64,000 nt of DNA. Origin: Methanoregula sp. PtaB.Bin085. Its GTDB lineage: Archaea > Halobacteriota > Methanomicrobia > Methanomicrobiales > Methanospirillaceae. This document shows, one piece after another, positions 1-64,000 of this stretch; within the stretch, counting starts at the first letter, position 1; each line of letters opens with the position of its first letter. The notes below the pieces were generated by a model that worked only from the letters and a program-made list of their open reading frames with translations, was not told the origin of the DNA and made no database searches. Made by a program: the position numbers and the translations under genes. The stretch lies in the NCBI RefSeq assembly GCF_002067035.1, contig NZ_MVQB01000053.1, forward strand, positions 1-64,000, written 5' to 3'.

Positions 1-778
1 CCCGCCGCTCGTGCAGGCGGCGGATGGTGGACACGTTGTTGATGATGACCGTGCTCTCATTGATGCTCGACTCCAGCCGGAGGGCAAGGGCTTTCTCCGT
101 ATCCCGGGATTTTCTCACCAGCAGTTCCGTGAGTGCCAGGGCACCGCTGTTCACGTTGTTGATGTCGTGGGTGATGATATCGAGATACAGGTTGGCCTCA
201 TCGTTTGCCTCGGCGAGTTTTTTCTGGGAGACCAGGAGCTCCTGGTGCTGGATCACCGCCGCTTCATAGGCCGAGAGCAGGAGCTCGATTACCTGCCGTC
301 GGTCATGATAGATGGTGAATTTTTTTCCGGATAAAGGAAACTCGATCGGGGGTTCGGCAGGGGAGGTTCTTACCATCGCGTTCCGGTGGGAGAGGATCCT
401 CTTCAGGCGGGAGACCAGGTACTCGCCCTGGTACGGTTTTGTAATGAAGTTGTCGGCCCCCGAGACCATGGCATAGATAACGTCCCTGCTGTTGGTCAGC
501 ATGGTGAGAAGGATGACCGGGATGTGCCGGAACCGTTCGTCATCCTTGACGGTCCGGCAGAACTCATACCCGTCCATGACCGGCATCACGATATCGCTGA
601 TGATGAGGTCCGGCTGAAGGGCATCGAGGAGATCCAGCGCCGCCCTCCCGTTCTCTGCAAGCGTGACCACATACCCGTGCATCTCCAGCGTATGTTTCAG
701 CATCTCTGCCTGGGTGCGGCTGTCTTCGACAACAAGGATCTTCCGGGGACTGCTCTCTTCATTCTCCGGCGGATTCAC
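1..778 (-). CDS. Response regulator receiver / histidine kinase hybrid, 3' end cut by window edge
   Basis: A two-component signalling protein; 259 residues are visible and the frame is open at the left edge. Residues 12-130 form a CheY-type receiver with the acidic pair E18-D19, phosphoacceptor D62 in SDIVMPVMDG, and K114 in ITKPY. After a linker, a dimerisation helix carries THDINN (H204), the H-box style seen in methanogen sensor kinases, so a HATPase domain should follow outside the window. I chose the GTG at 778 because AGGAG lies about seven bases upstream and the ATG further upstream runs into a stop. The signal sensed is not visible. Soluble; no membrane segment in the visible part. 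Confidence 0.85.
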   Translation of the reverse strand, partial: MNPPENEESSPRKILVVEDSRTQAEMLKHTLEMHGYVVTLAENGRAALDLLDALQPDLIISDIVMPVMDGYEFCRTVKDDERFRHIPVILLTMLTNSRDVIYAMVSGADNFITKPYQGEYLVSRLKRILSHRNAMVRTSPAEPPIEFPLSGKKFTIYHDRRQVIELLLSAYEAAVIQHQELLVSQKKLAEANDEANLYLDIITHDINNVNSGALALTELLVRKSRDTEKALALRLESSINESTVIINNVSTIRRLHERR

Positions 779-899
779 GGCAGGGCTCCTGATATACGTT
801 CATCCATGTCCCCAGATAAATGCATTTCGGGGATACGGCTGCATCTGTGATAGTTGCTGCGTCGATAAATGGGGGGGTATAATGAAGAACCCGGAATTT

Positions 900-1355
900 T
901 TATGCCACCCGTATACCGGTCCAGGTAGGATCACCCTTTATGGTTTCGGCAAAGTCGGAGCCCTCGTAATCCCACCAGCCGGAAAAGGTCTTCCCGTCCG
1001 GTGCCATATCAAAGGCAACCGGCCCTTTGGATGCACCATTGTCCTCGGTCCAGGTCCCGCTCAGCCGGTTGCCCTGGACAGTGCCGGTGATGGTCCCGCC
1101 GTTATACTCGTACGATCCAGTCACCATATTCTTCGTCTGGACCAGCTCCATCCGGACATCGTGTCCGCCACCACTCCATGTGGTCATGAACGTTCCCGTC
1201 CACGACGTACCTGCCATACCGGTCGGTTCTGTTGCGGCCGGGGAGGCAGATCCCGACGAGCCGATCTTTGGCATGCCGGGGATACCTGTGCAGCCTGCGC
1301 TCAGGGCGGCACTGCACAGGACCAGAACCATCAGGATAACGGTCAGTCGTTTCAT
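900..1355 (-). CDS. Small secreted lipoprotein of unknown function
   Basis: 151 residues starting with a lysine/arginine-headed signal peptide and a lipobox ending at C22 (LSAGC), so it is probably exported and lipid-anchored. A low-complexity Ser/Ala/Thr/Pro stretch follows to about residue 48, then a beta-rich domain with regularly spaced Trp and Gly (TSWTGTF, LSGTW, FSGWW), typical of a small barrel or sandwich that compares a modified with an unmodified state. A longer in-frame extension upstream is rejected because the signal peptide begins at this ATG and an AT-rich TATA-like stretch lies about 30 bases before it. Function unknown. Confidence 0.7.
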   Translation of the reverse strand: MKRLTVILMVLVLCSAALSAGCTGIPGMPKIGSSGSASPAATEPTGMAGTSWTGTFMTTWSGGGHDVRMELVQTKNMVTGSYEYNGGTITGTVQGNRLSGTWTEDNGASKGPVAFDMAPDGKTFSGWWDYEGSDFAETIKGDPTWTGIRVA

Positions 1356-1437
1356 ACAAAGTGCCGGATGGGAATTCCGGTAAAATATACTTATGGATCG
1401 GTGGACCCGCAGTGCCGCTGCTGCTCCGTATCTCCCG

Positions 1438-3015
1438 TTATTTCTTCCGCTGCGCTCTCTTCGCGCCGCCAAGCGACCGGCTGCGCAGCAGACGGTTGTA
1501 TGCAATGGCAAAACGGTGTGCCTCGTCCCGTATCTCCTGCAGGAACCGGAGCGCCATTCCTTTCTTATCGAGCCTGCGGGGGAGCATCCCGCCGGGCAGG
1601 TAAACCTCCTCCTCGCGCTTGGCCAGCGCGATGATCGGGAGGGTGAGGCCGAGGTCTTCGAGAGCACCGATCGCTGCCGACAACTGGCCTTTACCGCCAT
1701 CGATGATAATCAGATCCGGGAGCGATCCGCCTTCATCCGCGAGCCGGCGGTAGCGCCGCTGCACGACCTCGGCAATGGAGGCAAAATCGTCGATGCCCTC
1801 AACGGTCCGTATCTTAAACCGCCGGTATCCGCTCTTGTCCGGCGCGCCTCCACGGAACTGCACCATCGAACCGACCATGGAGGTCCCCGAGAGGTGCGAG
1901 ATATCAAAGCATTCGATCACATCCGGGGGGTGTTCAAGGTCAAGACCAGCCTGCAGGTCCCGCACTTTCAGCTCGTTTTTCAGGAACGCCTGGTCGATAT
2001 TCTTCTCTACCAGTTCGATGAGTTTCTTCTTCTCCCCCCGCTCCGGCACGGTCACCTGCACGGACCGTCCCTTCCGTTCTGTGAGATACTCCGCAACGCC
2101 TTCGCTGACCCCGCACGGAATGATAAGTTCCTGAGGGGGCGTCCGATCCGCATAGTAGAGAGCGAGAAATTCCTCAAAGAAGTCCTCGTGGTTGTCGAAC
2201 GAGTACTCCTGCTTGCCGGAGAGGAGGCCCTTTTCAACCGAGAAGACCATCAGGTAGACGCGGTCGCCGGCAACCGTGTACGCGATGACGTCCTGGTCGG
2301 CATCCTTCGGCCGCTCGACATGCTGCCGCTCGGCAAGACCCTCGATTGCCACGATCTGGTTGCGGAGCATCAGCGCTTTCTCAAACTCCTGTTTTTTTGA
2401 ATGTTCTGCCATCTCGGTTTTCAGCTGGATGAGCACGTCGCTGCTCTTTCCCCGGAGCAGGGCCGATGCCCGATCGGCCTGGAGCCGGTACTCCTCTTCG
2501 GTGACGGCCCCGATGCAGGGAGCGCTGCAGCTCTTCAGGTGGTGGCGGAGGCAGGCGCGTTTCGGCAGTTTCCGGCACGAGCGGAGGAAGAAAACCCGTT
2601 TTATCACCCGGAGGATGGCATCGCGTTCTGCTGCAGACACAAACGGGCCGAAATAGTGAGCGTCCCCGTTCCGTGTCTGCCGTGCGATGCCGATCCGCGG
2701 GAACGGTTCCTTCGTGATCTCGATGTAGGCGTACCGCTTCGCATCCTTGAGGTCGATGTTGTACTTCGGCTGGTGCTTTTTGATCAGGTTGTTCTCCAGC
2801 AGGAATGCCTCACTCTCGGTGTTCGTGACCATGAGGTCGACCGAATCGATGAGGGCGACGAGGTTTTTCGTCTTGGTATCGTGGTCCTTTTTCTGGAAAT
2901 AACTGGTGACCCGTTTTCTGAGATCCTTTGCTTTCCCGACATAGAGGATCGTCCCGGCCACATCGGAGAAGAGATAACAGCCGGGGGAATGGGGGATTGT
3001 AGCAGGATCGATCAT
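1438..3015 (-). CDS. uvrC: Excinuclease ABC subunit C
   Basis: 525 residues. UvrC makes the incisions on both sides of a lesion in nucleotide excision repair after UvrA/UvrB loading. Order: GIY-YIG nuclease at the N terminus (GCYLFSD, LYVGKAKDLRKRV), the cysteine set CRKLPKRACLRHHLKSC/C around 150-170, a UvrB-interacting UVR motif near 205-240, then the RNase H-like C-terminal nuclease (ECFDISH and IIDGGKGQLSAA). It ends soon after that nuclease, so the tandem helix-hairpin-helix module of the bacterial proteins (about 600 residues) is absent or very short, as in other methanogen UvrC proteins. uvrA lies 0.8 kb away on the same strand, separated by a TPR gene; uvrB is not in the window. Confidence 0.95.
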   Translation of the reverse strand: MIDPATIPHSPGCYLFSDVAGTILYVGKAKDLRKRVTSYFQKKDHDTKTKNLVALIDSVDLMVTNTESEAFLLENNLIKKHQPKYNIDLKDAKRYAYIEITKEPFPRIGIARQTRNGDAHYFGPFVSAAERDAILRVIKRVFFLRSCRKLPKRACLRHHLKSCSAPCIGAVTEEEYRLQADRASALLRGKSSDVLIQLKTEMAEHSKKQEFEKALMLRNQIVAIEGLAERQHVERPKDADQDVIAYTVAGDRVYLMVFSVEKGLLSGKQEYSFDNHEDFFEEFLALYYADRTPPQELIIPCGVSEGVAEYLTERKGRSVQVTVPERGEKKKLIELVEKNIDQAFLKNELKVRDLQAGLDLEHPPDVIECFDISHLSGTSMVGSMVQFRGGAPDKSGYRRFKIRTVEGIDDFASIAEVVQRRYRRLADEGGSLPDLIIIDGGKGQLSAAIGALEDLGLTLPIIALAKREEEVYLPGGMLPRRLDKKGMALRFLQEIRDEAHRFAIAYNRLLRSRSLGGAKRAQRKK

Positions 3016-3094
3016 TGCTGTATAAACATCCGGCCGGGAAGTCTTAAGGATGGGGATAGGAGATCCTTCTCACCCGCGTCCGGAGGGCCCATAA

Positions 3095-3109
3095 GTTATA
3101 TATAATATG
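3095..3109 (+). promoter_or_regulatory. TATA box for the TPR gene
   Basis: The stretch TTATATATAATATG is a strong archaeal TATA element. A transcript would begin roughly 25 bases later, near 3125-3130. This places the upstream in-frame ATG at 3117 before or at the transcription start and supports translation from the ATG at 3171. Confidence 0.65.
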
Positions 3110-3170
3110 AAGTATAATGAGGTCCTTTAGCACACCGGGTGCGCGTAGTTTCCAGCAGAAAGGGATCGGT

Positions 3171-3473
3171 ATGGAATGGCTGTATTCAAAAGGGATTCCG
3201 ATAGAAGCCCAGTACCTGTACCGGAAGGCACGGGAACTCGCCAGGCAGGGACAGCCCGGCATGGCGCTGAACTATTTCAGGCAGGCCATTGTTATCGCAC
3301 CCCAGTATTCCCAGGCATATTACCAGATGGGCAACTGTCTTGCCCTGCTCGGGAAGTATCCCGAGGCGCTTGAAAAGTACGAGCGGGCAATCCGGATCGA
3401 TCCGTCGGCGCCGAAGTTCCGTGAGACGATGGAACACATCCGGTCCCGGCAGGGGAATAATAAAAAAGAGTAA
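3171..3473 (+). CDS. TPR-repeat protein
   Basis: 100 residues composed of tetratricopeptide repeats: helices around AQYLYRKARELARQGQPG, ALNYFRQAIVIAPQYSQAY and ALEKYERAIRIDPSAPKF, with the usual Gly/Ala/Pro pattern. TPR units bind other proteins; no enzymatic domain or membrane segment is present. The longer frame opens at 3117, but the TATA box at 3095 makes that codon unlikely to be transcribed, and AGGGAT precedes the ATG used here. It is divergent from uvrC; no functional link to repair can be read from the sequence. Partner unknown. Confidence 0.75.
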   Translation: MEWLYSKGIPIEAQYLYRKARELARQGQPGMALNYFRQAIVIAPQYSQAYYQMGNCLALLGKYPEALEKYERAIRIDPSAPKFRETMEHIRSRQGNNKKE

Positions 3474-3508
3474 CAACAGTGTGGCTCTGTCGAAAACCCG
3501 GGAGGAAT

Positions 3509-3556
3509 GGTATCGGAGAGTGACGGAGCCACGGGCGCCCGGGGTTTGTCGACCCT
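3509..3556 (+). repeat. Dispersed repeat C, copy 1
   Basis: This stretch (GGAGCCACGGGCGCCCGGGG core) reappears as its reverse complement at 39163-39211 with only scattered changes. It sits downstream of the TPR gene and immediately before a repeat A copy. Confidence 0.6.
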
Positions 3557-3570
3557 CGCTGAGGAGATAT

Positions 3571-3722
3571 GATGACGGGGGCTGATGCGCCATACCCCCA
3601 TTATGATAGTTACCGCCGCCCCGAAGGGCGCCCCGCGGCGGCTTTGAATGACCGGTTTTCCCGGAACCTGCTCTGGCCCCGCCGTGTCTCGGAGAGGGCC
3701 TGAGGCAGGGAGCCCTCACAAA
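3571..3722 (+). repeat. Dispersed repeat A, copy 1
   Basis: GC-rich intergenic element that opens GATGACGGGGGCTGATG, carries CATACCCCC followed by a TATGATAG stretch, a GCCGCCGCCCC...GCGGCGGC inverted segment, then a CCCGCCGTG...GAGGGCCTGAGGC segment. The same order of segments is found at 30262-30418 (same orientation), 14072-14217 (opposite) and, partly, at 23990-24130 (opposite). No protein is encoded convincingly in any frame. Confidence 0.7.
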
Positions 3723-3787
3723 TCCCGAATGTTTTTTTCTTGTTCGGGTGTAAAGCCCCTTCAGTCCGTTTCTGCAGAACCAACCAT

Positions 3788-6595
3788 TCACGTTTTCTTC
3801 AGTATCTCTTTCAAAAACCCGCCCGTGTAGCTCCCTTTGGTTCCCGCCACCTCTTCGGGCGTGCCGGTTGCCACGATCCTGCCGCCGGCATCCCCGCCCT
3901 CGGGCCCGATATCGATGATGTGGTCGGCCGCCTTGATGACATCGAGGTTGTGCTCGATGACGACAACGGTGTTGCCCTTCTCCACGAGATCGTCGAGCAC
4001 CTTGATCAGTTTCTTCGTGTCGTCGAAGTGAAGCCCGGTCGTGGGTTCGTCCAAGAGGTAGAGGGTCCTGCCGGTTGCCCGCTTCGCAAGCTCGCGGGTG
4101 AGCTTGATGCGCTGCGCTTCCCCGCCCGAGAGCGTTGTCGAGGACTGCCCGAGCTTGATGTAGTCGAGGCCCACGCGGGAGAGGGTCTCGAGTTTTGAAC
4201 GGATGGACGGGATGTTCTCGAAGTGCTTCATCGCCTCTTCCACGCTCATGTCGAGGACATCGGCGATTGACTTCCCCTTGTACAGGACTTCCAGCGTCTC
4301 GCGGTTGTACCGCCTGCCCTTGCACTCCTCGCACTCAATGTACACGTCGGGGAGGAAGTTCATCTCGATCTTGATGAGCCCGTCCCCCTCGCAGGCCTCG
4401 CACCGGCCGCCGCGGATGTTGAACGAGAACCGGCCCGGTGCAAAGCCCCGCATCTTCGCATCCTTCGTCTCGGCAAAGACTGTGCGGATCTCGTCGAAAA
4501 CTTTCGTGTAGGTCGCGGGGTTCGACCGTGGCGTTCTGCCAATCGGGGACTGGTCGATCACGATCACCTTGTCGATCGCGGCATCGAATATAATCCGGTC
4601 ATGCCTGCCGGCCTGTTCACGCGACTGATGGAGGACCTGCATCATGCCCTTGTACAGCGTTTCTTCAACCAGCGTGGATTTTCCGCTGCCGGAGACCCCG
4701 GTGACAACGGTCAGAAGACCGATGGGGAATTTCGCATCGATCTTCTTGAGATTGTTCTCCCGGCACCCTTTGACCGTGATGTAGTACTCTGGTTTCCGGC
4801 GTTTCACGGGAACCTCGATCTTCTTTGCTCCGGAGAGGTACTGGCCGGTCAGGGACTTTTTGTTCTTCTCAATCTGCTTCGGGTTTCCTTCCGCAACGAT
4901 GTGGCCGCCGTGCATGCCGGCGCCCGGGCCCATGTCGATCACGTGCTCGGCGGACCGGATCATGTCCTCGTCGTGCTCCACGACAAGCACTGTGTTCCCG
5001 AGATCGCGGAGGGCCCGCAGGGTCTCGATCAGTTTCCGGTTGTCACGCTGGTGGAGCCCGATGGAGGGTTCGTCCAGCACATAGAGAACGCCCATCAGGT
5101 TCGAACCGATCTGGGTGGCGAGCCGGATCCGCTGTGCTTCCCCGCCGGAGAGCGTCCCGGCGTTCCGGGAGAGGGTGAGGTATCCCAGGCCGACTTTCTC
5201 CAGAAAGTCGAGCCGGGACTGGATCTCCTTGATGATCTGGTGTGCGATCTCCCGCTCCTTATCGGTGAGTTTCAGGTTCCGGAACCAGGCGGCGCTTCCC
5301 GTGACCGACATATCAGTGACATCGATGATGGATTTGTTGTCAATCCGGACCGCGAGCACCTTGTCCTTGAGCCGCTTGCCATTGCAGGCCGGGCAGGGTG
5401 AGACCCGCATGTAGCTCTCGAGCTCGCGTTTCCGCCAGTCCGACTGGGTTTGGGCATAGAGCCGGGCTGTCTGCGGGAGGAGCCCTTCCCATTCCCCGGT
5501 GTGCGACCATTCGGCATCCCCGTTCCTCATGCTCATCTGGAACTTCATCCGCTTTGATGAGCCGAACATCAGGGCATTGTACTGCTCCATGGTGAGATCC
5601 TTGATGGGTGTCAGGACCGAGAAGCCGTAGTTCTTCGCAACCGTTGCGAGATACTGGCCCCGGAACCCGTCCATCGGGTTGCGGTACGGGGCGATGGCAC
5701 CGTCAGCGATGCACCGCTCCTTATCCGGGATGATCAGGTCGGGGTCGAACTCCATTTTCACGCCGAGGCCATGGCACTCCTCGCAGGCCCCGAACGGGCT
5801 GTTGAACGAGAACATCCGCGGCTGGAGCTCCTCGAATGCCATCCCGCAGACCGGGCAGGCCATAAGGGACGAGTACGTGGACTCCTTCCCCGCTTCGTCG
5901 GCAACGAGCACGAGCCCCTCCGACTTCCTGAGGCAGTTCTCCACGGCTTCGGCAAGCCGGGAGCGGTCTGAGGAGTCGAGCCGGTCGATGACGATCTCGA
6001 TGTCCTGCATCTTGTACCGGTCGAGCTTGATCTCCTCGTCGGTCCGGATGATCTTGCCGTTGACCCGGACACGGGCATAGCCTTCCTTGTTCAGATCCTT
6101 TAAAAGCTGCTGGTACGTTCCCTTCTTCTGCCGGACAACGGGAGCGAGGATCGTGACCTGGCCGGGGTGTTCGGCCGCGATCTGGTCGGCGATCTTATCG
6201 GGAGTCCGGGCCGCGATGGGGATGTTGTGCTCGGGGCAGAAGGGGGTCCCGATCCGGGCATAGAGGAGCCGGAGGTAATCGTAGATCTCGGTGACGGTCC
6301 CGACCGTGGACCGGGGGTTCTTGGAGGTCGTCTTCTGCTCTATCGATATTGCCGGCGAGAGGCCTTCGATGGAGTCCACGTCCGGCTTCTGCATGATGCC
6401 GAGGAACTGCCGGGCGTACGAGGAGAGAGATTCGACGTACCGGCGCTGGCCTTCGGCATAGAGCGTGTCGAACGCGAGCGTTGATTTGCCGGAACCGGAA
6501 ACGCCGGTTATGACGACCAGCTTGTCCCGGGGGATCGTGACATTGATATTTTTGAGGTTGTGCTGGCGGGCACCTTTTATGATGATATCTTTCAT
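3788..6595 (-). CDS. uvrA: Excinuclease ABC subunit A
   Basis: 935 residues, the usual full length. UvrA is the damage-sensing dimeric ABC ATPase of nucleotide excision repair. Two ABC halves are visible, each with a Walker A GVSGSGKS (near residues 31 and 630) and an LSGGEAQRI signature followed by a Walker B ending LDEPS or LDEPTTG. Zinc modules are intact: CPVCG...CEECHG, CPACNG, and CEACEGDG...CEECKG. The start ATG at 6595 opens directly on the conserved [16 protein letters not shown] strand. It lies on the same strand as uvrC but is separated from it by the divergent TPR gene and repeats, so the two are probably transcribed separately. Confidence 0.97.
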
Positions 6596-7066
6596 GCTGT
6601 GTGCTCAGACAATCAGCTCCGGTAGTTAAAGGAGTAAGGTTCGGGGCATGAAAGTGAAGATCGCGGAATAGTGTCGGATGCCGGTCTGTGTCACCCAATC
6701 GCGGCGGGGTTTTCAATGCAGAACCGGAACCCGGTCATCCGGTTCAGTCGATCCAGGGATCTTTCGTCAGAGTGAAATCTCCTGATTCCCGGCCATTCCC
6801 GGTGCCTTCAGTACTCAGAGGATGACGGCACTATCCCAACCGGGTCCGCCCGCTCCGTAATATCTCCGGACCGCAGGGATACAACGGATACCCGTACAGG
6901 AACCGGCGGGAATGATCTTCCGGAGATGCGATTGGCCGGCCAGTCCCTCACGAATCCCCGTATAATGATGATCGGGACCCGGGGAAACGCCTGCCTGAGG
7001 AAGATACCCGTTCCAGACATAACAGACTGTCAGGAGTGCTGTTTTAACGGGAGAAAAAAGGTTGGT
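6596..7066. other. 471-base gap without a recognised gene
   Basis: Short frames exist on both strands but none has a convincing start site, composition or family resemblance. On the side near 7066, the T-rich run just after the stop of the neighbouring minus-strand gene (CCTTTTTTCTCC when read on that strand) could act as a transcription terminator. Nothing else can be supported. Confidence 0.5.
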
Positions 7067-7675
7067 TTATCTGGTCCTCTTGATGAGGAATACGAGTCCG
7101 ATGAGACCTGCGATCATGGTCACCGGCAGGATTGCTGATGGAAATTCGGGAACACTGGAGGTGGGACAGGCTCCGGGCTGCACCATGATATATCCTCGGC
7201 CCGCGGGAAATCCGGCAACGGTTGTCAGGGTGATTGAATGCTCCTGGCCACCTGCCATGGTCCACCATCCCTTGCTGAACCTTTCGTCAGCAAATGTAAC
7301 AACGGGATCACCAATTTCCGGAACAAGATTATATGCCGGAACAGGGTTGGTTGTTCCGATGACAGCTTCATTGTCAGCGACTTCGAATACGTCCCCGGGA
7401 TCATAGGCATCCGTAACATACAGGCAGGTGTCTTCCCGTGAGTAAAACGTAAACGGCCCGTCACTGCTTGGTGCAGGAAGTGCGCCACCCCAGAAAAATG
7501 CCGGGGGTACACTGCTTGTTTCGTACCACATGCTTCCAATGGGAAGAACAACCGGACCGGACAATGTTTCCAGTGCGGCTTTCGGGGCTGCAACAGCCAT
7601 ACCATTTTCAGCGCTGACTGTTCCGATCATCAGAATGACAAGAACGAACAGAACACACACGATCCATTTTTTCAT
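7067..7675 (-). CDS. Secreted protein with PEF-CTERM-type C-terminal sorting signal
   Basis: 202 residues. An N-terminal signal peptide (MKKW, hydrophobic to about residue 22, cleavage after TVSA) leads to a beta-rich extracellular domain without cysteine pairs or catalytic motif. The C terminus has VPEFPSAILP, a hydrophobic helix and a basic tail (KRTR), the layout of archaeal PEF-CTERM signals that archaeosortases cleave before attaching the protein at the cell surface. I preferred the ATG at 7675 over a TTG two codons upstream; GGAG precedes it. It is divergent from the paralogue pair starting at 8014. The archaeosortase itself is not in the window. Surface role unknown. Confidence 0.75.
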   Translation of the reverse strand: MKKWIVCVLFVLVILMIGTVSAENGMAVAAPKAALETLSGPVVLPIGSMWYETSSVPPAFFWGGALPAPSSDGPFTFYSREDTCLYVTDAYDPGDVFEVADNEAVIGTTNPVPAYNLVPEIGDPVVTFADERFSKGWWTMAGGQEHSITLTTVAGFPAGRGYIMVQPGACPTSSVPEFPSAILPVTMIAGLIGLVFLIKRTR

Positions 7676-7981
7676 CTTCAATCAACTCCGTTCTGATAGA
7701 GGCATTTACATGCTGCAGTGCACAGGTTAGTGTCTAACCGGTTTTGTCCTGATTTTTCATGCAGCCTGAAATGTCAATAGGATTAATATATATTAGAAAG
7801 AGTGCGAGGCGCCGGTGCATGGCATCGTACCCGGGTACTCTTGCCGGGAGAAATTATCCGGAAAAATTGTGATACGATTGTCTGATTCACCGGAACTGCA
7901 GGGTGCCGGTTCGACAGGGAAGAAAATTCCCCGTTCCACCCATCCCCCGTTTTCTTTTCGATGCAGGCATCCACCATAAAA

Positions 7982-7989
7982 CATTTAAC
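7982..7989 (+). promoter_or_regulatory. TATA-like box, shared form with the next paralogue
   Basis: CATTTAAC inside AACATTTAACATGC. The identical block occurs at 8737-8744 before the second paralogue. The distance to the chosen start codon is 32 bases here and 31 there, which argues for leaderless transcripts and helps to fix the start of the first gene. Confidence 0.5.
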
Positions 7990-8013
7990 ATGCCGGATAT
8001 CCACACTCAGATT

Positions 8014-8574
8014 GTGAACAGATTCCTGCTCAGTAACAGCCCTCGGCACCATTCCGGCAGGAGACCGCGTGCGGATCTTTTACCAGCTCTTGCGGCTGCC
8101 GCGTTCTTCCTGCTCCTTGTCCTCCCGGCAATGGCGACCGCTCCCTCAAACATCACCATCACCTACAACCCGGATATGCACCGGCTCTTCGTCACCGTCA
8201 CCCACCCGACCGAAAACCCGGAGACGCATTACATCCGCGGGGTACAGGTGAAGATCAATGGTGAGGTCATCAGTGATCCCGTATACAAAAACCAGACCGG
8301 CAGGACAAGCTTTACGAGAACGTACGACGTGATGGCAAATCCGGGGGACTCCGTCTGGGTTGTCGCAACATGCATCCAGGGCCAGTCACTCGAAGCTCAT
8401 ACTGAAATCCGGAAGCCGGGCTCTGCACCTGCACCGGTAAAAACCGCTTCCCCATCAAGCGTAACTTTTCCTCCTGCAACCGCTGCAGCACCGGCAGCCG
8501 CACAGACAACCTATGCTGATGCAGGTCTCTTTCCCCTTTTCGGGGCTGCCGTGGTGCTGATACTGCGAAAATAA
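8014..8574 (+). CDS. Exported, anchored protein with a superoxide-reductase-like pattern (paralogue 1)
   Basis: 186 residues from the GTG chosen on promoter spacing. Arginine-rich N terminus, signal helix near 24-42, a beta domain, an Ala/Pro/Thr linker, and a short C-terminal hydrophobic helix ending in a basic residue, so probably outside the cell and anchored. The core reads VTHPTENPETHYIRGVQV, a Gly-containing turn, then a strand with C120. HP...HYI followed by a late Cys recalls the centre II iron site of desulfoferrodoxin/superoxide reductase, but the spacing between the two His is 8 rather than 6 and the Cys-x-x-His of the true enzymes is missing. Function is therefore inferred only as a related fold. 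Tandem with a paralogue. Confidence 0.7.
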   Translation: MNRFLLSNSPRHHSGRRPRADLLPALAAAAFFLLLVLPAMATAPSNITITYNPDMHRLFVTVTHPTENPETHYIRGVQVKINGEVISDPVYKNQTGRTSFTRTYDVMANPGDSVWVVATCIQGQSLEAHTEIRKPGSAPAPVKTASPSSVTFPPATAAAPAAAQTTYADAGLFPLFGAAVVLILRK

Positions 8575-8688
8575 CATTTTTTCAGGTACCCCGGTTTTTT
8601 CAGGGCGTGGAGTTCTCTCCTCCTGATGAGGTTTTTAAAATTTTTTTCCTGACCTGCCTTATCTCTGCTCTCCATAATGAAACACCCC

Positions 8689-8709
8689 GAAGAACCCTGC
8701 GGGTTCTTC
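8689..8709 (+). other. Perfect 9-bp hairpin
   Basis: GAAGAACCC, loop TGC, GGGTTCTTC. It lies between the two paralogues, before the TATA-like box of the second. A very similar hairpin (GAAGAACGC/GCGTTCTTC, loop TGGC) is at 39052-39073. It could end transcription of the first gene or be part of a dispersed element. Confidence 0.55.
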
Positions 8710-8736
8710 TTCTGTCCCGGGCCTGATGGCCCTCAA

Positions 8737-8744
8737 CATTTAAC
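8737..8744 (+). promoter_or_regulatory. TATA-like box of paralogue 2
   Basis: CATTTAAC, same as at 7982-7989, 31 bases before the ATG at 8768. A leaderless transcript is likely. Confidence 0.5.
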
Positions 8745-8767
8745 ATGCAGTATGCTGCGATCATGAT

Positions 8768-9316
8768 ATGGGATCCGTCATGAACAATTATCCCGATTCT
8801 CCCCGTGTGCGGGGCAGGCTGCGCATCTCCGCGGCTGCCGTCCTGCTCCTTGCTCTTGCAGCATCCCTTGCTGCAACACCCGCTGCCGCCCATGCAGCAA
8901 CGGGTATGGACATCTCGTATAACTTCACCACCGCGAAGATATACATCACGGTCACTCACCCGGTCGATGACCCGGCAACCCATTACCTCAAGACGGTAAG
9001 GGTCAGGCTGAACGGCGCTGTCATCAGCGACCCCGATTACAAGAGCCAGCCGACAACGAACACGTTCACGCATTCCTACGACGTAAACGCCCGCACCGGC
9101 GATGTTATCGATGTCACCGCGATCTGCAGCCGGGGCGGGACGCTCGAGAAGTCATACAAAATCCCGGAGCCGGCCCGCATCGTGACATCGCCCCAGGTCC
9201 CGTCGACCTACACAACCCCGCCCCCCACAGATGCCCGGACAACAGCACAATCATCCCCGGGCATCCTGCCCCTGATTGGGGCTGCGGCTGCGGTGCTCGT
9301 AATGAAAAGGGAGTAA
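8768..9316 (+). CDS. Exported, anchored protein with a superoxide-reductase-like pattern (paralogue 2)
   Basis: 182 residues and clearly paralogous to the gene before it: ITVTHPVDDPATHYLKTV, the ISDP(D/V)YK block and a GDVIDVTAIC strand. Its putative ligands are H64, H72 and C120, the same numbers as in paralogue 1 from its proposed GTG. A signal peptide covers about 18-44 and a short C-terminal helix ends in KRE. As in paralogue 1, the fourth His of a superoxide reductase iron site (two residues after the Cys plus one) is absent. Tandem duplication with divergence in the linker suggests two surface proteins with related binding. No operon partner is evident; the next gene is convergent. Confidence 0.7.
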   Translation: MGSVMNNYPDSPRVRGRLRISAAAVLLLALAASLAATPAAAHAATGMDISYNFTTAKIYITVTHPVDDPATHYLKTVRVRLNGAVISDPDYKSQPTTNTFTHSYDVNARTGDVIDVTAICSRGGTLEKSYKIPEPARIVTSPQVPSTYTTPPPTDARTTAQSSPGILPLIGAAAAVLVMKRE

Positions 9317-9323
9317 CTTTTTT
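9317..9323 (+). terminator. T-run terminator between convergent genes
   Basis: A run of six T follows the stop of the plus-strand gene and overlaps the end of the convergent gene. Archaeal RNA polymerase terminates at such T tracts. Confidence 0.4.
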
Positions 9324-10380
9324 ACCGGTCGCTGCCGCCCCGGCGCTCTTCCCAGGGAATATCGGCGCTCCGGCCCCGGGAGAGTTTCTTGCCCCGTTCG
9401 CGTTCGGAATTTCCAAACCGTTCGTCGAGCGGAATCTCAGCACTCTTCCCGCGGGAGAGCGGTTCATTATCCCGAAGGGAACTCCCGAGCCGTTCCTCGA
9501 GCGGAATCTCGGCGCTCCGGCCCCGGGAAAGCCCATCGGTCCCGTCGCGATCCCGGCGCTCCTCGAACGGGATCTCCCGGCTCTGCCTGGACAGGATCCG
9601 CTGCCCCCTGGAGTCCCTGGCAGCAGGAGCATCGGCATCCGCGATGAAATCGATGTCTGCGGTCTCCTCATTCCCCCGCGCTTTCCGTGCATCCTTGCGG
9701 ATACCCTGAATCTTTGCAGGTTTCCCCGGGGCGGCAGGGCGGGTAAACGCAAACGGACTCCGCCCCGGTGCAGGAGCACCCTCCCGGCGGATCTCGGCTA
9801 CACGGTCATTCGTGTGCTCGTCCCGGTCCTTTCCGCTCCACTCGGTGAATACCAGGAACTGGAGGAACGCATCCGGATCCCGGAAGAGCAATGCCCCCCG
9901 GTCAGCGAAGACGATAGTCCGCTCGATATCCCCGTAGTACCCTCCTTTCCGTATGGTGATGCTCTCACCGCGGGGATCGAACTGGAACACGCGCCCGATC
10001 TCGCCGTGCCGGCCCCACGCGGTCTCGGTAACGCCATCGTCCTCGAATGCGATGACCTGGCCGACCGCGCCATAGTCCCCGCCCTCCCGGACGGCGATCC
10101 GCCGGCCTCCTTCCTCGTACCGGAATGTCCGGGGCCGTTCGCCGAACGCAAAGGTCTCCTCGAGCATCCCGTACCTGTCGAAGATAAATCTCCGGAGGAT
10201 GGTCTCCTGCTTCCTGGGATCGCGCTCGGTCATGATATTGGCTGAGGGATCGAACAGGTACAGCCGTTTGACCATTTTTTTCGTATCAAGGACCCGTACA
10301 CCGCCGCCGCCGTACTGGTAATAGCGGGAGACCGGATCCCGTCTCGTGCCGGCATATTCCGTTATGAGCGTGTCTTCCAT
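9322..10380 (-). CDS. Protein of unknown function with four C-terminal LSRGRSAEIP repeats
   Basis: 352 residues, soluble. Residues 1-185 are rich in short strands of the type YLFDPSANIM, FIFDRYGMLEE, VIAFEDDGVTE, VFQFDPRGES, TIVFADRGAL, a repeating beta-hairpin pattern reminiscent of YD-type repeats. A charged, disordered-looking linker follows. The last ~100 residues hold four near-identical units: LSRQSREIPFEER, LSRGRSAEIPLEER, LSRGKSAEIPLDER and LSRGRSADIPWEER, spaced 20-25 residues apart. Such units look like short linear binding motifs presented several times. ATG at 10380 is the first start. I recognise no family; phosphorylation or protein binding at the SRG(R/K)S core is only a guess. 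Confidence 0.7.
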   Translation of the reverse strand: MEDTLITEYAGTRRDPVSRYYQYGGGGVRVLDTKKMVKRLYLFDPSANIMTERDPRKQETILRRFIFDRYGMLEETFAFGERPRTFRYEEGGRRIAVREGGDYGAVGQVIAFEDDGVTETAWGRHGEIGRVFQFDPRGESITIRKGGYYGDIERTIVFADRGALLFRDPDAFLQFLVFTEWSGKDRDEHTNDRVAEIRREGAPAPGRSPFAFTRPAAPGKPAKIQGIRKDARKARGNEETADIDFIADADAPAARDSRGQRILSRQSREIPFEERRDRDGTDGLSRGRSAEIPLEERLGSSLRDNEPLSRGKSAEIPLDERFGNSERERGKKLSRGRSADIPWEERRGGSDR

Positions 10381-10599
10381 CCTGTATTCACATCCCGGTT
10401 CCGTCGTTGATGAAGGTTTTTTGTCTGCCGAGAAATAGTTTCTCTCACATAACGGTCATGGACCAATTTTCCCATGGACTCCGGCACTGTTCGAGATGTC
10501 GAAGAATGTTTCGCGTTCTTCTCCTGCCTCATCCCTTCGGGATTCGGCATGGACAAATAACAACATTCATTCATCCCTGCTGCAAATACAGCTGCTGGA

Positions 10600-11127
10600 A
10601 TGTCTGAAGAGGTACCACTCCCGGAACCGGCTTCCGTCACGGAACCCGCGACCGTATCTCCGGAAAAAACCCTGTATCTCGGTAAATGGGATACCCGCTT
10701 CTGGGCCTGGCTCATCGATTTCATCCTCGTCATCCTCTTCCTCAATATCATCCGCGGGCTCTTCGATCCCTTCTGGAAGCTCCCGCTGCTCTGGGACTAC
10801 CGCAACTGGGAGTTCTTTGCCATCTGGTTCGAGACCATCGTCTTCTTTGCCTACTGGACGGTGATGGAAGGGTTCCGGGGCCAGTCCATCGGCAAGATGG
10901 TGATGAACCTCAGGGTTGTCAGCCGCGACGGTTCGAAGATCAATTACACGACTGCGGCAATCGAGAGTTTCGGCAAGGCATTCCTCCTGCCCCTCGACTG
11001 CCTCATCGGCTGGCTCGGGATGCCGGGGACCAAGCTCCGGGTCTTCAACCGGATCTCCAACACCATCGTCATCAAGACGGATTACCGGGAGCCGGCCGGA
11101 ATCCTGTACGTGAAAGAAAAGGAATAA
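10600..11127 (+). CDS. RDD-family membrane protein
   Basis: 175 residues. After a 25-residue Pro/Glu-rich cytoplasmic leader, the sequence enters an RDD domain: RFWAWLIDFILVILF (the Arg and Asp-containing first helix), a second helix at WFETIVFFAYWTVME, then GQSIGKMVMNLRVVSRDG, the family hallmark, and a last hydrophobic segment FLLPLDCLIGWLGM. RDD proteins are integral membrane proteins; some are implicated in ion or proton antiport, but the role here is not known. The following lipoprotein gene begins 26 bases after the stop, so they may be co-transcribed. Confidence 0.85.
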   Translation: MSEEVPLPEPASVTEPATVSPEKTLYLGKWDTRFWAWLIDFILVILFLNIIRGLFDPFWKLPLLWDYRNWEFFAIWFETIVFFAYWTVMEGFRGQSIGKMVMNLRVVSRDGSKINYTTAAIESFGKAFLLPLDCLIGWLGMPGTKLRVFNRISNTIVIKTDYREPAGILYVKEKE

Positions 11128-11153
11128 CTACCCCGGCTCCTACTCTATTTTTC

Positions 11154-11573
11154 ATGCGAAAAGTATCCATCCTGCTTATCCTTGTCATCTGCATGGCGAT
11201 CATCTGCGGCTGCACGATGCCGGCCACAACTCCCGCAGCTCAGCCAACGGCGGTCCCTGCGGCCCCGGCCGCTGTCCAGCCTGCTGCACCGGCCGCTTCC
11301 GGAGAGACTGCGGAGATCAGCATCATCGCTTCGGCGTTCGATCCGGCTATCCTGAATATCAACAGGGGCACGACGGTCATCTGGACCAACGATGACCGCA
11401 TCAACCACCGCGTCGAACACCTGCCCGAATTACCAAGTGACAGGCTGCTTTTCCGTTCGGAATCTCTCTCCCCGGGCCAGAGTTTCAGGTATACGTTCAC
11501 CCAGGCAGGCAGGTACAAGTACAGCGACCCGCAGCAGGCAGGCGGCCGCACGGCCCTCATCATCGTCACGTAA
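11154..11573 (+). CDS. Cupredoxin-like lipoprotein missing most copper ligands
   Basis: 139 residues with a signal peptide and lipobox (IICGC, C20), an Ala/Pro linker to about residue 50, and a plastocyanin/cupredoxin sandwich: ISIIASAFDPAILNINRGTTVIWTNDD, then INHRVEH with H85 in the place of the first copper ligand, and a final GRYKYSDPQQAGG loop. Functional blue copper proteins have Cys, His and usually Met in that last loop (YxCxxHxxM); here these are replaced, so type 1 copper binding is unlikely. The fold is supported by the pattern; the function may be structural or ligand binding. It lies directly after the RDD gene. The longer overlapping frame upstream is a shadow. Confidence 0.8.
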   Translation: MRKVSILLILVICMAIICGCTMPATTPAAQPTAVPAAPAAVQPAAPAASGETAEISIIASAFDPAILNINRGTTVIWTNDDRINHRVEHLPELPSDRLLFRSESLSPGQSFRYTFTQAGRYKYSDPQQAGGRTALIIVT

Positions 11574-11651
11574 AATACCGGACAGTGGGAGGGTACTTCC
11601 CGTCCCCTTCCGCAGGTCTGTGAATCCGCGGGATGATTCAGGTCCCCTGCC

Positions 11652-12026
11652 ATGGACGATGCTGATGATAATACACCGGATAACCGTCTGACAGATCAGC
11701 CGGATAATCATTCAGCCCGGAACAGTGCACGCCTTGAACATTTCATCGCCATGCTCTCCGATGACGATGAGGTGAGCCGGTGGAAAGCTGCCGAGGCGCT
11801 CGGCAGGATCGGGGATCCGGCAGCCGTGGACGAACTCATCGGCGCCCTGTGGGACGACAACGCGAATGTCCGGATGAAAGCCGCATGGGCGCTGGGGCAG
11901 ATCGGCGATCGCCGGGCATACGCCCCGCTCAAGCGCCTCTACCGGATGGAGACCGAGCGGACGAAGGAGATCATCGAAGAGGCGCTCGAACGGATCCGGC
12001 GGGGGATTGCGGGCGGGGAGCGGTGA
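11652..12026 (+). CDS. HEAT-repeat protein
   Basis: 124 residues. A charged N-terminal tail (Asp/Asn-rich, 25 residues) precedes two full HEAT-like repeats of the PBS-lyase type: VSRWKAAEALGRIGDPAAVDELIGAL and VRMKAAWALGQIGDRRAYAPLKRL, then an Arg/Glu-rich capping helix. Such arrays are protein-binding scaffolds in archaea; no catalytic residues are present. The start ATG at 11652 is the first in frame. Neighbours give no clear hint. Confidence 0.8.
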   Translation: MDDADDNTPDNRLTDQPDNHSARNSARLEHFIAMLSDDDEVSRWKAAEALGRIGDPAAVDELIGALWDDNANVRMKAAWALGQIGDRRAYAPLKRLYRMETERTKEIIEEALERIRRGIAGGER

Positions 12027-12073
12027 GAGCGAGATCACTTTTCCATTTTTATTGAGAATTATTCAGGAATATT

Positions 12074-12262
12074 CTGACGCTCTCGGGGGCTCCGCTTCGC
12101 TCTGCCCCCGCCGCCGGGGCAGCCCCCGCATTGCGATATTCACTCAGAAGGTTAGTGCAATCTGTCACACGATCAGGGATACCGGTAATACAGAGATATC
12201 GCATGCGCCCCCGCACCCCGCAACGGGGGGCAGGGCTGGTGCAGGGGGGCTATCGGTTTAAC
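12074..12262 (+). repeat. Dispersed repeat B, copy 1
   Basis: Starts TGACGCTCTCGGGGGCTCC, continues CCCCCGCCGCCGGGGCAGCC and ATTGCGATATTCACTCAGAAGG, and ends with a GCGCCCCCGC...GGGGGGCAGGGCTGG tail. The same blocks in the same order occur at 35219-35407 and 59744-59960. It fills the gap between the HEAT gene and the next gene; no coding frame is supported. Confidence 0.7.
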
Positions 12263-12335
12263 GGGATTCCACTCTTCTTCCCGGCACCATCCCAACGATT
12301 ATCCCCTTTCCGGCAAGAAGAGCATTAAGAGATCC

Positions 12336-12902
12336 ATGGCCGACATCGAATCGCTGTACCGGAAAGAAGGGGACGTTGTCCTCATCGAGATCCAGCTCTC
12401 ATCGGTCCTCCAGCTCTTCAACTCGTACGATCCCGCGCCATTCCATGAGAAGGAACTCGACAGTGCTGCAGAGCACTACATCGTGGACACGGTGAAGGAC
12501 TTTTCCCGGAAGACGCAGTTCAGGATCATCGTCTACCTCCCACCGGAACTCGCGGAAAGCGAACGGGCTCATCACATCCCCGAGGCAATACGGAACCATT
12601 TTGCCTACAGGGTCCTGGTCCAGGACCGAAAGTTCCGTGAGCGGTTCCGGCATGGCAGGTGGGCCCTCCTCACCGGCCTCACGTTCCTTGCCATTGCGCT
12701 CCTTGCACGACAGGAGCTCCCTCCCTACATCGAAAGCCAGCTCCTTGCCGACATTGTTGCCGATGCCCTTTTAATTATCGGCTGGGCTGCCATGTGGGAG
12801 CCTATCACCGTCCTGCTCTATGAACTCTGGCCGATGATCCGGCAGAAGCAGGTCTATGAGAAGCTGAGTACCATGCCAATTGAGATCCGGCCCCGGGCCT
12901 GA
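12336..12902 (+). CDS. Membrane protein of unknown function, two helices
   Basis: 188 residues. Residues 1-105 form a soluble alpha/beta domain (DVVLIEIQLSSVLQLFNSYDP, RIIVYLPPELAESE, then an RVLVQDRKFRERF stretch), followed by two hydrophobic helices around 110-130 (ALLTGLTFLAIALLA) and 138-165 (ADIVADALLIIGWAAMWEPI), and a short charged tail. The layout suggests a cytoplasmic N-terminal domain on a membrane hairpin. I do not recognise the family. It ends four bases before the convergent histone-deacetylase-like gene. Confidence 0.7.
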   Translation: MADIESLYRKEGDVVLIEIQLSSVLQLFNSYDPAPFHEKELDSAAEHYIVDTVKDFSRKTQFRIIVYLPPELAESERAHHIPEAIRNHFAYRVLVQDRKFRERFRHGRWALLTGLTFLAIALLARQELPPYIESQLLADIVADALLIIGWAAMWEPITVLLYELWPMIRQKQVYEKLSTMPIEIRPRA

Positions 12903-12906
12903 TCGT

Positions 12907-13887
12907 TCATCCTATGTGATGTACCTTTTTTAACAGCGCAGCCAGTTTTTTCGTGCTGTCCCGCACAGTCCCCTGCACGGGTACCTCCACCGGTTTTTCC
13001 AGTGCCGCGAATATATGGGAGATCGCTTCCCCGTGCGACGGCCCGTACCCGCCTTCCAGCACCAGGGCGAGCGGGCAGCCGGGGCGGAGGAGGAGCGAGG
13101 TCAGCACGCGGAAATCATCAGGAAAGACCGAGAGGCCTCCAAGCGGGTCGTCGAAAAGGATGTCCTGCCCTGCCGAGACGATCAGGAAGTCCGGCCTGAA
13201 CCGCTCCAGCACGGGAACAAAGACCTCCGAGAATACATGGGCGATATCGGCACCGGTCGATCCGGTTTCGACCGGTGCATTGACTGTGAATCCCTTGCCG
13301 GTCCCGTTCCCGACCTCGTCTACCGATCCGGTATAGGGGAAATGGTGCTCCTGATGTACGGAGCAGTACAGGACGCGGTTCGAGAGGTAGAAGGCATGCT
13401 GGGTGCCGTTGCCGTGGTGGACATCCCAGTCCACGATGGCCACACGGTCAGCGCTCTTCAGTGCATGGGCAGCGGCAATCGCCACGTTGTTGAGGAGGCA
13501 GAATCCCATGGCGCGGGAATGCTCCGCGTGGTGGCCGGGCGGGCGGACAAACGCGAACGCGTGGCTGCCGTCACGGGCCCGGTTGACCGCAGCGATCGCC
13601 CCGCCGGCGGCATGCAGGGCAGCATCGTACGAAAAGCGGGTGATGTAGGTGTCGCTGTCCAGGTGTGAGAGGGTTATTGTCTCGAGGCAGCGCTGACGGA
13701 GGTGCTCCGTGTAATGCGGAGCATGGATCCTGTGGACCTCTTCCAGGGTCGCCGGTTCCGGTATTTCGGGAGAGGTGCCGGCCGGGACGCCGGCAAGTGC
13801 CTGGAGGAGGCGGGCGTGGCACTCCGGGTGGGCCGGGCTGTCGTGGCCGGCACAGGCGGGATCGACAATGACGGAACAGCGTCCCAT
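12907..13887 (-). CDS. Histone deacetylase-like (class II / acetoin-utilisation family) hydrolase
   Basis: 326 residues, the normal size. The fold is that of zinc-dependent deacetylases and acetylpolyamine amidohydrolases. Visible active-site elements are the HH pair in RPPGHHAE, the metal ligands in VAIVDWDVHHGNGTQ, and the later D in VSAGQDILFDDPLGG, with the EGGYG loop near the end. It should remove acyl groups from lysine or from small amines; in methanogens the substrate is unproven and acetylated histone or polyamine are both possible. GAGGTGA lies well placed before the ATG at 13887. The only histone gene of the window is 5 kb away and not linked by operon. Confidence 0.9.
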   Translation of the reverse strand: MGRCSVIVDPACAGHDSPAHPECHARLLQALAGVPAGTSPEIPEPATLEEVHRIHAPHYTEHLRQRCLETITLSHLDSDTYITRFSYDAALHAAGGAIAAVNRARDGSHAFAFVRPPGHHAEHSRAMGFCLLNNVAIAAAHALKSADRVAIVDWDVHHGNGTQHAFYLSNRVLYCSVHQEHHFPYTGSVDEVGNGTGKGFTVNAPVETGSTGADIAHVFSEVFVPVLERFRPDFLIVSAGQDILFDDPLGGLSVFPDDFRVLTSLLLRPGCPLALVLEGGYGPSHGEAISHIFAALEKPVEVPVQGTVRDSTKKLAALLKKVHHIG

Positions 13888-14071
13888 GGCGGTTTCACCT
13901 CATGCAGGAATACATGGTTTTCTTCCTGCCGGTAATTCAATGTACGCAAAGCCGGCGGGATCGCCGTGGAAAGCATTGTAAAAAGAAAACCACTTCTGAT
14001 GAAACGGCCATGAACAGATATCGTTTATACCGGAATGATGAAAATCGGTTAAACATTCTGAATTCCTATGA
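13888..14071. other. Upstream region of the deacetylase-like gene
   Basis: About 180 bases without a gene. It holds the ribosome binding site of the minus-strand gene (GAGGTGA about 7 bases from its ATG); no convincing promoter could be chosen. Confidence 0.4.
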
Positions 14072-14217
14072 GTGCTCCCCGCCTCAGGGCCTCTCCGAGG
14101 CACGGCGGGGCCAGAGCAGTTTCCGGGAAAAGGCATTGAAGGCCGCCGCGGGAGCGCCCCCGCGGGGGCGGCGGCACCTATCATAAAGGGGGTATGGGAG
14201 CATCAGCCCCCATCATC
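14072..14217 (-). repeat. Dispersed repeat A, copy 2 (opposite orientation)
   Basis: Read on the minus strand it gives GATGGGGGCTGATGCTCC, CATACCCCC, the GCCGCCGCCCCCGC/GCGGCGGC inverted segment, then GCCCCGCCGTGCCTCGGAG and CCTGAGGCGGGG, matching copy 1 segment by segment. Confidence 0.7.
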
Positions 14218-14369
14218 ATTCCTGTAGCGAAAATTTGTTAAAATTTTATCAGATTTTTCAATGCTTGTGATTTCTGAAATTATACCCGTTTTCATATGAA
14301 ACATATATGAACTCCCGTTCAGTCCCGTTCCCGGGTGCAAAAACGAAACCGGCAGAAAAAGAGAACCGG

Positions 14370-14909
14370 TTACAAGGCGCCCGTCACCGCATCGAGCTTC
14401 TCGCGGCAGGAAGGGCAGAGCACCTTCTTCTTCCGGTCGAGCTCGTCCAGCGTATCGGGTCTGAACATGACACATTCCGGGTCGCTGCAATGGGGAAGCC
14501 CGAGGAGGTGGCCGATCTCGTGCGCCCCTTCCTTGGCAATCCGGTCGATATGATCGTCGTCGCTGCCGGCACGGCCGTAATACTCGTTGCCGAGCCGGGC
14601 TGTCGAGACGACCCCGGCCCCGACCGATTCACGGGCAAGGCCGAAGACAAAACTGTCGCTGTTCCGGAAAAGGTCCTGGGGCACGACCAGGAGCACCGGT
14701 TCCATCATCAGGTGCCTGCGTTTGTATGCCTGGATGCTGTCGAGGAGTGCCTGCGCGTCAACCTGCCTGCGGGCAGTCACGTATCCCATGATCCGGACCG
14801 GGTTCTCCGTCAGTTCTGTCCGGATATTCAGGATAGATTCGATAAGGCGCTTGACCGGCATCTGGTAGCCGTCAGGGGACTGGCTATCCCAAAAAATATG
14901 CACACGCAT
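14370..14909 (-). CDS. amzA: Archaemetzincin, zinc metalloprotease
   Basis: 179 residues. Archaemetzincins are small metzincin-clan proteases with a second, structural zinc site. Here the catalytic motif is HEIGHLLGLPHCSDPECVM, with two His of HExxH, the third His, and the first Cys pair; the downstream CPSCREKLD gives the remaining structural Cys ligands. The Met-turn is at CVMF. A longer frame starts at 15146, but the conserved N terminus is MRVHIFWDSQ and a TATA box (GTTTATAC on this strand) lies 25-32 bases before it, so the mRNA is probably leaderless. It is divergent from the UPF0146 gene with only 16 bases between start codons. Natural substrates are unknown. Confidence 0.92.
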   Translation of the reverse strand: MRVHIFWDSQSPDGYQMPVKRLIESILNIRTELTENPVRIMGYVTARRQVDAQALLDSIQAYKRRHLMMEPVLLVVPQDLFRNSDSFVFGLARESVGAGVVSTARLGNEYYGRAGSDDDHIDRIAKEGAHEIGHLLGLPHCSDPECVMFRPDTLDELDRKKKVLCPSCREKLDAVTGAL

Positions 14910-14941
14910 TGCTATACTCTGTTGGATGGACGGGTATAAAC
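14891..14941. promoter_or_regulatory. Two overlapping divergent leaderless promoters
   Basis: AAAAAATATG at 14891-14900 lies 26-35 bases before the plus-strand ATG at 14926. GTATAAAC at 14934-14941, read on the minus strand as GTTTATAC, lies 25-32 bases before the minus-strand ATG at 14909. Each TATA box lies inside or at the edge of the opposite coding sequence. Confidence 0.55.
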
Positions 14942-15348
14942 ATATTGAGACGTGCATCGGCAGGTATATCGCCGGAGAATACTCCCGTGCCATTGAGGCG
15001 GGGATCGGCGGGAACCCCGGCGCCGCACAGATCCTTGCAGGGGAGAGAAAACTCCTTCTGGCAACCGACATACGGCCCATGCCCGTCCCGGACGGTATAC
15101 CGTTTGCCGTGGACGATGTATTCGAACCGGACCTGTCCCGGTACAAAGGAGCTGACGTTATCTACGCCATCCGGCCGGCCGTTGAGATGGTCCCGCCGCT
15201 GATTGCGCTCGCAGAAAAGGCAGGCTGCGACCTGCTCGTGTACCACCTCGGGTTCGAGACGTACGGGGACGGGGGGGAGCGGATCGACTGCGGGGTGCTC
15301 CTCCACCGGTATTACCGGCATCAGAACCCGTCGAAGAGCGTCGACTGA
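14926..15348 (+). CDS. UPF0146 family protein
   Basis: 140 residues. The archaeal UPF0146 family is a small Rossmann-like protein. Visible hallmarks are a degenerate glycine loop near residue 25 ([13 protein letters not shown]), [37 protein letters not shown] and [17 protein letters not shown]. The TDIRP and DDVFxP elements resemble the SAM-binding region of methyltransferases, but no activity is established. The gene ends inside the 3' end of the convergent rfcL gene (28-base overlap). The ATG at 14926 is supported by its TATA box and by the family N terminus. Confidence 0.88.
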
Positions 15349-16829
15349 GTCTTGGCCGGTTTCTTCTCTGCCGGTTCTTCCGGAACCGATGATACCTGCG
15401 GGGCCGGGGGCTCCTGTGCGGCGGGAGGTTTGTTTTTGGCCGGCGGCTCCGTTTTCACAGAAGCTTTTTTTGTTGCCGCCGGTTCCTTTTTCACCGCCGG
15501 TTCCTCCGGCACGATACCGGCTGCAGGTTCTGCCTTCTTTTTCTTCTCTGCCTTTGCCGACTTCAGCAGCTCCTTTTCCAGCGTTTTTTCCTTCTCCCGC
15601 TCTTCCTGTACAATGGCCTTTACGATTGCCGCCGACCGTGCCTTGTCGGCAAGGAAGAAGTTGAGCTGGTCCGCATCAAAGGAGAGGTCGCGGGCAAATC
15701 CTTCCGGATCGATCTCGACCAGCCGCGAGACCGTGCCGAGATACTGCTCCCGCAGGGTGTCCTGCGGGATCTGCATCATGCCGGCAACCTTGCCAAGGGT
15801 CGAGATCCGGATCGCCTTCTGCTTCTTTGCCACTGCCATCTTCTGCCAGCGGGCGGGGGGCATGATCCGCGTGTGGATCCCTCTCCCCCCCGCAGCATCG
15901 GCAACGCCGAGGAGCATGATTGCCGTGGCATAGCGCCAGAGCGTATGGTACTGGCGCCGGTAGGTGTAGCCGAGATACTCGTCGGCCCGCGAGAGAGCGC
16001 GGTACGCCTGTTCCATACCGGCCGGGTCGGGTATGAGGGGGATGCTCCCCTCCACCCACTGCTCAACCGTCTCCGGCGTGTCGTCCACCTCCCGGGAGAG
16101 ACGCATCAGTTCCATATCAGGGGTCTTTGCAAACAGTGCCGTGATCAGGGAGAAGATGGATACCCGCTCGTCCTTTTGCGAAGTGTGAACCTCCCCGTCG
16201 TCGAGCGTCTCCTTCCCGATGGCCGAGGCGTAGAGCATGTTCACCGCCGAGCGGATGTCACCTTCCGCGCTCTCGGCAATGACGCGGAGCGCATTCTCGC
16301 TGCACCGGATCTTCTCCGAGGAGCAGAGGTACCTGAGCCGGGGCACGATGGACCGTGCCTGCACCGCCTTGAACTGGACCGGGTCGCACCGGTTCCGTAT
16401 CTCGGGGGAGATCCCGTACAGGTCGTTTGCGATCAGGATGAGGGGCTGCCGGGCGTGGATGATGCAGTCCACGATTGCCTTTGCGCCGCCGCGATCGGCA
16501 GTACCCTGCAGGTTGTCCGCCTCGTCAATCAGGATCAGCTTGTGGGATGCCCCGCTCAGGCTCCCCGTGGTACTCCCCGCCCCGGCAACCCGTTCTATGA
16601 CGGCGGCGGTCCGCTGGTCGCTCGCGTTCAGCTCGATGACCTCCCAGCCCATGTCGTTTGCAAGCGCGAGCGCACTGGAGGTCTTGCCGGTACCGGGTTT
16701 GCCGTACAGGAGCAGGGGCCGGGACCTCCTTGTCCAGCCCTTTGCCCAGTCCGCCATCTGCCGCACGGCTGTCGCGTTCCCGACAACATCCGCAAGGTGT
16801 GCGGGGCGGTACTTCTCAGCCCAGTCCAT
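15321..16829 (-). CDS. rfcL: Replication factor C large subunit (clamp loader)
   Basis: 502 residues. Loads the PCNA sliding clamp with the small RFC subunits. The AAA+ module has Walker [14 protein letters not shown], Walker [10 protein letters not shown], sensor 1 near [17 protein letters not shown], and the ELNASDQR box typical of RfcL. A helical collar domain follows to about 400, then a Lys/Glu/Pro/Ala-rich tail of about 95 residues. The last residues QSTLFDGF are a PIP box that binds PCNA. I chose the ATG at 16829 (MDWAEKYRP), the conserved family N terminus, with a TATA box 23-33 bases upstream; the longer frame is rejected. Confidence 0.96.
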
Positions 16830-16851
16830 ACTCACACGTTGGCCCCGTATC

Positions 16852-16862
16852 AAATAAATTAT
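16852..16862. promoter_or_regulatory. Shared AT-rich core promoter between rfcL and the marker 2 gene
   Basis: AAATAAATTAT on the plus strand, ATAATTTATTT on the minus strand. It lies 23-33 bases from the rfcL ATG and about 63 bases from the GTG proposed for the divergent gene. It may serve both directions. Confidence 0.5.
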
Positions 16863-16924
16863 CTCTGATGAAACGAAACTACCTAACACCAATCGTACCC
16901 AACGACCAGGTACCAGGTGATGCC

Positions 16925-17980
16925 GTGGCAACGAACTGCTCCACAGACTCAATAGCAAAGGTAGTCCGGGAATACGAGGGCGTGAAGCGCAAGCACGCCA
17001 TCGGGGAGATGGTCAAGGCGCTGAAGATCGACGCCCCGCACGTGGTTGCAGCGTTCGGCGAGGATGCCGCGGTGATCGAGCACGGCAGTGAGGCACTCCT
17101 CCTTGCAGCAGACGGCATCTGGAGCAGGCTGATGGAAGCGGACCCGTACTGGGCAGGATACTGCTCGGTGCTCGTGAACATCCACGACATCGCAGCCATG
17201 GGCGGCCACCCGGTCGCCATGGTGGACATCTTTTCCATGGCGAAGGGTACCGTCATGGAGAAGGTCGTGAAAGGGATGCACGACGCCTCGGAGCAGTTCG
17301 GCGTCCCGATCGTGGGCGGCCACCTCCATCCCGATGCCCCGTACAGTGTCATCGACGTCGCGATCCTCGGCTGCGCCCGGCTCGACTCCATTATCTACAG
17401 CAGCACGGCACGGACCGGCGATGCCGTGATCGCGGCAATTGACCTGAACGGGCGCGTGCACCCGTCCTGCATGCTGAACTGGGACTCTGTCACGATGAAG
17501 CCCGCTGCCGTTGTCCGTGCCCAGATCGCAGTTCTGGAAGAGATCGGCAAAAAACATCTCGTGACCGCGGGCAAGGATATCAGCAATCCCGGCCTCATCG
17601 GCACACTCGGCATGCTCCTCGAGGTCAGCGGGAAAGGCGCCGATATCGATCTTGCGAAGATCCCGAAACCCGACCTGGCAAAGAACAACATCACCTTCGA
17701 TCTCTGGGTCCGGATGTACCCCGGAATGGGCTTTATCCTCACCGCGAAGAAAGCGGATGTGGACGAGCTGGTCCGGCTGTTCGCCGGCGTTGGAATGACT
17801 GCCCGGGAGATCGGCACCGTAACGGACTCCCGCGAGCTCCGGATCCATTACGAGGGGAAGGACACGCAGGTCTTCGACTTTGTCGGGAACGGGATCATGC
17901 ACATCGGGCAGGAGGACATTGCATGCCAGGTACCCGGAAGCAGATCGGGATCGGGATCGAAGAAGAGCCGGAAAAAGTAG
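16925..17980 (+). CDS. Methanogenesis marker protein 2, AIR synthase-like
   Basis: 351 residues. Marker 2 is found in methanogens and belongs to the PurM/HypE/ThiL superfamily that binds ATP; its reaction is not known. Seen here: [55 protein letters not shown] and later [13 protein letters not shown]. The frame opens earlier, but the GTG at 16925 is preceded by AGGTGATG at ideal distance, and the TATA box at 16852 puts the ATG at 16868 too close to the promoter. From this GTG the protein starts near the family's usual N terminus ([13 protein letters not shown]). The Ser/Lys-rich tail overlaps the next gene by 58 bases. Confidence 0.9.
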
Positions 17981-18687
17981 TTGCGAGCGCGAACGAGGCT
18001 GGCGGCCCGTTCGATGTGATCTGCTATTGCAGGCCCGGTATCGCAGACATAAAAACTGCCGGGCTGTACGTGCGGATCCTTGAGCACCCGCACCCGGAGC
18101 AGGCGCTGGTCGATGACCTCGCGTCCGGGAAGATCGATGCTGCTGTCCGCGGGACGCTGCCCTCCAATTCAACGCTCCGGGCCCTGAAGAAGGCGATGGG
18201 GGTCGGCCATCTCGAACGCATAGCCCTGCTCGAGACCGTGCACGGGAAAAAATTCCTGCTGACACCCGTGGGAGTTGACGAGGGCTGGACCGTTGCGGAG
18301 AAATGCGAGCTCATAAAGAAGGGGCGGGAGATTGCACAAAAGTTCGGTCTTGCGGAAAAAACCTGCATCCTTTCCGGGGGACGGCTGGGCGATATCGGCC
18401 GGCACCCGCAGGTGGATGCAAGCATGGCCGAAGCCGAGCTCGTAGCCCGGCTCACGGGTGCTACCCACTGCGAGATCCTCATCGAGGACGCAATCGAAAC
18501 CTGCGGGCTCATCATCGCGCCTGACGGCATCTCCGGCAACCTGATCTTCCGGACCCTGACCTTTCTGGGGGGCGGGCACGGGCATGGCGCACCCGTGGTA
18601 AATATCAGCAGAATTTTCGTAGATAGTTCGCGCGCCTCTCCAAATTACACGAATGCGCTATTGCTCGCAGCATCGCTGCTGGAATAA
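17923..18687 (+). CDS. mtxX: Methanogenesis marker protein 4 (MtxX-type)
   Basis: 254 residues. MtxX-type proteins are restricted mostly to methanogens and resemble phosphate acyltransferases; they were named for linkage to methyltransferase genes, and the reaction is unproven. Visible blocks: [89 protein letters not shown] and LGGGHGHGAPVVN. The start lies 58 bases inside the marker 2 gene, so translation is probably coupled and both products are likely to be needed together. A poly-A/T-rich stretch follows the stop. Confidence 0.9.
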   Translation: MPGTRKQIGIGIEEEPEKVVASANEAGGPFDVICYCRPGIADIKTAGLYVRILEHPHPEQALVDDLASGKIDAAVRGTLPSNSTLRALKKAMGVGHLERIALLETVHGKKFLLTPVGVDEGWTVAEKCELIKKGREIAQKFGLAEKTCILSGGRLGDIGRHPQVDASMAEAELVARLTGATHCEILIEDAIETCGLIIAPDGISGNLIFRTLTFLGGGHGHGAPVVNISRIFVDSSRASPNYTNALLLAASLLE

Positions 18688-18842
18688 AATTAAAAATAGA
18701 AATTTCCCTTATTTTCCAAAAAAAACGATTTAAACAGATATAAAAATATTCTGCGAAATTCTGAACTCCGTTTATTCCTAGCCCTGCAGGAAACCTTCCA
18801 ATATCGTTTCGCAGTTCAATTTGGAGCCTTTTCCCAGAAAGT

Positions 18843-18853
18843 ATTTATATATA
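18843..18853 (+). promoter_or_regulatory. Histone gene TATA box
   Basis: ATTTATATATA, a near-ideal archaeal TATA box, 32-42 bases before the histone ATG. The transcript would have a leader of about 15 bases that contains GAGG (18874-18877). Confidence 0.7.
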
Positions 18854-18884
18854 CCAATTGGATTTCTTCAATGAGGTTTAAAAC

Positions 18885-19088
18885 ATGGCAGATTTACCAA
18901 TTGCCGCAGTTGTAAGGATTGCAAAGAAGAACGGAGCCGAACGCGTGGGCAGCGATGCCGCAGAAGCGCTCGTCATCAAGGCAGAGAAGTACATCGCCCA
19001 GCTGACCAAGGAAGCCAACAAGCTTGCCGAGCACGCAGGCCGCAAGACGATCAAGAAGGAAGATGTTGACCTGGCTGCAAAGCCGTAA
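18885..19088 (+). CDS. Archaeal histone
   Basis: 67 residues, the size of HMf-type histones: one histone fold without tails. Helix 1 and loop (LPIAAVVRIAKKNGAERVGSDA), long helix 2 (AEALVIKAEKYIAQLTKEANKLAEHAG) and RKTIKKEDVDLA for loop 2/helix 3 all match. The RKT of loop 2 and the Lys pairs are the DNA-contact residues. It forms dimers and larger stacks that wrap DNA. A strong TATA box and GAGG before the ATG fit high expression. It is a stand-alone gene. Confidence 0.97.
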   Translation: MADLPIAAVVRIAKKNGAERVGSDAAEALVIKAEKYIAQLTKEANKLAEHAGRKTIKKEDVDLAAKP

Positions 19089-19095
19089 GGTCCCT

Positions 19096-19106
19096 GCTTT
19101 TTTATC
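19096..19106 (+). terminator. T-run after the histone gene
   Basis: GCTTTTTTATC begins eight bases after the stop, a typical archaeal T-tract terminator. Confidence 0.45.
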
Positions 19107-19400
19107 ATTTGTTCCGATGGCCGGCGGTGTGCGGCCGGCACGGTTATCTTCCTGATGGTCCGGGTAGGATCGGGTACAACGACAGGACTCTCCTCCCGGA
19201 ATACCAGTCCAGGGCAGACCACCGGAACTTTGGATCTCCCTTTTGTTCGTGGCCTGCTCTTCCCGGCAGGGTCAGGGTAATGCCCCGTCAAAAACAAGGC
19301 CGGGTCCCGGTTACCCTGTTGGGATACGGACTATGGTACAATGAGAAAGAATTTGGCGTGCTGCGAAAAATATCCCGGAACAGTAAACCGGAGGAAACTC
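19107..19400. other. Gap between histone and Lon-like genes
   Basis: About 290 bases with no convincing gene. A GC-rich inverted motif GGCCGGCGG...GCGGCCGGC at 19119-19140 lies just after the T-run. The ribosome binding site GGAGG of the next gene is at 19390-19395. Confidence 0.4.
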
Positions 19401-20321
19401 ATGAACGCCGTCCGGATCCTGACAATCCTTTTTGCACTATCATTACTGGTCAATATCGGCCTGATATTTGTGTACGCACCCTATGAACAGGAGCAGGTCG
19501 CCGGCCTTGTTGACCGGATCAACCTGCTGGGCCTGCAGAACATGCAGCTCGAGCAGCAACTGGCAGATGCCAATCTTACGATCCAGAGATCGGCAGGCCC
19601 GGCTGCTGCATCCCGCGTGCAGCTGTCCGGGGGCAGCACCGGCACACCGGCCATTCCTGCCGGAATCACCGGTGCGGCTTCCATGCTGGCTCCCTCGGTG
19701 AGCCAGTCAGTCCAGCGGGTGAGGAACGGGCCGTTCATCGAACAGGTCGTTGTCACGAACGGGTCGGTCATGAACATCTCGGTCACCGTCCAGCCGGGCC
19801 AGGGGAGGGTTCTCGTAGAGACAAAACCCCTGATGGGGATCGTCTTCCAGGACGCTGCCAATACAGCGGTCGCGGTTGCAGCGAACCGGACCGGGACCAA
19901 CCTGAGCGGGACCGATATCCTCTTCTCCATCGAGGGGGACCGCCAGGTCGCTGCCGTGGACGGGCCGAGCGCCGGTGCCCTGATGGCCCTCCTCTGCATT
20001 GCAGCGCTCGGGCACCGGCCCATCGATCCTTCCGTAACCCTGACCGGGACGATCAACAGCGACGGCCATGTCGGTGCTATCGGGGGGATTCCGGAGAAGG
20101 CAGAAGCGGCAAAGGAGTCCGGGATGACACGTTTCCTCCTCCCGCGTGAGAATAGCCGGATGACCGTGTATGAACAGCAGATCCAGGACTATCGGGGGTT
20201 CCAGATGGTCAGGTATACTTCCCGGACTGTTGACGCAAAGACCTACATCGCCAATACAACAGGGATCAGGACTGAGTATATCGATACGATCGATGATGTC
20301 GTAGCAGCTGCGCTGAAATGA
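19401..20321 (+). CDS. Membrane-anchored Lon-like (S16) serine protease without ATPase
   Basis: 306 residues. A single N-terminal helix (residues 5-26) anchors the protein, a Gln/Leu-rich coiled-coil-like stretch (about 30-62) and a linker follow, then a Lon proteolytic domain. The catalytic dyad is S190 in DGPSAGALMA and K233 in GGIPEKAEAAK, with INSDGHVGAIGG between them, exactly the Lon order. There is no AAA+ module, so ATP-driven unfolding would have to come from elsewhere or substrates are already unfolded or membrane proteins. GGAGG is placed six bases before the ATG at 19401. Such stand-alone Lon domains are common in archaea; the orientation of the domain to the membrane is not decidable here. 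Confidence 0.88.
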   Translation: MNAVRILTILFALSLLVNIGLIFVYAPYEQEQVAGLVDRINLLGLQNMQLEQQLADANLTIQRSAGPAAASRVQLSGGSTGTPAIPAGITGAASMLAPSVSQSVQRVRNGPFIEQVVVTNGSVMNISVTVQPGQGRVLVETKPLMGIVFQDAANTAVAVAANRTGTNLSGTDILFSIEGDRQVAAVDGPSAGALMALLCIAALGHRPIDPSVTLTGTINSDGHVGAIGGIPEKAEAAKESGMTRFLLPRENSRMTVYEQQIQDYRGFQMVRYTSRTVDAKTYIANTTGIRTEYIDTIDDVVAAALK

Positions 20322-20387
20322 TGTCCTCAATAAAACGGACCGGAGAAGTGCAGGACTTCCTCCCGAAGAAGAAGAAGCACCTGTCTC

Positions 20388-20966
20388 TCAAAACTTCCCC
20401 TTCGTGCTCGGCACACCTTTCTTCCCGGTCAGGGAAAGCGCCTCGCCAAGGGCGATCCCGAACGCCTTGAAGACCGCCTCGCACTGGTGGTGGTCGTTTT
20501 TGCCGGTGAACGCGATGTGCGCCGTGATGCCGGCGCGGTTGCAGAGCGAGTAGAAGAAGTGCTCGAAGATGTCCGACGGGATGGTGCCGACCGCTTTGTT
20601 GCCGAACGTGCCGGTGAAGACGAGGTACCCGCGCCCGCCGCAGTCAAGGGCGACTGTTGCGATCGCCTCGTCCATCGGGATCACCGCGTGAGCAAACCGC
20701 TTTATTCCCTTCCCGTCATTCATAACCTGCTTCACGGCGTCGCCGAGCACGATCCCGATATCCTCGATCGTGTGGTGGCAGTCCACCGCCAGGTCACCTG
20801 TCGCCGTGCAGGAGAGATCGAACCCCCCGTGCTTTGCCATGGACGTGAGCATGTGGTCGAAGAACGGCACGCCGCTCTCGGCTGCAGCCTTCCCGGACCC
20901 GTCCGCGTTCAGCTTCAGTACAATCTTCGTCTCTTTCGTATCCCGTTTCACCGTAACAGATCTCAT
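20388..20966 (-). CDS. hisB: Imidazoleglycerol-phosphate dehydratase
   Basis: 192 residues. Catalyses the dehydration of imidazoleglycerol phosphate to imidazoleacetol phosphate in histidine synthesis. Metal-binding signatures are complete: [52 protein letters not shown] and [15 protein letters not shown]. Two ATGs are close together; the second (20966) has GGAGG seven bases upstream and forms an ATGA overlap with the hisA stop. It is the last gene of the mat-hisG-hisA-hisB unit. No phosphatase domain is fused. Confidence 0.95.
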
Positions 20967-21673
20967 CGGCATTCCTCCAGTGCATCTTTCAGGGTGATCT
21001 TCCCGCTGTACAGCGCAGAGCCGAGCACGGCGCCGTGCGCCCCGGCATCCCGAAGGCCGGCCACGTCCGCCCGGGTCGAGACACCGCCGGCGACCACGAC
21101 CGGAATCCGGACATGGCCGATCAGCAGCTTCACCGGCTCAAGTCGCACGCCCTGCTGCAGCCCCTCGACGTCGACGTTGGTGTACAGGAGCGAACCGGCG
21201 CCGAGCTCCTCGAACTTCTTAGCCCAGCCAAGGAAGTCGCCCGCCGTCTCCTGCCAGCCGTGCACGGCGATCTGGCCGCCCTTTGCATCCACGCCGGGCA
21301 TGATCCGGCCGCTGCCAAACTCATCGGCAAGGGTGCGGATGCAGCCAGGGTCCTGCGTGGCGAGCGTGGAGATGATAACACGGTCAACGCCGGTCTCCAG
21401 CCATTGGCGTGCATCGTCGACGGAACGGATGCCGCCACCAAGCTCAATCTCGGTGCCGGTCTTTTTGATTATTTCCCGGATGAGCCTGGCATTCTCCGAG
21501 CTGGTGCCGAACGCCCCGTCGAGGTTGACCACGTGGAGGGCGGTAGCACCCATAGAGAGCCAGCGGGTGGCACACGCGAGGGGATCGCCATACGCGGTGG
21601 CGCTCTCCCGCTTCCCCTGCACCAGCTGGACGCACTTTCCGCCCAGGATATCGACAGCAGGGAAGATCTTCAT
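20963..21673 (-). CDS. hisA: Phosphoribosyl-formimino aminoimidazole carboxamide ribotide isomerase
   Basis: 236 residues, a full TIM barrel. HisA performs the Amadori rearrangement of ProFAR. Seen: [20 protein letters not shown] with the catalytic Asp, ELGGGIRS phosphate loop, [15 protein letters not shown] with the second catalytic Asp, and VVAGGVST. The start lies five bases after the hisG stop and the stop overlaps hisB, so the three his genes are translated from one message. Confidence 0.95.
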
Positions 21674-21678
21674 GGCAG

Positions 21679-22596
21679 TCAGCGGATCATCCGCTGGATG
21701 GACATGACGAGAATATCCCGTGCCCCGGCCTGTTTCAGCTGGCTGATCAGCATATACACCCGCTCCTCGCTCACGACCGCGTGGACCGCAACGAGTCCTT
21801 CGGACGATGCAACGTCCATCACCGTCGGGCCGGAGAGCCCCGGCAGAACGCGTTTCACCGCATCAAGGCAGCCTTTTTTAACGTTCATCATCAGGTAGCA
21901 CTGGCCCCTGGCCCGGATAACGCTCTCGAACGCCAGGTGGATCTCGTCGATCTTCTCCTTCTTTTTCTCAAGCGAATCCCGGTTTGCGATCAGGTATGTG
22001 GACGTGACCAAAACCTCGTCGATGACACGGAGGCGGTTGGTCTTCAGGGTCGTCCCGGAGCTGGTGAGGTCAACGATCGCGTCCGCGATCCCGAGGTGAG
22101 GGGTAGCCTCGCATGCCCCGCCGACCTGGACGATATCGGCATTGATCTTCTTCCGGGCAAAGTACGTGCGGGCCATGACGGGGAACTCGGTTGCAACCCG
22201 GTGGCCGTTGAGCTCCCGGGGCGTCTGGATCTCCGAGTCCTCGTGGACAGCGAGCACGAGCTTCGCCCTGCCCATCTGGAGGTCGAGGAGTTCCTGCACA
22301 TCGGCGCCGCGTTCGGTCACCATATCGTGGCCGGTGATGCCGAGGTCTGCCGCCCCGTTCTCGACGTAACCGGGGATGTCTGCCGGGCGGGCAAAGAGGA
22401 TCTCGACATGGGGGTCGAGGGTCCGGGTGATCAGCCGGCGCTGCTCGCCGGACTCCGCCAGGTGGAGACCGCTCTTCTCGACCAGCTCCATGACCGGCGC
22501 AGCGATCCTCCCCTTGTTGGGGATGGCGAGCCGCACGATATCAGAAAAAGGTTGTGTGTCACGGGTTTTTTTTCCCGTCTTTTGCGCAGGGGGCAT
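21679..22596 (-). CDS. hisG: ATP phosphoribosyltransferase, long form
   Basis: 305 residues. First step of histidine synthesis, ATP plus PRPP. It is the long form with a C-terminal ACT-like regulatory domain (about 225-305), so it should be feedback-inhibited by histidine and not need HisZ. Motifs: [11 protein letters not shown]-like start (here [15 protein letters not shown]), [10 protein letters not shown], and the PRPP loop [16 protein letters not shown]. It follows the mat gene by eight bases. The ATG at 22596 is the first after the mat stop; the N-terminal 20 residues are Lys/Thr-rich and may be poorly conserved, so the true start could be slightly downstream. Confidence 0.95.
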
Positions 22597-22604
22597 TGTA
22601 CCGG

Positions 22605-23810
22605 TTAGAATGTCTTGAGTTTCCCGGCAATGACCTTTTCGGTGATGTTGGCGGAGATATGGGCCAGCTGGTCGTCGACAATGCCGTAGATGTCGTCGTT
22701 GATATCCTTCAGATTCACGCCGGACGAGGGAAGCACCTGGATGCTTGCAACGAGCGGCTGGTCGATGGGCTTGCCGATCTGGGAGAGGAGCCGGACGTAC
22801 ATCTCCTCGATCCCGTCGACCTTCCGGACACATTCCCGGGCGATCTGGGTGGAGAGGAGGTTATACATCTTGCCGATATGGTTGATCGGGTTCTTGCCGC
22901 TCGTCGCCTCCATGCTCATCGGACGGTTGGGGGTGATGAGGCCGTTGCAGCGGTTGCCGCGGCCCACCGAGCCGTCGTCTCCCATCTCGGCCGAGGTGCC
23001 GGTCACGGTCAGGAACACGCTCTTCTTTTTAATATCGTCAGCGGTGTTGACGTGGACAACCACCCTGCGCTTTGTGCTCTTCTTCGCAACTGCAGTGATC
23101 TCCTCTTTCAGGATATCCATGTACTCCACGTACTCGCGGATGTCCCTGCAGTACTTATCGACGATTGCGCACGCGATCGTGAGGGTGATTGTGTCCTTGT
23201 CCCGCAGGCCCATGATCTTGATGTCCTGACCGATGGCAGGATATTTCTTCCGGAGCTTCGTGTCGATATATTCAGCGGAGTTGCGGATGATCGTCTCGAC
23301 ATCAGAGAACGGGGCGTGCCCGACACCGAAGGATGTATCGTTTGCCCGTGGGACCCTGCCGTTGCCGATCTTGAAGACGTCCCGCAGGTCGGTCGATCCG
23401 GTACCGATCCGGCAGTCAATCATCAGGTCGCGGTTGGGCCGGATGTCGGGGAGGATCTTGTGGAGGTAGGTTGTCGCAGCTTCGACCGCTACGGCATCGA
23501 CCGGGAGGTTGACGCCGTTGAATGACTTGGTCGCCCGCCCATCGATAAGAATGAAGATCGGGCGGATCATCCGGCCTCCCCCGAACTTCGGGCTCGACTC
23601 CCCGGCAACGACCTCGCCCTGGTCGGTGTTGTGGTGGAGGACGACCCCGAGCTCCTCAAGATACATCTTACAGAGTGCCTGGCTGATCGATTCTGCGATC
23701 CCGTCGGCCATGCTGTCGGGGTGGCCCAGGCATTTGCGCTCGACAAGCTCGTTCCGCTGCTTCTCCAGCGGGATCTGGTTCAGTGCTTCGATATGGATAT
23801 TTCTCTTCAC
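22605..23810 (-). CDS. mat: Archaeal S-adenosylmethionine synthetase
   Basis: 401 residues, archaeal type (MAT gamma; also called metK). Makes S-adenosylmethionine from Met and ATP. Conserved blocks: VERKCLGHPDSMADGIAES, YHNTDQG-type (here LHHNTDQGEVVAG), FGGGRMIRPIFILIDGRAT, TGTSAEMGDDGSVGRGNR and NPINHIGKMYN. A frame opens at 23879, but the family N terminus corresponds to VKRNIHIEAL; the GTG at 23810 has GAGGAA five bases before it and a TATA box (TTATATGAA on this strand) about 45 bases upstream. It heads the operon with hisG, hisA and hisB. Confidence 0.95.
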   Translation of the reverse strand: MKRNIHIEALNQIPLEKQRNELVERKCLGHPDSMADGIAESISQALCKMYLEELGVVLHHNTDQGEVVAGESSPKFGGGRMIRPIFILIDGRATKSFNGVNLPVDAVAVEAATTYLHKILPDIRPNRDLMIDCRIGTGSTDLRDVFKIGNGRVPRANDTSFGVGHAPFSDVETIIRNSAEYIDTKLRKKYPAIGQDIKIMGLRDKDTITLTIACAIVDKYCRDIREYVEYMDILKEEITAVAKKSTKRRVVVHVNTADDIKKKSVFLTVTGTSAEMGDDGSVGRGNRCNGLITPNRPMSMEATSGKNPINHIGKMYNLLSTQIARECVRKVDGIEEMYVRLLSQIGKPIDQPLVASIQVLPSSGVNLKDINDDIYGIVDDQLAHISANITEKVIAGKLKTF

Positions 23811-23989
23811 TGTTGTTCCTCGTGACACTTCGTTAGTATACAAGGGACTGGAATTCATATAACATTTCTGATACAGCAATTTTTGATGCGAGATGTATTA
23901 CCCGGAGTGATTTGGAGGGGGAAAGTATCCGGAAGTATCTGATATGCTGGCATCGGTTATTGGTCCGATAATTACGGGCATTTCCACCC

Positions 23990-24130
23990 CCTTCGCGGGT
24001 CGCTCGGCCTCGTCGCCGGGCAAAGACATATCCCGGGAAAACGGGTAACTGAAAGCCGCAGCGGGAGCGCCCCCGCGGGGGCGGCAGCTCCTGTCACAAA
24101 GGGGGTATGGGGGTATCAGCCCCCATCATT
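23990..24130 (-). repeat. Dispersed repeat A, copy 3 (degenerate, opposite orientation)
   Basis: The right half, read on the minus strand, has GATGGGGGCTGATACCCCC, CATACCCCC and GCCGCCCCCGC/GCTCCCGC as in the other copies; the left half is only loosely similar (CCCGGGA, CGGCGACGAGGCC). It fills most of the 444-base gap before the mat promoter region. Confidence 0.6.
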
Positions 24131-24254
24131 GATCCCTGGATTATCGATCTCCGGTGTGATTTTCCGGAGAAAAAACACTACCGTGCCGACACACAGGGGT
24201 AATCCCAATGATCGATCAATAAACGAGGGAAAAACAAAGAGTCTAGGAAAAAAC

Positions 24255-25730
24255 CTACCGTCTCAGGAACTTGTGGAGGATTGTCATCTCGGATCCCCGG
24301 GGAGCCTTCTTGACCGGCGGTTTTGTCGGCTGGGGCTTCTCGTCCTCGAAATCCTCATCGCCCGGCCCTTCGGCACGGGACGCAGGTACCGCCGGCCTCC
24401 GCTCCGCGGGGACGGTGTCGGCAGGGATGGGGCGCTTATCGCGGGCAGGCGGCGCTGAGCGGGCCGCCGTGTGAGGAAGGGTCCGGTTCTGTCCAAGGCG
24501 CGTCCCGCAGCCAGGACAGAAGTTCGCTTCCCCGGGAAGCTTCTTGCCGCAGTTATGGCAGAACTGGGGAATTTCCGCCGGCGGTTCCACCAGCTCTTCC
24601 GCGGCCGGGGCCGCGGGCTCCTGGAACAGCGGTTCACGGGTCCGTTCATGGATCCGCGGCCGCCGGGGCTCGACGGTTTCCCGCACCTCCGGTTCCACGA
24701 CCGGCCGCCGCACGGCATGCTCGGAGATCTCCCGTCGCGGGGAACGGACCGGGGGCTGTGCCAGCGGTTTCATGGCGCTCTTCATGGCAACCTTCATCGC
24801 CGACTGGACCTCCGGCTTTTTCACCGGCGGGACATTGTCGCGGGGCGCCGGTGCGGCTTCAAACCCGGGCTCCTCCACGACCGGCACCTTCTTTGCCGGC
24901 TCCGGTACCTGCCGGACCTGCGCCCGCCGCGGGGGCGTGACCGGCTGGTCTGCAGCAGAAACCTCCTCTGCTGCCTTCGTGACAGAGATCAGCCGTTTTA
25001 CGGGAGGCTGCTTCTCAAGTTCCTTGACCGGTTTCTTTGCCGGCCTCAGTTCCTGCGCTTTCACCGGGGTCCTTGGCCGGACCGGCGGTCTCTCCGCCTC
25101 CTCTTCCGGCTCCTTTGCCTCCGGTTCCTCTTTCTCCTCTCTTGCCTCCTCCGGCTGCCGGTGAGCGCCCTTCTTTGCCTTTCCCGGCTGCTCTTCCGAC
25201 TTCTGGAGGAGCGCGATCCACTCGTCGATCTCGGCAGACCGGTCCATGCCGTTCTGGACAAAGACGATCTTCATCGTCTTGATCTCGTCATCCGGAGATC
25301 GGATGGACAGCACAAGGACCGGGTCGGAGTTCTCGGAATATTCGATGATGCTGCCGGCAAGGGTGTTCCGCGGGACGTCCTTTGCCGTCACCTTCAGTTT
25401 CTTCTCCTGAGTGTCGATGAGGAAGATGCGCCGGTCGGTCAGGTAAGCGTGAAAAAAGAATTTTTTGACGGAAACGTTCAGCGAGCCGATCAGCACCTGC
25501 TCGCCTTTCTGGAGATACGGGGAGAGCCCTCCTTCCTCCTCCTCTTCGCCAGCATCGCCGCCGGATGGAGGTGTGGCCGGAGCTCCTTTCTGAACCGCAG
25601 GGCCCGGCAAGGGCTGCTTCCTGCCCGCGCTGTCGGATTGTTTCTGCAGGCTTTCGGGGATCTTCTCCCCGCAGTACCCGCAGACGACAGTATCATCCCG
25701 AATATTCATCCCGCAACTTGGGCATTTCAT
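24255..25730 (-). CDS. Zinc-ribbon protein with a PH-like domain and long disordered linker
   Basis: 491 residues. N-terminal zinc ribbon CPSCGMNIRDDTVVCGYCG (3-21), then about 70-180 a PH-like domain (GEQVLIGSLNVSV, FFHAYLTDRRIFLID, STIRSPDD-type strand) of the short-PH or bPH kind. A 200-residue Pro/Glu/Lys/Ala-rich linker follows, then a second ribbon CHNCGKKLPGEANFCPGCG near 400 and a basic tail ending in ILHKFLRR. Composition of the linker (repeated RPPV, KKP, EPE) implies disorder. Soluble. Role unknown; the two ribbons may bind other proteins or nucleic acid while the PH-like domain attaches to a partner or membrane. Confidence 0.8.
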   Translation of the reverse strand: MKCPSCGMNIRDDTVVCGYCGEKIPESLQKQSDSAGRKQPLPGPAVQKGAPATPPSGGDAGEEEEEGGLSPYLQKGEQVLIGSLNVSVKKFFFHAYLTDRRIFLIDTQEKKLKVTAKDVPRNTLAGSIIEYSENSDPVLVLSIRSPDDEIKTMKIVFVQNGMDRSAEIDEWIALLQKSEEQPGKAKKGAHRQPEEAREEKEEPEAKEPEEEAERPPVRPRTPVKAQELRPAKKPVKELEKQPPVKRLISVTKAAEEVSAADQPVTPPRRAQVRQVPEPAKKVPVVEEPGFEAAPAPRDNVPPVKKPEVQSAMKVAMKSAMKPLAQPPVRSPRREISEHAVRRPVVEPEVRETVEPRRPRIHERTREPLFQEPAAPAAEELVEPPAEIPQFCHNCGKKLPGEANFCPGCGTRLGQNRTLPHTAARSAPPARDKRPIPADTVPAERRPAVPASRAEGPGDEDFEDEKPQPTKPPVKKAPRGSEMTILHKFLRR

Positions 25731-25829
25731 CCGTAAACTCCGTTTCCGCGTATCAAGACCGGTAACTATAATGTTATCATCCGATATGAAAAATTCTCTG
25801 ATCCAGATATCATTTCCGCGCAGCGGTTT

Positions 25830-27197
25830 TTACCTGCCTCCGGCGGCAATTACGCCCTCGGTTCCCTGTATGACAGAAAGCCGCTCCTCCTCCTGTTCCG
25901 CGGCAAAGAAGAACAGCTCGGCCTTCTCCCGGTTGGTGCACAGGAGCGCATTGATTCTGCACCGCACCGGGTCCCCGGACAGGAGACAGTCATCCGGCCC
26001 GACCCGGCCGAGCCGGCTGCTGATGGTTGTGGCAACGGGATCCGGAGATCCAAGCACATGGTACAGGCCCCGGTCCACGACAACAATGAGGACCCCCGGC
26101 TTCCCAAAACCCTCAGGATCGTCTGCCCGGAACGTCCCGTACCGCTCGTCGCCGTACGGGTTGAGGAACTCCCGGTAGAACGGGTCGTGCCGCTCTTTGA
26201 GCTGGGAGAGGAAGATGCCTGCCCGGAGGGGGAGGTACCGGGAGTACTTCGCATCAACCTGCGGCCGCAGGTGCGAAAAGGCCGGCCGTGCAAGGAGTTC
26301 CTCCAGCGTTGCCTGTACCCGGAAAAATGCATCCCCGCGGACACTGCCGCTGAACCGGAGCGGGACAGGACGGAAGTACAGGATCTTGCCGGCAACCGGA
26401 ACGGCAAGGGAACCGTCTTTCAGCGTGCTGAGGAGAACGGAAGGCTTTGGCAGGACCGGTGTCTCCGGTTTCCCTGCAGCAGGGCGCTGGACGGGGGGTT
26501 TCACCGGGCCGGGACCGCGCGCCAGGGCCGCCCACTCCCCGGGCGTCCGGGTTTTGTCCAGCTGGCTCTTCCAGAGCGGATCGCGGACGGTGGCGATGGA
26601 GACGAGCCGGTAAGCCTGGCCGACCGGTATGAACTTCCCGCCGCAGCTGCTGCACTCGATATAAAAGTCCGTCCGGGGTACACCGAAGAGCTGCTTCCCG
26701 GTCACCCGCTCAAGGATCCCCGTCCGGCAGACCGGGCAGACATCCATCCACGACAGGGCCGGCCCGTCTCCCGCACCGCCGAGCCGTACCGACGGGGCCA
26801 GCGCCGAGGCGATGTGCCATGTCCATGGTGCAACAAGCCGGATGCCCCTGTGCTCGCGGTGCGTATGTTTGTTCGGGATCCGGGCCGGTTCTGCGATGCC
26901 GGCGCCCACCAGGACCTCTGCGATGACCTGCGCTGCCGCTGTTCCGGGGACTCTCAGCCGCTCCTCCAGGCACCGGTCGAGCCCGTCCTCCATGCCGCTG
27001 CCGGCATCCCGTGGGGTGGTGATGGCAAGGGCTTTCTGCGGCACCGCGTTCAGGCTCTCCATGGCCACCCCGAGCATCTCGCCGGTGACCGTTACCCCGC
27101 TCCTCAGGAACGGCAGCTGCGAAACCCGGTCCGTAACTGTCCTGCAGGCCCGTGAGAAGAGCTCCGGGGGAATGGGGAAGAACTGCGTTGCCGACAT
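25830..27197 (-). CDS. Unknown protein with a central zinc ribbon
   Basis: 455 residues from the ATG at 27197. Residues 1-145 form a helical/alpha-beta domain (FFPIPPELFSRACRTV, MEDGLDRCLEERLRVPG, RIPNKHTHREHRGI). A zinc ribbon follows, with CPVCRTG and, 25 residues later, CSSCGGKFIP. A Pro-rich linker (about 235-270) leads to a beta-rich C-terminal domain (LAVPVAGKILYFRPVPLRF, VLIVVVDRGLYHVLGSPDP, LFFFAAEQEEERLSV). The long upstream extension of the frame is a shadow. No catalytic motif recognised. It lies 99 bases upstream of the zinc-ribbon/PH gene on the same strand, so the two may be one unit. Confidence 0.75.
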   Translation of the reverse strand: MSATQFFPIPPELFSRACRTVTDRVSQLPFLRSGVTVTGEMLGVAMESLNAVPQKALAITTPRDAGSGMEDGLDRCLEERLRVPGTAAAQVIAEVLVGAGIAEPARIPNKHTHREHRGIRLVAPWTWHIASALAPSVRLGGAGDGPALSWMDVCPVCRTGILERVTGKQLFGVPRTDFYIECSSCGGKFIPVGQAYRLVSIATVRDPLWKSQLDKTRTPGEWAALARGPGPVKPPVQRPAAGKPETPVLPKPSVLLSTLKDGSLAVPVAGKILYFRPVPLRFSGSVRGDAFFRVQATLEELLARPAFSHLRPQVDAKYSRYLPLRAGIFLSQLKERHDPFYREFLNPYGDERYGTFRADDPEGFGKPGVLIVVVDRGLYHVLGSPDPVATTISSRLGRVGPDDCLLSGDPVRCRINALLCTNREKAELFFFAAEQEEERLSVIQGTEGVIAAGGR

Positions 27198-27441
27198 GGT
27201 GTTCTCAGACCCTTGGCGGGAAAAGGGGATAAATATGGAGGGACAGTCCCGGACAGGAGTATGGAGGGTGCGGGCCGTCACATGACTATCCTCTTCAAAG
27301 CGCGGGGCCGGTATATGAATTGGTAGCATGGCCGCGGGGTACACTATCACCCGGAAGAGCGATAATTGCGGGTTTGCCGTCTTCTGAATCTTTAAGCCCT
27401 GTACGTGCTTCTTATGAAAAACACAGTACATGGTGAATCCC

Positions 27442-28812
27442 ATGAAAATCCACACGTCCATCAGGCGCATTGCCGCATCTGCCCTCCTTGCCGCCGGGCT
27501 CACGTACCCGGCATGCGCAGCGGTGTGCCCCAGGGGCATCGGGGGCTGCCCTGCCCCGGGCAGGTGTTTCCTGTATGTGGATGCAGACGCCAATACCCTC
27601 TGCGACTATACCGCCCGCACCGGTTCGCAGTCCGCGGGGTTCCCTGCCCGGACCGGTTCGTCCGGCCAGGCGCAGTCCTCCGTCCAGCCTGCTGTGCAGC
27701 AAACACAGGCATCCACGACAGTGCAGGCAACTGCAACACCGGTTCCTGCTGATCCGGCTTCAGCCGCGTCCATCCCACGCGTTACACCGCAGGAAGCCGA
27801 ACCTGCCAATACAACTGCTGCAGCCACGGCCGATCCCGGGACGGTTACCGGGAACACGGCAACCGAAGGGCTCCTGGACACGCTGCATATTTCCGTGCCC
27901 GTCGCGGAGATACTCCTCTTCCTCGTCATGACCGGCATTTTCTTCCTGCTCTTCAGGAAGGGCATCGCAGGCATCCGGGAAGTGAGGCCCCGCCCGGCCC
28001 TTGCGCTTTCGGCCCTCTTCGGCCTCGGGACATCCCTCATGCTGACGAGCCTCCTCACCGGCAGCGCTGTCGCAGGTACGACACTGGCACTTGTCTACAT
28101 GGCCGGAGGCACGCCCCTTGTCGCGTACCTCTGGTACCGCGGCACCATGACGCGGAGAATCGTGCTTGCCACGGCCCTGGTGAGCGTTTTTGCCGGGTTC
28201 GTCTTCGTTGCGCCGATCATGCCGATGGAACTTGGCGGGATTGTGAACGTGCTGTCCGGCCTGTCAGCCATGACCGCGGGCACCATCGTGATCTGCCTCG
28301 TTATCCTCTCAGCACTGGCGGCCGGCCGGGTGTTCTGCGGGGCACTCTGCCCGGTCGGGTTGCTGCAGGAATGTGCGTATGCAGTCCCGGCCCGGAAGGT
28401 GACGCTCCGCCGCACGGAGATCCCGGAGCTTGTCCGCGCAGCCGTCTTTGCCGTGACAGCCATTGCCGCCCTGTACCTTGTTGACCTGATGGCATACACG
28501 GGGCTGTATGATCTCTTCAGCCTGACCTTCTCGGCCGGGTTCATCGTTGCAGCGGCTCTCGTCCTCCTATCGCTCGTCTTCTACCGCCCGGTCTGCCGGG
28601 TCCTCTGCCCCTTCGGCGTCCTCTTCTCCCTGCCGTCCGCTGTCAGCATCTTCCGGATCCGGAGAACGGGGACCTGCACTGACTGCGGGAAGTGCGAAAA
28701 GGCATGCCCTGCGCGGGTTGCCGGCCGGGACGACCCGAAGAGGGAATGCTATCTCTGCGGCCGGTGCATAGACGTGTGCCCGGTAAAGACCGGGGTTGTA
28801 TATCGCCGGTAA
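27442..28812 (+). CDS. Membrane 4Fe-4S protein (NapH/CcoG-like) with N-terminal Cys-rich domain
   Basis: 456 residues from the ATG at 27442, chosen because GGTGA sits five bases before it. Signal peptide, then an extracellular Cys cluster (VCPRGIGGCPAPGRCFLYVD...LCDYT), a Thr/Ala/Gln-rich stalk to about 145, five or six membrane helices, paired loops FCGALCPVGLLQE and VCRVLCPFGVLFS, and a C-terminal tail with two 4Fe-4S sites (CTDCGKCEKACPAR and CYLCGRCIDVCPVK). NapH-type proteins pass electrons between the quinone or ferredoxin pool and a periplasmic partner; in this archaeon donors and acceptors are unknown. The ATPase gene follows after 48 bases. Confidence 0.82.
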   Translation: MKIHTSIRRIAASALLAAGLTYPACAAVCPRGIGGCPAPGRCFLYVDADANTLCDYTARTGSQSAGFPARTGSSGQAQSSVQPAVQQTQASTTVQATATPVPADPASAASIPRVTPQEAEPANTTAAATADPGTVTGNTATEGLLDTLHISVPVAEILLFLVMTGIFFLLFRKGIAGIREVRPRPALALSALFGLGTSLMLTSLLTGSAVAGTTLALVYMAGGTPLVAYLWYRGTMTRRIVLATALVSVFAGFVFVAPIMPMELGGIVNVLSGLSAMTAGTIVICLVILSALAAGRVFCGALCPVGLLQECAYAVPARKVTLRRTEIPELVRAAVFAVTAIAALYLVDLMAYTGLYDLFSLTFSAGFIVAAALVLLSLVFYRPVCRVLCPFGVLFSLPSAVSIFRIRRTGTCTDCGKCEKACPARVAGRDDPKRECYLCGRCIDVCPVKTGVVYRR

Positions 28813-28860
28813 TGACCGCAAACCCGCCAGCTTTTTTGTGCCCGGCATCAATCCGGATGT

Positions 28861-30231
28861 ATGGCGCCGGAAGACCGGGAGTCTGCGTTCCGTTCGTTCC
28901 TGTCAGCGTGGACCGGGGAAGGTGCGGCTATCGACACCTCCTCCATCCTTCACGGCACCACGACGTTTATTGTCCGCTCGTTCGACCGTGAGGCACTCCA
29001 GTTCAGTTTCCCGCTCCTTGTCCGCCGAAACCTGTTGCATGAGACCGGGCTCGATCCGGCCGGGTCGGACGGTGCGGTCGCCGCCCTTATCGAGCGGGTC
29101 AAGGAGCAGGCACAAAGGACGCCGGAATTCGGGCCGCTCTACGGCAGCGGTGTCGCGGGATCCCTGCGGTACCGCGATACCATCGAGCCGTATACCGTTA
29201 TCCATTCAGACGAGGCGATTGGCACCGCCCTCTGGAAAGCCGATGCCCGGAACTTCTGCGACCGGTCGGGTGTTCACCTGATTATCCGGGGCGCTCTCCC
29301 CTGCCCGCAGGGTTCGTCCGGGAGCGATACTGAGGTGGAGCGCCTGCTTGCTGACCTTGCACAGGGCGTCAGTGACAGCATTCAGAATGCCCCCCTCCTC
29401 CCGCTCCGGGCAGCATGGATCGCCTCGCTCGACCAGAAGATGCTCCGGCAGCAGCTGCCGGCGCTCGGCCTTGTCTCGTTTGTCGGCGACGGTTCGCACC
29501 TTGCCCGGAGCTTCACGCAGCACCGCCCGTTCTTCCGGGTTGCCGGGCCGCGGGACGGCGTCAGCATTCCGTTTGCATGCCCCGCTGACCTCGGGCCGGT
29601 GGAGGTGGAGCTGCCGGCAAGCGGCCGCACGGTCACCGGCCTCGGGATCCGGATGAAAGAAGTCTTTGCGGTGGCGGGATCGAATGCCCAAGGCAAGACC
29701 ACCTTTCTCGAAGGCATCCTGGCGGGCATGGACGACCATCTGCCACATGACGGACGGGAACGGGTCGTAACCGTGCGGGGCGCCTGTACCGCGGAATCGA
29801 CGAACATGGGCCTTGCCGGTGCCGACATCAGCATGTTCTTCCACGCTCTTCCGCCCGGTGTGAGCGGCACCGTGAAAGGGGCATTCGGCGCCGGCAGCGG
29901 TTCGATGTCAATGGCCCACCAGATGCAGACCGCGATCGCCCGACGATCTCCGCTGCTCATCATCGACGAGGACCGGGCAGCCCCGAACCTGCTCGTCAGG
30001 AGCTGTCTCCAGAAGGAAGAGATCACGCCCCTTGCCGAGATCCTTGCCCGTCAGCGGGAGATGATGGGTGACACCGCCCTTGTGTTTGCTGCATGCGCCA
30101 TGGATACGCTGATAGCGCAGGCCGATCGTATCATGGTGCTCGACCGGCACGTGGCATTGGCTATTGAGCCGGCCGAATTCCGGCGCCAAGTGGCGGCCCT
30201 GCTCCGGAAGACGGCGGGGGAGATGGAATAA
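28861..30231 (+). CDS. Predicted ATPase of the ABC class (COG3044 type)
   Basis: 456 residues. Resembles the stand-alone 'ABC-class' ATPases that do not transport. Visible: N-terminal domain with IRGALPCPQGSSGSD around 142-156, KEVFAVAGSNAQGKTTFLEGI with Walker A at 273-280, a GAGSGSMSMA signature-like element near 342-352, and Walker B LLIIDEDRAAPNLLVRS at 365-381, followed by DTALVFAACAMDTLIAQADRIMVLD. The DED-x-x-A/S-x-N-x-x-x-R block is diagnostic for the family. About 100 residues shorter than many bacterial members. Cellular role is poorly known; an RNA-related role is reported for a trypanosome relative. It follows the membrane Fe-S gene in the same direction. Confidence 0.85.
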   Translation: MAPEDRESAFRSFLSAWTGEGAAIDTSSILHGTTTFIVRSFDREALQFSFPLLVRRNLLHETGLDPAGSDGAVAALIERVKEQAQRTPEFGPLYGSGVAGSLRYRDTIEPYTVIHSDEAIGTALWKADARNFCDRSGVHLIIRGALPCPQGSSGSDTEVERLLADLAQGVSDSIQNAPLLPLRAAWIASLDQKMLRQQLPALGLVSFVGDGSHLARSFTQHRPFFRVAGPRDGVSIPFACPADLGPVEVELPASGRTVTGLGIRMKEVFAVAGSNAQGKTTFLEGILAGMDDHLPHDGRERVVTVRGACTAESTNMGLAGADISMFFHALPPGVSGTVKGAFGAGSGSMSMAHQMQTAIARRSPLLIIDEDRAAPNLLVRSCLQKEEITPLAEILARQREMMGDTALVFAACAMDTLIAQADRIMVLDRHVALAIEPAEFRRQVAALLRKTAGEME

Positions 30232-30261
30232 CTTTTGATGAAGGATTGATGATTCAAATGA

Positions 30262-30418
30262 ATGATGGGGGCTGATGCCCCCATACCCCCTTTATGACAG
30301 GTGCCGCCGCCCCCGCGGGGGTGCTCCCGCGGCGGCCTCAATTACCGGTTTTTCCGGAAACCGAACTTGTCCCGCCGTGCCCCGTGAGGGGGCCTGAGGC
30401 GGGCGTCCCTCATAAGCG
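30262..30418 (+). repeat. Dispersed repeat A, copy 4
   Basis: GATGGGGGCTGATGCCCCCA, CATACCCCCTTTATGACAGG, GCCGCCGCCCCCGC...CTCCCGCGGCGGCC, ACCGGTTTTTCCGG, CCCGCCGTGCC and GGGCCTGAGGCGGGC in the order of copy 1 and in the same orientation. Confidence 0.75.
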
Positions 30419-30463
30419 CCCCCGCCCCCAACGGGGGCAGGGCTGGCGCAAGGGAGGGATAAA
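30419..30463 (+). repeat. Tail of repeat B joined to repeat A copy 4
   Basis: GCCCCCGCCCCC, AACGGGGGCAGGGCTGGCGCA and an AGGGAGGGATAA end match the right-hand end of repeat B (compare 12220-12262 and 35370-35407). The two families therefore meet in one composite element. Confidence 0.6.
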
Positions 30464-30487
30464 ACACGAAAAATTTGGATGTATACT

Positions 30488-31362
<875 letters not shown>

Positions 31363-31366
<4 letters not shown>

Positions 31367-32448
31367 GCGGTAACCTCCACGGCCTTCTTCACGACAAGAT
31401 CCATGGTGTCCAGCATCTCGTAGCCCTTCTCTGAGAGGAGCCGGCGGCCCTCCGCCTCGTTCGTGCCCGCGAGCCGGACAATGACCTTCTGGGAGATGCC
31501 CGCTGCAATGATCCCCTTTGCAACCTCATCGCACTTCGTGATGCCACCAAGGAGGTTGACCACGATGACCTTCACCGTCGGGACGCTTGCAACGAGCCGG
31601 ACGGCGTTCATCACCCGCTCGCTCTCGGCCCCGCCGCCTACGTCGAGGAAGTTCGCCGCCTTCCCGCCGTAGTACTCGATCAGGTCGAGTGTCGCCATCG
31701 TAAGTCCGGCGCCGTTGCCAATCACGCCGATCTTCCCGTCCAGCTCCACATAGGAGAAGCCGTGCTTCTCTGCCTCCCGCTCGCGGTCGGTGAGATCGCG
31801 GTTGACCGTGATCCCCTGCCGGCCCAGCGCATTGTCGTCCACGATGATCTTGGCGTCCGCGGCAAAGATCCCCTGCGGCGTGCTGACCAGCGGGTTGATC
31901 TCGGCGAGGAGGGCGTCCTTCTCGATGAAGGTTTTGTACAGTTTGTTGATGACCGGCCCGATCTCCTTCGGTGCCGTCCCGACCAGCTCCCGGATCAGGA
32001 ACGGCGGCAGCTCCTTCATCAGGGGGTTTGCCACGGCTTTCCGGATCAGCTCCGGGTGCTCCTTTGCCGTGACCTCGATCTCCACGCCGCCCGCCTCCGT
32101 GAAGAGGATGAGCGGCTGTTTGGAGGAGCGGTCGACCGTGATCGAGAGGTAGTACTCGTGCTGAATGTCGAGTTTCTGCTCGGCCAGGATCTCCTTCACC
32201 GGCAGACCCTTAATCTGCCTTGCGAAGAGCTCCTTTGCAACCTTCATCCCCGTGGCTTTGTCAGCCATAAGGATGCCGCCGGCCTTGCCCCGGCCGCCGA
32301 CATCCACCTGTGCTTTTAAGACAAACGCGTCGCCGAGTTCGGCAATATGGGGGGTGAGTTCGTCGGGCGATCGTATCAGGATGCCGGCCGGGACGGGAAT
32401 CCCGGCGGCCTTTATCACGTTCTTTGCCTCGTGTTCGCGCAGTTTCAT
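31363..32448 (-). CDS. sucC: Succinyl-CoA synthetase (ADP-forming) beta subunit
   Basis: 361 residues, slightly short of the ~385 usual for bacteria. ATP-grasp N-terminal half (KLREHEAKNVIKAAGIPVP, FVLKAQVDVGGRGKAGGI, LAEINPLVSTPQGIFAADAKI) and a CoA-ligase C-terminal half (NGAGLTMATLDLIEYYGG, FLDVGGGAESERV, NLLGGITKCDEVAKGI). Nucleotide and Mg ligands are in place. The start ATG overlaps the korC stop and the stop overlaps sucD. The frame upstream of 32448 is a shadow of korC. Confidence 0.95.
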
Positions 32449-32975
32449 GGCTGTTTCCCCAGCTGCAGGCCGAGCTGCATGGCTTTCAGGTTGAGGTCCT
32501 CGGTACCCTTCGGCACGGAGTCGAGGATGGCTTTTTTCAGGCTCTCCCCGCTCACCACGTGCGTGGCGGCGACGAGGGCCCCGAGCATGACGATGTTGGC
32601 TACGATATCCTTTTTCAGGGTCTGCTTCGCTTCCCGCGTTGCCGGCACCTCGATGCACCGGCACTTCGGGCGGGAGTGGACGAGCGTCGAGTCGATGAGC
32701 ATCACGGCCGGGTCCTCCGCCGCCGCCCCGTACTTCTCGAACCCTTCCTGCGACATGATGACGTAGATGTTCGGGTTTGCGACCTTGGGGTACAGGATCG
32801 GGTCGTCGTCGATGATCACGGCGCTCATCGATGCCCCGCCCCGGGCCTCCGGCCCGTACACCTGTGTCTGGACCGCGAACTTGCTGTCGTACATCACCGC
32901 GGCCCGGCCGATGATGACGGCCGAGAGGATGATCCCCTGGCCGCCGAACCCCGAGAACCGGATCTCGTTCCTCAT
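32445..32975 (-). CDS. korC: 2-oxoglutarate:ferredoxin oxidoreductase gamma subunit
   Basis: 176 residues of the KorC/gamma type: RFSGFGGQGIILSAVIIGRAA, YGPEARGGASMSAVIID and LGLQLG near the end. It contacts CoA in these enzymes. ATGA overlaps join it to korB and sucC. Assignment to 2-oxoglutarate rather than pyruvate or branched 2-oxoacids rests on the four-subunit composition with KorD and on the adjoining sucCD and fumarase genes. Confidence 0.93.
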   Translation of the reverse strand: MRNEIRFSGFGGQGIILSAVIIGRAAVMYDSKFAVQTQVYGPEARGGASMSAVIIDDDPILYPKVANPNIYVIMSQEGFEKYGAAAEDPAVMLIDSTLVHSRPKCRCIEVPATREAKQTLKKDIVANIVMLGALVAATHVVSGESLKKAILDSVPKGTEDLNLKAMQLGLQLGKQP

Positions 32976-33760
32976 CGCTTCACCCCCATGGCCGGCCGGT
33001 TCCGCTTCGTCAGCTCGCCGACAACGAACATGTCCTCCGGGAGCGGCTGGCCCTGCTCGAGCAGCCGGTCGCGTTTTGCCCGGAGGAGCGAGTGGGTCTT
33101 TAAGAACTCGACATGGTCCATGACCTGCCGGAACTTGTTCCGGCGCCCGAACGCGGTGGGGCACTGGACGAGCGCCTCGATGAAGGAGAAGCCGGGCGTT
33201 TCCAGCCCTGCCTTCACCGCCTTCTCGAGCTCCTTCACGTGGTACGAGGTCCAGCGTGCAACGTAGTTGGCGCCCGCGGCAGTGGCGAGCTCGCAGAGAT
33301 CGAACGGCGGCTCGGCGCAGCCGTAGGGCGTGGTGGAGGAGAGGCATTTCAGCGGCGTGGTCGGGCTGCCCTGCCCCCCGGTCATGCCGTAGATCTGGTT
33401 GTTCATGCAGACCACCGTCATGTCGATGTTCCGGCGGCAGGCATGGATGAAGTGGTTGCCGCCGATGGCCGCGAGGTCGCCGTCGCCCGTGAAGACCACG
33501 ACGTGCAGGTCCGGCTTCGCCATCTTGACACCGGTGGCGAATGCCAGCGCCCGCCCGTGGGTGGTGTGGAGCGAGTCGGTGAGGATGTAGCCGGGCGCCC
33601 GCGAGGAGCAGCCGATGCCGGAGACAAAGACCGTCTCCTCCTTCTTCCAGCCCATCGAATCAACCGCGGCGAGCGTGCAGTTGATGATCGTCCCGTTCCC
33701 GCAGCCGGCGCAGTAGATGTGGGGGAGCCGGTCCTGCCGGTACCAGTCCTCGAAACTCAT
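32972..33760 (-). CDS. korB: 2-oxoglutarate:ferredoxin oxidoreductase beta subunit
   Basis: 262 residues, the thiamine-diphosphate subunit. Seen: YCAGCGNGTIINCTLAAVDSMG (Fe-S/TPP contacts), GIGCSSRAPGYI, TTHGRALAFATGVKMA, FTGDGDLAAIGGNHFIHACRRN (TPP/Mg motif GDGD...N) and NNQIYGMTGGQGSPTT. The ATG at 33760 is the first on the conserved domain. Overlaps korA at its start and korC at its end. Confidence 0.95.
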   Translation of the reverse strand: MSFEDWYRQDRLPHIYCAGCGNGTIINCTLAAVDSMGWKKEETVFVSGIGCSSRAPGYILTDSLHTTHGRALAFATGVKMAKPDLHVVVFTGDGDLAAIGGNHFIHACRRNIDMTVVCMNNQIYGMTGGQGSPTTPLKCLSSTTPYGCAEPPFDLCELATAAGANYVARWTSYHVKELEKAVKAGLETPGFSFIEALVQCPTAFGRRNKFRQVMDHVEFLKTHSLLRAKRDRLLEQGQPLPEDMFVVGELTKRNRPAMGVKR

Positions 33761-34860
33761 GCATTCCCCTCCAGTGCCGCAACGAGCTCGTCGGGAGTGT
33801 GAAGCTCCCCGCCCAGCTTCGGGATGCAATGGACCGGCACCTTTACGTGCCGCTGGATCTCGCGGGCGATCTGCCCGAAGTTCATCTCCGGGACAAGGAA
33901 GCGCTTCGCGTTCCTGAACTTCGCGAGCGCTTTCTCCGGGAACGGCCAGACTGTCCGGAGCCGGAGGAAACCGACGTTTTTGTCCTTCCGGTCGTGCATC
34001 ACCTGCATGACCGTGCGGACCGGGCCGCCGTAGGCTACGAAGACCTGCTCCGCATCCAGGTTCACCACGTCATAGTCCGCCATCGCGTCCCGGGCATTCT
34101 CGATCTTGTCCACGAGCCGCTTCACGAGCGCCATGTGGAGCTTCGGGTTGGTTGCGCACGGGTAGCCCCGCTCGTCGTGGGTGAGGCCTGTCACGTGGAC
34201 ATGCCGGCCGGTGCCGAAGGTCGGGAATCCCGGAATCAGGTCAGGATCGGTTGCCCTGAATGGCGGAGTGCCGTCTACGAACGGCTTCCGGCCAATCCGC
34301 TCAACCGTGTCGGGAATGAGTATCTTCTCCCGCATGTGCCCGACCGTCTCGTCGGCCATGAGGAAGACGGGGACGCGGTACTGGTCGGCAAGGTTGAAGG
34401 CCTTCACCGTCAGCTCGTACATCTCCTGAACGGTTGCCGGGCAGAGGGCGATGATGGCATAGTCGCCGTGGGACCCGAACCGCGCCTGCATCATGTCGCC
34501 CTGCGCCGACATGGTCGGCTGGCCGGTGGAGGGGCCGCCCCGCTGGACATTGACGACCACGCACGGCGTCTCGGTCATGGCGGCAAAGCCGATGTTTTCC
34601 ATCATGAGGGAAAAGCCGGGGCCGCTCGTCGCGGTCATGGCCCGGGCGCCCGTCCACGAGGCCCCGATGATCGAGGCCATGGACGCGATCTCGTCCTCCA
34701 TCTGGATGAATACCCCGCCCTTCTTCGGGAGCTTTACAGCCATGTGCTCGGCGACCTCGGTCGAGGGGGTGATGGGGTAGCCGCCGAAGAAGTTGCACCC
34801 GACCGCGAGCGCCCCCTCGGCGCAGGCCGTGTTGCCCTGCCAGAATTCAGTCCGCGTCAA
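33757..34860 (-). CDS. korA: 2-oxoglutarate:ferredoxin oxidoreductase alpha subunit
   Basis: 367 residues. Pyrimidine-domain subunit: EFWQGNTACAEGALAVGC, GYPITPSTEVAEHMA, QMEDEIASMASIIGASWTGAR, ATSGPGFSLMMENIG and RGGPSTGQPT. The start codon is TTG, lying across the korD stop (TATTGA), so the gene depends on translation from korD; AAGGTGGCGATC precedes it. The use of TTG may hold the level of this subunit in step with KorD. Confidence 0.94.
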   Translation of the reverse strand: MTRTEFWQGNTACAEGALAVGCNFFGGYPITPSTEVAEHMAVKLPKKGGVFIQMEDEIASMASIIGASWTGARAMTATSGPGFSLMMENIGFAAMTETPCVVVNVQRGGPSTGQPTMSAQGDMMQARFGSHGDYAIIALCPATVQEMYELTVKAFNLADQYRVPVFLMADETVGHMREKILIPDTVERIGRKPFVDGTPPFRATDPDLIPGFPTFGTGRHVHVTGLTHDERGYPCATNPKLHMALVKRLVDKIENARDAMADYDVVNLDAEQVFVAYGGPVRTVMQVMHDRKDKNVGFLRLRTVWPFPEKALAKFRNAKRFLVPEMNFGQIAREIQRHVKVPVHCIPKLGGELHTPDELVAALEGNA

Positions 34861-35129
34861 TATTCGATCGCCACCTTATGGGGTTCGTAGGGCTCCTCCT
34901 CGATCCAGTGGATTGCCTGGTCCGGGCAGGTGAGCTGGCAGACACCGCAGAGCTGCCGGCCGTAGAGGTTACGGAGCCGGCAGTTGGTGCAGCGCTCGGG
35001 CCGGTCCAGCTCGGGCACGGCAACACCCTTGCGGTTGAGCTTTTTTCCCTCTCTGAAGATCTTGTAGGGGCAGACCTTTGTACAGAGGTTGCACCCCTTG
35101 CAGCGGGTCTCGTCGATGGCGAGTTTCAT
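34857..35129 (-). CDS. korD: 2-oxoglutarate:ferredoxin oxidoreductase delta (ferredoxin) subunit
   Basis: 90 residues. Two 4Fe-4S sites: CKGCNLCTKVCP near 10-21 is canonical; the second is stretched, CTNCRLRNLYGRQLCGVCQLTCP (47-69), with an insertion between the first cysteine pair and the rest, as in methanogen KorD. It relays electrons from the catalytic subunits to ferredoxin. First gene of the kor-suc run; the upstream gap to fumB contains repeat B copy 2 and a possible promoter (GTACTATAC near 35155). Confidence 0.93.
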   Translation of the reverse strand: MKLAIDETRCKGCNLCTKVCPYKIFREGKKLNRKGVAVPELDRPERCTNCRLRNLYGRQLCGVCQLTCPDQAIHWIEEEPYEPHKVAIEY

Positions 35130-35218
35130 GGATCGGCAGTCCTGTTCGTTAGTACTATACGGGAACCGGTACTAAAAACCTCGTCTTTTGATCAATACAG
35201 ATCGTATACGGGTCGGTG

Positions 35219-35407
35219 CTGACGCTCTCGGGGGCTCCAGCACAGTGTGCTTCCGCCCCCGCCGCTGGGGCAGCCCCCACATTGCGATATCTACTCAGAA
35301 GGTTGACACAAAACAGTTGGATATGTGTTTCAACCGGTAATGCAGAGGCATCGCAATGCGCCCCCGCCCCCCGCGCCGGGGGGCAGGGTTGGCGCAAAGG
35401 GGGGTAA
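35219..35407 (+). repeat. Dispersed repeat B, copy 2
   Basis: CTGACGCTCTCGGGGGCTCC, CCGCCCCCGCCGCTGGGGCA, ATTGCGATATCTACTCAGAA and the GCGCCCCCGCCCCCCGC...GGGGGGCAGGG end match copy 1 nearly base for base, apart from a more variable centre. It ends one base before the fumB stop codon, splitting the fum genes from the kor genes. Confidence 0.75.
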
Positions 35408-35980
35408 TCACTCCCCGCCGCTGCACGCCCCGGCCGAATACTCCTTAAAAGCCTTCTCCGCCTTCTCCCGTGCCGCGTCGAAGATGTCGTTTCCGTGGGA
35501 ATCGATCGCCACGACCAGCGGGAACCGGTCGAGGCCGATGACCCACACAGCCTCAGCCATTCCGAGATCCTTGAAGAACACGCCGGCAACCGACATATGG
35601 GATGAAGCGAGTGCTGCACAGCCGCCGGTGAACGCGAAGTAGACACCTTTTCCCCTCAGCTGCTCCTTTACCTGTGCGCCCATCCCACCTTTCCCGATCA
35701 GCCCCCGCACGCCACGGCTGATGACAAAGCCCGTCAGATCGTTCATCCGTGTAGATGTCGTCGGCCCGGCAGCGATGACCTTCCCGTCCCGGATGACCGG
35801 CCCGCAGTGGTAGATGACCGCACCCTTCGGGTCGAATGGGATCCCCTTCTTCTGCATCCGGAGGTGCGCCTCGTCCCGTGCGGTGTAGACCGTGCCGGAG
35901 AGCTCGACGAGGTCGCCGGCATGGAGTTCCAGGATCTCGTCGCCAAGCGGGGTGCGGAGCTGGACCGGTTTTTCCGTCAC
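35408..35980 (-). CDS. fumB: Class I fumarate hydratase beta (C-terminal) subunit
   Basis: 190 residues. Beta subunit of the two-subunit iron-sulphur fumarase. Blocks: LRTPLGDEILELHAGDLVELSG, ARDEAHLRM, IYHCGPVIR, AAGPTTSTRMNDL, GKGGMGAQ and FTGGCAALA. I use the GTG at 35980: it overlaps the fumA stop as GTGA and has GAGGTGA five bases before it; the longer frame starting with MLGEP lies inside fumA. The symbol follows archaeal usage and is not the E. coli FumB isozyme. Confidence 0.93.
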   Translation of the reverse strand: MTEKPVQLRTPLGDEILELHAGDLVELSGTVYTARDEAHLRMQKKGIPFDPKGAVIYHCGPVIRDGKVIAAGPTTSTRMNDLTGFVISRGVRGLIGKGGMGAQVKEQLRGKGVYFAFTGGCAALASSHMSVAGVFFKDLGMAEAVWVIGLDRFPLVVAIDSHGNDIFDAAREKAEKAFKEYSAGACSGGE

Positions 35981-36813
35981 GACTTCACCTCGATGGTCGC
36001 GTGCCGGTTCGCCCAGCACTGGATATTGACGGCTACCGGCAGCGATGCCGTGTGGCAGCCGGCGCTCTTCACCTTCGGGCCGCAGTCCGTGAAGTCCCCG
36101 CCAAGACCCATCGGCCCGATGCCGAGTTTGTTGACGGCGCAGAGGAGCTGCTGCTCGTACTCGCTCATTTTGTCAACCGGCTCGAGCAGGGCTTCCTTGG
36201 CGAGCGCCGCGGCGCCGTCGAACGTCCCGCCGATGCCGACCCCGATAATGACCGGCGGACATGGGCGCGATCCCGCGAGATACACCGTCTCAACCACGAA
36301 CTTCTCGATCTTGTCCTTTTCGGTCGGGAGGAGCATTGCGATCCGCGACATGTTCTCTGCGCCGGCGCCCTTGGGCAGCACCGTGACCGTGAGCTTCTTG
36401 CCGGGTCTCACGTGGATCGCCGGCATCCCGGCGCCGGTATTGTTGTTCGTGTTGTGCCGGGTGAGCGGGTCCACGACATTGGGCCGGAGCGGGACCTCCT
36501 TTGTCGCCCGGTGCACGCCGTCGGCGATAGCATCGTACAGGTCCCGGGAATAGGGGGTGCCGGGCGGAAGGGTGAGGTACACAACCGGCACGCCGGTATC
36601 CTGGCACAGGGGCACCCCGAGCTGCCCGGCGGTCACGATGTTCTTTAAGATGTTGGCAAACTCCCCGCGGGCAACGGGGCTTGTCTCAGCGAGGGCGGAT
36701 TTCCGGATGACCCGCACGACATCCTCCGGAAGGTGGATGACGGCACTTTTGTACGCCTCGAACGTGGCGTCGGCAAGAGCTGCATGGAGAGGATCCCTGG
36801 CCTGTTTCTTCAT
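35977..36813 (-). CDS. fumA: Class I fumarate hydratase alpha (N-terminal) subunit
   Basis: 278 residues. Carries the 4Fe-4S cluster that activates water for fumarate/malate interconversion. Ligand cysteines are in VPLCQDTG, GSRPCPPVIIGVGIGG and DFTDCGPKVKSAGCH-type regions. A TATA box (GCTTATATTG on this strand) 23-32 bases before the ATG predicts a leaderless message. First gene of the fum-kor-suc run. The symbol follows archaeal usage. Confidence 0.94.
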   Translation of the reverse strand: MKKQARDPLHAALADATFEAYKSAVIHLPEDVVRVIRKSALAETSPVARGEFANILKNIVTAGQLGVPLCQDTGVPVVYLTLPPGTPYSRDLYDAIADGVHRATKEVPLRPNVVDPLTRHNTNNNTGAGMPAIHVRPGKKLTVTVLPKGAGAENMSRIAMLLPTEKDKIEKFVVETVYLAGSRPCPPVIIGVGIGGTFDGAAALAKEALLEPVDKMSEYEQQLLCAVNKLGIGPMGLGGDFTDCGPKVKSAGCHTASLPVAVNIQCWANRHATIEVKS

Positions 36814-36835
36814 TGAAAGGTACTGGAGCGGGAGG

Positions 36836-36845
36836 CAATATAAGC
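36836..36845 (-). promoter_or_regulatory. TATA box of fumA
   Basis: GCTTATATTG on the minus strand, 23-32 bases before the fumA ATG, which predicts a leaderless transcript. Confidence 0.55.
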
Positions 36846-37023
36846 GTGTGCGCCCGTGACCCCATCCTCATCCAACGTTGTACTTCGGGGGGTTTTTCCA
36901 GAGCTGAAAAGGACATTCAGGGCGCTCCGGTATACCGGTGAGATCGCTCTTCCGGATACTGGCAGTGCCGTCCTAGGGGCAAATGCTGCAATCCTCATAA
37001 ACACCCGCGTCCCCCGTTTCCCC

Positions 37024-37266
37024 ATGGAAGAATAATCCATCATTGCCGACCCGAAGCAGGAGGGGACCACGCTGCTCATACTCACGCTTGCCGGGATTGA
37101 CGGGGCCTTCACCATGCTCTTTCTCATCTTCCCCATCATTGCTCTCGGCAAGAAGGCCCGGATAGAGAAGATCCTGCTGCTCATCGTGCCGTACTGCGGC
37201 GCCATGATCGTCACATCAGTCTTGTTTGCCCTGCGCCTGCGGCAGATCCAAGGCCGCTCCAGCTGA
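37024..37266 (+). pseudogene. Small membrane protein gene broken by an early stop
   Basis: From the ATG at 37024 the frame reads Met-Glu-Glu, then TAA (37033-37035), then 76 codons open to a stop at 37264. The open part encodes a short polar start (SIIADPKQEGTT), a hydrophobic helix (LLILTLAGIDGAFTMLFLIF), a Lys/Arg loop (LGKKARIEK), a second helix and a basic tail, which looks like a real two-helix membrane protein. No ATG, GTG or TTG in frame lies before the first helix. CATAAAC about 25 bases before the ATG may be a promoter. A single C-to-T change (CAA to TAA) would explain it; rare-codon initiation downstream is an alternative. Confidence 0.45.
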
Positions 37267-37335
37267 TCCATGGAGCAGGCATTCCCGCGTTTCTGCCACA
37301 CGCAGCCGGTGAAGGACAGGCCCCGCCATCCCCCC

Positions 37336-38037
37336 CTACCACCCGAGGGCCGCGATCAGGTCGCCCGTGCTGTCCTTCGGGACGTTCCCCTGCCCGCGGG
37401 GTTTGGTCACGAGCACGATGGAGTCTGCAAGCGAGATCCTGCGCCGGCCCTCTCCACCGATAGGGTACTCCCCGCTGAACCGCCGGAGGGCACCCGAGAA
37501 GGCTTTCACGATATCCGCCCGGTCCGAGAGCTGCCGCTCCCGCAACCGGGTCAGCCGCTCGAGAAGCGCGACGTCGATAAAGGTGGAGGAGAGCCAGTCA
37601 ATCTCGCAGGTGTACCCGAAGATCCACGCGATCCGGGTACCGGCAAGGCCGTTCATCAGGTCGCCGGTATTCCTGCCCACCTCACAGGACCCGAGGAGGA
37701 CGCCCTCGATGTTCCGGTACTGGGCCTTGTTCCGTTTGAGCTCCTTAAAGACCGTGGTGAGCAGAAGGCCCGGCGTCTCCCCGGCGCCCCCGACCGTCCG
37801 CCTGCTGCCGTGCGCCGCCACGTACAGGTACAGCCGGTTCTCCTTCGTGTGCGACAGGTCGTCTTTCAGCGCCGCCTGGAAGCCGTGCTTCTCGTAAAAG
37901 TAGGAGTGGTAGATGGCCAGGTGCTCGGAGAGGTTCCCCATTGCCTGCAGCATGGGGAGGACCGAGGCCCGGCGCCGGTTCTGGTCCGGGGTCCACCACG
38001 GGCTTTCGATGACAAGGATCGCCTTCCGGGGCATCAT
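37336..38037 (-). CDS. Caspase/CHAT-like cysteine peptidase-fold protein
   Basis: 233 residues from the ATG at 38037 (an ATG directly follows it). Core order fits clan CD: a first strand KAILVIESP, a strand ending in His, RLYLYVAAHGSRR (H76), then a strand ending in Cys, IEGVLLGSCEVGRN (C118), then IAWIFGYTCEIDWLSSTFID, which matches the substrate-adjacent region of CHAT proteins. A protease or self-processing role is inferred; no known family name can be assigned with certainty. A TATA box TTTTTTTATACC lies 20-30 bases upstream, so the mRNA is probably leaderless. Divergent from the membrane Fe-S gene at 38211. Confidence 0.7.
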   Translation of the reverse strand: MMPRKAILVIESPWWTPDQNRRRASVLPMLQAMGNLSEHLAIYHSYFYEKHGFQAALKDDLSHTKENRLYLYVAAHGSRRTVGGAGETPGLLLTTVFKELKRNKAQYRNIEGVLLGSCEVGRNTGDLMNGLAGTRIAWIFGYTCEIDWLSSTFIDVALLERLTRLRERQLSDRADIVKAFSGALRRFSGEYPIGGEGRRRISLADSIVLVTKPRGQGNVPKDSTGDLIAALGW

Positions 38038-38055
38038 GGACAGGTCTGGGCATAT

Positions 38056-38067
38056 GGTATAAAAAAA
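38056..38067 (-). promoter_or_regulatory. TATA box of the caspase-like gene
   Basis: TTTTTTTATACC on the minus strand, about 20-30 bases before the ATG at 38037. No plus-strand box of similar quality is seen before 38211. Confidence 0.55.
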
Positions 38068-38210
38068 TACTGATGGGGGCCGGTGCAGGCCGTGGCCGGT
38101 GGGGGCCGGGGAGGAACGATCGGGCGCTTTGCTACCTTGTCCGGCAGCCGGAGAGCAACAGCCATAAGTTGCCGCCCGTCCCACGCTGATCCCCACACGG
38201 AGAATATCCC

Positions 38211-38954
38211 ATGGCCCAGAACCCGTCATCAAGGCAGAAGATACGAAAAGTCCTGCTGATCCTCACGTTCATCCTTGTCCCGGTCACGATCTTCTTCATC
38301 TCGCCCATCATCCTGATGATGGGGGCGTCGGAGGGGATCGCCACGGGCGCGTTCATCCTCGTCATCCTGCTCTTCCTCCTCTCATTCGTGGTTGGCCGGC
38401 TCTGGTGCGGCTGGTGCTGCCCGATGGGGGCCTGGCAGGAGATATGTTCGCCGGTCACGAAACGCACGGTGCCCGCGGGCTGGCCGAACTGGATCAAGTA
38501 TATCGTCACGGTGCTCTGGCTGGGCATGATCGGGTTTGCCTTCAGGCAGGCCGGGGGGATCCTGGGCATTGACATCTTCTACGGGACGACAAACGGTATC
38601 TCGGTTACATCCCTGCAGACCCTCGTGATGGTCGCGGCCATCTTCGCCATCATCCTCTCCGTCGCATTCATCGCGGGCCGGCGCGGGTTCTGCCGCGTCC
38701 TCTGTCCGATCGCCGGCATCATGGCCGCAGGTCGTAAGATCCGCAACGCGATCGGCTGGCCGGCCCTCCGGCTGGACGCGGATGCTGCAAAATGCACCGG
38801 CTGCAAAACGTGCTCACGGGAGTGCCCGATGGGCCTTGACGTGAACGGCATGGTCCGTTCCGGGGAAATGGAGCAGGCGGACTGCATCCTCTGCGCCAGC
38901 TGCGCCGACACCTGCCCGCAGGGCGCTATCTCGTACGGCGTGAAGGGGAAGTAA
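38211..38954 (+). CDS. Membrane 4Fe-4S protein, NapH-like
   Basis: 247 residues. Four membrane helices, with the conserved loops VVGRLWCGWCCPMGAWQE and RRGFCRVLCPIAGIM, then two ferredoxin sites at the C terminus, CTGCKTCSRECPMGLD and CILCASCADTCPQGAI. This is the short form of the type also encoded at 27442, without its extracellular domain. It likely moves electrons across or into the membrane for an unknown partner. GGAG is well spaced before the ATG. Confidence 0.85.
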   Translation: MAQNPSSRQKIRKVLLILTFILVPVTIFFISPIILMMGASEGIATGAFILVILLFLLSFVVGRLWCGWCCPMGAWQEICSPVTKRTVPAGWPNWIKYIVTVLWLGMIGFAFRQAGGILGIDIFYGTTNGISVTSLQTLVMVAAIFAIILSVAFIAGRRGFCRVLCPIAGIMAAGRKIRNAIGWPALRLDADAAKCTGCKTCSRECPMGLDVNGMVRSGEMEQADCILCASCADTCPQGAISYGVKGK

Positions 38955-39051
38955 CTCCCGCTGTTTTTTGAACTTTGGGGAAACCGGCTCTGGAGAAATC
39001 CATTCCGACAACGCAATCAGTGGAATTGCGAGGGTGACTCCCTCTCTCCTC

Positions 39052-39073
39052 GAAGAACGCTGGCGCGTTCTTC
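39052..39073 (+). other. 9-bp hairpin similar to that at 8689
   Basis: GAAGAACGC, loop TGGC, GCGTTCTTC. It lies in the gap after the membrane Fe-S gene and about 90 bases from repeat C copy 2. Confidence 0.5.
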
Positions 39074-39162
39074 TCAACCTCCCTGCGGTCGGTCCCCGGA
39101 GGGGGGAGGCAGCCCAAGAGGGCAAGCCCCCTTGACCCCCGGATACGGCCTGCTCCACGGGA

Positions 39163-39211
39163 CGAGGGTTGACAGACCCCGAGCGCCCGTGGCTCCATCA
39201 CTATCAAATAC
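39163..39211 (-). repeat. Dispersed repeat C, copy 2 (opposite orientation)
   Basis: Read on the minus strand it contains GATGGAGCCACGGGCGCTCG and GGGTCTGTCAACCCTCG, matching 3509-3556. The rest of the gap 38955-39288 is GC-rich and non-coding, ending in the TATA box CTTATATCCC of the next gene. Confidence 0.6.
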
Positions 39212-39288
39212 AATCCCTATTTTGATTTCTCCAGAGCCGGTTTTTTTAGTCCCAAACTTATATCCCAGACCCGGAGAAACGGGGGAGT

Positions 39289-39984
39289 ATGAAGAACAGT
39301 CTCATCCTCATCCTGCTTATCGCAGTACTCCTTGTTGCCGGCTGCACAGGGCAGAACCCGTCCCCGGCAACCCCGGCCCCCACCGCCGTTCCCGCAACCC
39401 ATACCATCCCGCCAACGGCCCGTACCACGATCCCGCCGGCCCCGCTGGTGACCGAAACAGCACAGTCCACATTTATCGTGACCTCAGTCCCGGCCGCGAC
39501 AGCAACAGCCCCCTCCGCGGCCGGCGGTCCGGCAAAGACCTACACCAACAAGGAGTTCGGCTTCGCCTTTGATATGCCGGCTGGCTGGACCACAGAAGGC
39601 GAGTGGGTGACCACGGCCGGGGGATACGAGAAGAAGTACAAGATCTACTTCGACGAGCCGATGAAGTCAGCGCTGCAGTACGTGACGATCACGGGCGGCG
39701 CCTCCGGTCTCAATCTCGAGGATTTCTATAACATCTACATGAAACAGTACCAGGCCGACCCGGAGGTCAGCATCGTGAGCCAGGAGTCCGTGCAGATGGA
39801 CGGCACACCGGCCAAAAAGCTCGTCATGATCCGGGGTACGGGGGAGAACGCCCTCGAGTCGATCATCATCATGACGATCAAGGGCAACAACGCCTACTTC
39901 TTCGAGTTCACCACGCGCAAGGGGCAGTTCGCCACGTATGCGCCGGCAACAGAAAAGGTCTTGGATACCATTCAATTCATCTGA
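39289..39984 (+). CDS. Lipoprotein with PsbP/DcrB-like domain
   Basis: 231 residues. Signal peptide and lipobox (LLVAGC, C19), a Thr/Pro/Ala linker of about 65 residues, then an alpha/beta domain of the PsbP-like type: YTNKEFGFAFDMPAGWTTEG, a variable middle, ESVQMDGTPAKKLVMIRG, IIIMTIKGNNAYFFEFTTRK and a closing ATEKVLDTIQFI. Such domains bind small ligands or partner proteins at the cell surface; the role is unknown. A TATA box lies about 28 bases upstream (CTTATATCC). Confidence 0.78.
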   Translation: MKNSLILILLIAVLLVAGCTGQNPSPATPAPTAVPATHTIPPTARTTIPPAPLVTETAQSTFIVTSVPAATATAPSAAGGPAKTYTNKEFGFAFDMPAGWTTEGEWVTTAGGYEKKYKIYFDEPMKSALQYVTITGGASGLNLEDFYNIYMKQYQADPEVSIVSQESVQMDGTPAKKLVMIRGTGENALESIIIMTIKGNNAYFFEFTTRKGQFATYAPATEKVLDTIQFI

Positions 39985-40037
39985 TCATGAAAACCGGGGG
40001 AAATGACTAAAATCCCCTGCGCCAATTTCACTGTAGA

Positions 40038-40289
40038 ATGAATATTCTCGCGCCGCGGCCCTGGGACACCATCTCGTATGCCGCCGTCTGCATCATCGCC
40101 CTTGCCATGGCGGTCTTTACCCTGTTTTTCCTCTCCACCCATTGCGAGTGGGTATACCAGCAGACCGGCATCCAGGGCGCCTGCGGCCTCGGGTACGGCT
40201 GGGGTATTTTCACACTCGCGTTCCTCGCGATTGCCGCATACTCCGGCCGGGAGCTGTACCTGCTCCTTGAGGAGCGGCAAGAAAACTGA
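40038..40289 (+). CDS. Small two-helix membrane protein, Cys pair in loop (1 of 3)
   Basis: 83 residues. Two hydrophobic helices (SYAAVCIIALAMAVFTLFFLS and IFTLAFLAIAAYSGRELYLLL) flank a loop with STHCEWVYQQTGIQGACG, then an acidic tail. Together with the genes at 40566 and 48381 it forms a local family: short N terminus, helix ending near a Cys, ~12-16 residue loop, second Cys, second helix with Tyr, short charged tail. The Cys pair could form a disulphide outside the cell. Function unknown. Confidence 0.6.
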   Translation: MNILAPRPWDTISYAAVCIIALAMAVFTLFFLSTHCEWVYQQTGIQGACGLGYGWGIFTLAFLAIAAYSGRELYLLLEERQEN

Positions 40290-40565
40290 GACTGCGATCA
40301 CATGTTCCGGGGAATCGGTCAGCAGTATCGGGCTCGTCCCAGGGCTCTTTCCCTGAGAAACCGGGTATACCGTTGGTGCATGGATTGCCGGCAGTCAACT
40401 ACAGCATCATGACTGCGCTGTCCGCCCTCTCTTGCTATTACGGAATATTCCCGAAATGCTGACACCCTTCCTGATCAACGGCTCCTGCCTGCCGGAGCAC
40501 CCCGCTCCACCCGCGGAGTGCACCTGTTCGGGACCAGCTGATGGTTTCATCCCAACGGGATCCTC
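40290..40565. other. Gap without a recognised gene
   Basis: About 275 bases between convergent genes. Contains CAGGGCTCTTTCCCTG, a small imperfect hairpin near 40340; nothing more can be supported. Confidence 0.4.
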
Positions 40566-40823
40566 TCATTCCCCCCGCCGCTCCCTCACCGCCATGGCAA
40601 TCCGGTACAGGCTGTATACCGCGCCGGCAAGGAACATCGCGGAGCAGATGACGATGACTGCAGTCTTCTCCGCCCCGCACTCCCCGTCGGTCTTCCCCCA
40701 TACCGGGAGACCTGCGCAGTTGGGCGCGATGAAGAAGAGCACGAACCCGAGCGCGGAGAGCGTGGCGATAAGGACGATGAGCCAGGGAAAGAGCGGGCTC
40801 ATACCGGGGGTGTCCTGTTCCAT
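40566..40823 (-). CDS. Small two-helix membrane protein, Cys pair in loop (2 of 3)
   Basis: 85 residues. Helix 1 PWLIVLIATLSALGFVLFFIA, loop NCAGLPVWGKTDGEC with two cysteines, helix 2 AVIVICSAMFLAGAVYSLYRI and the tail VRERRGE. The layout matches the genes at 40038 and 48381, although sequence identity is low. A start at a second ATG (40802) is possible. Function unknown. Confidence 0.6.
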   Translation of the reverse strand: MEQDTPGMSPLFPWLIVLIATLSALGFVLFFIAPNCAGLPVWGKTDGECGAEKTAVIVICSAMFLAGAVYSLYRIAMAVRERRGE

Positions 40824-40923
40824 GAGCCGTGGTTGAACGGGGGAGATGATAGGGGTTGCGGGGCCGGGCCAGGGATCCCGGGGAAAAAACCCGGTCCAGC
40901 ACCGTATAAGCTCCCCGCTCCGT

Positions 40924-41385
40924 TCAGATCCTCTGGTCCCCGATCACCCAGACCTGGCCGGTGTCCGGGTAGGTGGCAACGATCACGATATTGACCGGCA
41001 GGCTCTCGTTGCCTGCCACGGCGGTCCCCTGCAGGGTCACCTCCGCCCCGTCCCGGAACGCGAGCCCCTCCGGGGGCGTGATGACGAGCGGCAGGCGCGA
41101 TGCAGCGATCGCCGACTGGTTGGTGACCTCGCGGTCATTGACAAAGAGTGTCAGGACCGGGACCTGGTTGTGGTGCTTCGAGCCGTCGGGCTTCATGACG
41201 ATATGGATGGAATCCGGGCCGGTCCGCACTGCCGGCGCGGCATCGCCGGGCATGGGTATGCAGGCGCACCCCTTCATGCTTACAAGGAAGAGGACGATTG
41301 GTACTGCGATAACGAGCATGCCAAACGCCACCCAGATGCGGGGGATGCGTTTTGTTCTCCAGGATGCGGGCTCATCGCGGTCCAT
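40924..41385 (-). CDS. Membrane-anchored extracytoplasmic protein of unknown function
   Basis: 153 residues. A basic start and one N-terminal helix (18-37) that ends in MKGCACIP, so the protein may be anchored by the helix or lipid-modified. The rest is a beta-rich domain (SIHIVMKPDGSKHHNQVPVLTLF-type strands, VTLQGTAVAGN) like archaeal surface proteins. AGGAGATC is well placed before the ATG. Divergent from the beta-propeller gene. Confidence 0.65.
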   Translation of the reverse strand: MDRDEPASWRTKRIPRIWVAFGMLVIAVPIVLFLVSMKGCACIPMPGDAAPAVRTGPDSIHIVMKPDGSKHHNQVPVLTLFVNDREVTNQSAIAASRLPLVITPPEGLAFRDGAEVTLQGTAVAGNESLPVNIVIVATYPDTGQVWVIGDQRI

Positions 41386-41523
41386 CGGATCTCCTGATCA
41401 GGGTTTATAGTAATCTGTTTAATATGTTCCTGTTTATCGCTGCTCCATTGTCCCATCACGGCCGCAAAGATAAAAACACAAACAATAAATCGATTTGTCT
41501 AAAAACAGGATTGGTGATCCATC

Positions 41524-43815
41524 GTGCTTACGAAAAATGACGGCATCCTGATCGTTCTCGGCTGCATTATCGGCATCCTTGCAGCCATCATCGCCTATCC
41601 CCTGCTCGTGCCAGCTCCCGGCACCGGCAGTGTCCTTCCCGCCACAAGCACTGTCGCCCGGCCTGATGAGCCGGGAGTAGCCGGTACTGCAGCCAGCCTT
41701 GGCGAACTCACGACAAAGGAGGACGTGGCTGCATTCATCCGCTCCCACACGGAAACGGCCGGCGCCACGCCCTCCGCCACCCGCGACTACACGGTATCTG
41801 CAGTCCCGGGCAGCGCCCGGACCTTCACCTTCGACGTGGACACCTCGTCGTTCACTCCCGATGAGTATGTCGTGACAGCGAGCGCGGTCATCCAGGACGC
41901 GACCGGCACCACGCTGTTCAATGTACTGGCGCCCGAATCCCGGCGGTATGTCACGGTACCGGAGATCCCGGAATATCCGCCCGTCGGGAGCAGCGGGTTC
42001 TATATCCGCATCGACCCGATCAGCGACAAGGTGGTCGGCGACCGCTTCACGATCACGGGCGTGACCAACCTCCCGGCCGATGCCGAGATCCTCGTACAGG
42101 TCTACTCATCATCCTTCAAGCCGACCCAGAAGAGCCAGTCAGGCGAGTTCTCCGGGGCAACCGGTACTATCCGGACCAGTTCGTACCCGTCCACGATGAA
42201 TTACCCGGTACCGACTGCCATGATGACCGCAGCGCCGACCCCGGTCCCGACAACGGCGGGCGCTGCCCTCCCCACCCGGGCGTACTCGACCACCAACGTC
42301 CAGGTACAGGACGTTGACGAGGCGGACATCATCAAGACCGACGGGGAGAACATCTACGTTGTGACGGGCTCCTGCCTGCACATCCTCAAAGCCTACCCCG
42401 CGTCGGAGGCCAAGTTCCTCTCCACCCTCCGCTTTGCGGGAAGCCCGCAGGCGCTCTATGCCGGCTATGGCCGGGTCGTCCTGATCACGACCGACACCTG
42501 GACCCGGCCCATCACGGCCTGCACGCCCGGCCGGTGCTCGTACTCCTCGTCAGCAACCCCCCGGACGCTCATTTACGTCTTTTCGGTGAAGGACCCCGCG
42601 AACCCGGCGCTTGTGCGGGAAGTGGATGCTGACGGCTCGTACTCGAGCTCCCGCATGATAGGCACGCAGCTCTACTTCGTGACCTCGACCCCCGTCCCCT
42701 CACGCCTCGACGACCTGCAACTCCCGTCGGTCCATGACGACCACGGCGGCATCACGACCCCGCCGGTGTACGGCTTCAACACCACCGACCGCTCGTTTGC
42801 CTTCTCCACCATCGGCTCGCTGGACGTGACCGGAACCTCATCCGTCCCGGCGAAGTCCTTCATCATCGGCACCGCCGGGACGATCTATGCCTCGCCCACG
42901 CGCCTCTACATCGCCGTCCCCGACCGGGCCGTGTCCGGCATCCGGAAGACGACCTCCGTGTACTCCTTCACGCTCGACAGCGGGAAGATAGCCTATGCGG
43001 CCGGCGGTAATGTCGACGGCACGCTCCTTTCCCAGTACTCGCTGGACGAGTATGACGGCAACCTCCGGGTCGCGACCACGATCAATACCGGTTCATGGCA
43101 GATGAACGACGGCTCGTACAGTAAAGTGACGGTGCTTGACCGCACCATGGCGGCCATCGGCACGCTCTCGGACATCGCGCCCGGCGAGCGGATCTATGCG
43201 GCCCGCTTCATGGGCGACCGTCTCTACCTCGTGACCTTCCGGCAGACCGACCCGTTCTTTGTCATCGGCCTTGCCGAGCCGCGGAACCCGGTCATCCTCG
43301 GGAAACTGAAGCTACCGGGTTTCTCGAACTACCTGCACCCGTATGACGGGAACCATATCATCGGCATCGGGAAGGAATCCACTTCCGGCCCGCTCAAGAT
43401 CGCGCTCTTCGATGTCACGGACGTGAACAACCCGGTGCAGCAGGCCGGCGAAACGCTCGGCGGGCCCGGCAGCACCTCGCCGGTCCTGACCGAGCCCAGG
43501 GCCTTCCTCTTCGACCAGCAGAAGGACATCCTCGTCCTGCCGGTCGAGCTGCACAGCGAATCCGCCTGCACGGCGAAGTCCTGCACGCCGCCCGCGATCT
43601 GGGGCGGGGCTTACGTGTACGGTGTCAGCCCCGACAAAGGTTTCACGCTGAAGGGTACGGTGAAGCACTACAGCAGCAGTTATGCCCTGTACAGGAGCCA
43701 GGTGAAGCGGGCGCTGTATATCGAGAACACGCTCTACACCATGTCGGACGCGAAGATCGTGATGAGCGATCTCAAGGGGCCGGTCCTGCAGGTGAACGAG
43801 CTGAATTTCCAGTAA
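41524..43815 (+). CDS. Membrane-anchored beta-propeller surface protein
   Basis: 763 residues. N-terminal helix (about 7-27) followed by an Ala/Thr/Pro stretch, a carbohydrate-fold-like region (FDVDTSSFTPDEYVV), then a large propeller typical of the archaeal/bacterial Beta_propel family: VQDVDEADIIKTDGENIYVVTG, GSPQALYAGYGRVVLITT, GTIYASPTRLYIAVPD, ERIYAARFMGDRLYLVTFR and IGLAEPRNPVILGKLKLPGFSNYL with HPYDGNHIIGIG. The start is GTG with GGTGATCC close before it. The domain is outside the cell; the ligand is unknown. It is followed by T-rich sequence (43818-43824). Confidence 0.85.
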   Translation: MLTKNDGILIVLGCIIGILAAIIAYPLLVPAPGTGSVLPATSTVARPDEPGVAGTAASLGELTTKEDVAAFIRSHTETAGATPSATRDYTVSAVPGSARTFTFDVDTSSFTPDEYVVTASAVIQDATGTTLFNVLAPESRRYVTVPEIPEYPPVGSSGFYIRIDPISDKVVGDRFTITGVTNLPADAEILVQVYSSSFKPTQKSQSGEFSGATGTIRTSSYPSTMNYPVPTAMMTAAPTPVPTTAGAALPTRAYSTTNVQVQDVDEADIIKTDGENIYVVTGSCLHILKAYPASEAKFLSTLRFAGSPQALYAGYGRVVLITTDTWTRPITACTPGRCSYSSSATPRTLIYVFSVKDPANPALVREVDADGSYSSSRMIGTQLYFVTSTPVPSRLDDLQLPSVHDDHGGITTPPVYGFNTTDRSFAFSTIGSLDVTGTSSVPAKSFIIGTAGTIYASPTRLYIAVPDRAVSGIRKTTSVYSFTLDSGKIAYAAGGNVDGTLLSQYSLDEYDGNLRVATTINTGSWQMNDGSYSKVTVLDRTMAAIGTLSDIAPGERIYAARFMGDRLYLVTFRQTDPFFVIGLAEPRNPVILGKLKLPGFSNYLHPYDGNHIIGIGKESTSGPLKIALFDVTDVNNPVQQAGETLGGPGSTSPVLTEPRAFLFDQQKDILVLPVELHSESACTAKSCTPPAIWGGAYVYGVSPDKGFTLKGTVKHYSSSYALYRSQVKRALYIENTLYTMSDAKIVMSDLKGPVLQVNELNFQ

Positions 43816-43824
43816 TTTTTTTCC
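43816..43824 (+). terminator. T-run after the beta-propeller gene
   Basis: AATTTTTTT directly follows the stop, a probable T-tract terminator. Confidence 0.4.
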
Positions 43825-44031
43825 ACCCTTTTTAGTCCCGATGGTGAGATCTCCTGCCCCATCACACCTGCTCCTGCCGTTTCTCAAAGACATCGGACAG
43901 GAGATGGCTGTTTTTTGATATCGCGGATGCTGCCGGGGACATGGTTGAAAAACAAAAGAGAATGTTTTTCATATATTTCCTCCAGAATATACCGGAGCCC
44001 TGAAATCGTTCATTCCGGAGGATATGATTCC

Positions 44032-44301
44032 ATGCTCGGGGATAGTTCCACGTTTCTGGCCAATATCGTACAGCTTGAGAGTATGATCCCGGTACTAAGG
44101 GCCGAGGGCAGGCCGCGTGTCGATCCGGTTGTTGTGCGGTTTCTCTGGGTGGGACTCAGTATCGGCATCCTCACAACATGGATACTGGCATCGACAGGTA
44201 GCGGGATTGCTATTCCACTCATCCTCTCGTACTGGAGTGCTTACTTCCTGGTGCTGGTATCGGGTTTCTTCTTCAAGGTTATCCGGGGTATTTTTTTCTG
44301 A
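44032..44301 (+). CDS. Small membrane protein, two helices
   Basis: 89 residues from the ATG at 44032, which has GGAGG ten bases upstream. About 33 polar residues (LGDSSTFLANIVQLESMIP) lead to helix 1 (VRFLWVGLSIGILTTWILAS) and helix 2 (IPLILSYWSAYFLVLVSGFFF), then a short basic tail. The frame opens further upstream, but that extension has no start signal. No family recognised. Confidence 0.5.
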   Translation: MLGDSSTFLANIVQLESMIPVLRAEGRPRVDPVVVRFLWVGLSIGILTTWILASTGSGIAIPLILSYWSAYFLVLVSGFFFKVIRGIFF

Positions 44302-44370
44302 AGTATACCGGTTGTGGACTGTTCCGGAACCGAAACATACTCCGGGGTGAAGGATGCCGGCTGCCCGTCC

Positions 44371-44805
44371 CTACACCCCCATCACGATCTGCACGGCCGT
44401 CGGGTACTTCTGCAGGAGCGCGTACGCGATGGGCTTTGAGACCCAGAACCGGTCGCCCTGCATGGTCCGCAGCGTGCTCACCTCGCCAAGCTTCTGCAAC
44501 GCCTCCAGCGCCGCATCATCCGGGCAGGAGCAGCTGTCCGGCGTATCCGGGGATGCGTAGAAGAAGACCGGGAGCCGCAGGCGCCGGTGCAGGTCCTCCG
44601 GCAGCCCTTTTGCCAGAACATCGAGCACCGCCCGGTCGAAATAGTACGGCTCGTCGCCCTTCGTAACGGACTGCGGCGTCTCTTCCGCAAGGAGGGCGGC
44701 GAGGCGCTTGCGCTCCTTCACGATCCCCTGGTTCATCTTCTTCACCTCGATCCCGATCCAGCGCTGCAGCACGGACTCGTCCGTGATCCGGGGGGCGTAT
44801 GTCAT
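44371..44805 (-). CDS. UPF0216 family protein
   Basis: 144 residues, the usual length of this archaeal family. Conserved elements are IEVKKMNQGIVKERKRLAALL, VTKGDEPYYFDRAVLDVLA, LRLPVFFYASPDTPDSCSC and RTMQGDRFWVSKPIAYALLQKYPT. The Cys cluster and conserved charged residues suggest a metal or nucleic acid ligand, but no function is established. It stands alone. Confidence 0.85.
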   Translation of the reverse strand: MTYAPRITDESVLQRWIGIEVKKMNQGIVKERKRLAALLAEETPQSVTKGDEPYYFDRAVLDVLAKGLPEDLHRRLRLPVFFYASPDTPDSCSCPDDAALEALQKLGEVSTLRTMQGDRFWVSKPIAYALLQKYPTAVQIVMGV

Positions 44806-45180
44806 GGTTGTGAGGGGGATTGCTTTCCCTGCGTATCAGGCTTTCGCGGAGAAGGGGGTTTACGGGCGATCCAGAACCCGGTCCTGCAACAGCTGCAAAA
44901 CCCCCCGGGAGAGTGACATGCAGGTCACCCGAACCGGCATGCTGCCAACCTATCGTTCCGGTTACCCTGCCGGCGGACTGTTCCTGCCGGTTCTCCAAGC
45001 CCCCGGCATGTGAAGCAGATATGCATGGCACTTCATGGTTGCAAAATATTTTTACCAATAAATCTGTACATATGCATGCTCTGGATTGGTATAAATAATA
45101 TTGTATACAAAAATCCCCGGTCTTCCGGCCGTGCAGAGTTGCGCCGGTCGATCTCCAGAGTACTTTCATGAGGTGAGAAT
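44806..45180. other. Gap with promoter of the next gene
   Basis: About 375 bases with no gene. GGTATAAATAAT at 45088-45099 is a strong TATA box followed about 25 bases later by a possible start point, leaving a leader of about 60 bases; GAGGTGAG ends six bases before the ATG at 45181. Confidence 0.55.
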
Positions 45181-47397
45181 ATGCCAAAAACACCTGAAAA
45201 AACCAAAGCGAGAACTGCAATGCCGTCCCCGGCAGAATTCAAAAAACTCAGCCAGGGACGGACGATGTTCCTTGCAAAGCTGTATGCCGGGGCACCCGGC
45301 CTCCCGACCGGCAATACCTGGTGGGAGGAACTGACCTGTGTCGGCTACAATCCCGAGACGTCCCTCCTTGAGGCAGTCATCTCCGTCAAGCAGCCGACCG
45401 GCTACTGCGGGGGAATCTGTTCCTCCGGATCCCAGGAATATGTACGGTTCTTCATCGACTGGGGGGACGGCCACGGGTTTACCCATGCCGGCCTTGCCAG
45501 CATCAGGGTATCCGATATCTCCGATGCGCCCAAAGGGCCCCAGCATCCTCTCATGTACCTTGTCACGCTGCCCCTCGACTTCTCCGGCCACCAGCGCTGC
45601 TGCTGGACGGCAGTGCTCCCGAAGGTTCGGGCGGTCCTGAGCTGGAACGCCCTTCCCTCGCTGGATCCCGATGACACGCCGTATTACGGGAATGCCCTTG
45701 ACGCAGCGATCCAGCTGAAACCGTATCCGTTCTGCATTTCCTGCCTGATCGAAAAGGGAGTGAAGATTGACAAGAACCTGATGGAGATACTCGACATCCA
45801 CGCACCGCTTCCGCTGGTGCAGAAACCGGTTCCCATGGTCCACGAAATGGCTGAGCAGTACCTGAAAGCGGGTGTCCCAAAGCACCGTATCGTGTACCCG
45901 GCGGTCTATCCCCTTGTGAAGGGAAAGGCCGTGGCCACGGCATCCGCGGTTCTGCCGGACAAGTCCTGGCTCCTCAAACACGATATCGACCTGAAACTTG
46001 CCATCGACACCCTCGCGGAGACCAAGGCCGACGTGAGCTTCGAGGAGGTCATCTGCGCCGGCCTCTGCACGCCAAACGACACGCTCGGGGCTGTCATCCA
46101 TGTCAAAAAACCCTCGGGATACAGCGGTTCGCTCTGCGACAAGGGCTCGGTCGAGTACGTGGCGTTCTGGGCGGACTGGAACAACAACGGGACCTTTGAT
46201 GAGTACCTTGGCACGGCGCAGGTCACGGTGCACGACATCGACACGATCCCGGCCGAAGGGCTGTACTATGGCGTGACGTTCCCCGTCAACCTGACAGGCC
46301 ACCTCTCGACCTGCACAAACCCGAGCGTTGTCCGGATCCGGGCGGTCCTGTCCTGGGCGATCCCCCCGTCCACGACCGATCCGTCGGACCTGACCACTTG
46401 GGGCAATTCCCTCGATGTGGTCGTGCAGGTCCGGGAAGGGACACCGGACACCGGCATGACCGCGCTCATCTACAAGCTGGGCGGGGTCGCGATCGAGAGC
46501 ATCTCACAGGACGATACCGATGCCAGCCTGCGGGGACTTGCCTTCCCGACCTCCATCCTGCCGGTGAGCGCCTCTGCGGACCCGGGCAACCGCCCGTTCG
46601 GCGGCCTTGTGTACATCCAGGGACGGCTCTACAATACCGGACCGGCCGGCACGGTGCATTTCACGGTGGAGTACAAGCCCCGCAATGCACCCGATGTTGA
46701 TGCCAGCTGGGCACCGGTCACGACGAAAATGACCTTCACGATCATGGATCCCTCCGATGTGGCCGACCCGCACAAGACCTATACGCAGACCTGCCCCGAC
46801 GGCTGGTTCACGTTCCTCGAGGACATGGGCGCACTACCCTACCCGCTCCTGGAGCGCGATAACATGCTCGGGATTTGGGACACCGGCGCACTGAACGGCG
46901 AGTTCCATATCCGCGTGAGGTACACGGAGGACTACCCGCTGACACCGGGAAGCGTCATCCACAAGACCGCAAGCGCCCTCATCCGGCTCGACAACACGAG
47001 ATTTTCGGTCAACACTGCAGTGGGCAACACATCGGTCGACCTCTCCTCCACGCTCGATATCGCAATCGAGGCCATGGACTGCCCGAACACGACGCAGGGC
47101 GAGACGCTGACCGGCCACCTCCGGGTCATCCACCCGTACTTCTGGTACTGGAACCTTGACCTGCAGCCGTCCGGCCATGTCCACGGGAACGCCGTTACCC
47201 CGCCGCTCCGCCTCTACGCGTCAGTCGGCGACACGGGGGACGGCAACCTCTCCTGGTCTGTCGATACCGGCAAACTCGACCCATGCGGGTATACCCTGAC
47301 GGTCTGGGGGCGGGACCGGGCGATCCTCAACAGCAACGGTGCGATCTGGCACTGGGACCGCAAGGCCGTGGGGTTCTGCGTGAAGAAGAAGCCCTGA
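45181..47397 (+). CDS. 738-residue protein with a duplicated beta module, unknown function
   Basis: 738 residues, no signal peptide and no membrane helix, so probably cytoplasmic or exported by an unknown route. A module of about 130 residues occurs twice (about 50-182 and 288-425). Shared features: a Cys in ELTCVG/EVICAGL, AVI.VK.P.GY.G..C, GS.EYV.F..DW, a V.DI turn, VRAVLSW, and a terminal YGNALD/WGNSLD strand. The C-terminal third has a jelly-roll-like pattern (GSVIHKTASALI, LTGHLRVIHPYFWYWNLDL, KLDPCGYTLTVWGRDRA). I recall similar modules in bacterial proteins of unknown role but cannot name the family. AGGTGAG sits before the ATG and a TATA box further up. Confidence 0.7.
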   Translation: MPKTPEKTKARTAMPSPAEFKKLSQGRTMFLAKLYAGAPGLPTGNTWWEELTCVGYNPETSLLEAVISVKQPTGYCGGICSSGSQEYVRFFIDWGDGHGFTHAGLASIRVSDISDAPKGPQHPLMYLVTLPLDFSGHQRCCWTAVLPKVRAVLSWNALPSLDPDDTPYYGNALDAAIQLKPYPFCISCLIEKGVKIDKNLMEILDIHAPLPLVQKPVPMVHEMAEQYLKAGVPKHRIVYPAVYPLVKGKAVATASAVLPDKSWLLKHDIDLKLAIDTLAETKADVSFEEVICAGLCTPNDTLGAVIHVKKPSGYSGSLCDKGSVEYVAFWADWNNNGTFDEYLGTAQVTVHDIDTIPAEGLYYGVTFPVNLTGHLSTCTNPSVVRIRAVLSWAIPPSTTDPSDLTTWGNSLDVVVQVREGTPDTGMTALIYKLGGVAIESISQDDTDASLRGLAFPTSILPVSASADPGNRPFGGLVYIQGRLYNTGPAGTVHFTVEYKPRNAPDVDASWAPVTTKMTFTIMDPSDVADPHKTYTQTCPDGWFTFLEDMGALPYPLLERDNMLGIWDTGALNGEFHIRVRYTEDYPLTPGSVIHKTASALIRLDNTRFSVNTAVGNTSVDLSSTLDIAIEAMDCPNTTQGETLTGHLRVIHPYFWYWNLDLQPSGHVHGNAVTPPLRLYASVGDTGDGNLSWSVDTGKLDPCGYTLTVWGRDRAILNSNGAIWHWDRKAVGFCVKKKP

Positions 47398-47419
47398 TCA
47401 TTCATGTGAGAAAGAAAAT

Positions 47420-47432
47420 TCTCTCTTTTTTT
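47420..47432 (+). terminator. T-run after the 738-residue protein gene
   Basis: TCTCTCTTTTTTTGG downstream of the stop; a likely T-tract terminator between convergent genes. Confidence 0.4.
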
Positions 47433-47484
47433 GGCAAAAGGCGCCAGCCTGTGCCGGATGGAGCCGGCCGCTTCCCGCCCGCCG

Positions 47485-48123
47485 TCACACCGGCATGTTG
47501 ATGATGATGTTGGGGGAGTTCGAAAAATCCCCTTCCATGTCCACGCAGACTCCCTTCGTGCATCCCGAGAAGGGCGGGCAGACATTCCCGCAGCTCCCGC
47601 AGTTCATGTTATCGGTGGAGAAGTCGTAGCACTTCTCGTCAAGGCACAGGCTCTTTCCCGCGGGGCACTCGATGCTCACGTTCACGCATTTTGCCTGGTG
47701 ACAGATGGACCCGGTCGGGCAGGCATTGCCGCAGGTGCCGCAATGGGCATCGTCGGACGGGAGGTCGACGCATGTTTTGTTGCAGACCGAAAGGCCCTTC
47801 CTGCAGCACTGGCCTTCAACGCACGCCTGCCCGCCGGCGCAGGACGCCCCGCAGGACCCGCAGTCCCCGATGGCCACCGCCAGGTCGCTGCAGTGGTCGG
47901 TGCACCACGTCAGGCCCGGCCGGCACGATCCCCCGGGCGCCGGGGCTGTTGTTGCCGGCACGGGTGTTGACGGGGGAACGGCAGTAAGAGGTGCCGGGGT
48001 TGTTGCTGTCGGGACCGCCGGGGGCGGGGACACCTGGGTGCACCCCGCAAGAACCGCGGCGATGGCGATGACAGCGACCAGCTGTGCGGTGACGATCGTG
48101 CGTGTGCCCTTGCCTGATCTCAT
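47485..48123 (-). CDS. Cysteine-rich lipoprotein with Stig1-like repeats
   Basis: 212 residues. Signal peptide with lipobox LAGC (C28) and a Thr/Pro linker to about 65, then Cys-rich units: CRPGLTWCTDHCSDL...DCGSCGASCAGGQAC, CRKGLSVCNKTCVDLPSDDAHCGTCGNACP and CLDEKCYDFSTDNMNCGSCGNVCP. The C....C.D...D..NCG.CG..C pattern is that of Stig1-like repeats and should form several disulphides. It is probably a cell-surface protein. The similar secreted protein at 48741 lies 0.6 kb away in the opposite direction. Confidence 0.75.
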   Translation of the reverse strand: MRSGKGTRTIVTAQLVAVIAIAAVLAGCTQVSPPPAVPTATTPAPLTAVPPSTPVPATTAPAPGGSCRPGLTWCTDHCSDLAVAIGDCGSCGASCAGGQACVEGQCCRKGLSVCNKTCVDLPSDDAHCGTCGNACPTGSICHQAKCVNVSIECPAGKSLCLDEKCYDFSTDNMNCGSCGNVCPPFSGCTKGVCVDMEGDFSNSPNIIINMPV

Positions 48124-48380
48124 GCGTTATCCGCCAGGAACCGGTCTGCCCTGCCGCCGGTGCAGGACACAGCAATGGTGGTTATGCCGCAGGCGCGGGA
48201 GCGCGGGACCGGTCCCGATCAACCGGAAGAGGTTGTTGTATGGTAAATAGGTATGCCCGGAGATCCCCGCCGGTATCCCGGCCGGCGCCAGCACCGGAGC
48301 CACGCCCAATCCTGCCGGTTGCCGGCGGAGTATGGCACCAGCGAAATTCTTAATACCCTGCCGGCGAATCACCAGTTATT
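48124..48380. other. Divergent intergenic region
   Basis: About 250 bases, no gene. CTTAATACC near 48347 lies about 30 bases before the GTG at 48381 and may be its TATA box. Confidence 0.35.
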
Positions 48381-48623
48381 GTGAATAACCCGGCCCAACG
48401 GAGCAGGCTGATCTTCATCTGGTCCTGGATCTTTGCCCTCTGCATCCTCGCACTCCTCTTCGTCTTCTTCTATGTCTCGATGCGATGCGGCCACCTGATG
48501 CTGGCAGGGAACGGGACAACGAACTGCGTGGTCGGGATCGGCACGTTCTGGATCGAGGGGGCGTTCGTCGCCGCCGCGCTCTTCTCCCTGTACCGCGTCA
48601 ACAGGCTGATGGCGGGCGGGTGA
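48381..48623 (+). CDS. Small two-helix membrane protein, Cys pair in loop (3 of 3)
   Basis: 80 residues with a GTG start that follows a TATA-like box by about 30 bases. Helix 1 IFIWSWIFALCILALLFVFFY, loop MRCGHLMLAGNGTTNC with two cysteines, helix 2 TFWIEGAFVAAALFSLYRVN. Same layout as the genes at 40038 and 40566, including the SLYR ending of the second helix that is also in the protein from 40566. Function unknown. The Cys-rich gene follows after about 117 bases. Confidence 0.6.
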   Translation: MNNPAQRSRLIFIWSWIFALCILALLFVFFYVSMRCGHLMLAGNGTTNCVVGIGTFWIEGAFVAAALFSLYRVNRLMAGG

Positions 48624-48740
48624 CGGCGGGGAGAGAGCCGGGACCTGCACCAGAACCCCTGTCCCGGTGAATACTACAGAAACACAGATATAATCCGGTC
48701 AGTGTATTGTTGCATATCTCCCCTGTGGGGGGTATGTCCT

Positions 48741-50348
48741 GTGAAAAATATCCTCTTCCTGTGTGTTTTCTGCATCCTGCTGATCGCTGCAGCCCCTGCG
48801 GGTGCAGCAGCCCTCACCTCCGTGACCGCGTGCCCCTCCTCCTGCTCCTGCCTCCTGCCTGCTGAGGCCGCGAAGATCGGCTCGCCCGGGTACTGCAATG
48901 ACAAGCCGCAGATCTGCGCTGCCGATTCGGGGGGCGTGCAGAAGTACTGCTATGGAAAAACGGCCGTAAAATCCCCGGCAATACGCGCAACATTGGTCGT
49001 TGTCGCAACCACAACCGCCGTTCCGCAGGCCTGTGCAGCCGGCTGTTCCTGCCTCAGCCCGGAGGACGCGAAGGCAAAGAATCTCCCGTACTGCGGCGGT
49101 AAGCAAACCCTCTGCAGCGGCACCCCCGGGCAGGACCCGCGGTACTGCTTTGCACCGGCTGACACCGCCGCCGCCCGGACCACGACGCAGGCTGTTGCCG
49201 CGATCAAACCCGGGACCACCCTTGTTGCGGTCCCGGCCGGTACTCCGTCCGGCACCCCGGTACTTCCGGCCGTATCTGCCCGGGTCCTGGCAACAACATC
49301 AGTCCCCGCCACAACGACAAGTGCGGTTGTGGCCGATCCGGGGATCCTTGCCGGGATCGGCAGCATCTTCGGCTCGCTCCTTGGCACGCCTTCTTCCAGC
49401 ACATCGTCCCGTATGATCTCCTGCAACGGCACCCTCACGGACATAATGACTGATGCTGCCAACTGCGGGGGGTGCGGGCTCGTCTGCCCGGATGGTCCCT
49501 GTGTCATGGGCAGCTGCCGGGACACTGGAGGGCGGATGACCCTGGCATGCAGCGCGAGGGAAGTCCTCTGCAACGGCGTCTGTACCGACATCTGGTTCAA
49601 TGAGAGTACCTGCGGGAACTGCACAAATACCTGCAGAGCTGGCGAGGCCTGCTGCAGCGGGGAATGCGTGAACCTGTCCTCGAACTGGCATTGCGGGTCC
49701 TGCTCGAACGTGTGCCACCCCAGCGAGTCCTCCTGCTCCGGAGGAGTATGCCAGTGCTACCGGAACAGGACGCTCTGCGGCGACGGGTACTGTTACGATC
49801 TCCAGAACGATCACCACAGCTGCGGGACCTGCGGGCATGAGTGCCGGGAGGGCGAGATCTGCTGCAGCGGTGTCTGCTCCGATACGGAGACCGACAGCCG
49901 GAACTGCGGGGAATGCGGCCGGGCATGCGGTGAGGATACCGATATCTGCGTTCGGGGGGAGTGTCAGGACACGACACATAACCGTGACCACTGCGGGGGT
50001 CGCAATATCGTTTGCAGCCATGACGAATGGTGCTGCATGTCGCAGTGCATAAACCTCACGGCGCCGGAGTCCTGCGGGGCCTGCGGAAGCCAGGTCGTCT
50101 GCCCGGCGGGGAACCTCTGCTGCGAGGGCGTCTGCACCGAACAGGACCGGAAAAACTGTGGCGCCTGCGGAGAGGATTGTTTTTCGGGTGAGCACTGCTG
50201 TGACGGGAAGTGCATGAATCTCGACTCGCACGACAACTGCGGCACCTGCAACCATGCATGCTCCTGGTACGAGGTCTGCGATCCCCTGGAAGAGGAGTGC
50301 CACAACGGCTGGGATGATTTCTGGGAGATGGTTACTGAGGGGGCCTGA
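48741..50348 (+). CDS. Secreted cysteine-rich protein with many Stig1-like repeats
   Basis: 535 residues from a GTG chosen at the signal peptide (VKNILFLCVFCILLIAAAP). Two short SCSC(L)xPE(E/A)A units near 30 and 110 are followed by a Thr/Ala-rich stretch, then about nine Cys repeats such as CNGVCTDIWFNESTCGNCTNTC, CCSGVCSDTETDSRNCGECGRAC and CCEGVCTEQDRKNCGACGEDC. It ends without a membrane anchor. Expected to be extracellular and disulphide-rich, possibly structural or adhesive. The frame extends upstream, but the signal peptide fixes the start. Related in pattern to the lipoprotein at 47485. Confidence 0.75.
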   Translation: MKNILFLCVFCILLIAAAPAGAAALTSVTACPSSCSCLLPAEAAKIGSPGYCNDKPQICAADSGGVQKYCYGKTAVKSPAIRATLVVVATTTAVPQACAAGCSCLSPEDAKAKNLPYCGGKQTLCSGTPGQDPRYCFAPADTAAARTTTQAVAAIKPGTTLVAVPAGTPSGTPVLPAVSARVLATTSVPATTTSAVVADPGILAGIGSIFGSLLGTPSSSTSSRMISCNGTLTDIMTDAANCGGCGLVCPDGPCVMGSCRDTGGRMTLACSAREVLCNGVCTDIWFNESTCGNCTNTCRAGEACCSGECVNLSSNWHCGSCSNVCHPSESSCSGGVCQCYRNRTLCGDGYCYDLQNDHHSCGTCGHECREGEICCSGVCSDTETDSRNCGECGRACGEDTDICVRGECQDTTHNRDHCGGRNIVCSHDEWCCMSQCINLTAPESCGACGSQVVCPAGNLCCEGVCTEQDRKNCGACGEDCFSGEHCCDGKCMNLDSHDNCGTCNHACSWYEVCDPLEEECHNGWDDFWEMVTEGA

Positions 50349-50528
50349 CAGTGCTCCATCACTTTTGTTCTGAATACCATTGAAATGCCGTAAGGAGCCG
50401 GAACTTCCCCGCGACCCCGTCGCAGCACCGGCTCCCGGTGCCAATCCTTTTCTCTGCACGGGACCGATACTGTTGGTTACTTTTACCCGGGCGGAAACGG
50501 GAGATGCCCGGGCAGCAGGGAGGATATC

Positions 50529-50897
50529 ATGACATCAACACCATGCAGCCAGTGCGGGGAATGCTGCCGGTGGCTGGTGCTGGGCGAGATACAGGAGATG
50601 TCCGCCGACGAACGCCGGTACCACGCCCTCCGCGGCGCAACCGAGCGCCAGGGGCTCGTCCTCGTGGAGCACCCCTGCACGATGCTCGAGTACTACCGGG
50701 CGGAGGACGGGGCTGCAGCCGGCGCTGGCGACCTGACGGACGACAACCTTGCCCGCGGCATTGTCCGGGCCCGGTGCTCCGTGCACGGGAAGAAGCCGGA
50801 GGTCTGCCGGCTCTACGAAGGGAAGAGGCGGCGGGACGGGATGGTCTTCTATATCCCGGAGCGATGCACGATGGCAGCAGGAAAGAAGAAGCAGTAA
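50529..50897 (+). CDS. YkgJ-family (CxxCGxCC) metal-binding protein
   Basis: 122 residues. Opens with CSQCGECCRWL, the Fe-S or zinc cluster motif of the YkgJ/FliB family, and contains further cysteines in HPCTMLEYY, RARCSVHGKKPEVCRLY and PERCTM, the standard order with PxxC...Y. Some members methylate flagellin or load clusters; here no partner gene is seen, so the function is open. GGAGGATATC ends just before the ATG. A minus-strand gap of 133 bases follows. Confidence 0.85.
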   Translation: MTSTPCSQCGECCRWLVLGEIQEMSADERRYHALRGATERQGLVLVEHPCTMLEYYRAEDGAAAGAGDLTDDNLARGIVRARCSVHGKKPEVCRLYEGKRRRDGMVFYIPERCTMAAGKKKQ

Positions 50898-51030
50898 CGG
50901 AGATAGTGAAGCGGGGGGCCATACAGAGCAATACCCGCCGGGAGAGTGTGACGTCTTTTCCCACGAAAACAACATCTCATAACAGGCACAGATCCGAATT
51001 CCTGGTTCCCGGAAGGAAAATATGAAAAAA

Positions 51031-52389
51031 TTACTTTCTGGTTTTTTTCTTCCCATGTACGAGAACAGCAGCCAGGTATTTTTCCGGATCGTACTTCAGC
51101 CACTGTTTTCGTTCCATGGTGTAATCGCCATTCATGGACCGTTCCCCCGTGAGCCATTTCCAGACCGGCAGCACCCGGACGACCAGCGCTCCCCGGGTGA
51201 TCATCTCTTCCTGCTGATACGTGAGCAGGTATCCTTCAGCCAATCTGTGTTCTTCCATGGCGCTGTACAGGCCGGCCAGTTCGCGTTCGCGATTCTCCGT
51301 TGTGAGCTCATAACAGACCTGGATTGTCCCGGTGATTCTCCCGCTCTCTTCCGTGATGAAATCGCATTCTTTAGTGGTCTTGTGGAAATAGACGGAGGCA
51401 CGCCGGCGCAGCAGCTCAATGAGCACCATGTTCTCCAGCAACCTGCCCCGGTCTTCTGAAAAACGGAACGCAACCGCGTTGCGCATGCCATTGTCGATGC
51501 AATAGAGTTTCTTCTCAGTGACGTACTGCTTTTTCAGTGAGGGATCGTACCGGAATATCTCGAACAGCAGGAATGCATCTTCGAGGAAACCGATATAATC
51601 CCGGACCGAAGCCACGCTCCGGAATCCGAGGGTGTTTTTCAGCGAATTATATGTTGCCGGGTTGGCAGTGTTGGTAAACAGGTACCGGGCGAGCTGCCGG
51701 AACCCCTTCACTTCCCGGATCCCTGACCGGCTGATGATATCACGGAACAAAATGTCATCATAGATCCGCTTGAGGTATTCCGGATCCCCGGTTTTGAGAA
51801 ATTCAGGGAATCCGCCCCCGGCAAGGTACCGGTCGAATTCCGCGAGGATCCGGGCTTTCTGCTTCTCCGCAACCCGGCCGGTTCCGATGGACCGGTATCG
51901 CAGCACTTCCCCAAACGAGAATGGGTACAGAGTGACCGGCAGGTGCCGTCCGGTGAGCCGGGTACCAAGCTCTTTTGAAAGGAGGCTGGCATTCGAGCCG
52001 GTTAAAAAGACCTTGTATCCTTCATCATGGATCCGGCGTATGAACCGCTCCCAGCCGTCCACGTTCTGGATCTCATCGATAAAGAGAGTTTTTATTCCCG
52101 GGAAGAGCTTCTCGAAAACCAGCATCAGGGCGGGGAAATCCGCAAGGGTGAAATCCAGGAGCCGGTCGTCATCGAAGTTGATGTACAGGAATTCATCGTA
52201 CAGTGCCGAGAGCTGCCGCAGGAGGGTTGACTTGCCGCAACGCCGTATACCGGTGATAACAATGATCGCATTCGTCTTTGTAAGAGGTGCTGCGGCAATC
52301 TCCCGGGGAATGCCCGGGTCCCGGGCAAGGAATGCCTCCTTCTGGGATAGGACCAGCTCTTCCAGCTGCGATGAGGGGATCATTTGCAT
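51031..52389 (-). CDS. DUF4143-type P-loop ATPase
   Basis: 452 residues. AAA-type domain with Walker A VITGIRRCGKSTLLRQL, FLYINFDDDRLLDF, Walker B TLFIDEIQNVDGW and a sensor in FLTGSNASLLS, then GR(H)LPVTLYPFSFGEVL and the C-terminal DUF4143 domain (RLLENMVLIELLRR, FHKTTKECDFIT nuclease-like fold). These proteins are common and often variable in archaea; some are linked to defence or mobile DNA, none of which is shown here. Start could be either of two ATGs (52389, 52383). TATA box TTTATACATTA lies about 45 bases upstream. It is downstream of recQ on the same strand. Confidence 0.85.
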   Translation of the reverse strand: MQMIPSSQLEELVLSQKEAFLARDPGIPREIAAAPLTKTNAIIVITGIRRCGKSTLLRQLSALYDEFLYINFDDDRLLDFTLADFPALMLVFEKLFPGIKTLFIDEIQNVDGWERFIRRIHDEGYKVFLTGSNASLLSKELGTRLTGRHLPVTLYPFSFGEVLRYRSIGTGRVAEKQKARILAEFDRYLAGGGFPEFLKTGDPEYLKRIYDDILFRDIISRSGIREVKGFRQLARYLFTNTANPATYNSLKNTLGFRSVASVRDYIGFLEDAFLLFEIFRYDPSLKKQYVTEKKLYCIDNGMRNAVAFRFSEDRGRLLENMVLIELLRRRASVYFHKTTKECDFITEESGRITGTIQVCYELTTENRERELAGLYSAMEEHRLAEGYLLTYQQEEMITRGALVVRVLPVWKWLTGERSMNGDYTMERKQWLKYDPEKYLAAVLVHGKKKTRK

Positions 52390-52487
52390 TACCAATGAAT
52401 ACTTTATGCATTTTATTTACATTAGTAATGTATAAATTTTTGTTCCATGGGCTGTTGTTCGCGACATCCCTTCGGGAATTGGCCGGA

Positions 52488-54326
52488 TTACTCTGCCGGC
52501 ACGGACCCCGGCGCCGGCGCCGCATACTCCGCGATAGCCCTCATGAACGCCGGCCCGTATTTCTCCAGTTTCCGGTCGCCGACGCCATGGATGGTCCTGA
52601 AGGATTCCCGGTCGGCAGGCCGGAGCCGGGCCAGCTCCCGGAGGCTCCGGTCGGAGAAGATCACGTACGGGGGCACCCGGTCGGCATCGGCAAGGGATTT
52701 GCGGAGCTGTTTCAGGTGCAGGAAGAGCGGTTCGCTGCCGGCCGGGAGATCCGGCTGTTTCGGGTGCTCCGGTTGTTTTCCGGTACGGACCTCCGACGCC
52801 GGCAGCATGACCCGGGCCCGGCCGTCCAAAATCTCCTGGCTCCGTGCAGTCTTCCGGATAACAGGATACTGGTCGCCGTCCCGTGCCAGGTACCCCTGCC
52901 TCACGAGTTCGCTGATCCAGCTCCGGTACCGGGCCCGGGTGTACGCTTTCCCGGATTTGAACGCGGGGAGCCGGTCAAAATGCCGGGCCCGGACCTTAAC
53001 GCTTGCCGTCCCGGTCAGCACATCCGTGATGAGTTCGATCCCAAACGATCCCGGCAGCTGCCGGATGCAGTCCAGGATCGTTCGTGCAATCTCCGTCCCG
53101 TCGATCAGTTCGCGGGGATGCTCGCAGGTGTCGCAGGACCCGCACTGCGTATCCGGAAAATCCTCGCCGAAATAGGTGAGCAGGTACTTTCTCCTGCAGG
53201 CTGCGGATTCGCAGTAATCCGCCATCTCCCGGAGTTTCCGGAGGGCCCCGGAGGCGTGCGGTTCACCGGATCCCTCGCCGGAAAGGAGCGACCGGACGCG
53301 GTACACGTCGCCCCGGCTGTACAGGAGGATGCAGTCCGCGGGGAGCCCGTCCCGTCCTGCCCGGCCGGTCTCCTGGTAATAGGACTCGATGCTCTTCGGG
53401 AGGGCGTAATGGATCACGTACCGCACATCGGGCTTGTTGATCCCCATGCCGAACGCGACCGTTGCGCAGACCGTGTCCACATTATCGCGGATGAAGTCCT
53501 CCTGGACCTTCGAGCGCTCCTGTTTCGTGAGACCTGCATGGTAGGCCGCTGCCCGGAACCCCCGTTTTTTCAGTTCTGCCGCAAGGGTGTCGGTCTCCTG
53601 CTTGCTGAAGCAGTAGATGATGCCGGATTCCCCGCGGTGCTGCATGAGGTATTCGATCACCGTGACCAGCGGATTGTTCTTTTCCACCACCCGGTACCGG
53701 AGGTTCTTCCGGTTGAAGCTGCCGACGAACTCCCGGGGACGGGCGAGGCCGAGCTGTGCCCGGATATCGTCCCGCACTTTCGGGATGGCAGTTGCCGTCA
53801 GCGCGATGACCGGGACGGCCGGGAAGGTCTTTTTCAGCACCGCGAGCTGCCGGTACTCCGGCCGGAAATCGTGCCCCCATTCCGAGATGCAGTGGGCCTC
53901 GTCGATCGCGATCAGGCCGAGCTGTGTCTGCCGGATGAGATCGAGGAAGGCCGGCTGCACGCACTTCTCCGGCGAAACGAACAGGAGCCGGAGGGTGTTG
54001 TCCCTCAGCTCCTGTCCGACGGACTCCCGCTCGCGGAACTCGAGCGAGCTGTTGTACGCCGCTGCCGGGATTCCCCGGGAGGTGAGGTCGTCCACCTGGT
54101 CCTTCATGAGGGCGATGAGCGGAGAGACGACGAGCGTGAGGCCGCCGGATGCGAGCGCCGGCAGCTGGTAGCAGAGCGATTTGCCGCTCCCGGTTGCCAG
54201 GACCGCGAGCGTATCGTTCCCGTTGAGCACGGACGCGATGATCGCTTCCTGGCCGGGGAGGAATTCCGTGTACCCCCAGTATTTCTTCAGCAGCTGCCCG
54301 ATGGCGTCCCGGCGATCCGCGTTCAT
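52488..54326 (-). CDS. recQ: RecQ-family ATP-dependent DNA helicase
   Basis: 612 residues. Superfamily 2 helicase with LPGQEAIIASVLNGNDTLAVLATGSGKSLCYQLPA (motifs 0 and I), IDEAHCISEWGHDFRPEY (motif II with the RecQ loop), ALTATA, YCFSKQETD and VIHYALPKSIESYYQETGRAGRDG (motif VI). The zinc site is CxxxxCRRK...CGSCDTC, then a winged helix and a C-terminal HRDC domain (SLRELARL...FRTIHGVGDRKLEKYG). It unwinds recombination and fork intermediates. RecQ of this bacterial type is sporadic in archaea, so horizontal transfer is plausible. The start ATG at 54326 fixes the conserved N terminus; the longer frame is rejected. Confidence 0.95.
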   Translation of the reverse strand: MNADRRDAIGQLLKKYWGYTEFLPGQEAIIASVLNGNDTLAVLATGSGKSLCYQLPALASGGLTLVVSPLIALMKDQVDDLTSRGIPAAAYNSSLEFRERESVGQELRDNTLRLLFVSPEKCVQPAFLDLIRQTQLGLIAIDEAHCISEWGHDFRPEYRQLAVLKKTFPAVPVIALTATAIPKVRDDIRAQLGLARPREFVGSFNRKNLRYRVVEKNNPLVTVIEYLMQHRGESGIIYCFSKQETDTLAAELKKRGFRAAAYHAGLTKQERSKVQEDFIRDNVDTVCATVAFGMGINKPDVRYVIHYALPKSIESYYQETGRAGRDGLPADCILLYSRGDVYRVRSLLSGEGSGEPHASGALRKLREMADYCESAACRRKYLLTYFGEDFPDTQCGSCDTCEHPRELIDGTEIARTILDCIRQLPGSFGIELITDVLTGTASVKVRARHFDRLPAFKSGKAYTRARYRSWISELVRQGYLARDGDQYPVIRKTARSQEILDGRARVMLPASEVRTGKQPEHPKQPDLPAGSEPLFLHLKQLRKSLADADRVPPYVIFSDRSLRELARLRPADRESFRTIHGVGDRKLEKYGPAFMRAIAEYAAPAPGSVPAE

Positions 54327-54514
54327 ATGCTGCAATGGTCGGGGGAGCGAGGGATAAGGGGGTGGGCGGACGGGGTGAAAGTGACGGGCGGTGGGGCTGT
54401 GCTGCCGGAATGCACCTGAACCAGACGGTCCTCCCTCCGGAAAGAGAAAAGGAGCTGCCATGGATCACGGGATAATCCCCCGCGATCTGCTGCGCCACGG
54501 CCGTTTATCCCGCG

Positions 54515-54844
54515 CTAATACCCAAACCTTCTCTCGTATTCCTTATGCGGCAGCCATTCAATGATAATTGTTACAAGCTGTGTCCCGTTTCCGGCAATAG
54601 AATAGACCAGCCGCCAGCTCTTATGAAAATTATATTTCCACAGGTTGTCAATTCCGTATTTCGTAAGATAGACCTTGGGAATCAACCGCTTGGGGACCTG
54701 GATCCCGCAGAACGGATCTGCGGCAATGGTATCGAAAACAAGATTCAGCTGGCGATGGATCTCCTGCTCTTCCGCCCTGCCTGACGCGAGGAGAGAAAAT
54801 GCCTGCCGGGTCTGTTCATCAGCAAAGTAGAGGGCGGACTTCAT
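54515..54844 (-). CDS. RelE/ParE-like toxin
   Basis: 109 residues. Small alpha/beta protein of the RelE/ParE fold: N-terminal helices, then FCGIQVPKRLIPKVYLTKYGIDNLWKYNFHKSWRLVYSI and IIIEWLPHKEYERRFGY. The basic residues in the WRLVYSI-strand region and the C-terminal HKEYERRF resemble ribosome-dependent mRNA interferases. Its ATG overlaps the upstream gene's stop, so the pair is translated together. Target not determined. Confidence 0.75.
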   Translation of the reverse strand: MKSALYFADEQTRQAFSLLASGRAEEQEIHRQLNLVFDTIAADPFCGIQVPKRLIPKVYLTKYGIDNLWKYNFHKSWRLVYSIAGNGTQLVTIIIEWLPHKEYERRFGY

Positions 54845-55113
54845 CGTATCTTCAGGTTGTTACTCCTGAGATAACGGTTTATAAGTTCCGGATTATATAT
54901 CCAGCAGATTTTTTTATCAGCATCGGTTGCGATCTTTCCGGAGTCCTGGAGGTAGCCGATGATCGTGGAAAATGTCTGGTACATCATCTTTTTGGGAAGG
55001 TTCTCCCACAGGGCCCGTTTTTTGTACTCCCCGCTGTGTTCCCGGATAAAGGACTCGACCATCAGGACGGTGTCAAGCTGGGGGGAATGGACCGCTTTGG
55101 CTTCCGATGCCAT
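54841..55113 (-). CDS. Antitoxin-like partner of the RelE-type toxin
   Basis: 90 residues. Helix-rich, with a winged-helix-like C-terminal part: TFSTIIGYLQDSGKIATDADKKICWIYNPELINRYL. It precedes the toxin gene with a 4-base overlap, the normal order for type II pairs. No antitoxin family could be named from the sequence. TATA-like palindromes lie directly upstream and may be its own operator. Confidence 0.6.
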   Translation of the reverse strand: MASEAKAVHSPQLDTVLMVESFIREHSGEYKKRALWENLPKKMMYQTFSTIIGYLQDSGKIATDADKKICWIYNPELINRYLRSNNLKIR

Positions 55114-55125
55114 GGGATAATTTTT

Positions 55126-55145
55126 GTTATATAACTATATATAAC
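55126..55145 (-). promoter_or_regulatory. Palindromic operator/TATA region of the RelE-type pair
   Basis: GTTATATAAC (55126-55135) is a perfect 10-bp palindrome and is followed by TATATATAAC. On the minus strand the GTTATATATA block lies about 25-30 bases before the antitoxin ATG, so it can serve as the TATA box; the palindrome suggests autoregulation. Confidence 0.5.
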
Positions 55146-55212
55146 ATTTGAACAGCCGCTGATTGCCCGGAACGTGTCCGGGAATTCCATTGTTATCCGA
55201 AAAAAGAGAATT

Positions 55213-55302
55213 GGTCAGGAATCCCTCCACGTATTGGCCTTATGCTGGAGGTCAACGGATGAACAGGCACTGCTGAAATATGCAAGAGATCCTTCAGCAA
55301 CG
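55213..55302 (-). pseudogene. Decayed 3' end of a DUF2281 antitoxin gene
   Basis: Read on the minus strand this encodes CVAEGSLAYFSSACSSVDLQ, then HKANTWRDS and a stop. The intact antitoxin at 58015-58260 ends CVAEGSLAYLGNRYSSVDLQ and HKANEWRD. The match also shows at the base level (GGCCTTATGCTGGAGGTC in both). The N-terminal helices and a start are missing, so this is a fragment left from a duplicated or lost toxin-antitoxin pair. Confidence 0.7.
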
Positions 55303-55357
55303 CACTGGCAGCAATCAGACAGTCCCGGAAGTTTTTTCTCTGGATCCTCCTCACCCG

Positions 55358-55834
55358 TCACCACGTTTTCCACCCGCGGGATTTGCACTTTCTCAGAAAT
55401 TCCCCGAAGCGCCGGAAGTACTGTTTTTCCTTCAGCCGGAACTCCTTGTTCAGGTGTCTCCTGTCCCAGGCCGAATCATGCTTCATCCAGTATCTTGTTA
55501 TCCTGAACGTATCGTACTGAGATTTTTCCGGATTGATTTCTGGTCTTTGTGGTTGAAAGGGGAAGGGATGATCCCGGTCTTTGTGCAGCAGCCTGCTGCG
55601 CTTTGTCTGGATGATTTGTGCAAGCGGGTCCTGCACACATGGGACGATGGCATCAGTAAAAGACATTGGGCAGACAGTGTCTGCCGAATTGGTTCTACTT
55701 GTTGTTATTACCGGCAATTCCGCAGACAGTGTCTGCTGAATTGGTGTCTGGGTCAATTCTGTGAGAGCAGATTGCCCGGAGAGTATCTGGGAAATCTGAG
55801 ATATTGTTTCAGGGTATAAAAAAGGGTGATTCAT
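55358..55834 (-). CDS. Hypothetical protein, weakly supported
   Basis: 158 residues from the ATG at 55834. N-terminal part is Gln/Thr/Ser-rich (ISQILSGQSALTELTQTPI), the C-terminal part is Lys/Arg/Glu/Phe-rich (RHLNKEFRLKEKQYFRRFG). The AT-richer region has no stop in this frame for more than 600 bases, and this strand looks more protein-like than the overlapping plus-strand frame. No ribosome binding site or family was recognised. It lies between hepT and the DUF2281 fragment and may itself be a relic. Confidence 0.3.
   Translation of the reverse strand: MNHPFLYPETISQISQILSGQSALTELTQTPIQQTLSAELPVITTSRTNSADTVCPMSFTDAIVPCVQDPLAQIIQTKRSRLLHKDRDHPFPFQPQRPEINPEKSQYDTFRITRYWMKHDSAWDRRHLNKEFRLKEKQYFRRFGEFLRKCKSRGWKTW
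55670..55745. repeat. Direct repeat of about 22 bases, two copies
   Basis: GCAGACAGTGTCTGC followed by C or T and GAATTGGT occurs at 55670 and 55722 (52 bases apart). The inner 15 bases form a near-palindrome. The spacing is not a multiple of three, so in a coding frame the copies would encode different peptides. Confidence 0.5.
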
Positions 55835-55970
55835 GTCCCGGTCATCGAGTGAGGATCGTCTCCGCCGCTGCCGGGTCCGCCACCACCACCGGGACGAGGC
55901 CATCGTTCCGGGTGCGGCTGCTGCGATCAGGAGAAGCCGAATGCTGACCCGACAGGAATACCGGAAGGGA

Positions 55971-56357
55971 TTATCCGGTCTTCCGTTGTGCGTTTTTTTT
56001 CTTTCCCTGTTTATGTGACTCACCGGAGAGAATCGCGACTACCCCGGTTTTCAGGACGGGAAGATCGTTTCTGATCGTTTCGAACACCGCCTCGTAATCC
56101 ACTCCGAAATAATGGTGCATGATCTTATCCCGCATCCCGGCCGTCGCCTTCCACGGAATATCCGGGTATTCCTTCCGGAGCGAGGACGAGACATTCTTGG
56201 CTGCTTCCCCGATGATCGTGAGCATGCGTTCGATCCCGGCGCGTTCGAGCGGGCGATCCCGGAGGTCAGATGCGGATGTGATGGTGCGGGAGAAATCCTC
56301 GATATGGTTTATGGCATCAAGGATATGATGGAGGTACGCCGGATCTTCCGGCTTCAT
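55971..56357 (-). CDS. hepT: HEPN toxin HepT
   Basis: 128 residues. HEPN-domain (DUF86) RNase toxin. The catalytic RxxxxH motif appears as RDKIMHHYFGVDY (the R and H of the R-x4-6-H signature), within YPDIPWKATAGMRDKIMHHY, which is the family hallmark. Its ATG overlaps the mntA stop. HepT is held inactive by MntA, which in characterised systems adenylylates a Tyr near the RxxxxH motif; the Tyr in HHYFGVDY is in the right place. The Lys/Arg-rich tail is variable. Confidence 0.9.
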   Translation of the reverse strand: MKPEDPAYLHHILDAINHIEDFSRTITSASDLRDRPLERAGIERMLTIIGEAAKNVSSSLRKEYPDIPWKATAGMRDKIMHHYFGVDYEAVFETIRNDLPVLKTGVVAILSGESHKQGKKKNAQRKTG

Positions 56358-56689
56358 CCAAAGATCACCACTTCATCGCGGCGGATCGGGCCCGCGAGAT
56401 ACGGGCTGACAGCATTCTCTGTCACCAGATCCACGTTCGTATGGGTGGCCTTTTTGATCTCATCCTCGATCTGTACAAGCTGGATCAGGCTTTTCGGGGT
56501 CCTGAACCGGACCAGGAGGTCAATATCGCTCTTTTTCCCTGCCTCCCCCCTCGCGTATGATCCAAATACGGCAATCCGTTCGGCACCATGCTTCTCCAGG
56601 ATTGCGATGACAGATTCACGGATCTTTTTATTCAGACTGTGTTTTGGCATATATCCCATTTCCCGTGGCTGTTCCTGAATAGTATTCAT
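56354..56689 (-). CDS. mntA: MntA-type minimal nucleotidyltransferase antitoxin
   Basis: 111 residues. Minimal nucleotidyltransferase with GSYARGEAGKKSDIDLLVRF: GSxAR...GxxSDxDLxV has the catalytic Asp pair, so it should be active. It neutralises HepT. Starts at the ATG at 56689 with GAGGA close before it; an internal ATG (MPKHSL) is possible. First gene of the pair. Confidence 0.9.
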   Translation of the reverse strand: MNTIQEQPREMGYMPKHSLNKKIRESVIAILEKHGAERIAVFGSYARGEAGKKSDIDLLVRFRTPKSLIQLVQIEDEIKKATHTNVDLVTENAVSPYLAGPIRRDEVVIFG

Positions 56690-56711
56690 TGTCCTCTTTC
56701 ATCATCTTTTT

Positions 56712-56728
56712 GCCGGATATATACCGGC
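56712..56728 (-). promoter_or_regulatory. TATA box within an inverted repeat, MntA/HepT promoter
   Basis: GCCGG, ATATATA, CCGGC: a TATA core flanked by perfect 5-bp inverted arms, about 25-40 bases before the mntA ATG. A protein bound to the arms would block TBP, as expected for an autoregulated pair. Confidence 0.5.
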
Positions 56729-56922
56729 CAAAAAACGGGGCGATCAGATTCCGGTCAGCGCCGCGAGCACCGCCTGGGCTACTACCGGCTCAACCCCCTC
56801 CGCGAGCGCGGTGCCTGCGGACGAGTCGCCTCCCGTGCCGGCCGCATCCGGAGTCTCTGAGGAGAATAGCGGGGTTCTTATGTCTGGCAGGTGTACGGGG
56901 CTATGGAAGGGAGTGGTGCACG

Positions 56923-57507
56923 GTGTCGATACACTGGACATCAGTTATCGCGAAAAATTGTATTACGATCGAACAGGAACTCGTGGGGTTCCCGTTCCAC
57001 AACCGCAACCTGCTCATCCGGGCTCTCCTCCGCAGGGCAGCATACCACCATAAGGATTTCCCGCAGGATTACCGGATGGCCGGGTTCCAGAACGGGATCG
57101 ATACCCTTGGCGATAAAATTCTCGATTTTGCCATTTACGATCATTTTATTCATACGTTCCTTGGGTATGAAACCATGAACCGGAGACAGATCAGGAGGAT
57201 CATCAGCGGCTGCCGGGAATGGTACAGCGCCAACGACATCCTCCACGAGTTTTCCCTGGACTGCATCATCCTCCAGAAATATATCATCTGGGGGACGGAT
57301 GAATTCGATACGCAGATCTGGGCGAAGGATGGTACGAAGATCCTGGCCGGTTGTTTTAAAGCCCTGGTCGGAGCCGTGTATGCGGATGCGGGCCTTGCCG
57401 GTGTCCGTACCCTGCTCGAAAATATCCGGTATTATGACACGATCGACAGCCTGCGGTTCCAGAAGGGACAGGCAAAGCGTGATTTCCGGAAGGCGGAAGA
57501 CGGGTGA
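56923..57507 (+). CDS. RNase III-fold protein with lost catalytic residues
   Basis: 194 residues from a GTG chosen because GGGAGTGGTG lies about five bases upstream and the predicted N terminus (IEQELVGFPFHNRNLLIRALLRRAAYHH) matches that of RNase III. The first metal site reads QNGIDTLGDKILDF (D60, D64 against Glu and Asp in RNase III), the second reads KILAGCFKALVGAVYADAG, where the usual DTxEALIG pair Asp/Glu is replaced by G143 and K146. There is no double-stranded RNA-binding domain. The protein is therefore probably not a standard nuclease and may bind RNA or have another role. It lies next to toxin-antitoxin genes but on the opposite strand. Confidence 0.7.
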   Translation: MSIHWTSVIAKNCITIEQELVGFPFHNRNLLIRALLRRAAYHHKDFPQDYRMAGFQNGIDTLGDKILDFAIYDHFIHTFLGYETMNRRQIRRIISGCREWYSANDILHEFSLDCIILQKYIIWGTDEFDTQIWAKDGTKILAGCFKALVGAVYADAGLAGVRTLLENIRYYDTIDSLRFQKGQAKRDFRKAEDG

Positions 57508-57614
57508 TCCCCGGAGCCCGGTCCCGGCGGAATACAGGCCTTAAAAAAAATTACCGGGCCGGTATTCATACCCCGGTGCCCGCATAGCGGAACGTTACCG
57601 AAGGATGTGAAAAA

Positions 57615-58013
57615 TTACGTCAGCAGATCCTGTGGTTCTCTTCTGCCCTTCTCAGTCCGGTCAAAATCACGGTCATAGCTGACGATTGTCAGGTTGTTCA
57701 GGTCAGCGATGGTGTATTGGTAGGCATCATCGAAGTCAAGATGGAACCGTGTTGATACTTCAGCAATTTTGGCAAAATTGTCCGGATCGAGCGAGAGAAT
57801 CCGAATCCCGCTCGCGAGGATATCCTCGTTGATGAATGTAAGGAAATCACCAGCCTTCTGTTCCCGCAGGTAAATAACCCCCAGCGTATGCAGGGAGAAA
57901 TCCGTCATATGGAGCAATGCAGGATCAACCCGGTAAAAAAAGTCTCTTACTTCACGGACATGCTGCCGTTTGAGAATATACTCGAGGAAAATATTGGTAT
58001 CAATGAGATACAC
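57615..58013 (-). CDS. PIN-domain toxin
   Basis: 132 residues. PIN fold: VYLIDTNIFLEYILKRQHV with the first Asp, an E in the LREQ-type helix region, HLDFDDAYQYTIADL with the second acidic pair and VSYDRDFDRTEKG with the last Asp. It is a VapC-like RNase. The GTG at 58013 directly follows the antitoxin stop; an ATG at 58031 inside the antitoxin gene is an alternative. It pairs with the DUF2281 antitoxin upstream. Confidence 0.85.
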   Translation of the reverse strand: MYLIDTNIFLEYILKRQHVREVRDFFYRVDPALLHMTDFSLHTLGVIYLREQKAGDFLTFINEDILASGIRILSLDPDNFAKIAEVSTRFHLDFDDAYQYTIADLNNLTIVSYDRDFDRTEKGRREPQDLLT

Positions 58014-58014
58014 G

Positions 58015-58260
58015 TTAATCCCGCCACTCATTGGCCTTATGCTGGAGGTCCACGGATGAATAACGGTTGCCGAGATATGCAAGAGAGCCTTCGGCAACAC
58101 AACGGAAGGTGGATGGCGATCGTTTCTTCGAACGCCGGACCAGTTCGTCGATGTAGTGGATTGCCTCGTCGCGCAGTTCGGGAGGAAGACTGCGAATCTT
58201 CTCTTCAACTGAATGCGTTGATGAAGACATTTCTGTACTATTATATTGGTCTTTGGACAT
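58015..58260 (-). CDS. DUF2281-type antitoxin
   Basis: 81 residues. Helix-rich: VEEKIRSLPPELRDEAIHYIDELVRR is the DUF2281 core, and the tail FRCVAEGSLAYLGNRYSSVD is present in the decayed copy at 55213. It lies directly before the PIN toxin gene, as antitoxins do. The ATG at 58260 has AGGATT upstream; an ATG at 58230 is also possible. Confidence 0.8.
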   Translation of the reverse strand: MSKDQYNSTEMSSSTHSVEEKIRSLPPELRDEAIHYIDELVRRSKKRSPSTFRCVAEGSLAYLGNRYSSVDLQHKANEWRD

Positions 58261-58371
58261 AGAATCCTTTCGCAGGAGAAAAATCCTGTTCCGTGATTTT
58301 CCTGGAACGCCAGGCCATATCCGGGAAAAAATGGCTGGATGGAGCAGGAGGCGAGCCTCCTCCTGTTCTCT

Positions 58372-58890
58372 TCACGTCACCATCCCGGCCAGAATCCCCG
58401 CGATCTTCTCAGCGAGTGCCGGGTCCGCCACCTCCGCCAGCACGAGCCCGGCAACCACCACGAACAACGCCCAGAAGACCTTCTTCGTCTGCTCATTCTT
58501 CCCGAACGCCTCCAGCACTGCATCCGTGTCCGCCTTAACGGCGTAGCGGATGAGCTTGGGCAGGAACACGAACAGCGGCAGGAAGAGCACGGCTGCTGCG
58601 ATGAACGCGAGCGGCAGCGGCGCAAGGCCGGCAAACCAGAAGAACGCTGGCACCGCGATGTTGAGCGCCAGCAGCACTGCCATGCAGGTCTCGCCGGCGC
58701 AGAACCAGGTGCGGTACTCCGCCGGGTCTTCGGCCTTTTCTTCTTCCGTCATCACTGCCGGGTCGAACATGCCGATCGCGTGGAGCACGCCCCGGCAGAA
58801 GGTGCGGGTTGCCGCCGAGAGAGCGGGGCCGCAGGCCGGTTCCTGCCGGGGAGATGCCGGCACCAGGTCCTTCGGGATTTCCTCAGCCAT
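58372..58890 (-). CDS. Membrane protein of unknown function, last of a four-gene group
   Basis: 172 residues. A soluble start (about 60 residues), three hydrophobic stretches (CMAVLLALNIAVPAFFWFAG, LAFIAAAVLFLPLFVFLPKL, KVFWALFVVVAGLVLAEVA) with a charged loop between the second and third, and a short tail. GGAGG precedes the ATG at 58890 by seven bases. It follows the gene at 58965 on the same strand. No family recognised. Confidence 0.65.
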   Translation of the reverse strand: MAEEIPKDLVPASPRQEPACGPALSAATRTFCRGVLHAIGMFDPAVMTEEEKAEDPAEYRTWFCAGETCMAVLLALNIAVPAFFWFAGLAPLPLAFIAAAVLFLPLFVFLPKLIRYAVKADTDAVLEAFGKNEQTKKVFWALFVVVAGLVLAEVADPALAEKIAGILAGMVT

Positions 58891-58964
58891 TATCTGCCTC
58901 CGGCATGCAGCTGATTGCGAAGATTGCTGCTCTTCCCGCGATCCGGGTCTTGTGATCTGCCGTA

Positions 58965-59441
58965 TCAGCCGTCGTCCTCACCTTCCGCTGAAATAGCGAT
59001 CTCGAACACCGGGCTCGTATATCCCCGGTTTGCCGGTGAGAAGTCGCGTTCCCGGACCGGCTGGCTCCGGAGTCTGCGGGCGGTCCGGATCCGGACCGTG
59101 TGGATCCCCGGCGCCCGCGGGTACACCCGCCGGCCGGTCACGTCCCGCATCTCGCGGTACGGCGGGATCTCAAACCAGTCCGGCCAGAACCGCATCCCTC
59201 TAGGAATGTCGGTCCCGCGGAAAAGGTCCTGCAGGCGCTGCGGTCGCATGTTGTCGTACACGATATCCACGATCAGATCAGCATCTTCCGCATCCTCCGC
59301 GAGCTCAAGCTCGTAGAAGACCGGGTTCCGCCGGACCTCATCCTGTGTGAGTGGCGTTTCTCTCGTCAGCAGCTCAAGACCCGAAGCTGTGCCACGATAT
59401 AGGCCGGTTACGGTCGCGACGGGCGTTGTCTCAGTGCTCAT
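58965..59441 (-). CDS. Hypothetical soluble protein, third of a four-gene group
   Basis: 158 residues. Beta-rich and charged, with FYELELAEDAEDADLIVDIV, RFWPDWFEIPPYREMRD and a basic strand region (VRIRTARRLRSQPVRER). No signal peptide or membrane helix. GGAGG stands seven bases before the ATG and the start overlaps the small upstream gene by 11 bases. No family recognised. Confidence 0.65.
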   Translation of the reverse strand: MSTETTPVATVTGLYRGTASGLELLTRETPLTQDEVRRNPVFYELELAEDAEDADLIVDIVYDNMRPQRLQDLFRGTDIPRGMRFWPDWFEIPPYREMRDVTGRRVYPRAPGIHTVRIRTARRLRSQPVRERDFSPANRGYTSPVFEIAISAEGEDDG

Positions 59442-59595
59442 GGCACGCCTCCTTCAGCCGGTCATGTTCGTCCTGCAGCCTGCGGAACTCCTCCGCCACC
59501 TCGTCGAATCTGCCGATCCGCTGGTGGATCGCAAACAGGCACGGGTAGAGGGGGAGCACCGCGGTCAGGACGACTGCTGTGATTTCCAGTTCCAT
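59431..59595 (-). CDS. 54-residue protein with one helix and a coiled-coil tail
   Basis: Too short to be listed in usual gene predictions, but well supported: AGGAGG lies nine bases before the ATG at 59595. The sequence starts with MELEITAVVLTAVLPLYPCL, a hydrophobic N-terminal helix with a Cys, and continues IHQRIGRFDEVAEEFRRL, QDEHDRLKEACHEH, a charged coiled-coil-like tail. The stop lies 11 bases inside the next gene, so the genes are coupled. Size and layout resemble a small membrane anchor or spanin-like protein. Role unknown. Confidence 0.65.
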   Translation of the reverse strand: MELEITAVVLTAVLPLYPCLFAIHQRIGRFDEVAEEFRRLQDEHDRLKEACHEH

Positions 59596-59743
59596 AGTGT
59601 GTTACCTCCTGAATGTTTCCCTGAAACATGAAGGAAGAGAAGGACGGCATCAGCCGTCCTTCGGCCTCCTTTTGTTTTCCGGAGAGGAGACGGCAGGTCC
59701 CCTCTCCGTTTCACTCTTTTACTCGAAAATTCCGGAAGGGATT

Positions 59744-59960
59744 TGACGCTCTTGGGGGCTCCTCTTACGCTCCGCCCCCGCCGCGTGGGCATCCCCCGCA
59801 TTGCGAGGGGACGGGATTACCGGGTCCGGGAATTCTTTCGAAATTCCGGCTTCCGGTTTTTTTCCGAAATCCCGAAACCCGGGTCGCGTCCCATCCCACT
59901 GTGCCCCGTCCCCCCAATGGGGGGACTGGTGGCACAAGAGGGGGGTCGTCAATCCCCTTA
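59744..59960 (+). repeat. Dispersed repeat B, copy 3 (diverged)
   Basis: TTGACGCTCTTGGGGGCTCC, GCCCCCGCCGCGTGGGCATC and CCCCCGCATTGCGA match copies 1 and 2; the middle is different, with a strong inverted motif CGGGAATTCTTTCG/CGAAATTCCGG; the end keeps CCCCCCAATGGGGGGACTGG and a GAGGGGGG tail. It separates the first gene of the four-gene group from the rest. Confidence 0.65.
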
Positions 59961-60013
59961 CAGGATTTTCACGACGTTTTTCATTCTCCAGCCTCACCCT
60001 TTCAGAGTTCGGC

Positions 60014-60517
60014 TTACGCGAGCGCCGCCACCGAATCCGCCCAGGTCTCGACCTTGGTGCGGATGGCGTCGTCCGAGTAGGACGTGAGGTTCACGCGGTC
60101 GCGGGCGATGGTCACCATGTACAGCTCCCCGTTGGGGTCACGGCACCGGAGCGTGGCCGAATAGGTCTCACTTGCCGGATCGCGAACTGGTGTGCCACCG
60201 TGAGCTGCCGTGAGTGCAGTGTCCGCGAGGAGCGCTGCTGCACCGGCATTGAACCCGGCGATGCTGCTGAACTTGCCGGACTGGTTCCCCACGGGTTTTG
60301 CCAGGGCATCCTGGTACACGACCTTTGCAACATAGGTCTCCTTCGACTTCTCCACCGGCGGGTGCATGACACCGGCCTCGGTATAGGCAACGCAGCCGAA
60401 CGGGTTTGCCGTGATGACTGCCTGCACGATGCTGTCGAATGCCGATACATCTGCGATCGGGGTCGCGAGTTCGCGGACCGCGGTCTTGGTTATGGTTTTC
60501 TGTACGAAATCTGCCAT
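60014..60517 (-). CDS. Hypothetical protein, first of a four-gene group
   Basis: 167 residues. Soluble alpha/beta protein: VQKTITKTAVRELATPIADV, DSIVQAVITANPFGCVAY, YVAKVVYQDALAKPVGN, a Gly/Ala/Leu-rich stretch (SIAGFNAGAAALLADTA) and a closing VNLTSYSDDAIRTKVETW. GGAGG is placed eight bases before the ATG at 60517, and an unusual hairpin-rich leader precedes it. No signal peptide or recognised domain. Regular strands and Ala-rich segments would suit a structural or self-assembling protein, but this is only an impression. Confidence 0.65.
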   Translation of the reverse strand: MADFVQKTITKTAVRELATPIADVSAFDSIVQAVITANPFGCVAYTEAGVMHPPVEKSKETYVAKVVYQDALAKPVGNQSGKFSSIAGFNAGAAALLADTALTAAHGGTPVRDPASETYSATLRCRDPNGELYMVTIARDRVNLTSYSDDAIRTKVETWADSVAALA

Positions 60518-60576
60518 TGTGTTTTTCCTCCTGTTTTTCTTTTCATTCTGATTTGAGATCCGAAGCGGGTCTCTGG

Positions 60577-60646
60577 TCGAAGGATGGTGTGTCATCCTTC
60601 GAAGTTCGACATATTGCCTCACTTCTCTTCGGAGAGGTTCTCCGAA
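60577..60646 (-). promoter_or_regulatory. Hairpin-rich 5' leader of the 167-residue protein gene
   Basis: Two perfect stems lie in the leader: TCGAAGGATG, loop GTGTGT, CATCCTTCGA (60577-60602), and TTCGGAGA, loop GGT, TCTCCGAA (60628-60646). A TATA box CACATATAC on this strand near 60771-60779 would start the transcript around 60745, giving a leader of about 230 bases, which is long for this window. It could be a structured regulatory leader. Confidence 0.5.
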
Positions 60647-60779
60647 CCTCACCGATTCTCCTCAGCGGGGTTTTGGGAAACCTCTCTGATCTGGCAGGAG
60701 TGGTCCGCCCCTGCTTCGGTTCATCGGGCCCTTTGACAAAAAACCATGGAACCGAATGGATTATGGCCTTGTATATGTG

Positions 60780-61120
60780 AGCGGTTTTTTGAAAATTCGG
60801 AGAGATTATTGCGGCCTGATTGAAAAAATTCCAAAGGAACAGGGCTGTATGGAAGGAACGTAAAATGTTCCTCCGGGGTGAGGTTTTTTGCCCGGGTAAC
60901 CAATCCGGACACAAGCGGCGTGATCGGAGTACTCCGGGTGTACCATTCCCCACGCCATTCCCGGTACTATTCACGAAATAGTTCCGGTAATCACTGGTAC
61001 TCCCGGATGCCGGCGGCATACCGTGCCCCGGACCCGCGCCATACATCCAAACCTTTTTTGCGGGCGTAACGGATACTGTGAATACACCAAAATATCCACC
61101 GGGTGTTACGGGATACGGCC
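60780..61120. other. Gap upstream of the membrane-anchored protein gene
   Basis: About 340 bases without a supported gene. A minus-strand frame crosses it but has no start signal and reads like a shadow. Low-GC patches (AAAATTCGGAGAGATTATTG) are mixed with GC-rich ones; no repeat A, B or C copy is seen. Confidence 0.4.
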
Positions 61121-61957
61121 ATGGAACGGAACAAGGCAATCACTGTTGCAATCGCCATCGCCGGTCTCCTTCTTGTTGCAGGAATTCTCTTTCTCGCATC
61201 CGGCCTGGTGTTCATGAACTGTGCGTCCTGCCTCCCGTTCATGGGCCAGGTGACCCAAAGCGGCAGCGATGCGGTCATCCACCTGTACTACAGCCCGGGC
61301 TGTTACCGGGGCGGCTGCGGGGTACACGGGATCACACTCGATGACGTGCAGGCCCTGCAGGTCGAGATCATCCCGGAAGGCCCGGGCGCCGGGGAGCGTA
61401 TCGTGCGGGAGTTCCCGGCCTCGGAGTTCGGGGACAAACCGGAGATCCTCATTCCCCTGAACGACACGCTGACGCCGGCATGGAGGACGCTGGTGATCGC
61501 GACCATGGTATACAAGGACGGCGTGAGGGAGCAGGTCGCGTACAGGAGCCTCGGGCCGGAAGACACGCCGTCGGCACAGCATTCCGCACAGGCGTTATCC
61601 GCCCGGTTCATCCCCCCGGCTGCCGGCGGTGATGTCATCTGCGCTGTCCAGGAGCGGGGAGCGTACTTCCCGGACGAAGGCTTCGGCTGGGGCACCTGGT
61701 TCATCCTGTATGCCAACGGCACCGGCCTCTCGAAGAGCTACAATTTCCGCATTGACAAAACGGTGCCCGAGCCGGGGAAGCGCCGGGTCCTCACGGAAAT
61801 GCCCGCCGGCAACGTGACCATTTCGACCGAGACCACAGACCGGATCTTCTGGTCAGAGAGCGGCGGGGTGCTCACGATCGATCTGGCGGGGATCAGGAAG
61901 GAGTACGTGGCAACGAGAGATGCTGCGGGGATTATTACTGCGGTGAAGGCGAAGTGA
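61121..61957 (+). CDS. Membrane-anchored extracytoplasmic protein of unknown function
   Basis: 278 residues from the ATG at 61121. One N-terminal helix (7-31, AITVAIAIAGLLLVAGILFLASGLV), then CASCLP and, a little later, SPGCYRGGCG, four cysteines that could bind a metal or form disulphides. The rest is a beta-rich domain (LVIATMVYKDGVREQVAY, WGTWFILYANGTGLSKSYNF, GGVLTIDLAGIRKEYVAT). No family recognised. Probably outside the cell. Confidence 0.65.
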   Translation: MERNKAITVAIAIAGLLLVAGILFLASGLVFMNCASCLPFMGQVTQSGSDAVIHLYYSPGCYRGGCGVHGITLDDVQALQVEIIPEGPGAGERIVREFPASEFGDKPEILIPLNDTLTPAWRTLVIATMVYKDGVREQVAYRSLGPEDTPSAQHSAQALSARFIPPAAGGDVICAVQERGAYFPDEGFGWGTWFILYANGTGLSKSYNFRIDKTVPEPGKRRVLTEMPAGNVTISTETTDRIFWSESGGVLTIDLAGIRKEYVATRDAAGIITAVKAK

Positions 61958-62038
61958 GGGGACTATGCTGCTGCCGGCAGGACCATAACAACATTATCTC
62001 TGTACCGGTAACCTGAGCACAGGCAAGGGTGAAAATCC

Positions 62039-62269
62039 ATGGAGTCCGGCGAACTCACGTACCTGAGCGATGAGCAGGAGACGTATGTCCGGCTGCTCCG
62101 GGCTGCCGTCCCCCGGGACAGCGACAGCCGGGCCCTCGTCTACATCCTGTACAACCCCGGGTCAACATCCAAGGAGATCTTCCTTGGCACCGGCATCTGT
62201 TTCGGGACCCTGTCCCTGGCGCTGGGCCGGCTCGGGGAGCAGGGCTGGTGGGATAGGGGGAGTTCCTGA
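62039..62269 (+). CDS. Small HTH-like protein
   Basis: 76 residues, no membrane segment. Helical with a pattern like a winged helix: ETYVRLLRAAVPRDSDSR, SKEIFLGTGICFGTLSLALGRLGEQG fits a helix-turn-helix recognition unit in which NPGSTSKEIFLGTG starts the first helix. It may be a small DNA-binding regulator. The start ATG is the first in frame. Confidence 0.55.
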   Translation: MESGELTYLSDEQETYVRLLRAAVPRDSDSRALVYILYNPGSTSKEIFLGTGICFGTLSLALGRLGEQGWWDRGSS

Positions 62270-62498
62270 CGCGGGATGTGGCCGGATATTTTTACCAAAA
62301 CGGGTAAAAATCGCCGTTGGATGGCAGCGATCCGCCAAAGAGACCATGATCAAAAACCGGAAGAGATGCGTGTTCGGAGAATTATGTTTCACGCCGGGTT
62401 TCCATCCATGAAAACCGTACGTATTCTTGTGAAAAAAATGCGGAAGAAAAATATAATACAGCCTGCATCATATGAGACGTTGCCGGCAGACACATGGT
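62270..62498. other. Gap with promoter of the next gene
   Basis: AAAATATAATACAG at 62449-62462 is a TATA box about 40 bases before the ATG at 62499. It makes an upstream ATG at 62472 less likely. A short Lys/Arg-rich frame crossing this gap is not supported. Confidence 0.45.
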
Positions 62499-63467
62499 AT
62501 GACTGATGATGGAGAGCGGGGGAAATTCTCAGGACTCGAAAATCCGGTCTTCCTAGCCTATGCATTGACCGGAACATTCCTCCTCATCTTTCTCCTGGTC
62601 GTCCTGGAAGGACCAAAATACAATGACAACTTTAAAAATCCTGTCTGGGCGGTATTTCTGGCAACAGTCTGTATCCTGCCGCCGTTCCTGCCGGAACTGA
62701 TCCTGTTTTTTAAAAAACACCTGACCGGTTTTTCCTACATGGGTTTTTCCGTCAGCTTTTCTGATATGAAGATGGACATGTCCTGTTCCTGGGACGAACT
62801 GAAACTGGATCATGTGGAAGGTGATGGAGAATTACCGGGCAGCAGGAAGGTATCTCCCGATGGCGTGATAGAGAGGATACGCATCCTGCAGCAGAGGGGG
62901 TGCACCCAGTACCTGCTTGACCTGTATGACGGCCGGTCCTGGAACCTGGAACTGTTGTATTTTTACCTTGTGTTTATCTCCAGCACAACAGGGATCCGGC
63001 AGATAATCTTTGTCGGAACGTCCAGAAATTCAAAGCAGACATTCATCGGCAGGGCAAAACTGGACAGGCTGATTGAGGAGCTGGACCGTGTCTATCCGGA
63101 GTATTGTGCATCTGCAGCCTGTGGCATCAGCCGGGAAAATGAGATTCCCCTTGGAGATGAATATGAAACGGTGCTGAAGGAGGCGTGGGAAAGGTACACA
63201 ACTGGGCTCGCTGTGTACCTGCAGCAGGCCAATAAACATGGGGTTACCAGGATCGATGCTGCATGGGTGGCCCGGTTCTGCAGGGAGTTCCTCAATACCG
63301 ACAGCGTCGAGTACCATGAGTGTACGAATGAAGAGGATGCCAGGGCAGTCCTCCGGTGCAGGAACCGGTGCATCGCTGTTGTTGACCGCGGGCAGTACAG
63401 GTTCACGATAGACCGGGACAAATTCGCCCTGGCTTTTGCCCGGAAGGTCATGTGTGTGAAAAGATAA
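62499..63467 (+). CDS. Membrane protein with cytoplasmic domain, unknown function
   Basis: 322 residues from the ATG at 62499. Two N-terminal helices (FLAYALTGTFLLIFLLVVL, NPVWAVFLATVCILPPFLPELILFF), then a cytoplasmic domain of about 230 residues with VIERIRILQQRGCTQYLLDLYD, LLYFYLVFISSTTGIRQIIFVG, KLDRLIEELDRVYPEYC and ARAVLRCRNRCIAVVDRGQYRFTID. No catalytic motif or family recognised. Alternative start at 62472. Confidence 0.65.
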   Translation: MTDDGERGKFSGLENPVFLAYALTGTFLLIFLLVVLEGPKYNDNFKNPVWAVFLATVCILPPFLPELILFFKKHLTGFSYMGFSVSFSDMKMDMSCSWDELKLDHVEGDGELPGSRKVSPDGVIERIRILQQRGCTQYLLDLYDGRSWNLELLYFYLVFISSTTGIRQIIFVGTSRNSKQTFIGRAKLDRLIEELDRVYPEYCASAACGISRENEIPLGDEYETVLKEAWERYTTGLAVYLQQANKHGVTRIDAAWVARFCREFLNTDSVEYHECTNEEDARAVLRCRNRCIAVVDRGQYRFTIDRDKFALAFARKVMCVKR

Positions 63468-63753
63468 CCGGCCGGGGAGCTGCTCTCTTGGATCGAATCC
63501 GGGATCCGGGATGAGCGGGCGCGGTTTTCAGCTGAGATCCGTGGGGTGAGGGGGGGGCTGTGTTAGGCAAGTGTGAAAAAAACCCAAACCCTTAACGTTA
63601 CAAAAATGAATCCCTCTTCCGAGCACACATGGCCGAATGCATCCCCGACCGTCTTTCCGCAAAGGCAAGCCGGAACAAGCATGTTGAATTTTCGGCCGGG
63701 AGTTGGGAAGTATCAAGGAAAGGGGAACCTGGAAAATCTTTTTTTTACCTGGA

Positions 63754-64000
63754 CTAGACATAACGGTAAAACCATTCATACCCGCATTGTTCACACTGCA
63801 CCAGAAACCCCTGATCAACAGCCTCATAATCTGCATTGGGTATAGGATGTTTTCCATGACACAAGTACTGGGATGAACCGCACGACGGGCATTTGATTTT
63901 TTCACTGGCGAACTTGGTAATCCGGACAGATGTATCAAGGCGGCTCCTGTTTTTTATGGGAGTCTCCACTGATTTTTTCAACTCCGCCGGCTTGTCGTAC
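63754..64000 (-). CDS. Zinc-ribbon protein, 5' end cut by window edge
   Basis: At least 81 residues; the frame is open through the right edge. A zinc ribbon is complete: CPSCGSSQYLCHGKHP, then CEQCGYEWFYRYV at the end. The spacing (CxxC...CxxC with an aromatic tail) is that of ribbon proteins that bind nucleic acid or form subunits of transcription or translation complexes. The neighbouring gap 63468-63753 has no supported gene. Confidence 0.6.
   Translation of the reverse strand, partial: YDKPAELKKSVETPIKNRSRLDTSVRITKFASEKIKCPSCGSSQYLCHGKHPIPNADYEAVDQGFLVQCEQCGYEWFYRYV

Follow-up and report, generated by a model that had tools for sequence, protein, structure and literature searches.

Within the window, the stretch of 64,000 nucleotides of Methanoregula sp. 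PtaB.Bin085 analysed here, four co-oriented genes lie together on the minus strand. The core gene, g1 (60014..60517), recognized as an open reading frame and by profile search and modelled with AlphaFold, encodes a 167-aa soluble protein that belongs to an order-wide, multicopy family. Its partner, g2 (59431..59595), encodes a 54-aa single-pass membrane protein, here called type A, made up of one hydrophobic segment and a charged tail. The two remaining genes encode a 158-aa protein predicted to form an Ig-like beta sandwich (g3, 58965..59441) and a 172-aa membrane protein whose hydrophobic helices were read from the sequence (g4, 58372..58890). This arrangement agrees with an earlier note on the same DNA, which had also pointed to a GGAGG site at each gene. 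The motif precedes the start in all four genes of the module; a lenient background count over the window finds it at 4 of 53 ORFs that do not overlap and reach at least 150 aa.

The tight spacing described for the last three genes is seen in the 11-nt overlap of g2 and g3 and the 74 nt between g3 and g4; the first gene stands apart, with 418 nt between g1 and g2. Within this gap lies a dispersed repeat, some 60 nt long (59744..59806), further copies of which are found at 12075-12136 and 35220-35287 in the window, and another near a second g1 copy in the same genome. The suggestion that the genes are strongly translated fits their Shine-Dalgarno sites and otherwise has little behind it. The codon index of g1 is higher than that of 41 of 51 window genes, measured against an imperfect reference set, and codon usage lends weak support to the possibility of high expression. 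A search of the literature found no usable published expression data for the g1 family.

In a collection of named genomes, the relatives of the window's genome are Methanoregula and other Methanomicrobiales. When 38 congeneric genomes were compared, none had a counterpart of the DNA upstream of the cassette (60950-63480), which places the window copy in strain-specific DNA. At the other end, a PIN-domain gene and a DUF2281 gene adjoin the cassette (57615-58260; Pfam). Beyond them are a gene whose product has a ribonuclease III-like domain (56689-57507; Pfam E 1e-8) and, from sequence reading only, a nucleotidyltransferase/HepT-like pair (55971-56689). RNase III is unusual in archaea.

The gene 1 family

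Of 67 Methanomicrobiales genomes sampled, 62 contain relatives detected by a profile of g1, each with 1 to 10 copies; 229 genomes from elsewhere in the phylum contain none. No significant match to g1 was found in Pfam, NCBIfam, PHROGs, or PADLOC, and the family is unnamed, with no model in the libraries searched. Its members are well conserved, with a mean column identity of 65% in the alignment, and the other copies in the window genome share 57-65% protein identity with the window g1. Most are acidic, with a mean pI of 4.9.

The structure predictions proposed in the earlier note for the 167- and 158-residue proteins were made for both. The AlphaFold model of g1 is confident (pLDDT 92.7) and has antiparallel strands with helices. 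Its fold matches include TBP, triphosphate tunnel, and Bet v 1 structures, all with Z under 7; these are middling values, as expected of a common alpha-beta arrangement, and suggest no clear relative. Comparison by sequence with solved structures also found no relative (best E 0.063). The g3 model matches Ig-like sandwiches in general, with Z under 8 and no specific relative; an AGS-C Ig-like domain is listed amid many unrelated sandwiches.

The proposal that the genes form an undescribed system is supported. The genes recur together, and g2, g3, and g4, like g1, have no significant family in the same four libraries, apart from a weak match of g2 to a PHROG family of unknown function (E 0.002). 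The proposal of a captured viral module is not supported: g1 has no relative among viral contigs (IMG/VR scan) or phage records, PHROGs gave no strong match for any of the four window proteins, and viral origin was rejected. Taken together, the linkage, distribution, and leader element found by computation identify an order-specific, undescribed gene module with a dedicated leader element.

Membrane partners and additions to the module

Most g1 copies lie near a small membrane protein of one of three types: type A (54 aa), to which g2 belongs, type B (about 40 aa), and type C (about 71 aa). Type C genes lie upstream of g1 and are divergently transcribed; all those found in six genomes adjoin g1 (13 of 13 places). 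No recognized partner was present at 25 of 123 classified g1 copies, recognition being based on patterns. When partner type was mapped onto the g1 tree, at least 27 changes were required, compared with 72 for shuffled labels and a minimum of 5. This number is far below the one and far above the other, and therefore the partners are inherited yet often swapped. The type C peptide also has a weak match to a phage family, phrog_1103 (E 9.5e-5).

Among 60 genomes searched, g3 and g4 are confined to Methanoregula, and they appear to be an addition to the module in this genus. The earlier note took independent occurrence of the genes as evidence against a system. In most of the order g1 does occur without g3 and g4, and in five near-closed genomes full-length g3 was seen only with g1, following it in all 12 places. 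Many shortened, C-terminal pieces of g4 are scattered across Methanoregula genomes (G000 and relatives). Hints of a SLATT/4TM type of effector in g4 and g2 fall below significance: 0.56 for g4 to NCBIfam SLATT_1, and 0.033 for g2 to 4TM, the best PADLOC match for the module. Together with the unspecific AGS-C match of g3, these are the signs seen of a cyclase, sensor, or effector domain of the kind that marks SMODS/CBASS/Pycsar-type membrane effector systems.

Copies within genomes

In a Methanoculleus-like genus, g1 copies are 90-98% identical in DNA inside each of four genomes examined, a figure that leaves out one divergent extra copy in G058. Between species of this genus the copies are 62-93% identical, even where they have at least roughly 1 kb of upstream sequence in common. 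The similarity between copies runs from the type C gene across the spacer and g1 to the terminator, and ends there or soon after. Such a pattern is the result of concerted evolution or of repeated re-copying. The common flank holds toxin-antitoxin-like and AlbA-like genes, identified by sequence reading, in shuffled order, and for this reason no choice was made between the two. Copies within one Methanoregula genome are more diverged, so the homogeneity is not order-wide. In the Methanoculleus-like genus, 40-64 nt tails of the type C gene recur upstream of g1 at the junctions of AlbA-like and nucleotidyltransferase/HepT-like modules (L157, L168, L172, and L173), and resemble a recombination site.

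Concertedly evolving gene families have been described in prokaryotes, with dispersed paralogs that resemble each other more closely inside one genome than across species; the families listed often form complexes or homopolymers (PMC6053082). The g1 family is absent from the seven archaeal cases reported there, and its re-copying by insertion is possible.

The leader of the window copy

The leader region of g1 covers 60518..60740 on the minus strand, with a putative 5′ end. It folds at -89.9 kcal/mol with a z of -5.1, a value equalled in none of 200 shuffles. Two perfect stems noticed previously are present in this strongly folded region: a 10-bp hairpin with a loop of 6 (60577..60602) and an 8-bp hairpin with a loop of 3 (60628..60646), both on the minus strand. 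They lie outside the part that is shared across the family. The shared part is a smaller, third element, unnoticed earlier, at 60720..60738 (minus strand). Identified by alignment and folding, it has the sequence TGTCAAAGGGCCCGATGAA, a box with the palindrome GGGCCC.

In the window the inner arm of the element has three pairs, TCA/TGA, only, and an eight-pair stem (60715-60722 with 60749-60756) encloses it. A TATA-like stretch at 60760..60785 on the minus strand is the probable promoter region, judged by its position relative to the element and by the upstream alignment. A strict pattern for the element has zero matches in the window's own genome, where variants are present at other g1 copies (L042, L043, and L044). 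The window copy is therefore weak, and the claim of an element is drawn from the family and not from the window. Rfam covariance models gave no match at gathering score in the window, and for the leader there was none even at E values up to 1.

The leader element across the family

Evidence for the element comes from pattern scans and covariation counts. Alignment of leaders revealed a recurring box, TGTC-AAA-GGGGCCCC-CGA-GACA, with variants such as GCCC-AA-GGGCCC-AA-GGGC and CACCC-AAA-GGCGCC-CGA-GGGTG. The loops are self-complementary: GGGCCC, GGGGCCCC, and GGGCGCCC, with CCCGGG in other families of the order. Across nine whole genomes, all 23 matches to the strict pattern lie upstream of g1 on the same strand, 43-259 nt from its start. 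In Methanoregula the distance from element to g1 is about 30-280 nt, and promoter-like sequence continues upstream of the element. The CCCGGG-loop design, which differs in sequence, has 18 distinct matches in 16 genomes; in 16 of the 18 it lies directly before g1 on the same strand, at 40-45 nt. The other two matches (L210 and L219) have no g1 inside the fetched 3 kb. The element is almost confined to the g1 family, and several g1 copies do not have it.

The arms of the hairpin are paired in 198 of 208 cells, compared with a mean of 153 and a maximum of 168 after shuffling; this count is generous and inflated, as the hairpins were picked by a pairing criterion, a selection that the shuffles preserve only partly. 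Changes on both sides of the arms are seen at several positions, and U-G pairs are present. Depending on the copy, the arms are 9 to 15 nt apart, and the left flank is AAA with a right flank that is not TTT. The loop stays self-complementary through changes in sequence, with CCUGGG able to self-pair only through G-U; in many copies both this property and the stem are kept. Folding energies predict that a dimer is 12-21 kcal/mol more stable than two monomers, with the GGAACC variant as the exception. In the upstream alignment the element stands at a fixed distance after a TATA-like stretch, which makes a position at the 5′ terminus of the transcript likely.

Comparison with known systems

In layout, the nearest system known to us is the DUF1659-DUF2922-YvrJ triad of Firmicutes (PF07872, PF11148, and PF12841), a likeness that carries no claim of membership. 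Both are tightly spaced sets in variable DNA, in which one or more small, soluble alpha-beta proteins precede a single-pass membrane peptide. The archaeal g1 differs in being a single chain of 167 aa, and its module has a dedicated leader element and no wall hydrolase seen as a neighbour. The Firmicutes triad is plasmid-borne, and cell-wall hydrolases and recombinases are frequent neighbours. Plasmid loci were fetched with a DUF2922 consensus as the query, which matched annotated DUF2922 genes. At four Firmicutes plasmid loci (L132, L133, L137, and L138) sets of DUF1659-DUF2922(-YvrJ) adjoin wall hydrolases, and two of these sets lie behind a ComK or sigma-factor gene. On inspection, g1 could pass for a homologue of DUF2922 or DUF1659; this idea was rejected, hhalign scoring it at the level of the reversed controls. 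Pfam gave no match for g1, and neither domain had a match in the window's own genome.

For the leader, the closest parallel to the proposed mechanism is the kissing-loop signal of retroviruses, again with no claim of membership. The dimerization initiation site (DIS) of HIV-1 lies in leader RNA and consists of a short stem capped by a GC-rich, palindromic loop (PMC4588261), and the archaeal element has the same make-up. It differs in heading a cellular, multicopy family of archaea; the likeness is one of stem and loop only, with no relation claimed.

Interpretation

Our tentative preference, held at somewhat under an even chance, is that the window carries one Methanoregula-type copy of a Methanomicrobiales module whose core protein is tethered to the membrane, probably self-assembles, and is controlled by a leader of its own. 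The small single-pass partner would anchor the soluble g1 subunit to the inner side of the membrane, where g1 would probably self-assemble. Within-genome homogeneity in the four Methanoculleus-like genomes was counted in favour of this reading; published cases link such a pattern to complexes and homopolymers (PMC6053082). In Methanoregula, the Ig-like g3 and the membrane protein g4 may serve as accessory parts added by the genus. Transcription would start at or near the element, judging from the position of the TATA-like stretch, so that the hairpin opens the message. Two messages may then kiss through the self-complementary loop, or the hairpin may be bound by g1 or by a dedicated regulator; either route would tune the stability or translation of the whole set of paralogs together. 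Binding by g1 itself is possible, although the protein is mostly acidic. A more specific proposal is that leaders of paralogs dimerize by means of palindromic loops, pairing both with identical leaders and with those of other paralogs, and that the cell senses or balances joint output by mRNA-mRNA kissing; we regard this as conceivable and rather doubtful.

A stem with a palindromic loop in RNA is always a dyad in DNA too, and the element may instead be an operator, with a dimer of a dedicated transcription factor binding TGTC-n-GGGGCCCC-n-GACA near the start site of g1 copies; the proteins could then act as described above or in some other way. Its fixed place after the TATA-like box is consistent with this, as is its near-confinement to one gene family, which is what a regulon operator would show. 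The variable distance between arms (9-15 nt), the left AAA not mirrored by TTT on the right, and the U-G pairs in the arms together with one loop that self-pairs by G-U all argue the other way, and we consider an operator unlikely. The variable arm spacing, asymmetric flank, and G-U pairs favour an RNA reading; none is decisive. The palindromic element may also be a terminal sequence, not a regulator, of a mobile cassette that uses an unknown route of transposition. Near-identical copies occur in different flanks, with similarity ending at the edges of the module, and the upstream flank of the window copy is missing from 38 congeners. In Methanoregula, however, the element stands at varying distances of about 30-280 nt from g1 with promoter-like sequence further upstream, there is no linked transposase, and an unsystematic look at the other end showed no matching element. 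This makes a mobile cassette very improbable as the explanation.

Two further explanations concern the proteins, and both seem to us quite unlikely. One is a selfish or defensive pair, in which g1 or the leader restrains a toxic or effector activity of the small membrane peptide, with g3 as a sensor and g4 as a second membrane effector. The several types of small hydrophobic partner and the many decayed pieces of g4 would fit this, as would toxin-antitoxin genes near several copies (including the PIN and DUF2281 genes beside the window cassette and a nucleotidyltransferase/HepT-like pair read from sequence) and the AGS-C domain in the g3 model list, amid its many unrelated sandwiches. Toxin-antitoxin and defence systems are sporadic, however, unlike a strongly conserved g1 that is near-universal in its order, and PADLOC gave no significant match (best 0.033). 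The other is a domesticated plasmid or virus module, an archaeal counterpart of the Firmicutes triad. The layout is the same, with a single-pass peptide coming after small alpha-beta proteins, the order of strands and helices appears similar in the g1 model, and type C has its weak match to phrog_1103. Against this, g1 compared with DUF2922 and DUF1659 profiles scored no better than reversed controls, comparison of type A with YvrJ gave a probability of 6% (0.6% for the reversed control), and g1 lacks viral or phage relatives in IMG/VR and phage records.

Significance for the Methanomicrobiales

Membrane tethering, self-assembly, and mRNA dimerization are put forward here as hypotheses, and the function of the protein is one that we infer. 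Hypothetical proteins account for 26 of 62 published signature clusters of Methanomicrobiales (PMC2686161). The g1 family is near-universal and multicopy in a whole order of methanogens, yet has no model in the libraries searched. If its leader element acts as RNA, mRNA dimerization in archaea becomes directly testable, and if kissing between leaders is true, archaea would have a dedicated element for mRNA dimerization. If the element is an operator, a regulon has been named. Either way, the g1 family offers a way into the features that distinguish Methanomicrobiales from other methanogens.
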